From Hyphomicrobiales bacterium (GTDB lineage: Bacteria > Pseudomonadota > Alphaproteobacteria > Rhizobiales > Beijerinckiaceae): 49,153 nt of DNA. Position numbers and translations under genes: made by a program. Under the pieces are notes generated by a model. That model did not search any database and was not told the DNA's origin. It worked only from the letters and a program-made list of their open reading frames with translations. Where the stretch lies: the NCBI GenBank assembly GCA_028290405.1, contig JAQGJX010000036.1:1-49153 (forward strand), read 5' to 3'. This document shows, in pieces, positions 1-49,153 of the stretch. Position 1 is the first letter of the stretch. Every line of letters starts with the position of its first letter.

Positions 1-62
1 AGTGACAGGCTGATCAAGATGCGCGGCGAACGAAGACTAAGCCGCAATCAATTTTATTTGTA

Positions 63-98
63 ATTAGTGTACAATCGTAAAGAATGGCGTACACTAGT
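63..98. promoter_or_regulatory. Inverted repeat, candidate operator
   Basis: The arms ATTAGTGTAC (63-72) and GTACACTAGT (89-98) are inverted repeats with one mismatch, separated by 16 bases. The left arm overlaps TACAAT (70-75), which resembles a -10 element. The repeat lies about 60 bases upstream of the first gene, in the most AT-rich part of this end of the window. A dimeric repressor site is the simplest reading. No regulator gene is adjacent within the window, so this is inferred from symmetry alone. Confidence 0.4.
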
Positions 99-159
99 AA
101 TGCCCAGGGGGCGCAAAACCTGCGCGCGCCGCGTCACGGACTTCTGCCGGAGAACGGCC

Positions 160-471
160 ATGAAGCTCTTTGCATGCGCATCCACAATCGTGCTCGCAAG
201 CCTTGCTCCTGCGCAGCTTAACGCGCAAGCGCCTCCCGCCGCCGACCACGCTCTCGCGGCTGACGACGAGATCGACGTGCGCGCCTTCATGGCGCCGGGC
301 GTACCCGAGCACGAGAGAAACGCAGCATTGCGAAAGCTCTGGCTTTCAGGCGCTTTTCTTCGCTCTCATGTCGCGTCGCCGGCGGACGATATCGCCAATC
401 AGGAGGAGACCGAAAGAACCATTGAACGAACGGCCGGCGCCAATGCGCTGGCTTCGCGAACAAAGCCGTGA
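160..471 (+). CDS. Small exported DUF3306-like protein
   Basis: A 103-residue protein with an N-terminal signal peptide (about residues 1-21, hydrophobic core after MKLFACAS). After the signal comes a segment with the look of the DUF3306 family: an acidic stretch, then AFMAPGVPEHERNAALRKLW, then an Asp pair. I chose ATG 160 because GGAG (149-152) sits 7 bases upstream and because it exposes the signal peptide. DUF3306 proteins usually accompany DUF3305 and formate dehydrogenase genes, which are absent here. The next gene is another small exported protein 41 bases downstream, probably in the same operon. Function is unknown. The family match is by eye and moderate. Confidence 0.6.
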   Translation: MKLFACASTIVLASLAPAQLNAQAPPAADHALAADDEIDVRAFMAPGVPEHERNAALRKLWLSGAFLRSHVASPADDIANQEETERTIERTAGANALASRTKP

Positions 472-512
472 ATCCGCATCAGCCTGTCTCACACGTGTCA
501 TGGAGACGCCAG

Positions 513-818
513 ATGTCATGCATTAGCCGTATCGCAGCTATCGCAACTTTCGCCCTTCTCTCCCAAGCGGCGCTCGCCGCGTCGGACGCCTGCAATGCTG
601 GGCCGAGGGAAATGGGCGCCTTCATCGGCGAACGCATTATCCACCAGCTCGACTTGGGCCGCTCCGCAAACGGCGCCTACCCGCAATGGATGGAGCAGAT
701 CCTCGGCGCCCCCGACGTTCAGGCGGAACGGCTTGCGCGCTATTGCGACGCGCACCCGGACGAGACGCTCAGCGCGGCGCTTGAGCAGATGTTCACCCCT
801 GAGAGCGCGGAGCGCTGA
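513..818 (+). CDS. Small exported protein of unknown function
   Basis: A 101-residue protein with a clear signal peptide (residues 1 to about 22, ending Ala-Leu-Ala-Ala). The mature part is about 80 residues, mostly helical by composition, with two cysteines (in DACNAG and RYCDAH) that could form a disulfide. I do not recognise the family; it has the size and layout of small periplasmic HdeA-like proteins, but the resemblance is only general. ATG 513 has GGAG 7 bases upstream. It follows the DUF3306-like gene and precedes a Bug/TctC binding protein by 70 bases. Confidence 0.6.
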   Translation: MSCISRIAAIATFALLSQAALAASDACNAGPREMGAFIGERIIHQLDLGRSANGAYPQWMEQILGAPDVQAERLARYCDAHPDETLSAALEQMFTPESAER

Positions 819-888
819 TCAGCCCCTGAAAGCTGGCGGCCTGTTGCGACTTCGCTTAGGGTCTCCCAAACAGATCAGGGAGAGCCTC

Positions 889-1878
889 ATGAGGAAGATT
901 GCAACCCGCTCGAAGACCCTTGCGGCGCTGGCGCTTTTGACGGTCGCCAGCGCAGCGGCGCCGAACGCCGCGTTCGCGCAATCGCCCGCCCAGCCGATCC
1001 GCATCCTCTATGGATTCGCGGCGGGCAGCGCCGGGGACTTGCTGGCGCGGCTGGTGGCCGAGCGCATGCAGGCCACCCTTGGGCAGAGCGTCGTGGTGGA
1101 GAACCGCGTCGGCGCCTCCGGGCGACTCGCCATCATGGCCATCAAGCAGGGTCCTTCGGACGGCTCGCTTCTCTTCATCAGCCCCAATGGCCCGTTGGCC
1201 ATCACGCCGCTTTACGACGCCAACGTCGGCTACGACCCGGTGGCGGACTTTGCGCCCGTCTCGCAGCTTGTCACGTTCGATTTCTCCCTCGCCATCGCAA
1301 CCAGCATTCCGGCGAAGTCGCTCGCCGAGCTTGTGCCGTGGCTGAAGGCCAACCCGGACAAGGCCGCCTACGGCACGCCCGGCCCGGGCACGAACCTGCA
1401 TTTCATGGGCATCGCGTTCTCGAACGCCGCTGGAACGGCGTTGCGGCCTGTGCACTACAGGGGCTCCGCCCCCGCGCTGAACGACGTGGTGGCCGACCAA
1501 TTGCCAATGATGATCACGCCGCTGTCGGACCAGATCGAGCAATATCGCAACGGGAAGGTGCGCGTGCTGGCGACGGCTGGCGACAAGCGCTCGCAGTTCG
1601 CCCCCGAAGTGCCCACGTTCCAGGAAGCTGGCTTCAACGTGCGCGCCAACGGCTGGTATTCGGCCTTCGCGTCCTCCCGCACCCCGAAGGAGACGATCGA
1701 TCGTCTGAACAAGGCGATGGTGGAGGCGGTCAACACGCCGGCCGTCAAGCAGCGGCTGGAATCTATCGCCTTCGAGACCACCGGCACGAGCCCGGACGCT
1801 CTGAAGCAGGCGCTGGCCCGGGAGATCGAGACATGGACGCCCATCGTGAAGGCGTCAGGCTACAAGCCGGTCGAGTGA
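889..1878 (+). CDS. Bug/TctC-family periplasmic solute-binding protein
   Basis: A 329-residue exported binding protein of the tripartite tricarboxylate transporter (Bug/TctC) family. Such proteins typically bind carboxylates or related small acids in the periplasm and deliver them to a TctA/TctB membrane pair. The signal peptide ends near AFA-QS (about residue 31). Family hallmarks are PIRILYGFAAGSAGD, VVENRVGASG, and the late EVPTFQEAGF segment. ATG 889 has AGGGAGAG directly upstream. No tctA or tctB is present in the window, so this is an orphan receptor. The acyl-CoA genes that follow convergently on the other strand may use the imported acid, which is inference only. Confidence 0.9.
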   Translation: MRKIATRSKTLAALALLTVASAAAPNAAFAQSPAQPIRILYGFAAGSAGDLLARLVAERMQATLGQSVVVENRVGASGRLAIMAIKQGPSDGSLLFISPNGPLAITPLYDANVGYDPVADFAPVSQLVTFDFSLAIATSIPAKSLAELVPWLKANPDKAAYGTPGPGTNLHFMGIAFSNAAGTALRPVHYRGSAPALNDVVADQLPMMITPLSDQIEQYRNGKVRVLATAGDKRSQFAPEVPTFQEAGFNVRANGWYSAFASSRTPKETIDRLNKAMVEAVNTPAVKQRLESIAFETTGTSPDALKQALAREIETWTPIVKASGYKPVE

Positions 1879-1900
1879 GCGCAAGCGCTCCTTGAAACGC

Positions 1901-1928
1901 GCATGGCCGGGTTGCGGCCCGGCCATGC
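1901..1928. terminator. Bidirectional terminator-like hairpin
   Basis: An 11-bp perfect stem GCATGGCCGGG/CCCGGCCATGC with a 6-base loop, placed between the binding-protein gene ending at 1878 and the minus-strand gene ending at 1971. It is followed on the plus strand by a short T-rich stretch (TCTTT). Confidence 0.6.
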
Positions 1929-1970
1929 GATCTTTCGTCCTGTTCGCCGGTTTGAGCCCGGCGCGGGCGC

Positions 1971-2399
1971 TCAGCTGCGGTCCGGCTCGAACATGAGCAG
2001 GTGCGTGCCGTTCGACAGCGGATGCCAGTAAGGCTTGACCCGCATGCCGATCTTCATCTCCTCGACCGTGCAGTTCACCATGTTGGCCATCACGTTCACG
2101 CCTTCGTCGAGCATGACGACGGCGATGAAGAACGGCTCATGGCCCTGGAAGGGCGGGCGGGCGCGACGCGCGATGGTGAACGAGTAGATCTCGCCCTTGC
2201 CGGAGACCTCGCGCCATTCCAGATGGCGCTTGCCCGTGTAGATGCTCGTGGCGCGCGGGTAGAACTGGTACTTGCCCACGTCCGTGTCGTACTGGATCAC
2301 GAGGCGCTTTTCGCGCGTGGCGTCCCAGTAGGGCTTGGAGAACGAGCGCCACTTCGGCGGTTCGCGGTCGATGCCGCGCGTATCGTTGATCTGCGTCAT
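1971..2399 (-). CDS. DUF35 OB-fold protein without zinc-ribbon cysteines
   Basis: A 142-residue protein of the DUF35 (ChsH2-type) acyl-CoA-associated family, which normally forms a complex with a thiolase-like or acyl-CoA partner. The N-terminal helix (PPKWRSFSKPYWDATREKRL) and OB-fold core (GKGEIYSFTI, FFIAVVMLDEGVNVMANM) are recognisable. The rubredoxin-like zinc ribbon should hold four cysteines before YPRATS. Here there are none; the only cysteine is in MVNCTVEE. Start 2399 is preferred because GAGGG lies 5 bases upstream. An alternative ATG at 2411 overlaps the thiolase stop. The gene directly follows the thiolase-like gene, the usual partner. Confidence 0.85.
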   Translation of the reverse strand: MTQINDTRGIDREPPKWRSFSKPYWDATREKRLVIQYDTDVGKYQFYPRATSIYTGKRHLEWREVSGKGEIYSFTIARRARPPFQGHEPFFIAVVMLDEGVNVMANMVNCTVEEMKIGMRVKPYWHPLSNGTHLLMFEPDRS

Positions 2400-2407
2400 C
2401 TCAACCC

Positions 2408-3580
2408 TCATCCGTTCGGCGTCAGCACCATCACCACGCTGGAATTCCAGTTCCGCGCGTAGGGGATGCCGCCAATGCCCGTGACCACGGCGTTGCTCGT
2501 ATTCGTGACCTGGCGCCGGCCTGCTTCGCCAAAGAGCTGGCGCACGGCCTCGATGAGGTTCGTGCCGCCGCCCGCAAGGCCCGCCTGCCCGGCGGAGATC
2601 TGCCCGCCGCCGGTGTTCAGCGGCAGGTCGCCGTTGAAGTTGAAGTCGTGCTCGCGGATGAAGTCGCAGCCTTGCCCCTGCTTGCAGAAGCCCAGCATCT
2701 CCATCTGGATCATCATGGCGATGATGAAGTCGTCGTACGGATGGAACGACGCGATGTCCTTCGCGCTGATCCCCGCCTGCGCGAAGGCCTTCTGGCCCGC
2801 GGGCATATGGCCGGTTTCGGTGACGTCGACGATGGCCTCGCTGGCGCGATAGGTCGTGCGCTCGCCGTAGCCCACCGGCACGACGATCTTGTTGAGGCCC
2901 TTGCGCGCCGCGTTCTTCTTGCTGGTGACCAGCAGGCCGCTCGCGCCGTCGCACACCATCACGCTGTCGAGCAGGCGCACGGGATCGGCGATCATGCGCG
3001 AGTTGAGGTAATCGTCGATGGTGATCGGCTTGCGCAGCTTTTCCACCGCGTTCTCGTTCAGCACCGCTCCGTTGCGCTGCGCCACTGCGAGCTTGCCGAG
3101 CATCGCGTAATCGAGGCCGAACTGGTGCTCATAGCGGTTGCTGATGAACCCGAACGACGTCGGCGGCCCCAGAAGCCCCTGCGGCACAGTCCATTCACCC
3201 TGGAAGTGGCGCTGGCGCTGGTTGGATTCGGCCGCCTGCGTATCGGCGTAAAGGCACAGCACCGTGGTGCAGAGACCCGCGTCGATGGCGATGGCGGCGC
3301 GCGCGAGCGCGCCCGTAGGCGAGCAGCCGCCGATGTCCACCGTCTGGCAGAAGTCGACTTCCAGCGCGAGCTGGTCGGCGGTCGCCTGCGACCAGAAATT
3401 GTTGCCCGCTCCGGTCATCGAGGACGACAGGATAAGCCCGTCGATCTCGCCCTTTTCGAAGCCCGTCTTCTCCAGCAGCGACTCAAGAATGTCGGCGCCA
3501 AGCTCCCAGACGTCGCGATCGCTTTTCTCAACGATCTTCGTTTCGGCGAATCCGACGATCGCCGTATCGCGCATGCCCAT
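2408..3580 (-). CDS. Thiolase-like protein (SCP-x/lipid-transfer type)
   Basis: A 390-residue thiolase-superfamily protein of the type that pairs with DUF35 proteins in acyl-CoA chain cleavage or condensation. It starts MRDTAIVGFAET, typical of this class. Cys86 in IGGCSPTGA sits at the nucleophile position, and a His lies in ASFHPYDDF. The C-terminal block reads NTGGGQISAGQAGLAGG, where a canonical thiolase has GHP with its catalytic His, so standard thiolytic chemistry is doubtful. GGAGG lies 4 bases upstream of ATG 3580. It is in a minus-strand operon with an enoyl-CoA hydratase and an acyl-CoA synthetase upstream. Confidence 0.85.
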   Translation of the reverse strand: MGMRDTAIVGFAETKIVEKSDRDVWELGADILESLLEKTGFEKGEIDGLILSSSMTGAGNNFWSQATADQLALEVDFCQTVDIGGCSPTGALARAAIAIDAGLCTTVLCLYADTQAAESNQRQRHFQGEWTVPQGLLGPPTSFGFISNRYEHQFGLDYAMLGKLAVAQRNGAVLNENAVEKLRKPITIDDYLNSRMIADPVRLLDSVMVCDGASGLLVTSKKNAARKGLNKIVVPVGYGERTTYRASEAIVDVTETGHMPAGQKAFAQAGISAKDIASFHPYDDFIIAMMIQMEMLGFCKQGQGCDFIREHDFNFNGDLPLNTGGGQISAGQAGLAGGGTNLIEAVRQLFGEAGRRQVTNTSNAVVTGIGGIPYARNWNSSVVMVLTPNG

Positions 3581-3628
3581 CGCGTCCTCCTTGACTGCGG
3601 CGGCCTATGGCGCGCCGCATGATTGGTC

Positions 3629-4429
3629 TTACTTTTCGTCGCCGGACTTGCCGGGCTCGACAAGCCGGTCCGCGCGCTTCTCGACGAACGCCTGCAGGCG
3701 ATCGTAGCTCTGGTCGCTGCTCACGGCGGCGCTGATCAGCGTCTCCATGAACAGGCCGTCGTCGTGGGAGGCGTCGTTGACGCGCGGCAGGCAGGACGAC
3801 ACGGCCCAGTTGGTGAGCGGCGCGTTCTGGGCGATGCGGGCCGCAAGCGACTTGGCGCGATCCAGCGCGGTCCCGGCGGGCACCACGTACTGGCACAGGT
3901 TGTTGCGCTCGCCTTCGGCGGCCGTCAGCACCCGGCCCGTGAGCATGAGGTCGGCCATGCGCGCATAACCCAGCAGGCGCTGGATGCGCACGGAACCGCC
4001 GCCGCCCACGAAGATGCCGCGCTGGCCTTCCGGGAGGGCGAAGAACGTCGTCTCGTCGGCCACGCGCACATGCGCCGCGGTGGCGATTTCGAGCCCGCCG
4101 CCGATGCAGGCGCCATGCAGAGCGGCGACCCACGGAATGCCGCCGCGCGCCATGGTGTCGAGCGTGGGATGCCAGTGGCCGCGGCGCTTGCGGCGCAGGT
4201 TCGGGTCCTGCTTGATCCACGTCATCGCTTCCGCGAGGTCGAGGCCGGCGGAGAAGTTGCCGCCGTGGCCGAAGATGACGCCGCACTTGGCTTCGTCGTT
4301 GGCCTTGGTCAGCGCCGCCCGCAACTGGCGGTTGGTTTCGTCGTTCACCGCGTTGCGCTTGGCGGGACGGTTGAGGCCCACGAGGGCGATGTCGCCCTCA
4401 AGTTCGTAAGTAACGAGAATATCGCTCAT
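3629..4429 (-). CDS. Enoyl-CoA hydratase/isomerase (crotonase) family protein
   Basis: A 266-residue crotonase-fold enzyme acting on acyl-CoA thioesters. The oxyanion-hole segments are GGNFSAGLDL (about 56-65) and GACIGGGLEI (about 106-115). Glu114 and Glu134 (in LPEGQRG) occupy the two positions used for water activation in enoyl-CoA hydratases, so hydratase activity is plausible. A glycine run (VGGGGSVRI) follows the second Glu. Length is normal for the family. It lies 48 bases upstream of the thiolase-like gene and 33 bases downstream of the acyl-CoA synthetase, all on the minus strand. The substrate cannot be told from sequence. Confidence 0.9.
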   Translation of the reverse strand: MSDILVTYELEGDIALVGLNRPAKRNAVNDETNRQLRAALTKANDEAKCGVIFGHGGNFSAGLDLAEAMTWIKQDPNLRRKRRGHWHPTLDTMARGGIPWVAALHGACIGGGLEIATAAHVRVADETTFFALPEGQRGIFVGGGGSVRIQRLLGYARMADLMLTGRVLTAAEGERNNLCQYVVPAGTALDRAKSLAARIAQNAPLTNWAVSSCLPRVNDASHDDGLFMETLISAAVSSDQSYDRLQAFVEKRADRLVEPGKSGDEK

Positions 4430-4462
4430 GAGTGTAATCCTTGAAGTTTGATAACTAAGGCG

Positions 4463-6610
4463 TCATTCGCCAAGCACGATCAGGGCGTCGAGCGCCGTGA
4501 CGCCCTCGCCCTTGGGATGAGCGACAAGCGGGTTGATGTCGACCTCGACGATCTGCGGATTGGCGCTCATCAAGCGGCCGATCTGCGCGGCCGTGCGGGC
4601 CACGGCCTCGACGTCCACGGCGGGCGTGCCCCGGAAGCCGTCGAGCAGTTTCGCGGTCTTCAACTGGCGCAGCTCCGCGACGATATCGGCCTCCGACAGG
4701 TCCGGCGGCAGCAGGCGCACGTCGCCCAGCGCTTCGATGAGCACGCCCCCGAGACCGACGACCACGACGGGCCCCCAGCGCGGATCGCGCTTGGCGCCCA
4801 CGACCAGCTCAAGCCCCTTCTTCGACATTTTCTCCACGAGCACGCCGTCGAGCGCCAGGCCCGGCTGGGCGCGCGCGACGTTGTCCTGCAGGGTCTTCCA
4901 GGCCGTGCGCACGGCGGCTTCGTCGGCGACGTTCAGCAGCACGCCGCCCGCTTCCGTCTTGTGCGCCAGCTTGGCGGCCTGCGCCTTCATGGCGACCGGG
5001 AAGCCGACGCGGGCCGCCATGGCGACCGCTTCGTCGACGTTCCGCGCCAGTCCGCCGTCGGGCGTCTTCACGCCCAGCGCGCGCAGCGCCTCCTTGCCGA
5101 GCCACTCGGGCTGCGCCCCTGGGCCGAACGCCGGCAGGCCCGAGACGGGCTCGGCGTTCGCCTTGGCGCGCGCCGAGCGCTCAAGCGCGCGGCCGTAGAA
5201 CGTCACGCGCGCCATGGCCCGCATGCTGCGCTCCGCCGAGCGCGAGATGATGATGCGATGCTGGCGCGCCAGTTCGACGAACTCGGGCGCAAGCGGCGAG
5301 CGGTCGCCGAGGATAGAGAACACCACCGGCTTGGTGTTGCCCTCCATGGCCTTGATGAGCGCGTTCAGATAGCCCAGCGCCTGCGCGGGCGGGCCCACCG
5401 TGATGGAGATCACGAGGCTGCCGAGCGCCGGATCGTCGAGGATCGCCTTCGGGCCAAGACGCATGAGATCGGGCTGCCACACAGGGGCGGTCGTGAGGTC
5501 GAGCGGATTGCGCGGCGTCGCGAACGACGGCAGGTGCTTGCGCATTTCCTCCGCGATGTGCGGCGACATCGGCGGGGCCTCGAGGCCGAGCTCTTCCAGG
5601 AAGTCGTGCGCGATGGCGCAGAACGCGCCCGAAAAGGTCACGAAGCCGGGCCCCTTGGTGGGGGCGGCGGGGTAGCGGGCGAGGATCTCCGCTGCGTCGA
5701 TCAGCTCGTCGATGGTGTCGATGAACATGATGCCCGCATGGGTCACCAGCGTGCGCATGACGGCGTGGTCGCCCGCGAGCGCGCCGGTGTGCGACTGCAC
5801 GGCCTCGCGCGCCTGCGCGCCGCGGCCAGGATGCATCATCATGACCGGCTTGCCGGCCGCGCGCGCCCGGCGCGCCGCCGCGAGGAAGGCCTCCGGCTCG
5901 CGCACTTCTTCGACGTAGACGATGATGACGCTGGTGGTCTTGTCCTGCGCCAGGAAGTCCACGAAGTCGGCAAGGCCGATGCCCGCTTCGTTGCCGGTCG
6001 AAATCGTGTAGGACACCGGCAGGTCGCGCTGGTCCAGCCCCATGCGGATGTGGGACATGAGCCCGCCGCTCTGGGAAATGATGGCGGTCGCGGGATCGCG
6101 GCCCGCGCTCACCTTGGGTATCTTGAGCGCCGAGACGAAGCCCGCCCCGAAGGCGTCCACGTAATTGGTGTAGCCAAGGCAGTTCGGGCCCAGCAGCGCC
6201 ACGCCCCCGTCGCGGGCGATGGCGGCCAGTTCGTCCTGCTTCTCGCGTTCGCCGACTTCCGCGAAGCCGGACGCGAAGCTCACGACGGCGCGGACCTTGC
6301 GGCGCACGCAGGCTTCCATGGCTTCCTTCACGCCCGCCGCCGGCAGGGTGAAGATCGCAAGATCCACGCCTTCCGGCAGGTCGTCCACCTGCGTCAGCAC
6401 GGGGCGGCCGTCGATCTCGCCGCCGCTGCGGCCCACGAGATAGATGTCGCCGGAATAGTCGTTCATCACGAGGTTGGCGAGCGCATTGAGGCTCGCGGAG
6501 CCCTTCTTCGACGACACGCCGATGATCGCGACCGACTTCGGCCGCACGAAATATTCCACCGCGGCGGCCCCACGGATGGCGCGCTCCGCAGCATTCGGTA
6601 CCTGGTTCAT
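4463..6610 (-). CDS. ADP-forming acyl-CoA synthetase, fused alpha-beta
   Basis: A 715-residue NDP-forming acyl-CoA synthetase, which makes acyl-CoA from acid, CoA and ATP through a phosphohistidine. The order is: CoA-binding Rossmann domain (about 20-145, PKSVAIIGVSSKKGS), ligase CoA domains (about 150-460) with the phosphorylated His274 in QSHTGALAGD, and a C-terminal ATP-grasp domain (about 490-715) with FPVAMKAQAAKLAHKTEAGG. The length is that of the fused form. No acetyltransferase (Pat-like) domain is attached. As first gene of the minus-strand run it would activate the acid that the following hydratase and thiolase-like enzymes process. Substrate unknown. Confidence 0.9.
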   Translation of the reverse strand: MNQVPNAAERAIRGAAAVEYFVRPKSVAIIGVSSKKGSASLNALANLVMNDYSGDIYLVGRSGGEIDGRPVLTQVDDLPEGVDLAIFTLPAAGVKEAMEACVRRKVRAVVSFASGFAEVGEREKQDELAAIARDGGVALLGPNCLGYTNYVDAFGAGFVSALKIPKVSAGRDPATAIISQSGGLMSHIRMGLDQRDLPVSYTISTGNEAGIGLADFVDFLAQDKTTSVIIVYVEEVREPEAFLAAARRARAAGKPVMMMHPGRGAQAREAVQSHTGALAGDHAVMRTLVTHAGIMFIDTIDELIDAAEILARYPAAPTKGPGFVTFSGAFCAIAHDFLEELGLEAPPMSPHIAEEMRKHLPSFATPRNPLDLTTAPVWQPDLMRLGPKAILDDPALGSLVISITVGPPAQALGYLNALIKAMEGNTKPVVFSILGDRSPLAPEFVELARQHRIIISRSAERSMRAMARVTFYGRALERSARAKANAEPVSGLPAFGPGAQPEWLGKEALRALGVKTPDGGLARNVDEAVAMAARVGFPVAMKAQAAKLAHKTEAGGVLLNVADEAAVRTAWKTLQDNVARAQPGLALDGVLVEKMSKKGLELVVGAKRDPRWGPVVVVGLGGVLIEALGDVRLLPPDLSEADIVAELRQLKTAKLLDGFRGTPAVDVEAVARTAAQIGRLMSANPQIVEVDINPLVAHPKGEGVTALDALIVLGE

Positions 6611-6792
6611 CGACGTTCCTTCGGCGTTTCCAGAATCGTTTTGTGTTCGGGCGTGAATGCGCCGGCGGACAAGAGCCCCGCCGGCGCCGAGATGACAGCG
6701 ACCCTGATGTTATTGAGCGATTGGCGCGCTGGCAATGGGCAGCTTGTGGATCGCTGCGGAAGAAGCCACGCGTTCAGCACTCTCGAACGCCG

Positions 6793-7041
6793 CTACCGGC
6801 GCGGAGCCTGCGACAGTCCCGCGGCGACGATCTCGTCTATGTGGCGCCCGCAGCCCACGCAGACCTGGTCCGCGCCGAGCCGGCACACGTTTACGCACGG
6901 GGACGGAGCCGCAGGAACCGGGTTTGTCCCTGGCGCGGCCCGCTCGCTCTCATTCGTGGTGTGATCCGGCACGCCCGCCCCGCTGGTCAATGGCCGACGC
7001 CTCATGCGGCTGCGGCGCATTCCTACACGATCTATGCGCAC
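6793..7041 (-). CDS. DUF1289 (Cys-rich Fe-S/Zn motif) small protein
   Basis: The motif SPCVNVCRLG...CVGCGRHIDEI matches the DUF1289 family, whose four cysteines probably bind a metal or Fe-S cluster. Function is unknown. The reading frame ends 13 residues after this motif, earlier than many members. Another frame (6710-6898) continues with FESAERVAS, which looks a little like the family tail, so a frameshift is possible but not shown. The N-terminal boundary is uncertain: ATG 7041 gives 82 residues with a basic, non-conserved start. In-frame GTG or TTG codons further in would give about 55-65. It lies divergent to the molybdenum hydroxylase genes. Confidence 0.65.
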   Translation of the reverse strand: MRIDRVGMRRSRMRRRPLTSGAGVPDHTTNESERAAPGTNPVPAAPSPCVNVCRLGADQVCVGCGRHIDEIVAAGLSQAPRR

Positions 7042-7167
7042 GCCCCAAGGCCGACCGCCCCTTGCCCCCGTTCATTCATCGTGAACGAGACTGGACGGCG
7101 GCGCGGAATCCAAGCATGATCACAGCCGATTGTGGAAGGACCCCAGAGTCCGCCAGGGAGGAATTTC

Positions 7168-7623
7168 ATGGCCAAAATAGAGCTGAGCGTAAACGGGAAG
7201 ACCCACGCCATCGAGGCGGATGCGGACATGCCGTTGCTCTACGCGCTGCGGGGGGACCTCGGGCTCAACAATCCGAAGTTCGGCTGCGGCCTCGCCCAGT
7301 GCGGCGCCTGCACGGTGCTGGTGGACGGCCAGCCGGTGCGCTCCTGCATCACCCCGGTGGACAGCGTCGGGGCGGGCAAGATCACTACGCTGGCGGGCAT
7401 CAGCGAGGGCAAGGCCAAGAAGGTGCAGGACGCGTTCATCGCCGAGGAAGTGCCCCAGTGCGGCTATTGCCTAAACGGCTGGATGCTGACCGCGGCCGCC
7501 TTCCTCGAAACGACGCCCAAGCCCAACGACGCCCAGATTCGCGAGGCGCTCACGGGCCTCAAGTGCCGCTGCGGCACGCACATGGCCATCATCCGCGCCG
7601 TCAAGCGCGCCGCGTTGGCCTGA
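7168..7623 (+). CDS. [2Fe-2S] subunit of molybdenum hydroxylase (IorA-like)
   Basis: A 151-residue small subunit of the xanthine dehydrogenase/isoquinoline 1-oxidoreductase family, carrying electrons from the molybdenum site through two [2Fe-2S] clusters. The plant-type N-terminal cluster uses Cys40, Cys45, Cys48 and Cys60. The C-terminal cluster uses Cys98, Cys101, Cys133 and Cys135 (QCGYC, KCRCG). ATG 7168 has AGGGAGG 6 bases upstream; the extension upstream of it lacks conservation. The large subunit starts 10 bases after its stop. It has no signal peptide and would be carried out by the Tat signal of its partner. Confidence 0.92.
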   Translation: MAKIELSVNGKTHAIEADADMPLLYALRGDLGLNNPKFGCGLAQCGACTVLVDGQPVRSCITPVDSVGAGKITTLAGISEGKAKKVQDAFIAEEVPQCGYCLNGWMLTAAAFLETTPKPNDAQIREALTGLKCRCGTHMAIIRAVKRAALA

Positions 7624-7633
7624 GGGGATCGCC

Positions 7634-9892
7634 ATGAACATCGCATCCAACCGCCGCTCGTTCCTCGCAGGCCTCGGCGCCCTGACCATCTCCGTCGCCC
7701 TGCCCGGCCAGAAAGCCCGCGCGGCGTCCTTCGGCGTCGAGAAGCGTCCGCCGCTCGATCCCAAGAACCTCTCCTCCTACATCACCATCAACGCCGACGG
7801 TTCGGTCCATGCCTATTGGGGCAAGATGGACATGGGCCAGGGCACGGACCTGGGCGTCGCCCAGATGGTGGCCGAGGAACTCGACCTGCCGGTCGACCGC
7901 GTGCAGGTGTTGCAGGGCGACTCGGGCACCAGCGTCAACCAGGGCGGCGCCTCCGGCTCCACGGGCATCCAGAACGGCGGCGTCACGCTGGCGAGCGCGG
8001 CCGCCGAGGCCCGCTATCAGCTCATCGAACTCGCCTCCAGGCAGCTCAACGTGCCCGCCGCCGACCTCACGGTCACCAACGGCGTGGTGCACGCGAAGGC
8101 TGATCCGGCCAGGAAGGCCAGCTACGCGGACCTGATCGGCGGACGCTTCTTCGACACCCAGCTCGAATGGAACGGCCAGATGGGCAATGGCCTGTTCGTG
8201 AAGGGCAAGGGCCAGCGAAAGGCGGTGTCCGAGTACAAGGTGATCGGAACGTCTCCGGCCCGCCGCGACTCGCCGATGAAAATCCTCGGCACAGTGGATT
8301 ACGTCACCGACATCAAGGTCCCGGGCATGGTGCACGCGCGCGTCATCCGCCCGCCGGTCGCAGGCGCCGTCCCCACGGCGGTGGACGAGGCGTCCGTGAA
8401 AGGCATTCCGGGCGTGCAGATCGTGCGCGAGAAGGGCTTCCTGGCGGTGGTCGCGCCGCGCGAATACGACGCCGTGAAGGCCATGAAGGCGCTGAAGGTG
8501 ACCTGGTCGGACTCCAAGCCCAACTTCCCGGGCGACAAGGGCGTCTACGACCATATCCGCAAGGCGCCCGTGCTCGCCAAGGGCGCGGCGAAGGACGAAG
8601 GCGACGTGGAGGCCACGTTCGCCAGCGCGGCGCGCGTCATCGAGGCCACCTACGAATGGCCCTTCCAGTCCCACGCCAGCATGGGCCCTGCCTGCGCCGT
8701 CGTGCAGATCACCCCTGAAGGCGCGACGCTGTGGACCGGCTCGCAGAAGCCGCACTTCGCCGGCGACGGCGTGGCCGACATTCTCGGGCTGCCGAAGGAT
8801 AAGGTGCGCGCCATCTGGGCCCCCGGTCCCGGCTCCTACGGCCGCAACGACGCCGGCGACGCCGCCGCCGAGGCCGCCGTCATCGCCAAGATGATCGGAA
8901 AACCGGTGCGCGTCATCGGCACGCGCGCGGACGGCACCGCCTGGGACCCCAAGGGCCCCGCCTCCGTGCACACCGTGCGGGCGGCGCTGGACAAGGACGG
9001 CAAGGTTCTCGCCCAGCACTTCCACTCCAAGGGCTTCTCGCGCCTCGACGTGAGCAGCAACGAGAGCGCCATCCACGACACGCTCGTGGGCCAGCAGATG
9101 GACGTGCCCCTCAAGCCCACGCACATCTTCGCCACGCCGGAGGAGTCGTATCGCTTCACCGCGAAGCGCAAGTCCTGGGAGACGGTGCCGCCGCTGCTCG
9201 AACGCGCCTCGCCCCTGCGCGGCGCCCACCTGCGCGATCCGCTGGGGCCGCAGATTCACTTCGCCAGCGAGTGCTTCATTGATGAAACGGCCCTGGCCAC
9301 CAACCAGGATCCGGTGGACTTCCGCCTGCAATACCTGCGCGATCCCCGCGACCAGGCGGTGGTGAAGGCGGCGGCCGAGAAGGCGGGCTGGCGCAAGCGC
9401 ACCAGCGCCCGCAAGCAGGTCAACGGCGACATCGCGAGCGGACAGGGCATCGCCTACGCCCAGCGCAACGGCACCCGCGTGGCCGTGGTGGCGGAAGTCG
9501 AGGTCAACATGAAGACCGGCAAGGTCTGGGGCCGCCGCTTCGTGGTGGCCCACGATTCCGGGCTCATCATCAACCCGAAGCAGCTCATCGCCACTGTCGA
9601 GGGCAATGTGGTGCAGGGGCTCTCGCGCGCCCTGTGGGAAGAGGTGAAGTTCGACGCCAACAACGTGACCAGCGTGGATTGGGAGACCTACCCGATCCTC
9701 GACATCACCGAGGCGCCGGAAAGCATCGAGTGCGTGCTGATCGACATGCCGAACGTGGCCCCCACGGGCGCTGGCGAGGCGAGCATGCGCCCGCTGGCGG
9801 CCGCTGTCGGCAACGCGATCTACGACGCCACCGGCGTGCGCCTGCGCCAGGCGCCGTTCACCCCGGACCGCGTGCGCGCCGGCATGGCCTGA
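7634..9892 (+). CDS. Molybdopterin-binding large subunit (IorB-like), Tat-exported
   Basis: A 752-residue aldehyde oxidase/xanthine dehydrogenase large subunit of the isoquinoline 1-oxidoreductase beta type. It has a Tat signal, NRRSFLAG with Arg7-Arg8, followed by a hydrophobic stretch ending at ARA (about residue 30), so the complex works in the periplasm. Molybdopterin-binding glycine-rich segments include NQGGASGSTGIQNGG and PGPGSYGRNDAGD. Glu715 in TGAGEASMRP is the expected catalytic base. The substrate is not predictable; relatives hydroxylate N-heterocycles or oxidise aldehydes. No cytochrome c or XdhC/MocA maturation gene follows, although such genes often complete this cluster. Confidence 0.92.
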   Translation: MNIASNRRSFLAGLGALTISVALPGQKARAASFGVEKRPPLDPKNLSSYITINADGSVHAYWGKMDMGQGTDLGVAQMVAEELDLPVDRVQVLQGDSGTSVNQGGASGSTGIQNGGVTLASAAAEARYQLIELASRQLNVPAADLTVTNGVVHAKADPARKASYADLIGGRFFDTQLEWNGQMGNGLFVKGKGQRKAVSEYKVIGTSPARRDSPMKILGTVDYVTDIKVPGMVHARVIRPPVAGAVPTAVDEASVKGIPGVQIVREKGFLAVVAPREYDAVKAMKALKVTWSDSKPNFPGDKGVYDHIRKAPVLAKGAAKDEGDVEATFASAARVIEATYEWPFQSHASMGPACAVVQITPEGATLWTGSQKPHFAGDGVADILGLPKDKVRAIWAPGPGSYGRNDAGDAAAEAAVIAKMIGKPVRVIGTRADGTAWDPKGPASVHTVRAALDKDGKVLAQHFHSKGFSRLDVSSNESAIHDTLVGQQMDVPLKPTHIFATPEESYRFTAKRKSWETVPPLLERASPLRGAHLRDPLGPQIHFASECFIDETALATNQDPVDFRLQYLRDPRDQAVVKAAAEKAGWRKRTSARKQVNGDIASGQGIAYAQRNGTRVAVVAEVEVNMKTGKVWGRRFVVAHDSGLIINPKQLIATVEGNVVQGLSRALWEEVKFDANNVTSVDWETYPILDITEAPESIECVLIDMPNVAPTGAGEASMRPLAAAVGNAIYDATGVRLRQAPFTPDRVRAGMA

Positions 9893-9904
9893 GCGCACGA
9901 CAAG

Positions 9905-9932
9905 AGGCCTTCTCCCCTGCGGGAGAAGGCCT
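9905..9932 (+). terminator. Terminator hairpin after molybdenum hydroxylase genes
   Basis: A perfect 12-bp stem AGGCCTTCTCCC/GGGAGAAGGCCT with tetraloop CTGC, followed by TCTT. It begins 13 bases after the large-subunit stop and lies between convergent genes. Confidence 0.75.
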
Positions 9933-9973
9933 TCTTGCGACCGCAAGGGTGATGGCAGGTCAGCGACGGCGCG

Positions 9974-10681
9974 CTATTGGGCCGCCTCGGCGAGCGCCCG
10001 CGCCTCGAGAATGCGCACGATCTCGTCCGCCTTCATGACGTCCGCGTACTTGTGGTGCAGGTCGAACAGATTGACCTTGTGCGACAGCTCGCTGCGGTCA
10101 AAGCAGCACTCCTCCGCCATCACCATGTGGTAGCCGTGCGAATAGCCGTCCACGGTGGACGCGCGCACGCACCCCGACGTGCTTTCGCCGAACACGATGA
10201 TCGTGTCGATACCAAGCTGGGTGAGATGGGCCACCAGCGGCGTGCCGAAGAACCCGCTGGCGCGCTGCTTGAAGATGACCACGTCGCCCTCCTGCGGGGC
10301 GAACTCGGGTCGGATGTCGTACACCTCGGGCCCATGCGACTTCATGCGCCGGTTGGTCGCCTTCACGGCGCCGGGCTTGCCCGCGGGGCGCGTCTCGCCC
10401 GTGGTGTAGAAGATCGGCAGGCCGGCCGCGCGCGCGGCGGCGAACACCTTCTGGGTGTGCGGGATGGCGTCGTAGGCGTTGATCCCGCAAGACGACGGAT
10501 AGGTTTTCGTCACCTCCTCCACCGGCAGCGGGCCGCCCTGATAGGCCATCTCGTAGAGATCGATCGCCAGGATGGCGGCGTTCGGGCCGATGAAGACATC
10601 GCGCTTGTAGTGCTTGTAAAGGTCGAGCACGTGCGCGGGAACGACGTCCTGCCAGCAGTGATCCTCAAAGGCGTCGATCAT
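9974..10681 (-). CDS. Isochorismatase-like cysteine hydrolase (N-carbamoylsarcosine amidase type)
   Basis: A 235-residue cysteine hydrolase of the isochorismatase superfamily. The triad is Asp41 (AILAIDLY), Lys138 (IFKQRASGFFGT) and Cys171 (ESTSGCVRAS). The STSGCVRA block resembles N-carbamoylsarcosine amidase and related C-N hydrolases rather than true isochorismatases. The likely reaction is hydrolysis of an amide or carbamoyl group. It lies alone on the minus strand, 159 bases downstream of the PHB depolymerase gene and convergent with the molybdenum hydroxylase. Hydroxylation of an N-heterocycle followed by amide hydrolysis would fit, but this link is inference. Confidence 0.88.
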   Translation of the reverse strand: MIDAFEDHCWQDVVPAHVLDLYKHYKRDVFIGPNAAILAIDLYEMAYQGGPLPVEEVTKTYPSSCGINAYDAIPHTQKVFAAARAAGLPIFYTTGETRPAGKPGAVKATNRRMKSHGPEVYDIRPEFAPQEGDVVIFKQRASGFFGTPLVAHLTQLGIDTIIVFGESTSGCVRASTVDGYSHGYHMVMAEECCFDRSELSHKVNLFDLHHKYADVMKADEIVRILEARALAEAAQ

Positions 10682-10840
10682 GATAAACCCCGCTTGGTTG
10701 AACGCAGGATCTGGTGAGCAAACAATGTGCCACAGCGCGCAACGCGCCGAATGCTAAGAGGCGAGGGCGCCATCGTCAACGCCCGCCCCTGTCCCGACGC
10801 AGGCGCGCATATCTAAAAAGCCCTTCGGCCCAGCCGCAGC

Positions 10841-12070
10841 TTAGATGCTGGACTGGATGTGGTTGCGCACCATGGGATAAATCTGCGTCTCCCACTTGCG
10901 GCCGCTGAACACGCCATAATGGCCGACGCCGGCCTGAAGATGATGCGATTTCATATAGGGGCGCAGGCCTGAACACAGGTCCTGCGCGGCGAGAGTCTGC
11001 CCCACGGCGCAGATGTCGTCCTTCTCGCCCTCCACGGTGAGCAGGAAGGTCTTGCGAATCGCCGCCGGCTGCACGGTCTCGCCCTTGAAGGCGAGCTTGC
11101 CCTGCGGCAGCGCGTAGGTCTGGAACACGGTCTCGATGGTCTCGAGATAGAACGCGCCGTCCAGGTCCATGATGGCGAAGTATTCCTCATAGAAGGTGCG
11201 GATCTGCTCGGCTTTCGCGAGGTCCCCCTGCCCCCTGTAGGAATACAGGTCGCGGAAGGACTTCATGTGCCGCTCGGTGTTCATGCTCATGAACGCCGCA
11301 AGCTGGATGAAGCCGGGATAGACGCGCCGCCCCGCTCCCGCGTGCGGGCGCGGCACCACGTCGATCATCTTCTCCCGAAACCACTCGATGGGCTTCGACA
11401 TGGCGAGTTCGTTGACCTTGGTGGGGGAGATGCGCGTGTCGATGGGGCCAGCCATCAGCGTCAGGCTCGCGGGCTGGTCGGGGTCCTTGGCCTGCGCCAT
11501 CACCGCGACCGCCGCCAGCGCCGAGACGGTGGGCTGGCACACGGCCACCACATGGCTCTGCGGCCCCAGGAACTTGATGAAGTCGATGATGTGCTGCGTA
11601 AAGTCGTCGAGCGCGAACACGCCGTCGCTGAGCGGAATGTCGCGCGCGTTGCGCCAGTCGGTCACGTAGACCTCGTGGTCGCGCAACAGGGTGCGGATCG
11701 TGCCGCGCAGCAGGGTCGCGAAATGGCCCGACATGGGCGCCACAAGCAGCACGCGCGGAAAGCCGCCAGCCGCGGCGCTGACGTCCTGCCGGGAAAAGCG
11801 CACGAGGTCGCAGAACGGCGTCGACATGACGGTCGCCTGCGTCACGTCCACCCGTTCGCCGGTGTGGGTGGCGATGTGCGAAATCTCGAACTCGGGCCGC
11901 GTATGGGTGAACTTCGCGAGTTCGAAGATCTCGTAACCGGCGGCCAGATGGGTCAGCTGAGGCGCCGCGTGCACCATGCCCCAATGGCGCAACATCCGCT
12001 CCATCTGCGATGCGAGCGCCCGCGCCGGCTGAGTCAGATCGGCATAATTCTGGTACGCGTCGTACAGCAT
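10841..12070 (-). CDS. phaZ: Intracellular polyhydroxybutyrate depolymerase
   Basis: A 409-residue alpha/beta-hydrolase that degrades stored native PHB granules in the cytoplasm. It is collinear with the Ralstonia-type intracellular depolymerase: the nucleophile Cys178 sits in VVAVCQPTVSAL in place of a lipase-box Ser, with Asp351 (VEGEKDD) and His384 (VGHYGVFSG) completing the triad. No signal peptide is present, as expected for the granule-acting type. The start MLYDAYQNYADLTQPAR is typical. It implies that the host makes PHB. It is divergent from a glutathione S-transferase gene across about 117 bases that should hold both promoters. Confidence 0.95.
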   Translation of the reverse strand: MLYDAYQNYADLTQPARALASQMERMLRHWGMVHAAPQLTHLAAGYEIFELAKFTHTRPEFEISHIATHTGERVDVTQATVMSTPFCDLVRFSRQDVSAAAGGFPRVLLVAPMSGHFATLLRGTIRTLLRDHEVYVTDWRNARDIPLSDGVFALDDFTQHIIDFIKFLGPQSHVVAVCQPTVSALAAVAVMAQAKDPDQPASLTLMAGPIDTRISPTKVNELAMSKPIEWFREKMIDVVPRPHAGAGRRVYPGFIQLAAFMSMNTERHMKSFRDLYSYRGQGDLAKAEQIRTFYEEYFAIMDLDGAFYLETIETVFQTYALPQGKLAFKGETVQPAAIRKTFLLTVEGEKDDICAVGQTLAAQDLCSGLRPYMKSHHLQAGVGHYGVFSGRKWETQIYPMVRNHIQSSI

Positions 12071-12187
12071 GCCGGAGCTGCCTTTCGGAAGAGATCGTTG
12101 AAACCTCTAGCAAAGGCTGTGCCATCACCGTGGCCGCAGAAATGGCACGCCGCTTGCTTAGCTCCCGGTGACCCATGGGGCTCAGCA

Positions 12188-12841
12188 ATGCCTGCAACCA
12201 CGCTCACCATCAGCAGCAAGACGTATTCGTCCTGGTCGCTCCGCGGCTGGCTCATGACGAAGATAGCGGGCGTTCCGTTCGAGGAGATCGTGACCGGGCC
12301 GGACGACGCGTCCGCCCGGGCGGAGATCCTCCTTCTGTCCCCGTCCATCCTCGTTCCCTGCCTCACCTATGAGGGATCGCGGATCTGGGACACGCTGGCG
12401 ATTGGCGAGTTCCTGAACGAAATCGCCCCGCAAGCAGGCCTTCTGCCTGCGGACCGCATGCAGCGCGCCCATTGCCGCGCCATATGCGGCGAGATGCACT
12501 CGGGCTTCACGTCATTGCGCGCTGCGCTGCCGATGAACCTGAAGGCCAACATCCCGGGCTTCAAGATCTGGTCCAAGGCGCAGGCGGACATCGAACGCAT
12601 CTGCGAAATCTGGCGCGAATGCCGCCAGACCTATGGAGGGCCATACCTGTTCGGATCGCTCACCATGGCGGACGCCATGTATGCGCCCGTGGTGACGCGT
12701 TTCCAGACCTATGGGGTCGCGCTCGACCCTGTCTGCAAGGATTATTGCGCCGCAATCCTCGCCTGGCCCAGCATGCAGGAGTGGATCGCGCAGGCGCATC
12801 TCGAGGACGAAGAGATCGAGGAGCTTGAGGTCGAATTTTGA
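12188..12841 (+). CDS. Glutathione S-transferase family protein
   Basis: A 217-residue GST. The N-terminal thioredoxin-like domain opens ISSKTYSSWSLRGWL, where a Ser (14 or 15) is the likely glutathione-activating residue. PSILVPCL carries the cis-Pro, and an SRIWDTLAI block corresponds to the usual Glu-Ser contact region. The C-terminal helical domain (about 85-205) follows and the tail is acidic. ATG 12188 is chosen because it starts the conserved strand; the ribosome-binding site is weak (GGGG 7 bases upstream). The cupin gene starts 42 bases after the stop. Substrate unknown. Confidence 0.88.
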   Translation: MPATTLTISSKTYSSWSLRGWLMTKIAGVPFEEIVTGPDDASARAEILLLSPSILVPCLTYEGSRIWDTLAIGEFLNEIAPQAGLLPADRMQRAHCRAICGEMHSGFTSLRAALPMNLKANIPGFKIWSKAQADIERICEIWRECRQTYGGPYLFGSLTMADAMYAPVVTRFQTYGVALDPVCKDYCAAILAWPSMQEWIAQAHLEDEEIEELEVEF

Positions 12842-12883
12842 CCTGACACTGGCGAGACCAAGCTGTTCTCAAAGGAGAAAATC

Positions 12884-13312
12884 ATGTCGGCTGCGCCCAC
12901 CACCGTCTTCACGCACCTGAAGCGCGCCGACATGGCCTGGAAGGGCGGCGGGTTGCGGGACTTCTTCTTGTATCGCGACCTGGGGATCGCCGACGCCACC
13001 CACGGCGCGGTGGTCGCCCATTACGTGAAGGCGAACATGCCGCCCGAGGAAGGCACCGGCTGGCACATCCATGTCGCGGATTTTCAGATCATCATCATGA
13101 CCAAGGGCTGGGCCCGCTTCATGTACGGCGACAAGGAGCACCTCGTGGAAGCCGGCGATTGCGTGCACCAGCGCCCCGGCATCGTGCATTACCTGTTCGA
13201 TTACTCGCCAGACATGGAATACATCGAGATCGTCAGTCCCGCGGCGTTCGGCACGGTGGACGCCGAAGGCCCGGTGACCGACGTGCCCAAGCCCACGCCT
13301 TGGGCGACCTGA
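12884..13312 (+). CDS. Cupin-domain protein
   Basis: A 142-residue single-domain cupin. The first cupin motif includes GTGWHIHVADFQIIIMTKG, with two His and a polar residue placed for metal binding. The second includes DCVHQRPGIVHYLFDYS. AAGGAG lies 7 bases upstream of ATG 12884. Proteins of this size may be small dioxygenases, isomerases or binding proteins, and nothing here selects one. It probably shares a transcript with the GST gene. Confidence 0.85.
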   Translation: MSAAPTTVFTHLKRADMAWKGGGLRDFFLYRDLGIADATHGAVVAHYVKANMPPEEGTGWHIHVADFQIIIMTKGWARFMYGDKEHLVEAGDCVHQRPGIVHYLFDYSPDMEYIEIVSPAAFGTVDAEGPVTDVPKPTPWAT

Positions 13313-13424
13313 CGCGCTGGCGGCGCATCGATCCTGTGTCCACGCGCCCCGTGCGACGTGTTAGGGTGCCTCACCTGCGCAGCAGGCGCTTTCCCGCGCC
13401 TGCCCTTGGTGCACAGAGGCCTGA

Positions 13425-14066
13425 GTGTCGTCCTTTGCGAACCTCCATCGCTACCGCCCCCGTCTCGTCCTGTCGGCGACGGCCGGTCTCCTCGCGGGCC
13501 TTTTGCTGCCGGGCGCCTTTCGCGCCACCACGCGGGTGCTCGTCGGCTGGGACGTCGGCGCGCTGCTGTATCTGGCCATCGCCTGGACGATGATGGCGCG
13601 CTCCAGCGCCCAATTGATGCTCAAGCGCGCGGCGGCGGAGGACGAAAGCGCCCTCGCAATTCTCGGGCTGACGGCGGCGGCCGCAGTGGCCAGCCTCGCG
13701 GCTATTGCGGTGGAGCTTGCGGGCGCGCGGTCCAGCGGGACGAGCCATGCGACGCCGTTCGTGTTCGCGGGAATCACGGTGGTGTGCTCCTGGTTTTTCG
13801 TTCACACGGTCTTCGCGATCCACTACGCGCATGACTATTACGGCACACGGCGCGCGCGCGGGCTCGCGTTTCCTGACGAGACGGCCCCCGACTATGGGGA
13901 CTTCCTGTATTTCGCCTTCACCATAGGCGCCGCCGCCCAGACCTCGGACGTCTCGGTGACCGGCCGCGCCATGCGCCGCCTCGTCCTCGCCCACACGGTC
14001 CTGAGCTTCTTTTTCAACACGGCGGTCCTGGCGTTGGCGATCAACGTCGGCGCAGGGCTGATTTGA
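13425..14066 (+). CDS. DUF1345 integral membrane protein
   Basis: A 213-residue inner-membrane protein with about five to six hydrophobic segments (near 17-33, 39-57, 77-97, 107-130, 187-210). The block HTVFAIHYAHDYYG and the later LYFAFTIGAAAQTSDVSVT are typical of the DUF1345 family, of unknown function. The start is GTG 13425, with AGAGG 5 bases upstream. The next gene begins at or just after its stop, suggesting translational coupling. Confidence 0.88.
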   Translation: MSSFANLHRYRPRLVLSATAGLLAGLLLPGAFRATTRVLVGWDVGALLYLAIAWTMMARSSAQLMLKRAAAEDESALAILGLTAAAAVASLAAIAVELAGARSSGTSHATPFVFAGITVVCSWFFVHTVFAIHYAHDYYGTRRARGLAFPDETAPDYGDFLYFAFTIGAAAQTSDVSVTGRAMRRLVLAHTVLSFFFNTAVLALAINVGAGLI

Positions 14067-14074
14067 GCGCCGCG

Positions 14075-14602
14075 ATGTCTTTGTCACACGTCGCCAGACG
14101 CATCGCCGAATTCCCCATAGCCCTTGCGATCACCGGCTACGTCCTGCTCAGCGACCTGCTGGCGCCCGTCATCGCGCCCTTGATCCTGACCCTGTCGCGC
14201 CTTCGGGTCGTCATCCGTGCGCAGGAGCGCATCGAGCGTCTGGGCCCCTACCCATCGCTGGCCCTGCTCGCCTGTCCCATCATCCTGCTGGAACCGCTGA
14301 AGCTGGGCGCGCTGGTGTGGATCGGCTTTGGCCATGTCGTCACCGGAACCGCGCTGCTGATCGCCTCCCACGCGCTCAGCCTCCTGTTCGTGGAGCGCCT
14401 GTTCGCGGTGGTGAAGCCAAAGCTCCTCTCCATGCGCTGGTTCGCGCGGCTCTGGTTCTGGTTCGTGGACGTTCGCACCCATGTGCTCGCCTGGCTCACG
14501 TCGACGCGGGCGTGGTCGGTTGCGCTACGCGTGCGGGACGCCGCGCGCAGGCTTGCGACCCGCGTACGCGGGTGGATCAGGCGGCGCGTTCCGCCCCGCT
14601 AG
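14075..14602 (+). CDS. Membrane protein of unknown function
   Basis: A 175-residue protein with two or three hydrophobic segments (about residues 14-38, 62-86 and 88-110) and a strongly basic C-terminus rich in Arg. I do not recognise a family. ATG 14075 is preferred; a TTG at 14063 would overlap the DUF1345 stop and add four residues. The tight spacing suggests a two-gene operon with the DUF1345 protein. Confidence 0.7.
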   Translation: MSLSHVARRIAEFPIALAITGYVLLSDLLAPVIAPLILTLSRLRVVIRAQERIERLGPYPSLALLACPIILLEPLKLGALVWIGFGHVVTGTALLIASHALSLLFVERLFAVVKPKLLSMRWFARLWFWFVDVRTHVLAWLTSTRAWSVALRVRDAARRLATRVRGWIRRRVPPR

Positions 14603-14699
14603 CGGCGGCTGCAATTGGCGCCTTGCGGCGGCCGTGCGGCGCGCCGACAATGCGCGCAGCCCCGGCGACAAGACCGCGGGCGGCAAGGGAGGCAGGCAT

Positions 14700-15731
14700 A
14701 TGCGTCGAGTCCATCTCGCGGCGTCTTTGACGATTGCGCTGGCGATGTCCGCCAGCGCCTTCGCGCAATCGGCCGAAGACTTCTATCGCGGCAAGCGCAT
14801 CGACCTCGTGGTCGGGGGCAATGCGGGCGGCGTGTACGACGTCGTGGCCCGCTCGCTGGCCCGCCACATGCCCGCGCACCTGCCCGGCGCCCCCAACATC
14901 GTGGTGCAGAACATGCCCGGCGCCGGCTCCATCAAGGCGGCAGAATGGGCGGCGACCATCGCCCCCCGGGACGGAACCGCCATCGTGGCGCTTTATCCCG
15001 GCGCGATCATGCAGCCGCTGTTCGAGGCCGACCGCAAGTACAGGTTCGACGCGCGCGCCTTCGGCTGGCTCGGCAGCGCGGATTCCGGCGCCCGCATGTG
15101 CGTTTCCTTCCACACCTCAAACGTGCGCACGCTGGCCGGCCCACAGGGCGGCAAATTCATCGTCGGGGCCACTGCGGCGGGCGGGTCCACGTGGGATTAC
15201 GCCTGGATGATGAAGAACCTCAGCGGCGCCAACATCCAGGTTGCGCCCGGCTACAAGGGCACCCCGGAGCTCGCCATCGCCATGGAGCGTGGCGAAATCG
15301 ACGGCATCTGCGGCTACGGCCTGGGCGCCCTGCGCGCCGAGAAGCCTGACTGGTTTCAGGGCAGGAAGCTGAACTACCTCGTGCAGTTCTCGCAATCGCC
15401 CGATCCCGAACTGACCGCGCTGGGCGCCCCGCCGATTTCGCAATTGGTGTCCGGCGAGGCGCTGAACGTCGTCAACCTCATCCTCTCCCAGCAGGCTTTC
15501 GCCCGGCCCTACGCGGCGCCGCCCGGCGTTCCTGCCGACCGGTTGGCGGCCCTGCGCAAGGCGTTCGACGGGGCGCTCGCCAGCCCGCAGATGAAGGGCG
15601 AATTCGAACGCATGAACTCGCCCTTGTCGCCCTTGCCGGGCGCTGACCTGGAGCGGATCGTGAACGAGGTTTACGCCGCGCCCGCCTCCCTCGTCGCCGC
15701 CGCCAGCAAGGCCCAGCAGCCGCCGCAATGA
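14700..15731 (+). CDS. Bug/TctC-family periplasmic binding protein
   Basis: A 343-residue exported binding protein of the tripartite tricarboxylate transporter receptor family, more divergent than the other three in the window. The signal peptide ends at AFA-QS (about residue 21). Family features are RIDLVVGGNAGGVYD, NIVVQNMPGAGS and the APPGVPADRLAALRKAFDGAL helix. GGGAGG lies 8 bases upstream of ATG 14700. A VOC-family gene follows by about 100 bases. No TctA/TctB genes are near. The ligand is unknown. Confidence 0.85.
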   Translation: MRRVHLAASLTIALAMSASAFAQSAEDFYRGKRIDLVVGGNAGGVYDVVARSLARHMPAHLPGAPNIVVQNMPGAGSIKAAEWAATIAPRDGTAIVALYPGAIMQPLFEADRKYRFDARAFGWLGSADSGARMCVSFHTSNVRTLAGPQGGKFIVGATAAGGSTWDYAWMMKNLSGANIQVAPGYKGTPELAIAMERGEIDGICGYGLGALRAEKPDWFQGRKLNYLVQFSQSPDPELTALGAPPISQLVSGEALNVVNLILSQQAFARPYAAPPGVPADRLAALRKAFDGALASPQMKGEFERMNSPLSPLPGADLERIVNEVYAAPASLVAAASKAQQPPQ

Positions 15732-15828
15732 TCCTGCGGCGCTTTCAATATGGCGCCGTGCTGCTAGTGTGCGCCCATCACGGCGCGCGTGCACGAAGGA
15801 CGCGCGCGCCTACGGAGGAAACTGGAAA

Positions 15829-16212
15829 ATGACCCGTCCAATGATCCGCCACATGGCGATTTTTGCGCGCGACACCAAGAAGATGGCGGAGTTCTACCGC
15901 GACGTGTTCGAGATGGACATCATCCACAGCATGAAGGCGCCGAACACGGAGAAGTTCGCCTACTTCGTGTCCGACGGCCACGTCACCCTGGCGCTGCTGC
16001 CGTTCCGCCTCACGGGCGAAGAGATGCATTGCGGCCTGCACCACTTCGGCTTCAAGGTCGAGGACACCGACGAGATCGCCCGGCGCATCGCGGCGCTGGA
16101 GGGCGAGGCGCCCCAGAAACGCCCGTCCAACAGGCCTTATGCGGAACATCGCGGGTGCGACACGGAAGGCAATCTGTTCGACATTTCGCAAGCGGGCTTC
16201 GACCGCGGCTGA
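15829..16212 (+). CDS. VOC-family (glyoxalase/dioxygenase fold) protein
   Basis: A 127-residue single-domain vicinal oxygen chelate protein made of two beta-alpha-beta-beta-beta modules. Candidate metal ligands are His in MIRHMAIF, His in GLHHFGFK and an acidic residue in GNLFDIS, where many members have Glu. GGAGG lies 10 bases upstream of ATG 15829. It is followed by a terminator hairpin and a convergent binding-protein gene. The reaction cannot be assigned. Confidence 0.85.
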   Translation: MTRPMIRHMAIFARDTKKMAEFYRDVFEMDIIHSMKAPNTEKFAYFVSDGHVTLALLPFRLTGEEMHCGLHHFGFKVEDTDEIARRIAALEGEAPQKRPSNRPYAEHRGCDTEGNLFDISQAGFDRG

Positions 16213-16216
16213 ACGC

Positions 16217-16243
16217 AAAAGGCCCGCGCCGATGGCGCGGGCC
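16217..16243 (-). terminator. Rho-independent terminator
   Basis: A 10-bp stem GGCCCGCGCC/GGCGCGGGCC (16221-16243) with a 3-base loop. The AAAA at 16217-16220 reads as a U-run on the minus strand, so it best terminates the binding-protein gene ending at 16268, and may also act on the plus-strand VOC gene. Confidence 0.75.
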
Positions 16244-16267
16244 TCGATGCTGCGGGCGCGGCGAGCC

Positions 16268-17233
16268 TTATTGCGGCTCGATCTTCGCCAGTTCGATGAG
16301 CTTGCGCCACTTCTCGATCTGCTCGTCCCAATAGGCGTCCAGCTTTTCCGGCGGGACGTAGAAGGGCACGGACGCCGCGGTTTCCAGGAAAGACCCGAAC
16401 TCGGGCTCCTCCACGATGGTTTTCATCCAGCCGCGCAGCTTGGCGAGCACGGCCGGCGGCGTCTTGGCGGGAGCCGACAGGGCCATCCAGCCGGTCAGCT
16501 CGTAGCCCTTCACGCCCGCCTCGTCCATGGTGGGAATTTCGGGCGCGAACGGCATGCGCTGCGGCATGGTCACCGCGAGCGCCTTCATCATGCCGGACTT
16601 CATCTGCCCGATGCCGAACACCGCGTCCACGAACATGAAATCGAGCTGGCCATTGGCCAGTTCGCGCGCCGTGTCCTGCATGGTCTTGTAGGGCACGTTG
16701 AGCGTGTCCAGGCCGGCCATCGCCTTGTAGAGCTCCGCGACCGCCATGCTGGTCGAGCTGCCCGACCCGTATTGCGCCTTGTCGCCCTTCTGCTTCATCA
16801 GCGCGGTCAATTCGGCGACGCTGCTCGCGGGGCTCTTGGGCGGCACGGACAGCACGAAGCCGTACTGGCTGCCGGTGGAGACCAGCACGAAGTCCTTGCG
16901 GGCGTCGTAGTTCAGCTTCTTGTAGAGGAACATGTTGGACGAGTAGACGGAGCTCGGCGCCCACATCAGCGTGTATCCGTCCGGCGCCGCGCGCGAGACT
17001 TCCTGCGCGGCGATGTTGCCGTTCGCGCCGATCTTGTTGAGCACGATGACGGTCTGGCCGGACAGCTTCTGCAGCTTGTTGGCGATATAGCGGCCCGGAA
17101 TGTCGACCCCGCCCCCCGGCGGATAGCCAAGCACGAGACTGATCGTCTTCGACGGGTACTCCTGGGCGACGGCGGCCCCAAAGCTGGCGACCAGCGCCAG
17201 AGCGGCCATCGACATGCGCCTGCGTCCCAACAT
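16268..17233 (-). CDS. Bug/TctC-family periplasmic binding protein
   Basis: A 321-residue tripartite tricarboxylate transporter receptor. The signal peptide ends at AVA-QE (about residue 23). Canonical blocks are TISLVLGYPPGGGVDIPGRY, VIVLNKIGANGNIAAQ and EIPTMDEAGVKGYE. It is monocistronic on the minus strand with its own terminator. As with the other three copies, no membrane components are encoded in the window, so it must share a TctAB pair encoded elsewhere or serve a sensory role. Confidence 0.92.
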   Translation of the reverse strand: MLGRRRMSMAALALVASFGAAVAQEYPSKTISLVLGYPPGGGVDIPGRYIANKLQKLSGQTVIVLNKIGANGNIAAQEVSRAAPDGYTLMWAPSSVYSSNMFLYKKLNYDARKDFVLVSTGSQYGFVLSVPPKSPASSVAELTALMKQKGDKAQYGSGSSTSMAVAELYKAMAGLDTLNVPYKTMQDTARELANGQLDFMFVDAVFGIGQMKSGMMKALAVTMPQRMPFAPEIPTMDEAGVKGYELTGWMALSAPAKTPPAVLAKLRGWMKTIVEEPEFGSFLETAASVPFYVPPEKLDAYWDEQIEKWRKLIELAKIEPQ

Positions 17234-17334
17234 GAATCATCCCTCCCGCATCGTTCGCGCCTGAGCGCCGGCCCCTTATCTCAGGAAACCGGCGCGGCGC
17301 GCAATGCGTGCAAACTGAAGATCGACGCCGGCCG

Positions 17335-17574
17335 CTACTTCGCCCGCGCGCGGCCCCGCAGCGCTTCCAGCGGCGATTGCTTGCGCTTGAAGGCGGAGGC
17401 GAGGGTGAGGGAGGGAGACCAGGACCGCTGCAGAGCCTCGCAGGCCATGTTGGTGGCCTGCGTCTCCGCGTCGAGCAATTCCAGCAACCGCTCGTCGGAA
17501 GCCACATGGGCGCGCATGCGCTCACGGGAATTCGTCATGTTCTGCAAAATGGCGATGGCTTCTTCTTTGTTCAT
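17335..17574 (-). CDS. Small protein of unknown function
   Basis: A 79-residue, mostly helical protein (NKEEAIAILQNMTNSRERM..., then ERLLELLDAETQATNMACEALQ) with a basic tail and no signal peptide or membrane segment. No family is recognised. ATG 17574 has GAGG 9 bases upstream; a further in-frame start lies at 17589. It stands alone between two minus-strand genes. Confidence is moderate because of its size. Confidence 0.5.
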   Translation of the reverse strand: MNKEEAIAILQNMTNSRERMRAHVASDERLLELLDAETQATNMACEALQRSWSPSLTLASAFKRKQSPLEALRGRARAK

Positions 17575-17738
17575 GATCACGCGCCTCACGCTGTACTGTT
17601 ACTTACTCGACCGCAACACCCACGGCCTTCCGTCCGCCCCCGCCCCTAACGACCCCATAAAGCAGGATTTCCCCGTAATCCACAAGGTTGTGAACTCAAA
17701 ACAGCCTCTCCGGCCGCCATAACCTTCACCTTGGCTTT

Positions 17739-18014
17739 TCATGCGCCGCCGGTCTGGCGTCCCTGGCGAAGTTCGCGCATCTTGAAAAACAGGATGACGC
17801 AAAGCAACGACAGACTAATTGTATTGGCTGCGACGATGACCCAATCGCCTTTCAGGAAGCCATAGACAATCCAAAGTCCAAGGCCTGCGGCGAGCAACAA
17901 GACCATGCGCAACGACAGATCGCCCGTTTCACCGGTGCGCCATGTCTTGCGGACCTGCGGCACGTAGGAGACCGTCGTGCAAAACGCAGCCAGCGAACCC
18001 ACAATCGTCTCCAA
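17739..18014 (-). CDS. SemiSWEET (PQ-loop/MtN3) transporter
   Basis: A 91-residue, three-helix half-transporter that dimerises to move sugars. The first helix has TTVSYVPQVRKTWRTGE, the PQ-loop signature. Helices two (about 37-55) and three (about 60-80) follow. The start is set at TTG 18014 because GGGGAG lies about 8 bases upstream and because the resulting N-terminus METIVGSLAAF matches the usual SemiSWEET start. It lies just downstream of the cytochrome c gene but has no clear functional link to it. Confidence 0.85.
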   Translation of the reverse strand: METIVGSLAAFCTTVSYVPQVRKTWRTGETGDLSLRMVLLLAAGLGLWIVYGFLKGDWVIVAANTISLSLLCVILFFKMRELRQGRQTGGA

Positions 18015-18110
18015 ACGCACTCTCCCCGCACGCGCCAGCGTCGCCGCCACGGATAATGCGGGCGGAGGCTGAGCGTTCCGGACGCCAGGGGACGGAGTTT
18101 TGCGGGGAGC

Positions 18111-18428
18111 CTACTTCTCGTTGGCGTTGGCGCGAATGTAACGCCAGAGGCCTTCCATTTCGGCGTCCGACAGCACGCCCTTCCAGGGCGGCATCTGGTT
18201 CTTGCCATTGGTGACGGAATTCTGAAACCGCGCCCGCTCGGTGGCCTTCAGCTTGCGCAGGTCGAACGTCTGCCCGGTGCTCTCAAGGTTGTTGCCGTGG
18301 CACGTCGAGCAATAGGTGTTGAACGTTTCCTCGCCGAGGGCGATCACCGCGGCGTCGTCGCTGCGGGCGGCGGTGGCGGTGGCGAGAAGAGCGGCCGCCA
18401 GCGCGGCGGCGGTAAGGTGAGAGCGCAC
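18111..18428 (-). CDS. Periplasmic c-type cytochrome
   Basis: A 105-residue class I cytochrome c with a signal peptide (about 1-22), one heme site CSTCH (about residues 40-44), and a methionine axial-ligand candidate in NQMPPWKG. It lies downstream of the PQQ dehydrogenase gene on the same strand, separated by one small gene, so its likely job is to take electrons from the quinoprotein. Quinoprotein partners of this kind (XoxG, PedF) are usually somewhat longer; the small size is notable but within the range of c-type cytochromes. Confidence 0.9.
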   Translation of the reverse strand: MRSHLTAAALAAALLATATAARSDDAAVIALGEETFNTYCSTCHGNNLESTGQTFDLRKLKATERARFQNSVTNGKNQMPPWKGVLSDAEMEGLWRYIRANANEK

Positions 18429-18498
18429 GTAAACCTCCGAAAGCGGCGCCTGAACGGCGCCATGGGCTGAGGGAGCGCAAAGGCGCCCCGGAGCCCCG

Positions 18499-18807
18499 TC
18501 AATGAGCCGGCGGGAAGCCGAGCTTGGTCAGGTACTCGACGACTTCGAACCGGCAGGCGTCGATTTTCGTTCCCGTCGCCGCATCGGCGAGTTGTTCGAG
18601 CGTGTAAAGCGAATCCGCCCCGCTCCCGACTTCGCGGCGGAACGTCGCCGACTTCTCGGGATCCATCTTGATGAGTTGGTCGATGGTCGCGCGAAGCTCC
18701 GCGAAGGATTCGCAGCGCGCTGCGGCGGCGGGGCTTGCGCCTGCGCCCATGAGGCACGCCGCCAGCCCTCCGGCGCAGAGCGTTTTCACAGTTTGGCGAA
18801 GAAGCAT
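18499..18807 (-). CDS. Exported small protein next to PQQ dehydrogenase
   Basis: A 102-residue protein with a signal peptide (about residues 1-29, ending AAA) and a roughly 70-residue mature part with two cysteines (RCESF and DACRF) that could form a disulfide. The rest is helical and charged. I do not know the family. It sits between the quinoprotein (64 bases upstream) and the cytochrome c (70 bases downstream), so it may be a periplasmic accessory or docking protein for electron transfer. That role is inferred from position only. Confidence 0.75.
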   Translation of the reverse strand: MLLRQTVKTLCAGGLAACLMGAGASPAAAARCESFAELRATIDQLIKMDPEKSATFRREVGSGADSLYTLEQLADAATGTKIDACRFEVVEYLTKLGFPPAH

Positions 18808-18871
18808 GAAGCCGGAGTCCTGTCTGTCCTGAAAGCGGACGGAGGCGCAGGACGCCTCCGTCCGTTCAAAC

Positions 18872-20572
18872 TCAATCCTCGAAGAGGCCGAAGGTCCACA
18901 GCGAGGCGCCGGCCGGCACGTTCGCGAGGTTCGGATCGCCCGAACGCAGCGCGTAGACGCCGCCGATGCCGCTCATCACGGTGACGTACTGCTTGCCGTC
19001 GCGTTCCCAGGTGATCGGCTGGCCGATGATGCCCGACGGGGTCTGGAAGCTCCACAGCACCTTGCCGGTGTCCGCATCGAGAGCCTGGAACTCGCCCGTC
19101 ATCACGCCGGTGAACACGAGGTTGCTCGCAGTCACCATGGTGGACGAGAAGTTGGGGCTCTTGTACGGCGTTTCCCACTTGGACTTGCCGGTCAGCGGAT
19201 CGACCGCCTTCAGGTAGCCAAGCACGTTGGGATCGTCGAGCACGGTGGTGCGCTTGACGCTGCCGGGGCCAGAGGGGCGGCCCATGGTCAGGTTCTTGGG
19301 CGGATCGCCGGCCTGGTAGGTCATGCCAACGTGGATGACGTTGATGTACAGCGCGCCGGTCAGCGGGCTGAACGCCATGTGCTGCCAGTTCGTCGAACCG
19401 GAGACGGACGGCCAGACGGTGACGTTTTCGCCGGCGAGCGCGCCCTTGAAGACGTCGTTCACCTTCGGGCGGCCGGTCTTCAGGTCCACGCCGTCGGCCC
19501 AGTTCACCTTGTCGAACGCGTTGGCGGCGAGCAGCTTGCCGTCCGCCGCGTCGAGCACGTAGAGGAAGCCGTTGCGGTTCGCCTGCATGACGACCTTGCG
19601 CGGCTTGCCTTCGACGTTGATCGTCGCGATGACGGGCGTCTGCACCGCGTCATAGTCGAACGGGTCCTCCGGGCTCGTCTGATAGTACCAAACGCGCTCG
19701 CCCGTCTTCGGACGAATGGCGAAGATAGCGTTGGTGAACAGGTTGTCGCCCTTGCGGCCGCGCGGGTTCCACGGCGAGGGATTGCCCACGCCCCAGTACA
19801 CGAGGTCGAGGTCCGCGTCGTACGTGCCCGTCACCCAGGAGCTGCCGCCGCCGACCTTGGCGGAATCGCCCGCCCACGTCTCGTGGCCCGGCTCGCCTTC
19901 CTTGGGGATCGTGTACAGGCGCCAGAGGTGCTTGCCGGTCTCCGCGTCATAGCCTTCGATGAAGCCGCGGATGCCGTATTCAGCGCCGGCGACGCCCGTG
20001 ATGAGAACGCCGTTGGAGATGAGCGGCGCGCCGGTCATCGAGTAGCCGGTGTCGGCGGAAATCTCTGGCGACACGACGTCATAGACGACCTTGCCGGTTT
20101 TCGCGTCCATTGCGACGATGTGGTTGTCCAGCGTGACGCGGATGACCTTGCCGTTGTATATGGCTGCGCCGCGGTTGACGATGCCGCAGCACACGATGCG
20201 CAGCACCTCCGGCGGGTAGTCGTGCACGGTCTTCCAGACCTGCTTGCCAGTGACCGCGTCGACCGCGACGGTCGCGCTGTGCGACGTGGTGTACACCATG
20301 CCGTTGGAGACCAGCGGGAACGCTTCCGCGCCGCGCGTGTCGTTCATGGAATACGACCACTTGGGCACCAGGCGCTTGACGTTGTCCTTGGTGATGCTCT
20401 TCAGCGGGCTGTAGCGCTGGCCCTGAAGGCCCATGCCGTAAACCAGCACGTCGCCGGGCGTTTCATGGTCCTTCTTGAGATCCTCCAGCGTCTGCGCGGA
20501 GAGCCCGCCAGCAGCCGCGAGCGCGAATGCGCCGGCAAGGAAAAAAGGCGCGGAGCGATGCGTCCTCTTCAT
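18872..20572 (-). CDS. PQQ-dependent alcohol dehydrogenase, lanthanide-type signature
   Basis: A 566-residue periplasmic quinoprotein of the methanol/ethanol dehydrogenase family, oxidising alcohols with PQQ and passing electrons to a cytochrome c. The signal peptide ends at LSA-QT (about 26). The adjacent-cysteine ring is Cys128-Cys129. Metal ligands by alignment are Glu198 (AGAEYG), Asn264 (VGNPSPWNP) and the catalytic Asp306. Asp308, two residues later in DPFDYDAVQ, is the extra aspartate that marks lanthanide-dependent enzymes (XoxF, ExaF, PedH); calcium enzymes have Ala or Ser there. GGAGG lies upstream of ATG 20572. Whether methanol or longer alcohols are preferred is not clear. Confidence 0.93.
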   Translation of the reverse strand: MKRTHRSAPFFLAGAFALAAAGGLSAQTLEDLKKDHETPGDVLVYGMGLQGQRYSPLKSITKDNVKRLVPKWSYSMNDTRGAEAFPLVSNGMVYTTSHSATVAVDAVTGKQVWKTVHDYPPEVLRIVCCGIVNRGAAIYNGKVIRVTLDNHIVAMDAKTGKVVYDVVSPEISADTGYSMTGAPLISNGVLITGVAGAEYGIRGFIEGYDAETGKHLWRLYTIPKEGEPGHETWAGDSAKVGGGSSWVTGTYDADLDLVYWGVGNPSPWNPRGRKGDNLFTNAIFAIRPKTGERVWYYQTSPEDPFDYDAVQTPVIATINVEGKPRKVVMQANRNGFLYVLDAADGKLLAANAFDKVNWADGVDLKTGRPKVNDVFKGALAGENVTVWPSVSGSTNWQHMAFSPLTGALYINVIHVGMTYQAGDPPKNLTMGRPSGPGSVKRTTVLDDPNVLGYLKAVDPLTGKSKWETPYKSPNFSSTMVTASNLVFTGVMTGEFQALDADTGKVLWSFQTPSGIIGQPITWERDGKQYVTVMSGIGGVYALRSGDPNLANVPAGASLWTFGLFED

Positions 20573-20614
20573 GCAGTTTCCTCCAGATGTTGTTTCTTCG
20601 GCTCATGCGCGCGA

Positions 20615-20644
20615 CCCGGGCGCGAATGCGAGTCCCGGGCGCGA
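20615..20644. repeat. Direct repeat upstream of PQQ dehydrogenase
   Basis: CCCGGGCGCGA occurs at 20615-20625 and again at 20634-20644, so the copies are 19 bp apart, close to two helical turns. They lie 43-72 bases upstream of the quinoprotein start, in its leader or promoter region. A binding site for a regulator is possible, but GC-rich repeats also arise by chance. Confidence 0.35.
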
Positions 20645-20753
20645 GGTGCGCCTTCGCGGGATATTGTCTCGCAAAAGCACCTAAGTAAAGCCGCGTTTGG
20701 GGATGCGCGCGCGTTTCATGGTGGCTGAACGCAACCCGGGCGGGCCGCCGGCT

Positions 20754-21506
20754 TCACGCCGCGGCGTCCTCGCGTGTGGACTGGATGAACGCGTCCTCGA
20801 CGGTGTGCGCGCCAGTGTCCTGCAACAGCTGGGCGGGCGTGCAATCTTTGAGGACTTTGCCGCGGTGCAGCAGGACGATCCTGTCCGCCTCCGTCACTTC
20901 GTCGCACAAATGCGTCGCCCACAACACGGCCACGCGGCTTTGCGCCACAAGCGTGCGCACGATGCGCAGCAGGTCCAGCCGGCTTGCGGGATCGAGCCCC
21001 ACGGTCGCCTCGTCCATGAGGAGAATGGTCGGCTCGTGCATCAGCGCGCGCGCTAATTCCAGCCTGCGCCGGTTGCCGCCGGACAGATTGCGGGCGGGCT
21101 CCGCCGCCCGTCCCGCCAGGCCAAACTGGTCCAGCACCCGCGCCGAGCGCTCGCGCGCCAGCGCCGACGACATGCCGTGCAGCCCGGCGTGAAAGCGCAG
21201 GTTCGCCGCGACGCTCAACTCGAGATCCAGCGTGGGTTGCTGGAACACGATGCCAAAGCGGGCGAGCGCCGCCGTGGGATGCGCGTTGAGATCGTGCCCG
21301 GCGACCACGATGCGTCCCGCGTCGGCCGCGAACAGGCCGGAGAGCAATTGGAACAGCGTCGACTTGCCCGCGCCGTTAGGGCCGAGCAACGCGACGAACT
21401 CGCCGGCGCCGACGCCGAGGCTGACGTTGTCGAGCGCGCGCCGGGGACCGTAATTCTTGCTCAAGCCCTCCACCAGAAGGGCGAGCTGCGAAGCGTCAGC
21501 GCGCAC
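20754..21506 (-). CDS. ABC transporter ATPase, PQQ-alcohol dehydrogenase system
   Basis: A 250-residue ABC ATPase with Walker A GPNGAGKST, signature LSGGNRRRLELARAL, Walker B ILLMDEATVGLD and switch His in WATHLCDE. It resembles the ATPase family found with PQQ alcohol dehydrogenases (PedB in Pseudomonas putida, LutE in Methylorubrum), which is linked to lanthanide-dependent growth. The start is uncertain: GTG 21506 is chosen because the family begins close to the first strand (LLVEGLSKNYG); TTG 21545 is an alternative. It is upstream of the dehydrogenase on the same strand and divergent from the binding-protein and permease genes, which should be its partners. Confidence 0.88.
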   Translation of the reverse strand: MRADASQLALLVEGLSKNYGPRRALDNVSLGVGAGEFVALLGPNGAGKSTLFQLLSGLFAADAGRIVVAGHDLNAHPTAALARFGIVFQQPTLDLELSVAANLRFHAGLHGMSSALARERSARVLDQFGLAGRAAEPARNLSGGNRRRLELARALMHEPTILLMDEATVGLDPASRLDLLRIVRTLVAQSRVAVLWATHLCDEVTEADRIVLLHRGKVLKDCTPAQLLQDTGAHTVEDAFIQSTREDAAA

Positions 21507-21683
21507 GTGTTTCCAAACCCTGACGACCTTCTTGATCTTGACCAAGCCGCAGCCACGACGCCATTGCGCGGACGCGGCAAACGGGTAATCTGGCGACGTT
21601 GCAGGGAGGATGCCACGAAGGCTATGTGCGCGCAACAATCGCACAGGCCAGGCGTCGACATGGAATTGCGCGGATCAGCATTG

Positions 21684-22664
21684 ATGAACGCCTTGAAAGC
21701 TGCGCTCGCCTCTGCGCTGCTTGCGCTCGCCGCGCCCCTGCCCGCCCATGCCGCCCCCACCGGCCTTGTGTTCATCAGCGCAGAGAAATCCAACGCGGTG
21801 TTCGTGCTTGATCCAGCGAGCAACACGGTCGTGCGGACCATTCCCACCGCGAAACGCCCACGGGACATGCACTTCTCGGCGGACCGCAAGACGCTCTACG
21901 TGGCCTGCGGCGACGCCAACGTCATCCAGGCCATCGACCTTGCGACGTTCAAAGTCGTGCGCGACGTCAAGACCGGCGACAGCCCGGAGATCTTTGCGCT
22001 CGACGCCGACAAGAACCGCTTCTACGTCGCCAACGAGGAAGACGGCACGCTCGCCGTCATCGACGCGCAGACGGGCGAGACGCTCGACGCCATCAAGACC
22101 GGGCAGGAACCCGAGGGCGTCATCCTCTCGCCGGACGGCAAGTCCGTGTTCGTCACATCGGAAAGCGAGAGCGTCGTCCACCGCATCGACCTCGAGACGC
22201 GCGCCATCGTCGGCACGCTGCCGGTGGGCACGCGTCCGCGCCGCTTCGCGCTTACGCCGGACGGCAAGGAGCTGTGGGTCACCGCCGAACTCTCCGGCGA
22301 CGTGCACGTGATCGACGTCGCGACCTTCACCCCCAAGGGCTCCATCTCCTTCCTGCCGCCCGGCATGCGCAAGAGCGACGTGACGCCGGTGGGCCTCGCC
22401 ATCGCCGCCGACGGACGCACCGCATGGGTCACGCTGGGGCGCGCGTCGCATGTCGCGCTCGTGGACGTCGCGTCCCGCAAGGTGGTCTCCTACGTGCTCA
22501 CCGGCCAGCGGCCATGGGGCGTGCGGCTGACCGCCGACGGCAAGCGCCTCTACGTCGCCAACGGCCTGAGCGACGACGTGACGATCATCGACGCCGCGAC
22601 CCGGAAGGCGGTCACCTCCGTCGCCGTCGGCCGGACGCCATGGGGCGTGCTGATCGATGATTGA
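21684..22664 (+). CDS. YVTN-type seven-bladed beta-propeller, PQQ catabolism-associated
   Basis: A 326-residue exported protein. The signal peptide ends at AHA-AP (about residue 23). Seven repeats of about 42 residues follow, each with a strand such as LYVAN or FVTS and a VIDxxT-like turn, making a seven-bladed propeller. It matches the propeller family found beside PQQ dehydrogenase ABC transporters (PedA1/LutD-like). ATG 21684 gives a clean signal peptide; ATG 21660 is an in-frame alternative with an equally weak ribosome-binding site. Its stop overlaps the start of the next gene by 8 bases. The role may be periplasmic binding or chaperoning of metal or cofactor, which is inference. Confidence 0.88.
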   Translation: MNALKAALASALLALAAPLPAHAAPTGLVFISAEKSNAVFVLDPASNTVVRTIPTAKRPRDMHFSADRKTLYVACGDANVIQAIDLATFKVVRDVKTGDSPEIFALDADKNRFYVANEEDGTLAVIDAQTGETLDAIKTGQEPEGVILSPDGKSVFVTSESESVVHRIDLETRAIVGTLPVGTRPRRFALTPDGKELWVTAELSGDVHVIDVATFTPKGSISFLPPGMRKSDVTPVGLAIAADGRTAWVTLGRASHVALVDVASRKVVSYVLTGQRPWGVRLTADGKRLYVANGLSDDVTIIDAATRKAVTSVAVGRTPWGVLIDD

Positions 22665-23838
22665 CCGCAGGGCTGCGCTGACGCTCGCCATGGCGGCGCT
22701 CGCCTCGAGCGCCCCCGCGATGGCCGCCGAGCCTGTGTCCGTGGGCTATCTGGAACTGCGGCAGGACGCGCGCTACGAGCCGATCATGGCGCACGGCCGC
22801 ATGGTGCTGCGCCAGCGCGCGCGGCCCTTCGCGGGCGCGGCGCTGGCCTTCGCGGACGCCGGCAGCGCAGCCCGGAGGCCTGCGGCCGAGCTGAAACTTG
22901 AACGGATGACGATTGAGTCCGCCGAGGATCTTCCGGCGGCGATCCGCGCGGCGCGCGACAGGGGCGTCCGGCATTTCATGGCGGACCTGCCGCAAGCCGC
23001 CTACGGGGCGCTGGGCGATGCGGCGAAGAGCGCCGACGCCCTCGTCTACAATGTGTCCGCGCCCGAAAACGCCCTGCGGGGCAAGGAGTGCGCGCCCAGC
23101 CTCGTGCACACTGCACCCAGCGATTCCATGGCGACGGACGCGCTCGCCCAATTGCTCGCGGCGCGCAAATGGCGCAACGCGCTTGTGTTGCAAGGCCCCT
23201 CGCCGCGCGACGATCTTGCGGCCGCGAGCTTTGAAAAGTCCCTTGCTAAGTTCGGCGGCAAGCTTGTGGCTCGAAAGTCGTTCGTGCTCGGCGGCGACCC
23301 GCGCGAGCGCGAGCGCAACGACATTGCGCTGCTCACCTCAGGGGCCGATTACGACGTCGTGTATGTGGCCGACGAAAGCCTCGAATTCGCCCGGGACCTG
23401 CCATATCGCACCATCCGGCCGCGTCCCGTGATCGGCGCCGTGGGGCTGGAGGCTCTCGCGTGGCATTGGACATGGGACCGCTTCGGCGGCCCCCAGGTGA
23501 CGTCCCGCTTCGCCCGCGCCAACCAGGGCCGCCGCATGGAATCCAACGACTGGGCAGCCTGGATGGCGGGGCGCATGATCGCCGACGCCGTGACGCGCCA
23601 TCCCGAGGACTTCTCGCTGCAGCGCAACCATATCCTTCAACAGGGCCAGTTCGACGGATCAAAGGGCGCGGCCGTGAGCGTGCGTCCCTGGGACAACCAG
23701 CTCCGCCAGCCCATGCTGCTGGCGACCGAGATCTCGGTCGTCGCGACCGCGCCCGTGCAGGGCTTTCTCCATGCAACCGACACGCTCGACACGCTGGGCG
23801 ACGACCGGCATGATTCCGCCTGCCGGCTGAAAGGATAA
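22657..23838 (+). CDS. ABC substrate-binding protein, PQQ-alcohol dehydrogenase system
   Basis: A 393-residue exported protein of the periplasmic-binding type I fold. The signal peptide has Arg-Arg at the start (IDRRAALTLAMAALASSAPAMA) and could be a Tat signal. It matches the binding-protein family that accompanies PQQ alcohol dehydrogenases (PedA2/LutA-like), with long stretches such as LVYNVSAPENALRGKECAPSLVHTAPSDSM typical of this group, shown here in parts only. It overlaps the propeller gene by 8 bases and is followed after 7 bases by the permease, forming one operon. In relatives this transporter is needed under low lanthanide supply. Confidence 0.88.
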   Translation: MIDRRAALTLAMAALASSAPAMAAEPVSVGYLELRQDARYEPIMAHGRMVLRQRARPFAGAALAFADAGSAARRPAAELKLERMTIESAEDLPAAIRAARDRGVRHFMADLPQAAYGALGDAAKSADALVYNVSAPENALRGKECAPSLVHTAPSDSMATDALAQLLAARKWRNALVLQGPSPRDDLAAASFEKSLAKFGGKLVARKSFVLGGDPRERERNDIALLTSGADYDVVYVADESLEFARDLPYRTIRPRPVIGAVGLEALAWHWTWDRFGGPQVTSRFARANQGRRMESNDWAAWMAGRMIADAVTRHPEDFSLQRNHILQQGQFDGSKGAAVSVRPWDNQLRQPMLLATEISVVATAPVQGFLHATDTLDTLGDDRHDSACRLKG

Positions 23839-23845
23839 CGCGCCC

Positions 23846-24655
23846 ATGTTCCTCCACTGGCTCAGGGCCCTGCGCGCCGTCGCGGTGCGCGAGATCGTCA
23901 AGTTCGCGCAGCAGCGCGGACGGCTTCTGTCGGGCCTCGTGCGGCCCCTGCTGTGGCTGATCGTCTTCGGCGCCGGGTTCCAGAACGTCTTCGGCGTCTC
24001 GATCATCCCCCCGTACACGACCTACATCACCTACCAGGTTTATCTCGTGCCCGGGCTGGTGGGCATCGTGCTGCTGTTCAACGGCATGCTGTCGTCGCTC
24101 GCCATGGTGTACGATCGCGAGATGGGCATTATGCGCCTGTTGCTCACCGCGCCCCTGCCACGCTGGTCGCTGCTCTTGTGCAAGTTGCTGGCGGGAGCAA
24201 CGCTGTCCGTCGTGCAGGCCTACGCGTTCCTGCTGGCGTGCATTCCCTTTGACGTGACGTTCGCGCCGCTGCACTGGCTCACCGCGCTTCCGGCGATCTT
24301 CGCAGGCGCGATGATGCTGGCCGCCACGGGCCTGCTGCTGTCTGTCTACGTTCGGCAGATGGAGAACTTCGCCGGGGCGATGAACTTTGTCATCTTCCCC
24401 ATGTTCTTCATATCCTCGGCGCTCTATCCGCTGTGGAAGCTGCGCGAAAGCGGGGCCGATTACGTGTGGTGGGCGGCCACCCTGAACCCGTTCACCTATG
24501 TGGTCGAACTGATCCGCCACGCGCTGTACGGCGGCTTCGAGCCGACCGCCGCCGCCGTGGTCGTCGCGACCACCATCGCGTTCTTCGTGGCGGCCGTCGT
24601 CGGCTACAATCCGCAAGGCAGGCTTATCCGTCAGGCGCGGCCGCAACCCGCATGA
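23846..24655 (+). CDS. ABC-2 type permease, PQQ-alcohol dehydrogenase system
   Basis: A 269-residue inner-membrane permease of the ABC-2 type with six predicted transmembrane helices. It resembles the permease of PQQ-associated systems (PedC, LutF). The block GIMRLLLTAPLPRWSLLLCK and the C-terminal NPFTYVVELIRHALYGG are typical of drug/polysaccharide-exporter-like permeases. Its ATPase partner should be the divergent gene at 20754-21506. ABC-2 permeases usually export, so the direction of transport in this family is an open point. The stop is near the start of the next binding-protein gene. Confidence 0.9.
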   Translation: MFLHWLRALRAVAVREIVKFAQQRGRLLSGLVRPLLWLIVFGAGFQNVFGVSIIPPYTTYITYQVYLVPGLVGIVLLFNGMLSSLAMVYDREMGIMRLLLTAPLPRWSLLLCKLLAGATLSVVQAYAFLLACIPFDVTFAPLHWLTALPAIFAGAMMLAATGLLLSVYVRQMENFAGAMNFVIFPMFFISSALYPLWKLRESGADYVWWAATLNPFTYVVELIRHALYGGFEPTAAAVVVATTIAFFVAAVVGYNPQGRLIRQARPQPA

Positions 24656-24678
24656 CGCGCGTAACAGGAGTCCTCATC

Positions 24679-25650
24679 GTGAAAGCTCGCTTGGTCCTGG
24701 CCGCCCTGACGCTGCTCCTCGCCCAGGCGGCGGCGCACGCCGCCGACAAGGTGCGCGTGGTGGCCCAGCGCACCGGCACGCTAGCCTGGGAGCTGGACGT
24801 GGTGAAGCATCACGACCTCGCCGGCAAGGCGGGCCTCGACATCGAGGTGACCATGCTTGCGAGCCCTCTGGCGCAGAAGGTCGCGCTGAAATCCGGCAAT
24901 GCGGACGTGATCGTCGCCGACTGGCTGTGGGTCGCCCGCGAGCGCGCCCTGGGCGGCGCCTTGATGATCTACCCCTATTCCAGCGCCGTCGGCGGCCTGC
25001 TCGTGCCGCCCGGCTCGAAGGTGACGACGCTGGCCGACCTGAAGGGCCGGAAGATCGGCGTCGGGGGCGGCGCCATCGACAAGAGCTGGATTCTCCTGCG
25101 CGCGCTGGCGGCCCGGCAAGGCGTCGTTTTCACGCGCGATTCCGATCTGTCTTACGGCGCCCCGCCGCTGATCTCCGAAAAGGCGCGCCAGCGCGAGTTC
25201 GACGCCGTTCTCAACTACTGGAACTTTTCCGCCCAGCTTCAGGCCGAAGGGTTCACGCAATTGCTCGACATGGTGGACGTGGAGAAAGCCCTGGGGGCCA
25301 AGGGCGCGGTCGCCATGCTCGGATACGTGTTCGAAGACGCATGGTCGCGCGCCAACCGGGCGCGAACCGACGCCTTCCTGTCCGTGATGAAGCAGGCCAA
25401 GGACATCCTCTCGCGCTCGGACGACGAATGGCGTCGCATCGCGCCCCTGGTGCAGGCGGGCGACGAAAAGATGCTGATCGCCTTGCGGGACTCCTATCGC
25501 GCCGGGGTTCCCCGCCGTCCCGTCGCCGACGAAGCGCAGGACGCCGCCACCCTGTTCAAGGTGCTGGTGGAGACTGGCGGCCCCAATCTCGCAGGGCCCG
25601 CCGTCGAGCTCGATCGCGCCATGTTCTACGTCACCCAATCGGGTTCCTGA
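24679..25650 (+). CDS. NitT/TauT-type ABC substrate-binding protein
   Basis: A 323-residue exported binding protein of the NitT/TauT/SsuA type. GTG 24679 has AGGAG 8 bases upstream and gives a good signal peptide (VKARLVLAALTLLLAQAAAHA). An ATG at 24652 would overlap the previous stop but precedes the signal. The segments ADVIVADWLWVARERALGG and TTLADLKGRKIGVGGGAIDK are typical of this fold. It begins a three-gene importer module (binding protein, permease, ATPase) that continues the PQQ-locus operon. Ligand unknown; candidates are an organic chelator, an alcohol-derived acid or a sulfonate. Confidence 0.85.
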   Translation: MKARLVLAALTLLLAQAAAHAADKVRVVAQRTGTLAWELDVVKHHDLAGKAGLDIEVTMLASPLAQKVALKSGNADVIVADWLWVARERALGGALMIYPYSSAVGGLLVPPGSKVTTLADLKGRKIGVGGGAIDKSWILLRALAARQGVVFTRDSDLSYGAPPLISEKARQREFDAVLNYWNFSAQLQAEGFTQLLDMVDVEKALGAKGAVAMLGYVFEDAWSRANRARTDAFLSVMKQAKDILSRSDDEWRRIAPLVQAGDEKMLIALRDSYRAGVPRRPVADEAQDAATLFKVLVETGGPNLAGPAVELDRAMFYVTQSGS

Positions 25651-25652
25651 GG

Positions 25653-26390
25653 GTGCTGCGCATCGTCTCGCTGCTGCTGTTCCTCGGCGTGTGGCTGGCC
25701 GCCTCCATGATGGCGGGCGCGCGGCTTGTGCCTGCGCCGCAGCAAGTGGGATTGGCGTTCCTCGAAGAATTGATGTCGGGCGCCATGCTCGCCAACATGG
25801 GGGCCACGCTGCTGCGCGTCGCCGCCTCGTTCACGCTGGCCATGGCGCTGGGCGTCGCCATCGGCATCGCCATGGGCCGCTCGCGCAAGGTGGATCGCTT
25901 GTTCGACCCATGGCTGCTGATCCTCCTGAACATGCCCGCCCTCGTGGTCATCGTGCTGGCCTTCATCTGGGGCGGGCTGACGGAGACGGCCGGAATCCTC
26001 GCCGTCGCCATCAACAAGTTGCCCAACACCGTCGTCACCATTCGCGAAGGCGCCCGCGCCATGGACCGCGGCCTGAAGGACATGGCGGACGTGTTCCAGA
26101 TCCCGCGCCTTGCGCGCCTGCGCCATGTGGTGCTGCCGCAATTGGCCCCCTACATCGCGGCCGGCAGCCGCTCGGGCCTGTCGCTCATCTGGAAGATCGT
26201 GCTGGTCGTGGAGCTGCTTGGGCGCCCCAACGGGGTGGGCTTCGAGATCGGCTCCGCCTTCCAGTTGTTTGACGTCACCCGCATCCTTGCCTATTCGTTC
26301 GCCTTCGTTCTCGTCATGCTGACGATCGAGATGTCCCTGGTGCAGCCCATTGAAAGACGTATCGCACGCTGGCGTCCCCGACAGTCTTGA
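25653..26390 (+). CDS. NitT/TauT-type ABC permease
   Basis: A 245-residue permease of the BPD_transp_1 (SsuC/TauC) type with six hydrophobic segments. The EAA-like cytoplasmic loop that contacts the ATPase is GARAMDRGLKDMADVFQIPR followed by HVVLPQLAPYI. The start is GTG 25653, two bases after the stop of the binding protein, so translational coupling is likely. Its end overlaps the ATPase gene by 41 bases. Confidence 0.87.
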   Translation: MLRIVSLLLFLGVWLAASMMAGARLVPAPQQVGLAFLEELMSGAMLANMGATLLRVAASFTLAMALGVAIGIAMGRSRKVDRLFDPWLLILLNMPALVVIVLAFIWGGLTETAGILAVAINKLPNTVVTIREGARAMDRGLKDMADVFQIPRLARLRHVVLPQLAPYIAAGSRSGLSLIWKIVLVVELLGRPNGVGFEIGSAFQLFDVTRILAYSFAFVLVMLTIEMSLVQPIERRIARWRPRQS

Positions 26391-27090
26391 CGTCGCGATT
26401 CAGCGCAAGGCCTTCGAGTCGTCGTCGGGCGCGCGCATCGAGGTGATGGCGGACCTGCGCTTCCGGATCGAGAGCGCCCAGACCGTCGCCATCATGGGCC
26501 CTTCGGGCTGCGGCAAGTCCACGCTGCTGCGCATGATCGCAGGGCTGGACGCCGATTACGAGGGCGGGATCGTGCGCGAGGGGCAAGGCCGCACGGGCTT
26601 CGTCTTTCAGGAGCCGACCTTGTTGGCCTGGCGCACGGTGGAGCAGAACATCCGCCTGGTCATGCAGCGCCCCGACGACCAAGATGCGCTGCTCGAGGGC
26701 ATCCTGGAGCGCATGGAGCTTATGGCGCACAGGCGCCATTTCCCGGGCGAGCTGTCGGTGGGTCTTGCGCGCCGCGTCGCCATCGGCCGCGCGCTGGCCG
26801 CCCTGCCGGGCCTGCTGTTGCTGGACGAACCCTTTGCGTCGCTCGACGCGCCGCTGATCGCGCGCTTGCAGGCCCAGTTGAAGGCGGAGCTGGCGCTGCG
26901 GCCCACGACCACGATCCTCGTCACCCATCGCTTCGAAGACGCGCTGAGCATCGCCAGCCGCGTGCTCGTGTTCTCCGCGCGGCCCAGCCATGTCCTCGCA
27001 GACATCGCCCTGGGGCCTGACGTGCAGGCCGATCCTGCGCGCGCCGACGCCATTCGGCGCGAGATAGAACACGTGATCGGCCAGCCCTAG
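26350..27090 (+). CDS. NitT/TauT-type ABC ATPase with degenerate signature
   Basis: A 246-residue ATPase with Walker A GPSGCGKST, Q-loop in FVFQEPTLLAWRTV, Walker B GLLLLDEPFASLD and switch His in LVTHRFEDA. The ABC signature reads ELSVGLARRVAIGRAL, so the normal LSGGQ is LSVGL. Loss of two key signature residues should weaken ATP hydrolysis or reflect an altered mechanism. The start is TTG 26350 inside the permease gene. Its TAG stop shares the bases CTAG with the stop of the convergent receptor gene. Confidence 0.87.
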   Translation: MKDVSHAGVPDSLDVAIQRKAFESSSGARIEVMADLRFRIESAQTVAIMGPSGCGKSTLLRMIAGLDADYEGGIVREGQGRTGFVFQEPTLLAWRTVEQNIRLVMQRPDDQDALLEGILERMELMAHRRHFPGELSVGLARRVAIGRALAALPGLLLLDEPFASLDAPLIARLQAQLKAELALRPTTTILVTHRFEDALSIASRVLVFSARPSHVLADIALGPDVQADPARADAIRREIEHVIGQP

Positions 27091-29393
27091 AACGTCGCCC
27101 GGGCGCCGACATAGACGGTGCGCGGACGCGCGGGACTGAACGTGCGCGGATCGGTGAAGTTCGCGAAGGCGATCTGGTCCATCTCGAAATACGTCCCGAA
27201 GGCGTAGACGCGCCGGTCGAACAGGTTGTCGACGCGGGCGAACACCTCGAACGTCTTGTCCACGCGATAGGCCGCGCCTGCGTTGACGAGCGCATAGCCC
27301 GGCAACTTTGGGTTCTGGTTCGCCGCGTCCCCTTCCAGATACTGGCCGCTGACGAGGATCGTGTCCGCGTGCACTTTGATGCTGGGCGTGAGGGCGAAGT
27401 CCAGGCCGGCCTTGAAGCGGTGACGCGGGATCATCGGCAGGCGGTCGCCGCGCGTCACATGAATCTCGCCGTTCGCGTCCGCGCTCGGATTGTTGGGCGA
27501 GGACAACGTCAGACCGTTGCGGAACGTGGCGTCGAGAAGCGTGTAGCTTGCAAAGACGCTCAGGCGTTCGCCCCGCCACGTCGCATCAAGCTCCAGCCCC
27601 TGCCGGCGCGTCGCGCCCATGTTGGCGAAATACCCGAAGCCCTGAATTGCGCTGGGCACGTTGAGGATTTCGTTGCGCGTGCGCGTGCTGAAGACGCCTG
27701 CTTTCCAAGAAATGCGCCCATAGGCGTCCGGCAGGTCGAGCGCGCCGCGCAGGCCCGCCTCCGCCGTGGTGGACACCACCTGCTTGAGGGGCGGGTCGGA
27801 CACAAGGAAGCTGTCGATCAGGCAGGGCCGCAAGGGGTCGGAGCATCCAAGCTCCAGCGGCGTGGGGGCGCGATTGGCCTGCGACACGCCAGCATAAGCG
27901 GTGAGGTCCGGCGCCAGCTTGTAGGTCAGCCCCGCAAGCGGATTGAACCGCTGCACGCGCGTGACGCCGTTCAGCGCGGTTCCCAACTGGTCCTCGAGCA
28001 CGATGCGCGCCGCATTGAAGCGCCCGCCCACGGTCGCCGACAGGTCCTTGGTCACGTCCAGCGTGTCGCTGGCCCAGGCCCCCAGATACGTGGAGGCGGC
28101 GTCCAGCGACACCGGCCCGATGGCCGTAGGAGAACCGGACGGCCCCAGGAACACGCCGGAGCCGGTCACGCGGAAGTCCCGTCCGATCACCCCAAGCTCG
28201 CTCAAGGCGTCGAAGCGCGTCGCCGCATGATCGACGCTGGCGCCCATCTGGAACCGGTTTGCGCGGTCCAGCAGCGTCCCCGCATGGGTGGCCTGCGCTT
28301 GCGCGCCAAGGGTGCGCGACGTCGTGCGCGTGCGGTCGATCTGGCCTAGCTGCGCGCCGTTGAACGTGTCGGAGAGCTGAGCGCCGTTCAGCCCGTTGGC
28401 GGGCGTCGCGTCGTCGCCGAAGCACAGCAGGCCGGGAACGGCGCAGGGCTGCGTCTCGGTGGTGTTGCCGTCCACGTGCCGGCGCTGGAAGCCCCGCACG
28501 TAGGCGTTGGCGTCGACGGTCCACTCCGCACTGGGACGCAGGCTGGCTGTCAGGTTCGCCTGCTGCATGCTTTGGCGCGTGGTCTGGGGCGTCGTGTAGA
28601 TCGCGCTCCAGTCGCGGCGCAACAATTCCACGGGCGCGGCCGCGCTGGCGCCGAACATGTTGTCCGCGGCGGCGAGGTTGAGATGCGCCTCGCCCGTGTC
28701 CAGCTTCACGCCGACGTCGCCGTAGAAGCGGCGGACGGTTGATCCCGAGCTGCGGCGAAATCCGTTGTCGCGCAGCGCTTCGAGCGCCACGTAGGTGGCG
28801 ACGTTCTCCGCCTGCTTGCCAAACTGGAGGGCGGTGGAGAGACGCCCGAAGCTGCCGCCCGTCACCTCGGCCTCGGCGCCTTGGTAGGAGAAGCCGTCCT
28901 TCATCTTCAGCCGCACGGCGCCGCCGAGCGCATTCAGGCCGAAGGCTGGATTGTTGCCGCCCACCTCCGCGCGCTCCACGGCGACGACGGGTATGAAATC
29001 CCAGTTGACGCTATCGCCGAAGGCTTCGTTGATGCGCACGCCGTTCTGGTAGACAGCCAGGCCCTGCGGCGAGCCCGCGACCGGGGAAGCTTCGAACCCG
29101 CGATAGCTCAGGGCCGGTTGAAGCGCGTTCCCGGACGCCTCGGATATGGAGACGCTCGATAGCCGCCGGTCCAGCGCGCCCGCGACGCCCTGGGCGCCCG
29201 TCTGCTCGATGGACGCCGCGTCAAGCGACTGAACGTTCGCCGGAACCTTGTCGAGCGCCTGGGCGACGCCGAGCGGCGAGACTCCGACCACTTCAATGAC
29301 AGGCAGCTCGACGCTCTGGGGAGACTCGGCCTGCGCCGCAGCGCCGGTCGCGGCCGTAACCGCCAGCAGGCCGACAAAGAATTCGCTCCGCAC
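27087..29393 (-). CDS. TonB-dependent outer-membrane receptor at PQQ locus
   Basis: A 768-residue TonB-dependent receptor. After a signal peptide (ending AAA-QA, about residue 21) comes a candidate TonB box (PVIEVVGV), a plug domain (about 45-165, with LSYRGF, VYQNGVRIN and NALGGAVRLKMK) and a beta-barrel ending in a terminal Phe (YVGARATF), as outer-membrane proteins require. The start is GTG 29393 with AGGGTGG upstream. It is convergent with the second importer of the PQQ locus. By context it may take up a lanthanide chelate as LutH does, but TonB receptors cannot be assigned a ligand from sequence alone. Confidence 0.9.
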   Translation of the reverse strand: MRSEFFVGLLAVTAATGAAAQAESPQSVELPVIEVVGVSPLGVAQALDKVPANVQSLDAASIEQTGAQGVAGALDRRLSSVSISEASGNALQPALSYRGFEASPVAGSPQGLAVYQNGVRINEAFGDSVNWDFIPVVAVERAEVGGNNPAFGLNALGGAVRLKMKDGFSYQGAEAEVTGGSFGRLSTALQFGKQAENVATYVALEALRDNGFRRSSGSTVRRFYGDVGVKLDTGEAHLNLAAADNMFGASAAAPVELLRRDWSAIYTTPQTTRQSMQQANLTASLRPSAEWTVDANAYVRGFQRRHVDGNTTETQPCAVPGLLCFGDDATPANGLNGAQLSDTFNGAQLGQIDRTRTTSRTLGAQAQATHAGTLLDRANRFQMGASVDHAATRFDALSELGVIGRDFRVTGSGVFLGPSGSPTAIGPVSLDAASTYLGAWASDTLDVTKDLSATVGGRFNAARIVLEDQLGTALNGVTRVQRFNPLAGLTYKLAPDLTAYAGVSQANRAPTPLELGCSDPLRPCLIDSFLVSDPPLKQVVSTTAEAGLRGALDLPDAYGRISWKAGVFSTRTRNEILNVPSAIQGFGYFANMGATRRQGLELDATWRGERLSVFASYTLLDATFRNGLTLSSPNNPSADANGEIHVTRGDRLPMIPRHRFKAGLDFALTPSIKVHADTILVSGQYLEGDAANQNPKLPGYALVNAGAAYRVDKTFEVFARVDNLFDRRVYAFGTYFEMDQIAFANFTDPRTFSPARPRTVYVGARATF

Positions 29394-29501
29394 AAAGCCA
29401 CCCTGCTAGCACGCAAGGCCGGTCGCCCCGGCCGCTTCCACCCTGAGCGCCTATCGTAACCTCAGCCAAGCGGCTCCGGAAGCGAAAAGCGTGCGGGACG
29501 G

Positions 29502-29804
29502 TTACGCGCTGACTTCGCGATAGCCTCGGCGGCCCATGCACTCGGAGAGCGCCTGCAGGTCGTACTTGCCCGAGCGGACGCCCACTTCGGACAGCGTGCG
29601 GCACTCGGCGAGGTCCGACTTGCCCTGCTGCAGCAGCGCCGGATTGCCCGACATGCGCTGGCCGTCATTGCGCGCCCAAACCTTGTTGTCCGCCTGCCCT
29701 GTGGCGGCGGGCGCCGAGGTGCGGAAAGTCGGCACGGAGCGGCTGCCGCACGCCGACAGGGCCAGCGCAGCGCCGACAACCGCGACGCACTTGAAGTTGA
29801 TCAT
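29502..29804 (-). CDS. Small lipoprotein of unknown function
   Basis: A 100-residue protein with a lipoprotein signal: hydrophobic core and lipobox LSAC at about residues 16-19. The mature part has a low-complexity linker and a C-terminal domain with two cysteines (AECRTL, SECMGRRGY). No family is recognised. ATG 29804 is chosen because it starts the signal peptide. It lies 108 bases upstream of the TonB receptor on the same strand, so cotranscription is possible. Confidence 0.75.
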   Translation of the reverse strand: MINFKCVAVVGAALALSACGSRSVPTFRTSAPAATGQADNKVWARNDGQRMSGNPALLQQGKSDLAECRTLSEVGVRSGKYDLQALSECMGRRGYREVSA

Positions 29805-29962
29805 GCAACAGCCCCCAAAAAAGGTCAGAATCGTCCCGACATCAGTTACACGGAGGCTAACATCGCGGCCACAAAGCACAAGGCGCACGGGGCCCCGCGC
29901 GGGCCATGGGCTCGCGCCTGTTGCGCGGGGGACACGTATTCGACTGCGCCGGCAGCGGCGTC

Positions 29963-30937
29963 TTACAGCTGCGGGATGCCGGCCTTCTTCACGATGTCCT
30001 TGTAAACCTGCGTTTCGGCGGCGATGAACCGCGCGAAGGACTCGGCCGATTCCGGCGCCATGTCGTAGCCCAGCTGCGAGAACTGCTCGACGAAGGCGGG
30101 CTCCTCCACGACCGTGCGCACGTCGGCGTTCAGCCGCTGCACGATCGCGTCGGGCGTGCCGCCCGTCGTCATGATGCCGATGTAGCCCGCCGTCTCCACG
30201 CCCTTCAGGCCCAGCTCTTCAAAGGTCGGCACGTCCGGCATAGCCTTCACGCGCCGCTTGCCGGTGAGCGCGATCGTGGTGGCCCGCCCCTGCTTGAGGA
30301 TGCCCAGCGCGCCCGTGATGTCGCTGCAATAGGCCATCACCTCGCCCCCATGGAACGCCGCCACCGCCTGCGCCACGCCGGGATAGATGATGTGATTGAG
30401 CTTCACGTTCGCCGCCGCCTGAAGCATTTCCATGCAGATGTGGTGGCCGCTGCCCGAACCCACGGAGGCGTAGGACATGGGCTTGTCGCCGCTCTCGCGT
30501 GCGGCCTTGAGGAATCCGTCCAGCGTCTTCACGCCGCTGCTGGCCTGCACCAGCAGCACGTTGGGCGACGAGGCGAGGAACGCCACGGGCTTCAGGTCCT
30601 TCTCCGTGTCGAACGGCAGCGTCTTGAACAGCGCCGGGTTGGCCGACACGCTGGTGGTCGCCAGGAACAGCGTGTGGCCGTCGGGCTTGGCCTGGGTCAC
30701 CATGGTGGCGCCCACGATGTTGCCCGCGCCGGGCTTGTTGACCACCAGAACCGGCTTGCCCCAGAGCGTGGCGAGATTCTTGGCGATGGCCCGGCCCACC
30801 AGGTCCACTGTTCCGCCGGCGGGAAACGGCACGACGAAATTGACGTTTCCCTGCGGAAACTCCTGCGACAGCGCAGGCGCGGCGCAGGACGCCGCCATGA
30901 TGAAGCTGGCTGCAAAAAGATGCGCGGCGCGACCCAT
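29963..30937 (-). CDS. Bug/TctC-family periplasmic binding protein
   Basis: A 324-residue tripartite tricarboxylate transporter receptor, the fourth in the window. The signal peptide ends at ALS-QE (about residue 24). Core blocks are VNFVVPFPAGGTVDLVGR, VLVVNKPGAGNIVGA and DVPTFEELGLKGVE. ATG 30937 is chosen because GGAGGGA lies 7 bases upstream. It is divergent from an FAD monooxygenase gene across about 155 bases; the pair may handle import and hydroxylation of one aromatic acid, which is inference from position. Confidence 0.92.
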   Translation of the reverse strand: MGRAAHLFAASFIMAASCAAPALSQEFPQGNVNFVVPFPAGGTVDLVGRAIAKNLATLWGKPVLVVNKPGAGNIVGATMVTQAKPDGHTLFLATTSVSANPALFKTLPFDTEKDLKPVAFLASSPNVLLVQASSGVKTLDGFLKAARESGDKPMSYASVGSGSGHHICMEMLQAAANVKLNHIIYPGVAQAVAAFHGGEVMAYCSDITGALGILKQGRATTIALTGKRRVKAMPDVPTFEELGLKGVETAGYIGIMTTGGTPDAIVQRLNADVRTVVEEPAFVEQFSQLGYDMAPESAESFARFIAAETQVYKDIVKKAGIPQL

Positions 30938-31092
30938 GACGTCTCCCTCCATGTACGATCTGCGGGCGGTCCTTGTTTCAGCCGCCTCGGGTCTTTCGTC
31001 CATCGCACAAAGGATTGCGCCGGGCAAATCGAACTGTATTGTCCGCCCAAATGAATGCGCCTTGCGGCGCAGTCCCCACGGGAGGATCGACA

Positions 31093-32286
31093 TTGAGTTC
31101 TGCAGCAGCGCAACGCCCCCTTAAGGTGATCGTCATCGGCGGAGGCATCGGGGGCCTCACGGCGGCCGGGGCCCTGATCCAGCACGGGTTCGACGTGGAG
31201 GTCTATGAGCGCGCGCCCGCGATGGGCGAAGTCGGCGCCGGGCTGCAGCTGGGCCCCAACGCCCTCAAGGTCGCGCGCGCGCTTGGCCTTCTGGACGAGC
31301 TGCGCAAGACCGCCGCTGAGCCGCTGAACATCGTGTCCGTGCGCTACGACACCGCCGAACTGAACTATCGCGAGCCCCTCAGGTCCATCTCGCAGGAGCG
31401 CTACGGCGCCCCGTACTTCACCGCCCATCGCGCCGACCTGCACGCCCTGCTGGCGCGCCTGGTGCCCGAGAACCGCATTCATCTCCAGGCGGAATGCACC
31501 GGGTTTGAAGCCACGCCCGGCGGCGTCGTGGTGCGCTTCGCGGATGGATCGCAGCGCGAGGCGGACGTGGTGATCGGCGCGGACGGGATCCATTCCGTCG
31601 TCCGCCGCCAGATCTTCGGGGCCGACAAGCCCCGCTTCACCAACCAGATCTGCTGGCGCGCCATGGTGCCCATCGACCTCTGGCCCAAGCGAATCGGGCC
31701 GGGCGGCTCCGTCGCCATCGAGCGCGACGAATACGTCGCCTGGCTTGGGCCGACGGGCCATGTGATCTGCTATCCCATCCGCGGCGGCGAGATGATGAAC
31801 ATCTTCGCCGGCCGTGTCTGGGAGGAATGGGTGGACGAATCCTGGTCCGTGCCGTCGAGCGCGCAGGAGATGCTCTCTGCCTACGCGGGCTGGAACGAGG
31901 CGTTGCTGAACGTGTTCGCGCAGGTGGGCCAAAGCTTCAAATGGGGCATCTACGACCGCGATCCGCTGCCCAAGTGGACCCACGGCGCCGTGACCCTGCT
32001 GGGTGACGCCGCCCACCCGATGATGCCCACGCTGGCGCAGGGCGCCGCCATCTCGATGGAGGACGGTTACGCCGTCGCGCGCCATCTCGCCAGCCGCCCG
32101 GGCGACCCGCTCGCCGCCCTGGAGGCCTACGACCAGGAGCGCCGGCCGCGCGCGAGCCGCGTCCAGCTTCAGGCGCGCCAGCAGTTCGAGAACAATCGCA
32201 AGTCCCCAGCCCCGCCCCCGCTCGACCGCGACTGGATCTTCCGCCACGACGCGACCGTGGATCCCGCCGCCCAGGCGCCGGCGTGA
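31093..32286 (+). CDS. FAD-dependent aromatic-ring monooxygenase
   Basis: A 397-residue class A flavoprotein monooxygenase, similar to salicylate or 3-hydroxybenzoate 6-hydroxylases. It has the dinucleotide motif VIGGGIGGLTAAGAL at the N-terminus, the DG motif VIGADGIHSVVR, and the GD motif LLGDAAHPMMPTLAQGA. It would use NAD(P)H and oxygen to hydroxylate an aromatic acid. The start is TTG 31093: GGAGG lies at 31081-31085, 7 bases upstream, and length then fits the family. An ATG at 31051 has no ribosome-binding site. The neighbouring divergent Bug receptor may supply the substrate. Confidence 0.9.
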   Translation: MSSAAAQRPLKVIVIGGGIGGLTAAGALIQHGFDVEVYERAPAMGEVGAGLQLGPNALKVARALGLLDELRKTAAEPLNIVSVRYDTAELNYREPLRSISQERYGAPYFTAHRADLHALLARLVPENRIHLQAECTGFEATPGGVVVRFADGSQREADVVIGADGIHSVVRRQIFGADKPRFTNQICWRAMVPIDLWPKRIGPGGSVAIERDEYVAWLGPTGHVICYPIRGGEMMNIFAGRVWEEWVDESWSVPSSAQEMLSAYAGWNEALLNVFAQVGQSFKWGIYDRDPLPKWTHGAVTLLGDAAHPMMPTLAQGAAISMEDGYAVARHLASRPGDPLAALEAYDQERRPRASRVQLQARQQFENNRKSPAPPPLDRDWIFRHDATVDPAAQAPA

Positions 32287-32389
32287 GCCGCAAAGGCGCA
32301 GATTAAGGTTACGTTCGCGCGCTAAAAGCCGTGCTTGCGGTTTCGCTTGGGAACATTGATGATGCGGGCCTTCATAAACGGAGGTTCGC

Positions 32390-32650
32390 ATGAAAAAGAT
32401 TGTTCTCGTCATTTTAGCCACGGTGGCTCTCGCGGGTTGCTCGCCGCGTCAGGAACGGGTCGCTGTTGGGGCGGGTCTGGGCGGCGCGGCGGGCGCGGTC
32501 ATTGGCGGCCTGGCGACCGGCTCGGCTGGCGGCGCAGTGGTCGGCGGCGTGATCGGCGCGGCCGGCGGCGCAGTGGTGGCGGACGCCACGCGCCCGCGCC
32601 GTTCGCGCTGCTACATCGACTCGCGCGGCTATCGCGTCTGCCGCCGCTAA
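32390..32650 (+). CDS. Glycine-zipper lipoprotein
   Basis: An 86-residue protein with a lipoprotein signal (lipobox LAGC at residues 14-17) and a glycine-zipper segment with GxxxG spacing (GGAAGAVIGGLATGSAGG and on), which forms a pair of packed transmembrane or membrane-associated helices. A basic C-terminal tail has two cysteines (RCYIDSRGYRVCRR). Such SmpA/OsmB-like small lipoproteins are often envelope-stress associated. GGAGG lies 7 bases upstream of ATG 32390. It is flanked by a terminator hairpin downstream. Confidence 0.8.
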   Translation: MKKIVLVILATVALAGCSPRQERVAVGAGLGGAAGAVIGGLATGSAGGAVVGGVIGAAGGAVVADATRPRRSRCYIDSRGYRVCRR

Positions 32651-32668
32651 GCGGCCCGCACGGACGGC

Positions 32669-32699
32669 CCATGGCGAGCGGCGCGCCCGCTCGCCATGG
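32669..32699. terminator. Hairpin between convergent genes
   Basis: A perfect 12-bp stem CCATGGCGAGCG/CGCTCGCCATGG, extendable by one pair, around a short loop. It lies between the plus-strand lipoprotein gene and the minus-strand kinase gene. No T-run follows on either side, so it may act bidirectionally or with Rho. Confidence 0.55.
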
Positions 32700-32710
32700 C
32701 GCTACCAGGC

Positions 32711-34084
32711 TCACGCAATGGCTTCTCCGGCGTGCGGCGTCAGCTTGCGCGGCGGCGGCTGCGCCTTGAGGATGGCCTTCGGGTTCAACGAACTTTCCGG
32801 AAGACCGATCGCATAGCAAAAACCGGTTTCCAGCGGGCTGATCTCGGCTTTCCCGCCCAGCGCGCGGGTGGCCCGCGTGATGAGATGGGTGCCAAAGCCC
32901 GTGCGTTCGGAGGCGGCGGGCCTGGGGCCGCCCAGCTCGTCCCAACGCACCAGAACCTGGCCGGACGCAAAGTCGCGCGTCACCGTCACGCGCACATGCC
33001 CCGCCTCGTTGGACCACGCGCCGTACTTCACGCAATTCGTGGTGATCTCGTGCAGGATGAGAGCCAGCGGCAACGCGGCCTGCGAGCTCACCTGCAAGTC
33101 GGGACAGACGATCTGGATGCGGTCTTCCTTGCCGTGCGCGTCCGCCTCGAGCTTGACGAGGTCCAGCAAGGTCACCGCCGCCTCGCGCTTCATGATGAGG
33201 TCGTACGCCTTCACGAGGGCGCCCAGCTGGTCCGCGATGCGGGCGCTCGCAAGCTTGTTGTCGTCGGTGTTGCGCAGCACCTGGATGACGGTGGACTGCA
33301 CCACCGTGATCATGTTGCGCAGGCGATGGTTCAACTCGCGCACGACAAGCTGGAACTGCTGCTCGCGCTCCTCCTGCTCCGTGCGGTCGATGGCGACCGT
33401 CATCATGTGCGGATCCTTGTCGAGCAGGCCCGACATGGGAAGCCCGATGAACTCCCAGATGAGGACCTTGCCGTCCGCCGTCTTCAGCTTGTACGGCAGG
33501 GACGTCTTGTCTCCCGGGGCGATGCTGGCCACCGCGCCGTGCCCGACGATGCGGGCCTCCACTTCCTGCGGCGCCTGCGGATAAGCCAAACGCACCCAGT
33601 CCTTCAACGTCTGCAATTCGCCGCGCGAATACCCTGTGCGTTCCACCCAGCCGTCGCTGACCACGATGAACCGCCCGTCCTGCGCGCGCACCACCACCGG
33701 CACCGGCAGCCGCTCCACGAGCTGCCGCCAGCTTTCGGCGGACGCAGTGGAGCTGCGCCCCAGCGCGAACGTGCGACCGCCCAGCCACACGAGCATCGCC
33801 CCCACAAGGAAGAAGATCACAAGGTTGGCGTGCTGGGTCTGGGTATCGACGGCGGGGCTGTCGGAGACGTGAAACTGGAGAAACCACACGGCGAGCAACG
33901 AGAGCGTGAGCGCCGCGGCCCCATAGCGCCAGCCCCAGAAAATGGCCGGCGCGGCGACCGCGGGAAAGAACGTCGCCGCCAGCAACGCTTGCGGATAGAT
34001 GGGTTCGATCAACATGCGCACCAGCAGGGCTGACGCGACGCAGGCGAGGAGTCCACAGGTGCGGACAGCGACTTGTGACCACAT
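32711..34084 (-). CDS. Membrane-bound HWE-type sensor histidine kinase
   Basis: A 457-residue kinase. The N-terminus has three to four membrane helices (about 8-25, 31-52, 55-72, 85-102) resembling a DUF4118-type sensor. A PAS domain follows (about 115-235, with GWVERTGYSRGEL). The HWE dimerisation region carries the phospho-acceptor His253 in RELNHRLRNM. The ATPase part has LHEITTNCVKYGAWS and the WxE-like VRWDELGG, then GFGTHLI. HWE kinases are common in alphaproteobacteria, often in light or general-stress pathways. No response regulator is adjacent, so it is an orphan kinase here. Confidence 0.92.
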   Translation of the reverse strand: MWSQVAVRTCGLLACVASALLVRMLIEPIYPQALLAATFFPAVAAPAIFWGWRYGAAALTLSLLAVWFLQFHVSDSPAVDTQTQHANLVIFFLVGAMLVWLGGRTFALGRSSTASAESWRQLVERLPVPVVVRAQDGRFIVVSDGWVERTGYSRGELQTLKDWVRLAYPQAPQEVEARIVGHGAVASIAPGDKTSLPYKLKTADGKVLIWEFIGLPMSGLLDKDPHMMTVAIDRTEQEEREQQFQLVVRELNHRLRNMITVVQSTVIQVLRNTDDNKLASARIADQLGALVKAYDLIMKREAAVTLLDLVKLEADAHGKEDRIQIVCPDLQVSSQAALPLALILHEITTNCVKYGAWSNEAGHVRVTVTRDFASGQVLVRWDELGGPRPAASERTGFGTHLITRATRALGGKAEISPLETGFCYAIGLPESSLNPKAILKAQPPPRKLTPHAGEAIA

Positions 34085-34385
34085 GGCGTTCGCCCGTTGA
34101 GAGCTTCCGGACCAAAGGCCCGCCCCTCAAACGTAACCGGGTAACGCAGTCATGTCTATTCGCACTAAAGGAAAGCAAGCATGCAAAACATGGACGCAAG
34201 CTAAACGCCAACACGCCTTGAGCCATAGCGCTTGAGCATTGAATTATATTGGAAATTACGCACTTTTTTGAGGTTAGGAAACTTAACAATTTATACCCGC
34301 GCCTCTACCCTGACCGCGCAGCTCCCGCTGGGAGCGCGCGATCCAGCCGCGCACTCGGGCCGGCTGGCCGCACAGGGCGCACGTC
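34085..34385. other. AT-rich divergent intergenic region
   Basis: About 300 bases between the kinase (minus) and the membrane-protein/channel operon (plus). Its middle (about 34220-34300) is much richer in A and T than the surroundings. I see no reading frame with coding character. It should contain the promoters for both directions. Confidence 0.6.
34268..34296 (+). promoter_or_regulatory. Candidate sigma-70-type promoter for channel operon
   Basis: TTGAGG (34268-34273) and TTATAC (34291-34296) are spaced by 17 bases, matching the vegetative -35/-10 layout with mismatches. It lies about 90 bases upstream of the first gene of the channel operon, inside the AT-rich intergenic segment. Confidence 0.35.
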
Positions 34386-35186
34386 ATGCCTCATCCATTG
34401 ATCGCCAAGCATCGCAACACAAACTTCGCCATGCTCAGCGCGCCAGAGCGGGCGAGCGCGCTCGAAGACATCAAGGAGGCGCTCGGATCAGGCGGCGCGG
34501 CCAAGTCCGCCAAGACCCTCGACCATGACGACCGCATCGAACTGCTGAGGATCTGGATGGCGGTCCGCGAGAGCGCGGGAGCGGGCGCCGGCCACGCGGC
34601 GCAGCCCGCAAAATCCAAGGGGCGGCGGTTCGCGTGGCGTCCGCAATTCCCCGTGCTGCGCGCCCTCGCCGGGGCGTTCAAAGGCCTGAAGGGCGCCGAC
34701 TACGGGTTCCTGTTCGTCGCCACGGCGGTGAGCGTGTTCGTTATTTATCTGGGGGTCCATTCGATGCAGGAATCCCTGCGCATCGAAGTCGTGAAGCGCG
34801 ACGCAGAGGCGATCGTGGCCTGGATCAAGGACGTGGGCGAGAAGCGCGCCGACGCCGCGTTCGAGCCCGCCGAGTGCCGCAAGCCGGGAGCCACGACCTG
34901 GCAGGCCTGCCGAGCGGCGCTGTCGCGGCAGGGCGGCCCTGCGTTCGGCATGCTCAACCCGTTCGACGCGACCCGCCCGTTGTTTTCGCCAAAATGCGAC
35001 ATCAGCGACATCAGCAGCGTCGGCAGCATCGTCATCGACAAGGGCGCGCAGCCTTCAGGCGCCGCCTCGATCTCCTATTCGGCCATCGACGACGCAGAGC
35101 CCGCCGGCAAGGCCTTGCTCCTTCGCGTCACGGTCTGCGGCCGTGGCTTTCATCCCATCAAGGTCGCCGCCGACCTCGCCTTCTAG
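34386..35186 (+). CDS. Single-pass membrane protein upstream of channel
   Basis: A 266-residue protein with a cytoplasmic N-terminal part of about 100 residues, one membrane helix (about 105-124, YGFLFVATAVSVFVIYLGVH) and a C-terminal periplasmic domain of about 140 residues with four cysteines (ECRKPG, ACRAAL, KCDIS, VCGRG). The N-terminal half has a helical region with charged repeats. I recognise no family. The gap to the channel gene is 14 bases, so the two are almost certainly cotranscribed. It may be an auxiliary subunit of the channel; this is inferred from position only. Confidence 0.75.
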   Translation: MPHPLIAKHRNTNFAMLSAPERASALEDIKEALGSGGAAKSAKTLDHDDRIELLRIWMAVRESAGAGAGHAAQPAKSKGRRFAWRPQFPVLRALAGAFKGLKGADYGFLFVATAVSVFVIYLGVHSMQESLRIEVVKRDAEAIVAWIKDVGEKRADAAFEPAECRKPGATTWQACRAALSRQGGPAFGMLNPFDATRPLFSPKCDISDISSVGSIVIDKGAQPSGAASISYSAIDDAEPAGKALLLRVTVCGRGFHPIKVAADLAF

Positions 35187-35200
35187 CGCGGAGCTCACCC

Positions 35201-36802
35201 ATGGACGCGCACGCAAACCCCGTCGGCCACGCGCCGCTTCGCATACGCGAGCGCCTCTATCGCTGGCTGTACGACGCCGGCGACGGTTCAGCGCGCGGCG
35301 AGAAGATCGAGATGTGGCTGTCGTTGCTCATCATCGCCAATTTCGCCGCGATGATCCTGACGACGATCCCGGCGTTCGATCCCTACGAACGACAGCTTCA
35401 TTACTTTGAAATGCTGTCGATGGTGATCTTCACCACCGAATACGCGGCGCGGCTTTTCATCGCCCCGGCCGATCCCGCTTTCTCCGCCAGCCGGTTCCCG
35501 CGCCTGGCCTATGCGCGAACGTTCTTCGCCCTCGTGGACCTGTTGGTCATCCTGCCGTTCCTCTTGTCGGCGTTCGTCGCGCTGGACTTGCGCCTGCTGC
35601 GCATCCTTCGCATGTTGCGCATTCTCAAGCTCATGCGGGTGCTTCTGCCGGCGTTCCACGAGTTCGCGCAATTGAACAAGGGCCGCACCTTCCGCCAGAA
35701 GGTCCACGCCTTCGCCTTCCCCAGCGCCTACGGCGGAAAGCTGCACGGTTATTACGAGCTGTTCATCGTCGGCTGGGTGCTGCTGTCCGTGCTCGCCGTC
35801 ATTCTCGAGTCGGTCGACTCCATCTTCTACAACCTGGCTGTGGAGTTCGTCGCGCTCGACGCCATCGCGGTGCTGGTCTTCTCGATTGAATACATGATGC
35901 GCTTCTACTCCTGCGTGGAGGAGCCGAAATTCCAGAAGTGGCTCAGCGGCCGCGTGAACTACGCGCGAGGTCCGGCGCCGCTCATCGACCTTCTGGCCAT
36001 TCTGCCGTTCTTTCTCGAAATCTTCCTGCATCACCTGATCGACCTGCGGTTCCTGCGCTCCTTCCGCCTCATGCGATTGTTCAAGCTTGCGCGCTACAGC
36101 GGCTCCACGTCGACGCTGTTCTCCATCGTGCGGCGCGAACTTCCCGTGATCGCCGCCTCGGCGTTCTGCATGATGCTGCTCGTCATCCTCGCGGCGAGCT
36201 TTGGCTACCTCTTCGAACATGACGCCCAGCCGGACAAGTTCGAGAATATTCCCACGGCAATCTATTGGGCGGTGATCACGCTCGCCAGCGTGGGGTATGG
36301 CGACATTTCGCCCATCACCCCCATGGGGCGCCTGATGACGACCGTCATGGCGCTCATGGGCATCGGCCTCTTCGCCATTCCCGCGTCCATCCTGTCCTCG
36401 GCGTTCATGCATGAAATGCAGTCGCAGCGTCAGGCGGTGGAAAACCAGCTCTCGGGAATGCTCGCCGACGGCGTGCTGTCGGACGAGGAGCACGCCGAGG
36501 TGCAACGCTTCGCGCGCAGCCTCAACATTCCCCTAGACCAGCTTGAAGTGCTGATCGACAAGGCCAAGCGCGAGAACGACGAGCGGCAGGCGAACGACAT
36601 GTTCCTCCCGGTCGAGTTTCTGGTCGCCCACACGGAGATCGCCGTCGCGCAGTTCCACATGCTGTTCGAGCAGTTGCGCCGCCTCGCCGAACTCCCGAAC
36701 GCGGCGGACATGCAGGCGCGCATGGAAAGCGCCAACACCGCACGCAAGAGCGAGTGGGACACATGGCGGCTGCTGCGCGACGCGTCAGAGAAGAAGGACT
36801 GA
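35201..36802 (+). CDS. K+ channel with two tandem voltage-sensor domains
   Basis: A 533-residue protein with about ten membrane helices. The first voltage-sensor domain spans about 38-150: acidic S2 (Glu80), S3 (Asp113), and S4 with positive residues every third position (Arg131, 134, 137, 140, Lys143, Arg146). The second spans about 186-298: Glu230, Asp263, and S4 with Arg283, 286, 289, 292, Lys295, Arg298. One pore follows: S5 (about 314-338), filter TLASVGYGD (360-368) and S6 (about 377-402). The SVGYG filter implies K+ selectivity. The C-terminus (about 415-455, LADGVLSDEEHAEV) resembles a TerB- or EF-hand-like helical domain. GGAG lies 7 bases upstream of ATG 35201. Confidence 0.9.
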   Translation: MDAHANPVGHAPLRIRERLYRWLYDAGDGSARGEKIEMWLSLLIIANFAAMILTTIPAFDPYERQLHYFEMLSMVIFTTEYAARLFIAPADPAFSASRFPRLAYARTFFALVDLLVILPFLLSAFVALDLRLLRILRMLRILKLMRVLLPAFHEFAQLNKGRTFRQKVHAFAFPSAYGGKLHGYYELFIVGWVLLSVLAVILESVDSIFYNLAVEFVALDAIAVLVFSIEYMMRFYSCVEEPKFQKWLSGRVNYARGPAPLIDLLAILPFFLEIFLHHLIDLRFLRSFRLMRLFKLARYSGSTSTLFSIVRRELPVIAASAFCMMLLVILAASFGYLFEHDAQPDKFENIPTAIYWAVITLASVGYGDISPITPMGRLMTTVMALMGIGLFAIPASILSSAFMHEMQSQRQAVENQLSGMLADGVLSDEEHAEVQRFARSLNIPLDQLEVLIDKAKRENDERQANDMFLPVEFLVAHTEIAVAQFHMLFEQLRRLAELPNAADMQARMESANTARKSEWDTWRLLRDASEKKD

Positions 36803-36810
36803 TGCGCCCG

Positions 36811-36836
36811 GCAGAGCGCGCAAACGCGCGCCCTGC
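36811..36836. terminator. Hairpin after channel gene
   Basis: A stem GCAG-A-GCGCGC/GCGCGC-C-CTGC with one A-C mismatch and loop AAAC, located between the convergent channel and BtuB-like receptor genes. Confidence 0.5.
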
Positions 36837-36847
36837 AGCGGGCTCAG

Positions 36848-38824
36848 CTAGAACGCGCTGGTGAAGCCTGCATAGGCGGCGCGTCCGGTCTGCCGAAAGC
36901 CGAAGGCTTCGACGTAGCGCTTGTCGGTCAGGTTCTCGCCGCGCGCGAACACGCTCACGCTGTCGCTGACCTTGTATTCCGCCCGCAGGTCGTACCGCAC
37001 GAACGAAGCGAGCCGGACCCGCTCCGACTGATAGGCGGTTTCATTGTAATAAACGTCGTCCCGCGCGCCGACGATGCGGATGACGGGCTCGATCACGAGA
37101 GCCGCCGTCGGCGTCCACGCGAGCGACGCCCGCGCCTCGTTGGCGGGCCTGCGCAACAAGGGCAAGCCGCTGAGCAGCGGGCGCCCGGCCGACAGGTCTT
37201 TCGTCGTCAGGTGCGTGTAGGACACGCGCACCTTCAGCACGTCGGCAGGCTGGATCTCCGCGCCGAACTCAACGCCGGTCGCGCTGGCGGCCGCAACATT
37301 ATAGTAGTGATAAAGAGGCGCATCCGCCGTGATGAGATTTTGCATCCGGGTGTCGAAATAGGTGACGAAAACCTTGAGGCGCCTGTCCCACAGATATTGG
37401 TCGACGCCTATGTCCCACCCGCGCGACGTCTCCGGCCGCAAGTTGGGGTTGCCGTAGAGCGGGTCCGCAAGCTGATAGAGCGAGGGCGATTTCGCCCCTG
37501 TCCCGAAAGACGACCGCACCTTCGTGCCCGTTTCGTCGATCACGTAGGCGCCCGTCAGGCGATAGGTCCAGAACGCGCCGGACGTCGACACGTTGTCCAC
37601 GCGGCCGCCCGCCGAAAGATGAAGCCTGTTGAACAGCGACACCGAATAGAGCGCGTACGCTGAACCCGTGCTCTGGCTCCCTCCGCCGGGAGTGACTTTC
37701 GCGGCCGGCAGGATATCCTCGATTTTGGAGGTCGCCTTCTCGGTTTCATAGCGAACGCCCGTCGTGAGCTGCCCAAAAGCCCCGAGCCGCAGATCGTTCT
37801 GAGCCTCGGTTCCAAAGCGCGCGCCCACGTAGCGCAGCCTCGACAGGTAATCGGCGACATAGACCGGTTCGTTCAGGTCGTCCCAGTTCGCGCTGTACAG
37901 GTCGCGCGAGACGGCCGTGTAGTTTCGCCGCGTCTGGCTCTGGGACGCGGTGAGCGTCAACTTGCCGTCGCCATACTCGATGATGGCGCGTTGAAAGGCC
38001 GACCCCACGAAGCCGCGCGAGTTCGACGCGGAATCCGGTTGCAATCCATAGGCGGCGTCATATTCGATCTGCGTGCGCAGGGCGGTTCCGCCCGCCTCCA
38101 GCGTCAACCATTCGTTGGCGCGATACGACACGCGCCCGGAGGCCGCCTGGCGCGCAGTGGCGTCGTTCTCGCGCCCGGCCGCATAACGCGAGAAACCGTT
38201 GGTGCGAAACTGGTTCAGCACGAACGAATAGCTGACGTCCTTCGTGGAGCCGGACACGCCGGCGCTCGTCGCGAGGGTCCCGTAGGAGCCCGCTTCCGCG
38301 CGCACAACGGTGCGCGCCGGCCCCTCGCCTTTGCGGGTGATGATGTTGATGACGCCCCCGATGGCGTCCGAACCGTACAGCGCGGACTGCGGCCCGCGCA
38401 GAACTTCAATGCGCTCGATGTTGATGGGCGCCAGCAACGCGAAGTCCACTTCGCCGCCGGTGGACGAGGGATCGTTCGCCCGCACGCCATCGATCAGCAC
38501 CAGCGTATGCCGCGAGTCCGAACCGCGCAGATAGACGGTGCTGGTGGAACCGGGACCGGACGTTTCGTTGATCGTGACGCCCGGCACGCCTTGCAGAACG
38601 TCCTTGAACGACCGGGGACCCGCCGTTTCGATCTCCTCGCGGGAGATGACCGTGACGGCCGACCCGGTCTTCTGGATCGCCTGTTCGTCGCGAATGGCCG
38701 TTACGGTGATTTCGGGGAGCGTGTCCGCCGCGCTCTGGGCTGCGGCCGTGCATGCGTAAAAAGACGAGCATGCGAATAGAGAAGCGCCGGCCAGCGTGGC
38801 CGCGCCCCATGTGGGCTTCGACAT
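36848..38824 (-). CDS. btuB: TonB-dependent vitamin B12 receptor (BtuB-like)
   Basis: A 658-residue outer-membrane receptor. After the signal peptide comes a TonB box (EITVTAI), then the plug (about 48-160) with VLIDGVRANDP and RIEVLRGPQSALYGSDAIGGVINIIT, which is typical of BtuB. The barrel ends in Phe (YAGFTSAF). ATG 38824 has GGAGG 5 bases upstream; reading further upstream would run into the riboswitch. The cobalamin riboswitch in its leader identifies the ligand family as B12 or a precursor. No btuF, btuCD or cob genes are next to it in this window. Confidence 0.93.
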   Translation of the reverse strand: MSKPTWGAATLAGASLFACSSFYACTAAAQSAADTLPEITVTAIRDEQAIQKTGSAVTVISREEIETAGPRSFKDVLQGVPGVTINETSGPGSTSTVYLRGSDSRHTLVLIDGVRANDPSSTGGEVDFALLAPINIERIEVLRGPQSALYGSDAIGGVINIITRKGEGPARTVVRAEAGSYGTLATSAGVSGSTKDVSYSFVLNQFRTNGFSRYAAGRENDATARQAASGRVSYRANEWLTLEAGGTALRTQIEYDAAYGLQPDSASNSRGFVGSAFQRAIIEYGDGKLTLTASQSQTRRNYTAVSRDLYSANWDDLNEPVYVADYLSRLRYVGARFGTEAQNDLRLGAFGQLTTGVRYETEKATSKIEDILPAAKVTPGGGSQSTGSAYALYSVSLFNRLHLSAGGRVDNVSTSGAFWTYRLTGAYVIDETGTKVRSSFGTGAKSPSLYQLADPLYGNPNLRPETSRGWDIGVDQYLWDRRLKVFVTYFDTRMQNLITADAPLYHYYNVAAASATGVEFGAEIQPADVLKVRVSYTHLTTKDLSAGRPLLSGLPLLRRPANEARASLAWTPTAALVIEPVIRIVGARDDVYYNETAYQSERVRLASFVRYDLRAEYKVSDSVSVFARGENLTDKRYVEAFGFRQTGRAAYAGFTSAF

Positions 38825-38835
38825 ATGATCCTCCA

Positions 38836-38852
38836 GCCGACCCGCCGTCGGC
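38836..38852 (-). promoter_or_regulatory. Hairpin at ribosome-binding site, riboswitch expression platform
   Basis: GCCGAC (38836-38841) and GTCGGC (38847-38852) can form a 6-bp stem next to the ribosome-binding site (38831-38835) of the BtuB-like gene. Its position between the aptamer and the start codon fits a translational on/off switch. Pairing with the aptamer cannot be tested here. Confidence 0.4.
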
Positions 38853-38864
38853 ATTAGGTTGCAT

Positions 38865-39030
38865 GTGTCGCAGGCCGGTATCCTGGCTCGACGGCTGTAC
38901 GCGCTGCAGACCTTCCCAGACGAATTCCGTCCAGTGGCAAGCAGCCAGCCGTTCACAGTTGCGGGGGCAGCGCGGTTTGATCCGACTTCCCGTTTACTCA
39001 GGCTTCACCCTGAGCACCTACGCGAAACCT
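38865..39030 (-). ncRNA. Cobalamin riboswitch (RF00174-type)
   Basis: Read on the minus strand this leader has the conserved blocks of the adenosylcobalamin aptamer in order: a 5' AGGTGC, AACGGGAA, the B12 box GCTGCCCCCGCAACTGT (38955-38971), CCACTGG, TCTGGGAAGG, and the 3' element GAGCCAGGATACCGGCC. It lies directly upstream of the BtuB-like gene, so high cobalamin should lower receptor synthesis. The distance from the aptamer 3' end to the start codon is about 40 bases, consistent with a short expression platform. Confidence 0.95.
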
Positions 39031-39191
39031 TTGTAGGCGCGCGCGGGCCGGGGCGCAATTTCAAATTAACGAAACGTAAAAATCGGGGCGCGGGAAACCC
39101 TGCGCTTGAATCCTCGCGCCCCGCGGGCGGGGATGACGCACGCGCGGCGCCGTGCGATACGCTCAAGCATCGCATCCCGGAGGCCGCCCGC

Positions 39192-39770
39192 ATGTCCCGC
39201 ACGCTTCGTTCCATCGCCGTGTTCTGCGGCTCCAACACCGGCGCGGGCGACACTTATCTGAACGCCGCGCGCGACCTTGGCGAGGCGATCGGCAAGGCTG
39301 GCGTGACGCTGGTCTACGGCGGAACCCACAAGGGCCTGATGGGCGTGCTGGCGGACGCCGCCCTGCGGGCGGGCGGGCGCGTTCATGGCGTCATCACCAA
39401 GCGCCTGGCCGACCAGGGACATCTGCATGAGCGACTCACGAAGCACGAGATCGTGGACGGCATGCGCCTGCGCAAGCTGCGCATGGCCGAAGAGGCCGAC
39501 GCCTTCGTGGCGCTGCCGGGCGGCATCGGCACCCTTGAGGAATTCATGGAGGTGTGGACGCTGAACCAGCTCGGCGATTTCGACAAGCCCGCGGGGCTCT
39601 TCGACGTCAACGGCTATTACCAGCCGTTCATGGGGTTCATCGACCACATGATCGCCGAGAGGTTCCTGCCTGCCGCGCATCGGGGCAGCATCGTGCTGGA
39701 GTCCGACCCCGCGCGCCTGCTCGAAGGCCTCGCGACCTTCGAGCGCACGACCGTTCCCAAGTGGATGTAG
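39192..39770 (+). CDS. LOG-family (cytokinin phosphoribohydrolase-like) protein
   Basis: A 192-residue Rossmann-like protein of the LOG/TIGR00730 family, which cleaves nucleoside 5'-monophosphates such as cytokinin riboside monophosphates. The signature PGGIGTLEEF is at about 109-118, with the paired Arg-Lys segment MRLRKLRM before it. GGAGG lies 8 bases upstream of ATG 39192. Bacterial members often act in nucleotide metabolism rather than hormone synthesis. Its stop lies 1 base from the stop of the convergent DUF3830 gene. Confidence 0.92.
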   Translation: MSRTLRSIAVFCGSNTGAGDTYLNAARDLGEAIGKAGVTLVYGGTHKGLMGVLADAALRAGGRVHGVITKRLADQGHLHERLTKHEIVDGMRLRKLRMAEEADAFVALPGGIGTLEEFMEVWTLNQLGDFDKPAGLFDVNGYYQPFMGFIDHMIAERFLPAAHRGSIVLESDPARLLEGLATFERTTVPKWM

Positions 39771-39771
39771 C

Positions 39772-40185
39772 TCAGGCGAGCGAGAAGACGATCTTCTGCG
39801 CGCCCTGCCACAGCACCTTCTTGCCCAGCGCAGGAAGCTGCTCAAGGCCGGTCGTCAGCGTGATGAAATGGTTGCCGGCGAGCTGGCCGGCCTTGCTGGC
39901 GAACTGCACGGCGCCGTAGCCCAGCAGGATCTCCGTTTCGCTGACGCCGCCCGGATACAGGATGATCTGGCCCGGCGCAGGATAGCTCGTGGCGTTCTCG
40001 TAGCCGACGCCGAACTGGAAGTCGCCGAGCGGAATCCACACGCCCTCGCCGCTCCAGCGCACGTGGATCACCTGGCTCTCGTACGGCAACCGGGCGCGAA
40101 AAGCGGCGCAGGTCGCGGGCGCAAGCGCATCCTCGAAACGGCCGCCGAATTCAAAACCCCCGGCGACGACCCGCAGCTCGCTCAT
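39772..40185 (-). CDS. DUF3830 (cyclophilin-like fold) protein
   Basis: A 137-residue protein of the DUF3830 family, with a cyclophilin-like beta-barrel and segments GVWIPLGDF, SYPAPGQIILYPGG and YGAVQFASKAGQLAGNHF. The family is usually found with amidase, hydantoinase or ABC-transporter genes for amide metabolism. It lies directly downstream of the LysR gene on the same strand and faces the amide-degrading operon, so it is probably part of the same system. Reaction unknown. Confidence 0.85.
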   Translation of the reverse strand: MSELRVVAGGFEFGGRFEDALAPATCAAFRARLPYESQVIHVRWSGEGVWIPLGDFQFGVGYENATSYPAPGQIILYPGGVSETEILLGYGAVQFASKAGQLAGNHFITLTTGLEQLPALGKKVLWQGAQKIVFSLA

Positions 40186-40223
40186 GTCAAAACTCCTTCG
40201 ATGTGAGCTTGGGGTTTAGCATA

Positions 40224-41159
40224 TCAAGCCCGGGCCGCAAGCGCCGGCGGCGGGTCGCCTGCGAGCGCGCGCAGGGAGCTCTTCAGTTGCTCGCAGAAAA
40301 TCGCCACCGCGACCGGCAGGTTGCGCCCGCGCAACTGCCCCAGCACGAGGTCGGCGGCGGGCATGTCCCGGTCGTCGATAGGCCGCCGCACCACGCCTGA
40401 GCCCTCGAGGTAATCCGGCAAGGCCCCCACCTCGATCTGGAACGAGATGGTCTCGCTCCGGCGAAGGTAACCGCGCAGGAATTCGAAGGAATTCGACTGG
40501 ATCGAGGGTTTCAGCGCCACGCCGGTGCGCGCCGTCACCTCGTCCAGAAGCTGGCGCCCGCCGATGCTCCGTTCGGGCAGCGCGAGGGGATACTGGCGGC
40601 AGTCCGCGAGGCGCAGCACGTCACGGGCCGCGAGCGGATGATCCTGCCCCATCAGCGCGCACAAACGCTGCCGGATGGTGAGCAATGGCTGGAAATTAGG
40701 CAGGTGCGGCGGGCGGAAAACCAGCACCACGTCCACCTCCAGGGTCGAGAGCGCCTGCATGGCCCGCTCATGATCGCTGATCGTCACCTCGAAGGTGATG
40801 AGCGGATAGGCCCGCTGGAACGTGCTGATGACCTCCGGCAGGAAACCGTGCGCCAGCGCCTGGCTGCTCGCGATTCGCACCACGCCGCGCCGCAGGCCCT
40901 TCAGGTCCTCGATCTGCGAGAGCATCCGCTCGGCTTCCGCGAACTGGTTGCGCACGAAGCGCACGAACACCTCGCCGGCGGCCGTCAGCCGCATGCCCCG
41001 GGCCTGCCGTTCGAAGAGCTGCGCGCCCAGCTCCTCCTCGATGTCCATGATGCGCCGGTTCAGGGCGGAAGCCGTCACGTTCATGGCCTCGGCGGCTTTG
41101 CGGATGGAGCCGGACCGGGCGACCTGATCGAAATAACGCAGGGTCTTCAAATGGCGCAT
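40224..41159 (-). CDS. LysR-family transcriptional regulator
   Basis: A 311-residue LysR-type regulator. The N-terminal winged helix-turn-helix (about 1-65) has TLRYFDQVARSGSIRKAAEAM, and the effector-binding domain covers about 88-300. ATG 41159 starts the conserved helix; its ribosome-binding site is weak. The gene is divergent from the isochorismatase-like gene that opens the cyclic-amide operon, with an inverted repeat between them, so it is the obvious regulator of that operon. The co-inducer should be the operon's substrate or an intermediate. Confidence 0.93.
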   Translation of the reverse strand: MRHLKTLRYFDQVARSGSIRKAAEAMNVTASALNRRIMDIEEELGAQLFERQARGMRLTAAGEVFVRFVRNQFAEAERMLSQIEDLKGLRRGVVRIASSQALAHGFLPEVISTFQRAYPLITFEVTISDHERAMQALSTLEVDVVLVFRPPHLPNFQPLLTIRQRLCALMGQDHPLAARDVLRLADCRQYPLALPERSIGGRQLLDEVTARTGVALKPSIQSNSFEFLRGYLRRSETISFQIEVGALPDYLEGSGVVRRPIDDRDMPAADLVLGQLRGRNLPVAVAIFCEQLKSSLRALAGDPPPALAARA

Positions 41160-41182
41160 GGGGCGGAGCGTCCGGTGAGCGA

Positions 41183-41217
41183 TGCCGTTTCGGCAACAGT
41201 GTACACGCAAAACGGCA
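41183..41217. promoter_or_regulatory. Candidate LysR operator
   Basis: TGCCGTTT (41183-41190) and AAACGGCA (41210-41217) form a perfect 8-bp inverted repeat spaced by 19 bases. The palindrome GTGTACAC (41199-41206) lies between them. This is in the 127-base gap between the LysR gene and the divergent operon, where LysR-type regulators bind. Confidence 0.5.
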
Positions 41218-41286
41218 ATGGAACGATGCGCTGGCACGGCCTAGTCTGGCCCGGTCGGAGTCTGGCGGCACAGGAGCAAGGCGCGC

Positions 41287-42030
41287 GTGAACGATCGTCC
41301 CCAAGCCTTGTCCATCCGTACGGCGGCTGCGCCCCGGACCGGCGTGCTCGCCGCCAATCCTGCGCCCCTGGACGTCGATTTCAGCCGCGCGGCGCTCATC
41401 GTCGTCGACATGCAGAACGACTTCATCCACCCGCAGGGCTGGTTTCCCGCCAGCGGCGTGGACGTCTCGCCCCTGCGGGCGGTCGCGCCCGCCATCCGCG
41501 ACCTCTCGGACGCAATGCGCGAGGCGGGCGTTCCCGTCATCTGGCTCAACTGGGGCGTGCGGCCGGACGCGGGGGACATGCCCGACACGATCAAGCGCAA
41601 GGGCGGGCTGAACGGCAAGCGCCCCACCTACGGCGACCCCTCCCCGTCAGGCGATGGCCGCATCCTCGTCCAGGGCGAATGGGGCGCGCGCAACATCGAC
41701 GAACTGACGCCCGACCCAGCGGACCTGATCGTCCACAAGAACCGCCTGACGGGCTTTTATGACAACGCGCTCGACAGCCTGCTGCGCAACCGGGGCGTCG
41801 AGACGCTCTTCTTCGCGGGCGTCAACATCGACCGCTGCGTCTTCGCCACGCTGAGCGACGCAGCCGTGCGCGGCTACTCCTGCGTGCTGGTGGAAGACGC
41901 GTGCGCCACCTGCTCTCCCGCGTATGTGCGCGACGCCATCCTGTTTCTGGTCCCGCTGTTGCATGGCGCTTGCGCCACCAGCGCCGCGGTGACCGCCGCC
42001 CTCGCCCCTGTGACAGCCAAGAAGGATTGA
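41287..42030 (+). CDS. Isochorismatase-like cysteine hydrolase (RutB-like)
   Basis: A 247-residue cysteine hydrolase with the triad Asp41 (LIVVDMQNDF), Lys151 (IVHKNRLTGFYDN) and Cys184 (VNIDRCVFAT). Length and N-terminal extension resemble ureidoacrylate amidohydrolase (RutB) and biuret hydrolase-like enzymes, which cleave carbamoyl or urea-type C-N bonds. The start is GTG 41287 with AGGAG 10 bases upstream. As first gene of the operon with a cyclic amidohydrolase, it could hydrolyse the opened ring product. This order of reactions is inferred. Confidence 0.88.
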   Translation: MNDRPQALSIRTAAAPRTGVLAANPAPLDVDFSRAALIVVDMQNDFIHPQGWFPASGVDVSPLRAVAPAIRDLSDAMREAGVPVIWLNWGVRPDAGDMPDTIKRKGGLNGKRPTYGDPSPSGDGRILVQGEWGARNIDELTPDPADLIVHKNRLTGFYDNALDSLLRNRGVETLFFAGVNIDRCVFATLSDAAVRGYSCVLVEDACATCSPAYVRDAILFLVPLLHGACATSAAVTAALAPVTAKKD

Positions 42031-42035
42031 AGCCG

Positions 42036-43091
42036 ATGCCATTCAGAGGTCTTCGCACATCGTTTCGCGCCCTGCTCGCGTCCTGCGCGCTCGCATCGGG
42101 CGTCGTCGCCATCTCGTCCGCGCTGGCGCCCGCGCTGGCGCAAACGAAGATCAAGATGGTGCTGAACTGGAAGTATCAGGGGCCGCAGGGCATGCTCTTC
42201 CTGGCCGAAGACCTCGGCTATTTCAAAGCCGAGAAGCTCGACGTCACCATGGACCAGGGCAACGGGTCCGGCGCCGCCGTGCCGCTCGTCGCCAACGGCG
42301 CCTATGACATGGGCTTCGGCGACATCAACGCCCTCATCGAACTCGCCGCCAAGAAGCCCGAGGACGCCCCCATCGCGGTGAGCGTGCTTTACAACCAGCC
42401 GCCGTTCACCCTGGCGGTGAAGGCCGACAGCCCCATCAAGAGCCCTGCGGACATCGTCGGCAAGACGCTCGGCGGCGCCGCGAACGACGGCGCGCTGAAG
42501 CTCTTCCCCGCCTTCTGCAAGGCCACGAAGATCGACTGCGCCCAGGTGAAGATCACCAACCTTGCGCCCAATCTGCGCGAGCAGATGCTGATGCAGGGCC
42601 AGGTGGACGCCGTGTTCGGCTACATCAACACCATCCGCTTCTCGGCGCGCAACATGGGCGTGCAGGACGAGCAATTGCGCTACATCGCGTACGGCGACTA
42701 TGGCCTCGACCTGTATTCCAACTCGATCATCGCCTCGCGCAAGCTCGTGAAGGAGAACCCCGAGGCCGTGAAGGGCTTCCTGCGGGCCATCAACAAAAGC
42801 ATTATCGCCGCCATCAAGGACCCGGACGCCGCCATCGCCTCCGTGCGCAAGCGCGAGCCGCTCATCAAGCCTGCGGTGGATCTTGCGCTGTTCGACGCCA
42901 CGCTGCGCTCGGAGATGAACCATCCCGAACTCGCCAAGTACGGCATGGGCGACGTCGATCCCGAGCGGCTGAAGCGCTCCATCGACACGCTGGTGGCGAT
43001 CGGCCAATTGCCGCGCACGCCCGCCGTCGGCGACATCTTCACGCCCGAGTTCCTGCCGCCGCTCGCCGACCGGTTGAAGAAGCTGTTCTAG
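42036..43091 (+). CDS. NMT1/THI5-like ABC substrate-binding protein
   Basis: A 351-residue exported binding protein of the NMT1/THI5 type, which includes receptors for pyrimidine-like and other N-containing compounds. The signal peptide ends at ALA-QT (about residue 36). Typical blocks are KMVLNWKYQGPQGMLFLAEDLGYF shown here in part (NWKYQGPQG) and DMGFGDINALIE. It starts 5 bases after the hydrolase stop. The matching ATPase and permease are two genes downstream. Riboflavin or pyrimidine precursors are usual ligands of relatives; here a cyclic ureide is a fair guess. Confidence 0.9.
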   Translation: MPFRGLRTSFRALLASCALASGVVAISSALAPALAQTKIKMVLNWKYQGPQGMLFLAEDLGYFKAEKLDVTMDQGNGSGAAVPLVANGAYDMGFGDINALIELAAKKPEDAPIAVSVLYNQPPFTLAVKADSPIKSPADIVGKTLGGAANDGALKLFPAFCKATKIDCAQVKITNLAPNLREQMLMQGQVDAVFGYINTIRFSARNMGVQDEQLRYIAYGDYGLDLYSNSIIASRKLVKENPEAVKGFLRAINKSIIAAIKDPDAAIASVRKREPLIKPAVDLALFDATLRSEMNHPELAKYGMGDVDPERLKRSIDTLVAIGQLPRTPAVGDIFTPEFLPPLADRLKKLF

Positions 43092-43117
43092 GAAAAGCCT
43101 GCGCGGGGAGCGTTTCG

Positions 43118-43909
43118 ATGGATTTGATGTTGAAAGATCGCGTGGCCTTCATCACAGGCCCCGCGAAAGGCATGGGCGCAAGCGTCACGAAGGCCTTTGC
43201 GGCGGAAGGCTGCAAGCTGGCCCTCGTGGGGCGCGACACGGCGGCCATAGAACCGGTGGCCGCCGAGGTCCGCGCCATGGGCGTCGAAGCCGTCGTGGTT
43301 CCCTGCGACCTCACCAAGGCTGAACAATGCGAGAGCGCCGCGCAGGCCGCTCTCGCGGCGTTCGGCCGGATCGACATTCTCGTCAACATCGCCGGCGGCT
43401 CGGGCCCCATCGGCAAGACCGGGGCGCAGACCAGCGCCGAGGAGTTCGACGAGATCGTCACGCTGAACATGAACGGCTGCTTCCACACCATGCATGCGGT
43501 GCTGCCCGCCATGATCGCGCAGCGTTATGGCAAGATCGTCAACGTGGGCGGCACGTTCGGCATGCGCGGGCGCGCCGGCCGCATGGCGTATTCGGCCTCC
43601 AAATGGGGACTGCGCGGCATCACCAAAAGCTTCGCGCTGGAGGTGGGGCAGCACAACATCAACGTCAACTATGCGGCCCCGGGCATGGTGGACGGCCCGC
43701 GCTTCCGCGACAAGGTGTGCGCCAACATGGCGAAGACGCTCGGCATCACGCTCGAAGAAGCCATGGAGCGCCACGCGGCCGACTACGCCCTGCGCCGCGT
43801 CACCACGGACGCGGACGTCGCCAACGCCTGCCTGTTTCTCGCCAGTGACGTTTCCCGCCAGTTGACCGGAGTCGATCTGCCGATCGACGGCGGCTGGGCC
43901 ATGCTGTGA
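43118..43909 (+). CDS. Short-chain dehydrogenase/reductase, atypical active site
   Basis: A 263-residue Rossmann-fold oxidoreductase with the cofactor motif TGPAKGMG, the NAG-like NIAGG and Tyr158-x-x-x-Lys162 (YSASK). The usual catalytic Ser, 13 residues before Tyr, is replaced by Gly145 followed by Thr146 (NVGGTFG). Thr146 may stand in, or the activity may be altered. It overlaps the amidohydrolase start by 4 bases, so both are in one operon. It could reduce or oxidise an intermediate of the substrate path. Confidence 0.9.
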   Translation: MDLMLKDRVAFITGPAKGMGASVTKAFAAEGCKLALVGRDTAAIEPVAAEVRAMGVEAVVVPCDLTKAEQCESAAQAALAAFGRIDILVNIAGGSGPIGKTGAQTSAEEFDEIVTLNMNGCFHTMHAVLPAMIAQRYGKIVNVGGTFGMRGRAGRMAYSASKWGLRGITKSFALEVGQHNINVNYAAPGMVDGPRFRDKVCANMAKTLGITLEEAMERHAADYALRRVTTDADVANACLFLASDVSRQLTGVDLPIDGGWAML

Positions 43910-45351
43910 GCGCTTCCATGATCGCCGATCTCGTCATCGACAACGCCATCGTGGTCACCCACGAGGCGGCCTTCCCGGCCAGCGTGGCTATCCACGAGGG
44001 CAAGATCCTCGCCGTGGGAGCGAAGGACTCCATGCCGGCCGCGCGCGAAACGCTGGACGCCGCGGGCCTGCACCTCATGCCCGGCGCCATCGACGTGCAC
44101 GTGCACTTCCGCGATCCCGGCTATCCCAACAAGGAAGACTGGGCGAGCGGCACGGCGGCGGCCGCGTTCGGCGGCGTGACGACCGTGTTCGACATGCCCA
44201 ACACCATCCCGCCGACAGCCAACGCGCAGATCCTTGCGGACAAGCACGCCATCGCGAGCGCCAAGGCCTACGTGGACTATGGCCTCTATGGCCTGCTGGG
44301 CGAGAACACGATCGAGCACGTCCCGGACCTCGTGGCGGGCGGCGTGATCGGCTTCAAGCTCTACATGGGCAACACGTTCGGGGCGATCCCCTCCCCGTCC
44401 ACCGGCGCGATGCTGGAAGCCTTCGAGGTCGTGGCGCCCACCGGCAAGCGCGTCTCGCTTCACGCCGAGACCAATTCCATCATGGAGCGCAGGCAGGAAC
44501 GGCTCACGCAGGCGGGACGCACGGACGCGCTAGCGCACCTCGCCGCACGCCCCGCCGTCGTCGCCGTGGAAGCGGTGGCGCGCGCGGCGATCCTCGCCGA
44601 ATGGACCGGCGCGCGCATTCACGTGCTGCACATCTCGTCCGCAGCCGAACTCAAGCCGCTGGCGGACGCAAAGGCCCGCGGCGTGGACATCACGGGCGAA
44701 ACCTGCCCGCAATATCTCTTCCTGTCGGCGGACGATTACGGGCGTCTGGGCGGGATCATCCGCGTCAATCCGCCCGTGCGCGAGGCCGAGAACCAGCAGC
44801 CGATCTGGGACGCGCTGCAAAGCGGCCTCATCGACATGATCGCGACGGACCACGCGCCCCACACGCCGGAAGAAAAGACCCGCGCGAACATCTGGAGCGT
44901 GGACTGCGGATTTCCGGGCGTCGAGACCCAGCGCCCCGCCATGCTGACGGAGGTCGCCAAGGGCCGCGCGTCGCTCACCGATTATGTGCGCTGGAGTTCG
45001 TTCAACCCCGCCAGGGCATGGGGCCTGCTGCCCCACAAGGGCGTGATCCAGCCCGGCGCGGACGCGGACATCGCCCTGGTGGACCTGAGCGCCCGCTGGA
45101 GCGTGGATGACGCGAAGATCCAGTCGCGCTCGCGCATTTCGCCCTGGCACGGACGCGACATGTGCGGCCTGCCGATTCATACGCTGGTGCGCGGCCGCTT
45201 CGCCATGAAGCACCGCACGCTCGTCGAGGAGACGCGCGGCTGGGGCCGCTCGGTCCACGCCATCCAGGCCATGCCCGAACCGCAGCCGCTGCACACGGAC
45301 CAGACCATGCAGGCCGTGCTTCAGGCGCCAGCGGGCGCAGGCGCGCGATGA
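43906..45351 (+). CDS. Cyclic amidohydrolase (allantoinase/dihydroorotase family)
   Basis: A 481-residue TIM-barrel amidohydrolase that opens cyclic amides or ureides. Metal ligands are His65 and His67 (DVHVHFRD), the carbamylated Lys151 (GFKLYMGNT), His186 (LHAETN), His242 (LHISS) and Asp315 (ATDHAPH). All are present, so a binuclear active enzyme is expected. Possible substrates are allantoin, hydantoins, dihydropyrimidines or dihydroorotate. Start GTG 43906 overlaps the SDR stop (GTGA); ATG 43918 is an alternative. The downstream ABC ATPase overlaps by 4 bases. The catabolic context argues against pyrimidine biosynthesis. Confidence 0.9.
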   Translation: MSASMIADLVIDNAIVVTHEAAFPASVAIHEGKILAVGAKDSMPAARETLDAAGLHLMPGAIDVHVHFRDPGYPNKEDWASGTAAAAFGGVTTVFDMPNTIPPTANAQILADKHAIASAKAYVDYGLYGLLGENTIEHVPDLVAGGVIGFKLYMGNTFGAIPSPSTGAMLEAFEVVAPTGKRVSLHAETNSIMERRQERLTQAGRTDALAHLAARPAVVAVEAVARAAILAEWTGARIHVLHISSAAELKPLADAKARGVDITGETCPQYLFLSADDYGRLGGIIRVNPPVREAENQQPIWDALQSGLIDMIATDHAPHTPEEKTRANIWSVDCGFPGVETQRPAMLTEVAKGRASLTDYVRWSSFNPARAWGLLPHKGVIQPGADADIALVDLSARWSVDDAKIQSRSRISPWHGRDMCGLPIHTLVRGRFAMKHRTLVEETRGWGRSVHAIQAMPEPQPLHTDQTMQAVLQAPAGAGAR

Positions 45352-46172
45352 CCGCCATTCCCCGCGCCAACACATTCGTGGAGCTGCAAGGCGCCTCCGT
45401 CACCTACGGGCGCGGCGAGCGCGCCGTCACTGCGCTCGCGCCCACGGACCTGCGCATGGAAAAGGGCGATTTCGTCGCCCTCGTAGGCCCTTCGGGCTGC
45501 GGCAAGTCCACCATTCTCAAGATGGTGTCCGGCCTGCTGAAGGCCTCGTCCGGCTGGGTGTTCGTGGCGGGCCGCGAGGTCGGCGCCGAGCCCGTGCGGG
45601 TCGGCATGGCGTTCCAGAACCCCACCATGCTGCCGTGGATGCGCGTGCGCGACAACGTTCTCCTGCCGCTGAAGATCGTGCCGCCCTTTCGCGGCGAGTT
45701 CCGCGCCAAGCGCAACACGGAATTTCGCGACCGCGCCGACGACCTGCTGAACCAGGTGGGCCTGAAGGGCTTCGCGGACAAATACCCGTGGGAGTTGTCG
45801 GGCGGCATGTTGCAGCGCGCCTCCCTCTGCCGCGCGCTGATCCACGATCCCGAATTGCTGATGCTGGACGAGCCCTTCGGGGCGCTCGACCAGTTCACCC
45901 GCGAGGAATTGTGGGCCATCATGCAGGACCTGTGGATCGCCCGGCGGCCCACGGTGCTCCTCGTCACGCACGACCTCAAGGAGGCGAGCTATCTCGCCAA
46001 CCGCATCCTTGTCATGAAGGCGCGGCCCGGCCATGTGGTGGAGGATTGCGCCGTGGACTTCCCCCGCCCGCGCACCATCGACATGACCTACAGTCCCGAT
46101 TTCGTCGCCCTCACCCAGCGCCTGCGCGAGCTGATCGTCTCGGTGCGCCCCAAGGCGGAGCCTGCCGCATGA
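45348..46172 (+). CDS. NitT/TauT-type ABC ATPase
   Basis: A 274-residue ATPase with Walker A GPSGCGKST, Q-loop MAFQNPTMLPWMRV, a normal signature ELSGGMLQRASLCRAL, Walker B LLMLDEPFGALD and His in LVTHDLKEA. All catalytic motifs are intact. It overlaps the amidohydrolase stop and the permease start by 4 bases each (ATGA), so translation is coupled. It powers uptake through the binding protein at 42036-43091. Confidence 0.92.
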   Translation: MTAIPRANTFVELQGASVTYGRGERAVTALAPTDLRMEKGDFVALVGPSGCGKSTILKMVSGLLKASSGWVFVAGREVGAEPVRVGMAFQNPTMLPWMRVRDNVLLPLKIVPPFRGEFRAKRNTEFRDRADDLLNQVGLKGFADKYPWELSGGMLQRASLCRALIHDPELLMLDEPFGALDQFTREELWAIMQDLWIARRPTVLLVTHDLKEASYLANRILVMKARPGHVVEDCAVDFPRPRTIDMTYSPDFVALTQRLRELIVSVRPKAEPAA

Positions 46173-46942
46173 GTTCGCAAGCCCGCATCCGCCTCGCCTC
46201 CACGTCGCTTCTGGTGGGGTTCTTCATCGCCTGGGAGCTGATCTGCGTGATCTTCCAGATCCGCGACATCGTGCTGCCCCGGCCCTCGCAGGTCCTTATG
46301 ACCCTGTGGACCGAAGCGCCCGGCATCTGGCCGCACGCGTTCCAGACCATCTACACGACCATGGTGGGCTTCGGGATCGGCATCGTGGCGGGCGTGTTGC
46401 TCGGCGTGCTCATCGGCTCGTCGAAGATCGCCTATGACGTGGCCTACCCGCTGCTCATCGGCTTTGCGTCGATTCCCAAGGTGGCCGTGGTCCCGCTGCT
46501 GGTTCTGTGGTGCGGCGCCGGCACGGCTCCCGCCATCATCACGGCGGCGATCACCTGCCTGTTCCCCATCGTGGTGAACGTGGCCACGGGGCTGGCCACG
46601 ACGGAACCGGAGCTCGAAGACGTGATGAAGACGCTGCGCGCCACCAAGACCGACATCCTGCTGAACGTCGGCCTGCCGCGCGCCATGCCTTACTTTTTCG
46701 CCTCGCTGAAAGTGGCCGTCACGCTGGCCTTCGTGGGCACCGTGATCTCCGAGACGGTGGCGTCCAATCGCGGCATCGGCAACCTGATGATGATCGCCTC
46801 CTCGCGCTACGACGTGCCGCTGGTTTTCGCCGGCCTGCTGATCCTCGCCGTCATGGGCGTCGCGCTCTACGCGGCGTTCTCGATCGTCGAGCTGCGCGTG
46901 ACGGGCTGGACCCGCCGTCAGGATCACCTGTCCATGGGCTGA
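46169..46942 (+). CDS. NitT/TauT-type ABC permease
   Basis: A 257-residue SsuC/TauC-type permease with six hydrophobic segments; the EAA-like loop is EPELEDVMKTLRATKTDILL followed by NVGLPRAMPYFF. The gene starts at ATG 46169, overlapping the ATPase stop, and is the last gene of the operon. Its stop is 6 bases from that of the convergent P450 gene. Confidence 0.9.
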   Translation: MSSQARIRLASTSLLVGFFIAWELICVIFQIRDIVLPRPSQVLMTLWTEAPGIWPHAFQTIYTTMVGFGIGIVAGVLLGVLIGSSKIAYDVAYPLLIGFASIPKVAVVPLLVLWCGAGTAPAIITAAITCLFPIVVNVATGLATTEPELEDVMKTLRATKTDILLNVGLPRAMPYFFASLKVAVTLAFVGTVISETVASNRGIGNLMMIASSRYDVPLVFAGLLILAVMGVALYAAFSIVELRVTGWTRRQDHLSMG

Positions 46943-46948
46943 CGAACG

Positions 46949-48142
46949 TCAGGCGCGGGTGATCCTGATCGGCAGCGACTTCAACAGGTGCATCGAATTG
47001 TTGGCCTGCCACACCGGCTCGCCCGCCAGTTCGATGGTCGCGACCTTCTCGCGCAGCACGGAGAGGACGGCTTCCGACTCGGCCCGCGCCACCGTCTGGC
47101 CCACGCAGCCGTGGATGCCGACGCCGAACGCCAGATGGCCCGTGGGCTTGCGCGCGACCTTGAAGCGATGCGCCTCCGGCCATTTGTTCTCGTCGAGGTT
47201 CGCCGCCCCCAGCATGCAGAGGATTTTCGAACCCTCCGGGATAAAGAGGCCGGACACTTCCGTGTCCTGGTTGGCCGTGCGGCAGAAGGCCGAGACCGGC
47301 GAGGTGAATCGCAGCACCTCTTCAAAAGCGGGCCGCACCAGGGAGGCGTCGGCGCGCAGCAGCGCGTACTGGTCCGGGTTCGTCGCAAGGCACCACAGCG
47401 CGCTGCCGATGCCCGTCACCGTCGTGTCGACGCCCGCCGACAGGAGGGAGCGCACCAGCATCCCGGCCTCAACCTCGTTCACCTCGCCGCGCTCCACGCC
47501 CTGATAGATCGTGGCGGCGAACCCGTCGGCCGTGATGGCCTCGCGGGCGCAACGCTGGTTGATCCACGGCACCACCACGGGCGCGTGGGCCATGGCGGCG
47601 CGGCGCGGGGCATTGTCGGGACCGAGCGCGTTGAACACCATGGAGCCGTAGAGCAGCAGGTTCTCGCGCCCCTCGGGCGAAATGCCGACGGCGTCGGGAA
47701 ACACCTTCAGGGGAAACGCTTCCGCCAGGTCCGGCACCGCGTCGAACGTGCCCACCTCCAGCAGCCTGTCGATCAGCGCCTCGGCCTCCGCCCGGAACGT
47801 GTCCTTGAGCCGGTTCACGGCTCCGGGCGAAAGCGCGCGGTTGAGCACCGTGCGCGTGCGCGTGTGCTCGGGCGGATCGACCTCCAGCACGATGCTGGGC
47901 TGGCGCCAGGGCTTCTCCTTTTTGAAGTCGGTGAGGCCGACGCCGCGCGAGGAGACGAAGCGCTTCCAGTCGGAGAAGATCGTGTAGGTTTCCTGATAGC
48001 GTCCCACAGCGAGCACGTCGTAGCGGCTCAGGCGCACCAGGGGCCCGCGGGCCCGCAGCTCGGCGTAGAACGGCTCCGGGTTCGTCAGCACCGCCTCGTC
48101 GAAGAAATCGCCGTCCCAGTCCGCAATGGTCGCGTCGCTCAC
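46949..48142 (-). CDS. Cytochrome P450, CYP199-like
   Basis: A 397-residue bacterial class I P450. The I-helix has AGVDTT (236-241), the ExxR is Glu275-Arg278, and the heme-binding loop FGVGIHGCVGQ has Cys346. The N-terminal run from GRYQETYTIFSDWKRFVSS on, with GVGLTDF and the motif PLKVFPDAVG, resembles CYP199A enzymes that demethylate or hydroxylate para-substituted benzoates. Start GTG 48142 has GGGAGG 5 bases upstream. No ferredoxin or ferredoxin reductase gene is adjacent, so electrons must come from proteins encoded elsewhere. Confidence 0.9.
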   Translation of the reverse strand: MSDATIADWDGDFFDEAVLTNPEPFYAELRARGPLVRLSRYDVLAVGRYQETYTIFSDWKRFVSSRGVGLTDFKKEKPWRQPSIVLEVDPPEHTRTRTVLNRALSPGAVNRLKDTFRAEAEALIDRLLEVGTFDAVPDLAEAFPLKVFPDAVGISPEGRENLLLYGSMVFNALGPDNAPRRAAMAHAPVVVPWINQRCAREAITADGFAATIYQGVERGEVNEVEAGMLVRSLLSAGVDTTVTGIGSALWCLATNPDQYALLRADASLVRPAFEEVLRFTSPVSAFCRTANQDTEVSGLFIPEGSKILCMLGAANLDENKWPEAHRFKVARKPTGHLAFGVGIHGCVGQTVARAESEAVLSVLREKVATIELAGEPVWQANNSMHLLKSLPIRITRA

Positions 48143-48285
48143 GAAAACCTCCCGCTGCGCCTCGCTTGAGGGAGGCTGCGCGCAGTATCGTCCGTATTTC
48201 CGGCTTTGTGAATGGGCGGCGCGCCCCGTCGTGCGGTACGGCTCTTGCAAGCCGTCCGCCCGCACAGCAGATGGAGACGCGAGCG

Positions 48286-49153
48286 ATGAGCGGCCTTGGT
48301 GGATTGAACAAGTCGCCCGGCGGGGTTGTGATTGGCCTCGTGCAATTGCAGAACCCGAGCGTGGCCACGGAGGCTGAGCTGAGCGCCCAGGCAGATCGCA
48401 TCTGCGACCTCGTCGGCAAGGCGCGCCGCAACCTCTCCGGCATGGACCTCGTGGTGTTTCCCGAATACGCCCTGCACGGGCTGAGCATGGACACCAACCC
48501 GCAGATCATGTGCCGTCTCGACGGGCCGGAAGTGGAAAAATTCCGCCGCGCCTGCATCGCAAACAGCATCTGGGGCTGCTTCTCCATCATGGAGTTCAAC
48601 CCGAACGGCAATCCCTACAACACCGGGCTCATCATCGACGATCAAGGCGACCTGCGCCTCTATTACCGCAAGATGCATCCATGGGTCCCGGTCGAACCAT
48701 GGGAGCCCGGGGACCTGGGGATCCCCGTGTGCGACGGGCCCAACGGCAGCAAGCTGGCCCTCGTCATCTGCCACGACGGCATGTTCCCCGAGATGGCGCG
48801 CGAGGCGGCGTACAAGGGCGCGGAGATCATCATCCGCACCGCCGGCTACACGGCGCCGATCCGGCACGCCTGGAAGATCACCAACCAGGCCAACGCCTTC
48901 AGCAACCTGGCCTACACGGCCAATGTCTGCATGTGCGGCAGCGACGGCAGCTTCGACAGCATGGGCGAAGGCATGTTCTGCAACTTCGACGGCACGGTGC
49001 TGGTGGAAGGCGGCGGCCGCGTCGACGAAATCATCACTGCTGAGCTGCGCCCCGACCTGGTTCGCGAAGCGCGCACGGGTTGGGGTGTCGAGAACAACAT
49101 CTACCAGCTATATCACCGCGGCTACGTGGCGGTGAAGGGCGGAGCGCAGGATT
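48286..49153 (+). CDS. amiF: Formamidase AmiF, truncated at window end
   Basis: The first 289 residues of a nitrilase-superfamily formamidase, which hydrolyses formamide to formate and ammonia. The triad is Glu60 (VVFPEYALHG), Lys129 (YYRKMHPW) and Cys162 (VICHDGMFPE). The start MSGLGGLNKSPGGVVIGLVQ and later MCGSDGSFDSMGEG, and NIYQLYHRGYVAVKGG match AmiF closely. GGAG lies 9 bases upstream of ATG 48286. The full enzyme is about 335-340 residues, so roughly 50 residues lie beyond the window. It may complete the amide-degrading gene set upstream. Confidence 0.95.
   Translation, partial: MSGLGGLNKSPGGVVIGLVQLQNPSVATEAELSAQADRICDLVGKARRNLSGMDLVVFPEYALHGLSMDTNPQIMCRLDGPEVEKFRRACIANSIWGCFSIMEFNPNGNPYNTGLIIDDQGDLRLYYRKMHPWVPVEPWEPGDLGIPVCDGPNGSKLALVICHDGMFPEMAREAAYKGAEIIIRTAGYTAPIRHAWKITNQANAFSNLAYTANVCMCGSDGSFDSMGEGMFCNFDGTVLVEGGGRVDEIITAELRPDLVREARTGWGVENNIYQLYHRGYVAVKGGAQD

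Follow-up and report, generated by a model that had tools for sequence, protein, structure and literature searches.

Two neighbouring genes on the forward strand of the window (the whole stretch of 49,153 nucleotides that was analysed) are described here. One codes for a K+ channel with two voltage sensors in tandem, VSD1 (outer) and VSD2 (pore-proximal), and the other, directly upstream, is a conserved gene referred to below as the partner, which ends 14 nt before the ATG of the channel (Table 1). The initial annotation had placed the channel reading frame correctly (35201-36802) and had recognized six positive residues at every third position of each S4; their positions were right as well, with the refinement that the fifth is a lysine (143 and 295) and the others are arginines. 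On the opposite strand, an HWE-type histidine kinase with a DUF4118 region (32711-34084) adjoins the partner gene, and the next gene after the channel codes for a TonB-dependent receptor (36848-38956, Pfam plug and barrel). Further away on that strand are another TonB-dependent receptor gene (27087-29393, again with plug and barrel) and a PQQ-dependent dehydrogenase-type beta-propeller protein (18872-20572, Pfam).

Table 1. Position of the partner gene, the channel gene and the recognizable parts of the channel within the window.
Feature	Position	Strand	Remarks
Conserved partner gene	34386..35186	+	266 aa; one transmembrane helix ~106-124; homologues upstream of channels
GGAG, likely ribosome-binding site of the channel gene	35190..35193	+	Sequence reading; 7 nt before the ATG
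Tandem-sensor K+ channel gene	35201..36802	+	533 aa; VSD1-VSD2-pore-C-terminal helices
VSD1, outer voltage sensor, aa 32-158	35294..35674	+	Pfam Ion_trans; four model helices
S4 of VSD1 (R131 R134 R137 R140 K143 R146)	35591..35638	+	Alignment of 45
Inter-sensor linker, aa 159-178, NKGRTFRQKV..., conserved	35675..35734	+	Top-residue frequency 0.80, 45 sequences
VSD2, pore-proximal voltage sensor, aa 179-302 (F227, E230, D263)	35735..36106	+	Pfam, model, alignment
S4 of VSD2 (R283 R286 R289 R292 K295 R298)	36047..36094	+	Alignment of 45
Pore domain S5-P-S6, aa 303-410	36107..36430	+	Ion_trans_2 match 325-402
K+ selectivity filter SVGYGD, aa 363-368, within TLASVGYGD	36287..36304	+	Sequence
C-terminal helices, aa 411-533, least conserved large part	36431..36799	+	Model; frequency 0.52

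The architecture of the channel, two complete S1-S4 sensors followed by a single K+ pore, is firm. Residues 1-185 alone matched the Pfam family Ion_trans (E 7e-14, 52 bits, cut-off 25), while the protein from aa 174 onward gave a second match to Ion_trans (E 1.6e-29, 103 bits) together with one to Ion_trans_2 (62.5 bits). This was the only pore match in the chain, and the protein thus lacks the additional pore unit of TPC, tandem Kv and TOK channels. The AlphaFold monomer model (45 aligned sequences, mean pLDDT 80, pTM 0.64) folds VSD1 with confidence (pLDDT 81-93 in ten-residue blocks) into helices S1-S4 at residues 32-55, 57-90, 108-125 and 130-158. Those of VSD2 occupy 179-204, 206-240, 258-276 and 282-299, followed by S5, the pore helix and S6; the filter residues 365-367 stay below a pLDDT of 50, a poor loop as may be expected of a monomer. 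The claim of two sensor units before one SVGYGD pore was therefore borne out by the Ion_trans matches, the model helices and the homologues described below, and so was the expectation that the N-terminal part folds as a sensor, since residues 32-158 form four helices in the monomer model and match Ion_trans as well. A plain hydropathy scan, the other check of the membrane segments, agreed in part: it recovered four segments in VSD1, three in VSD2, then S5, the pore helix, S6 and one C-terminal window, and missed the S4 of VSD2. Given this less clean picture, the figure of ten segments is based on homology and the model. As a control of the sensor profile, exactly one sensor was found in each of 24 related channels from viral contigs.

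Voltage-gated channels are understood as having one sensor per pore-forming repeat. The sensor hallmarks of Kv channels (F..E in S2, an Asp in S3 and a basic residue at every third position of S4) are found twice in the window protein, with F77, E80 and D113 as the charge-transfer residues of VSD1, and a K+ signature filter lies in a P-loop between S5 and S6. The six transmembrane segments with one sensor per pore are not there; instead, two sensors precede the pore. With the sensor and filter features present and the one-sensor-per-pore rule broken, the protein is, judging from its sequence, a variant of the voltage-gated K+ channels with extra sensor(s), and its gating would presumably be by voltage. 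VSD2 plus pore found human KCNQ5/KCNQ2 as best PDB sequence match (E 8e-27, from aa 174 on), VSD1 alone matched best the sensors of KCNQ2 (E 3.8e-5) and the whole model, compared with Foldseek, retrieved KCNQ2 first (E 4e-10), with KCNQ and Kv4 channels leading a table that gives no residue ranges. The likeness to KCNQ (Kv7) and other six-helix Kv channels covers the sensor and pore match and the K+ filter; the window channel differs in being bacterial, in the one extra complete sensor in front and in the partner gene upstream.

Internal duplication is also known from other channels. Tandem 6TM-6TM Kv-like channels have been described in protists, and TOK and TPC channels are listed along with them (PMC7576140). 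There too the first and the second repeats form clades of their own, but what is repeated are pore units (6TM-6TM or 6TM-2TM), whereas the window channel repeats the sensor only and keeps one pore. The VSD-VSD-pore layout does not appear in the available portions of PMC7576140 or PMC12332018. The initial annotation had known of no bacterial channel with this layout, and no description was found in text searches of the open-licence PMC literature, judged by titles and the openings of abstracts, a collection that leaves subscription papers mostly outside.

The conservation of both sensors was examined in an alignment of 45 sequences, the window channel and 44 out of 76 uncut homologues retained by an 88% identity filter, the 44 being 46-65% identical to the window channel. 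In VSD1, residues F77, E80, R84, D113, R140, K143 and R146 were present in 45/45 sequences and R131, R134 and R137 in 44/45, the deviations being a His, a Lys and a gap. The VSD2 counterparts, all six S4 charges included, were found in every sequence. One position where the window channel itself departs from the rest is Thr54 in VSD1, a Glu in the other 44. Mean top-residue frequencies over the 45 sequences were 0.84 for the pore, 0.80 for the inter-sensor linker, 0.74 for VSD2, 0.70 for VSD1 and lowest for the C-terminus (0.52). Median dN/dS values over 31 pairs followed the same order (pore 0.15, linker 0.24, VSD2 0.27, VSD1 0.36, C-terminus 0.72); they are rough, being regional dN over whole-gene dS by a simple method, with dS up to 1.2 and pairs that are not independent. 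As a rough estimate, VSD1 appears to be under constraint. In a broader alignment of 14 sequences, reaching down to ~41% identity, each of the two sensors has acidic residues in S2 and S3 and charges in S4 that vary little or not at all.

A scan of named genome contigs returned at least 534 encoding stretches, from which the best 80 were examined (L051-L130); since only these were kept, the totals are lower bounds and the list of taxa is biased towards near relatives. All of the best 80 loci hold a two-sensor open reading frame, which answers the call of the initial annotation for conserved homologues; 79 have the pore match and the remaining one (L063) is cut by the contig end. The filter is TLASVGYGD in 80 of the 81 two-sensor-plus-pore frames of these best 80 loci, the last one being unread. 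Six of the loci (L051-L056) are titled Beijerinckiaceae, Rhizobiales or Hyphomicrobiales, and 72 of the other 74 Burkholderiales, Betaproteobacteria or members of these groups, the exceptions being L088 and L098. Among the best 80, the carriers on the Burkholderiales side include Limnohabitans, Polynucleobacter, Ramlibacter and Comamonadaceae. Some carriers are named strains not labelled as metagenome bins (Polynucleobacter hallstattensis MWH-Hall10, Limnohabitans sp. Rim11 and Rhizobiales bacterium TNE-4). Many look, by title or genus, like samples from ponds, lakes or reservoirs, an uncounted impression. Two titles are at odds with their genes: L088 (CALPPP020000011.1, Rickettsia typhi) and L100 (CALQBT020000121.1, Bordetella parapertussis) resemble Comamonadaceae in gene layout and identity, and the bin labels may be wrong.

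Closer to the window, 104 of the 149 genomes of its family in the GTDB sense (its own genome counted) had some match to the channel, and in 14 of the 149, among the matches listed, both sensors and the pore were spanned; a further genome, G085, has the gene truncated at a contig end. The other listed matches covered less, mostly VSD2 and the pore, as an ordinary one-sensor channel would. In its genus, 14 of 51 genomes, again with its own counted, were matched by the two-sensor profile (E≤1e-50), and each of the 19 matches listed covers both sensors. At E≤1e-40 the window channel alone spans both sensors in a class sample of 385 genomes, and the window channel and G864 alone do so in a phylum sample of 398. 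These family, class and phylum searches used sampled genomes and E cut-offs, so that weaker relatives may be missed. G864 belongs to another family than the window, and of the 249 genomes of that family five, all single-contig, have the channel.

With the window protein as query no relative was confirmed in a viral scan, and with alignment A1 there were 24 relatives, all one-sensor. Among 95 matching plasmid records, none had one place covering 80% of the channel protein. The best plasmid match is a two-sensor protein annotated as 'ion transporter' (WP_159082572.1) on a plasmid of Gemmobacter aquarius from fresh water. Its S4 charges are partly eroded in both sensors, which indicates that an outer sensor need not stay fully charged. 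For this gene (L177:3722-5197) no upstream gene is listed in 3.7 kb, in a gene table that is incomplete. Some genomes have two tandem-sensor genes in opposite orientation, ~15 kb apart in L035 (G028:C15) and, in similar pairs, ~21 and ~31 kb apart in G1168 and G1172.

Multiplication of sensors goes one step further in genus g29 of the window's family, where 7 of 12 genomes have three sensors and one pore in a single frame. These frames (692-732 aa from stop to stop) carry the filter TLTSIGYGD, and all three S4s read R-R-R-R-K-R; one of these proteins was shown to have three Ion_trans stretches in Pfam. The other five g29 genomes gave one contig-cut match, one 427-aa frame with a partial outer sensor and, in three, nothing at E≤1e-50. 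No four-sensor frame was found among the loci examined. A tree of the individual sensors (120 rows, 133 columns) leaves 47 of its 117 inner branches open. It unites the outer sensors of the main group, to which the window channel belongs, in a single clade (SH-aLRT 99). Both outer sensors of the triple channels fall, with a support of 90, beside the outer sensor of distant two-sensor channels, and their third sensor lies among the pore-proximal ones; the most likely source of the triple layout is therefore another duplication of the outer sensor. When the tree was repeated without the long-branch rows L040, L031 and L044, the outer sensors came together with a support of only 63.7, and constraining the inner sensors together (p 0.69) or all tandem sensors together (p 0.73) was not rejected. 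These trees allow the tandem layout to have arisen once, but do not prove it.

The partner gene accompanies the channel with great regularity. Among the best 80 of the at least 534 loci it lies directly upstream of 75 of the 77 two-sensor genes with more than 250 nt of upstream sequence, the two exceptions being L119 and the second channel gene of L126. The gap between the two genes, measured at 52 loci with the channel start assumed, has a median of 8 nt and ranges from -49 to 86. Whole genomes give the same picture. In the family of G864, channel and partner occur in the same 5 of 249 genomes, side by side, and in the family of the window the partner was found in 7 of 149, each time beside the channel; that is, in 12 of 398 genomes and never without the channel (cut-offs 1e-5 and 1e-3). 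Another nine genomes, selected for having the channel, contained one partner match each (9/9), and G028, with its two channel genes, has a single one. A search of plasmids for the partner gave no match.

The partner protein of the window matches nothing in Pfam or NCBIfam, and its best hits were at E 1.2 in Foldseek, where no solved structure proved related, and E 0.4 in a PDB profile search. Among 62 members searched against Pfam at E≤0.01, the matches were FtsL_2 (one member, E 0.00084) and Arch_flagellin (one member, E 0.007), with no KCNE family. In the model of the partner (pLDDT 90), the only membrane span lies within a long helix (103-150), and the domain that follows has four strands at its end, an order that gives a pilin-like impression. 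In the 62 rows of the partner alignment (A3), C164, W172, C175, N191, C204, G213 and C251 are invariant. The basic stretch ahead of the span, together with the cysteines, leads us to infer a periplasmic C-terminal domain with disulfides.

KCNE proteins are single-pass auxiliary subunits of KCNQ voltage-gated K+ channels. The partner is likewise single-pass (by hydropathy) and paired, as a gene, with a presumably voltage-gated K+ channel, with which it may also be in contact; it differs from KCNE by its cysteine-bearing C-terminal domain and by a gene that adjoins that of the channel. The partner is most likely an auxiliary subunit of the channel complex. It was not found beside the two-sensor channels of the distant clade (~41% identity) or beside the three-sensor channels, and no gene common to all the distant-clade neighbourhoods was seen. 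In the distant clade VSD1 is kept without the partner, which therefore cannot explain VSD1 in general; for the same reason, modulation by voltage is probably the older role of VSD1 and the partner a later addition.

The reading that we favour, with some confidence, is that of a voltage-gated K+ channel in which VSD2 opens the pore, VSD1 modulates the opening and the partner acts as auxiliary subunit. Four subunits would assemble into a presumed tetramer with one K+ pore and eight sensors (the three-sensor subunits of the sister genus would give twelve). VSD2, whose connection to the pore is an S4-S5 linker of the KCNQ and Kv kind, would open it, while VSD1, connected to the start of VSD2 through the conserved linker, would move with voltage and shift the range or steepness of pore opening without opening the pore itself. 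The partner would join the same complex, like KCNE on KCNQ, and some condition in the periplasm may be signalled through it to the sensors. What the data above establish are the architecture, its conservation and the pairing of the genes; the tetramer, the gating by voltage, the roles of the two sensors, the side of the membrane on which the partner domain lies and its physical contact with the channel are deduced from them.

Three other explanations compete with this reading. The sensor could be a structural module (an anchor, a docking site for the partner or an aid to assembly) whose charges stabilise the fold, leaving VSD2 as the sole sensor. The somewhat lower conservation of VSD1 than of VSD2, in both residue frequency and dN/dS, fits this idea, and in the main group the partner must dock somewhere. 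Yet nothing in the role of an anchor would require F77, E80, D113 and six S4 charges to persist in 44-45 of 45 sequences, in a protein whose own C-terminus drifts (0.52), nor would both outer sensors of the seven triple channels be expected to keep their six charges. With VSD1 intact and constrained, we rank a second, modulating sensor above a silent anchor in likelihood, and we give the structural explanation roughly one chance in four. Much less probable is that VSD1 provides a proton or cation pathway next to the K+ pore, as the initial annotation had contemplated. VSD-only proteins such as Hv1 conduct protons, and in Hv1 and the voltage-sensor phosphatases, as with VSD1, the sensor is not directly attached to a pore, although VSD1 shares its chain with a second sensor and a K+ pore. 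Hv1 has a selectivity Asp in S1 (Asp112) and a Trp in S4. VSD1 has no Trp in its S4, and at what we take to be the position of Asp112 it has Asn47, conserved in 44 of 45 sequences with a Ser in the other, unlike an Hv1-type pathway. Its best matches are KCNQ sensors, with no Hv1 entry among the 40 PDB sequences matching at E≤1. The proton-channel reading was rejected on the basis of Asn47 and the missing Hv1 match. The last of the three, a fused or mis-assembled pair of channel genes, was also rejected and has a negligible probability, nothing having been found in its favour: the two-sensor layout is continuous in all of the best 80 loci of the at least 534 stretches, in 14 of the 51 genomes of the window's own genus (its own genome counted) and in five single-contig genomes of another family.

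A different question is whether the tandem-sensor subunit works alone. In the best 80 of the at least 534 loci, 74 two-sensor genes have over 500 nt of sequence behind them; for 34 of these the next gene, in the same orientation, is a six-helix channel-like one, and in 31 of the 34 a second such gene comes after it. Two types can be told apart by their filters, op2 with TSG(Y/F)GN (33 genes, picked by that pattern) and op3 (30 genes picked by (S/A)GWGN, with filters mostly (I/V)SGWGN), all from the best 80 loci; the filter of the tandem channel in the same comparison is TLASVGYGD. Both types keep basic S4s, one op2 and one op3 gene were shown to match Ion_trans, and in 29 of the 34 the order by filter is op2 then op3, partly overlapping. 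Overlapping TSGYGN/SGWGN gene pairs are seen in Burkholderiales at L062:1736-3600, L078:7647-9499, L101:7606-9488 and similar places. The presence of such altered filters next to a canonical one hints at a mixed tetramer. That the tandem-sensor subunit forms a heteromer with two altered-filter six-helix subunits, the window gene being the lone-subunit form of such a system, is a possibility to reckon with, even if we incline against it. The six-helix genes are found downstream neither in the window nor in L051-L056, and are thus not needed for the form present in the window; moreover, in one of the 29 ordered pairs two overlapping frames share the op2-type gene between them (L108:2752-3757), either a broken gene or a sequencing error.

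The upstream partner, the three-sensor relatives and the operons with extra channel-like genes go beyond what the initial annotation contained. A bolder reading, which we regard as rather doubtful, would join them: sensors multiplied before one pore (eight or twelve per tetramer), in the main branch a dedicated single-pass partner relaying an outside signal through its cysteine-bearing periplasmic domain to the outer sensor and, in many Burkholderiales, heteromers with two six-helix subunits of altered filter. If true, a single bacterial operon would encode a voltage-gated channel of several subunits. Natural channels whose subunits have two or three intact sensors make the coupling of extra sensors to a pore directly accessible to study, as well as the additivity of gating charge and the spread of sensors as evolutionary modules. 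The partner family and the altered-filter operons suggest an auxiliary, perhaps heteromeric, assembly of bacterial channels, and such tandem-sensor systems are carried by small genes and by named strains.
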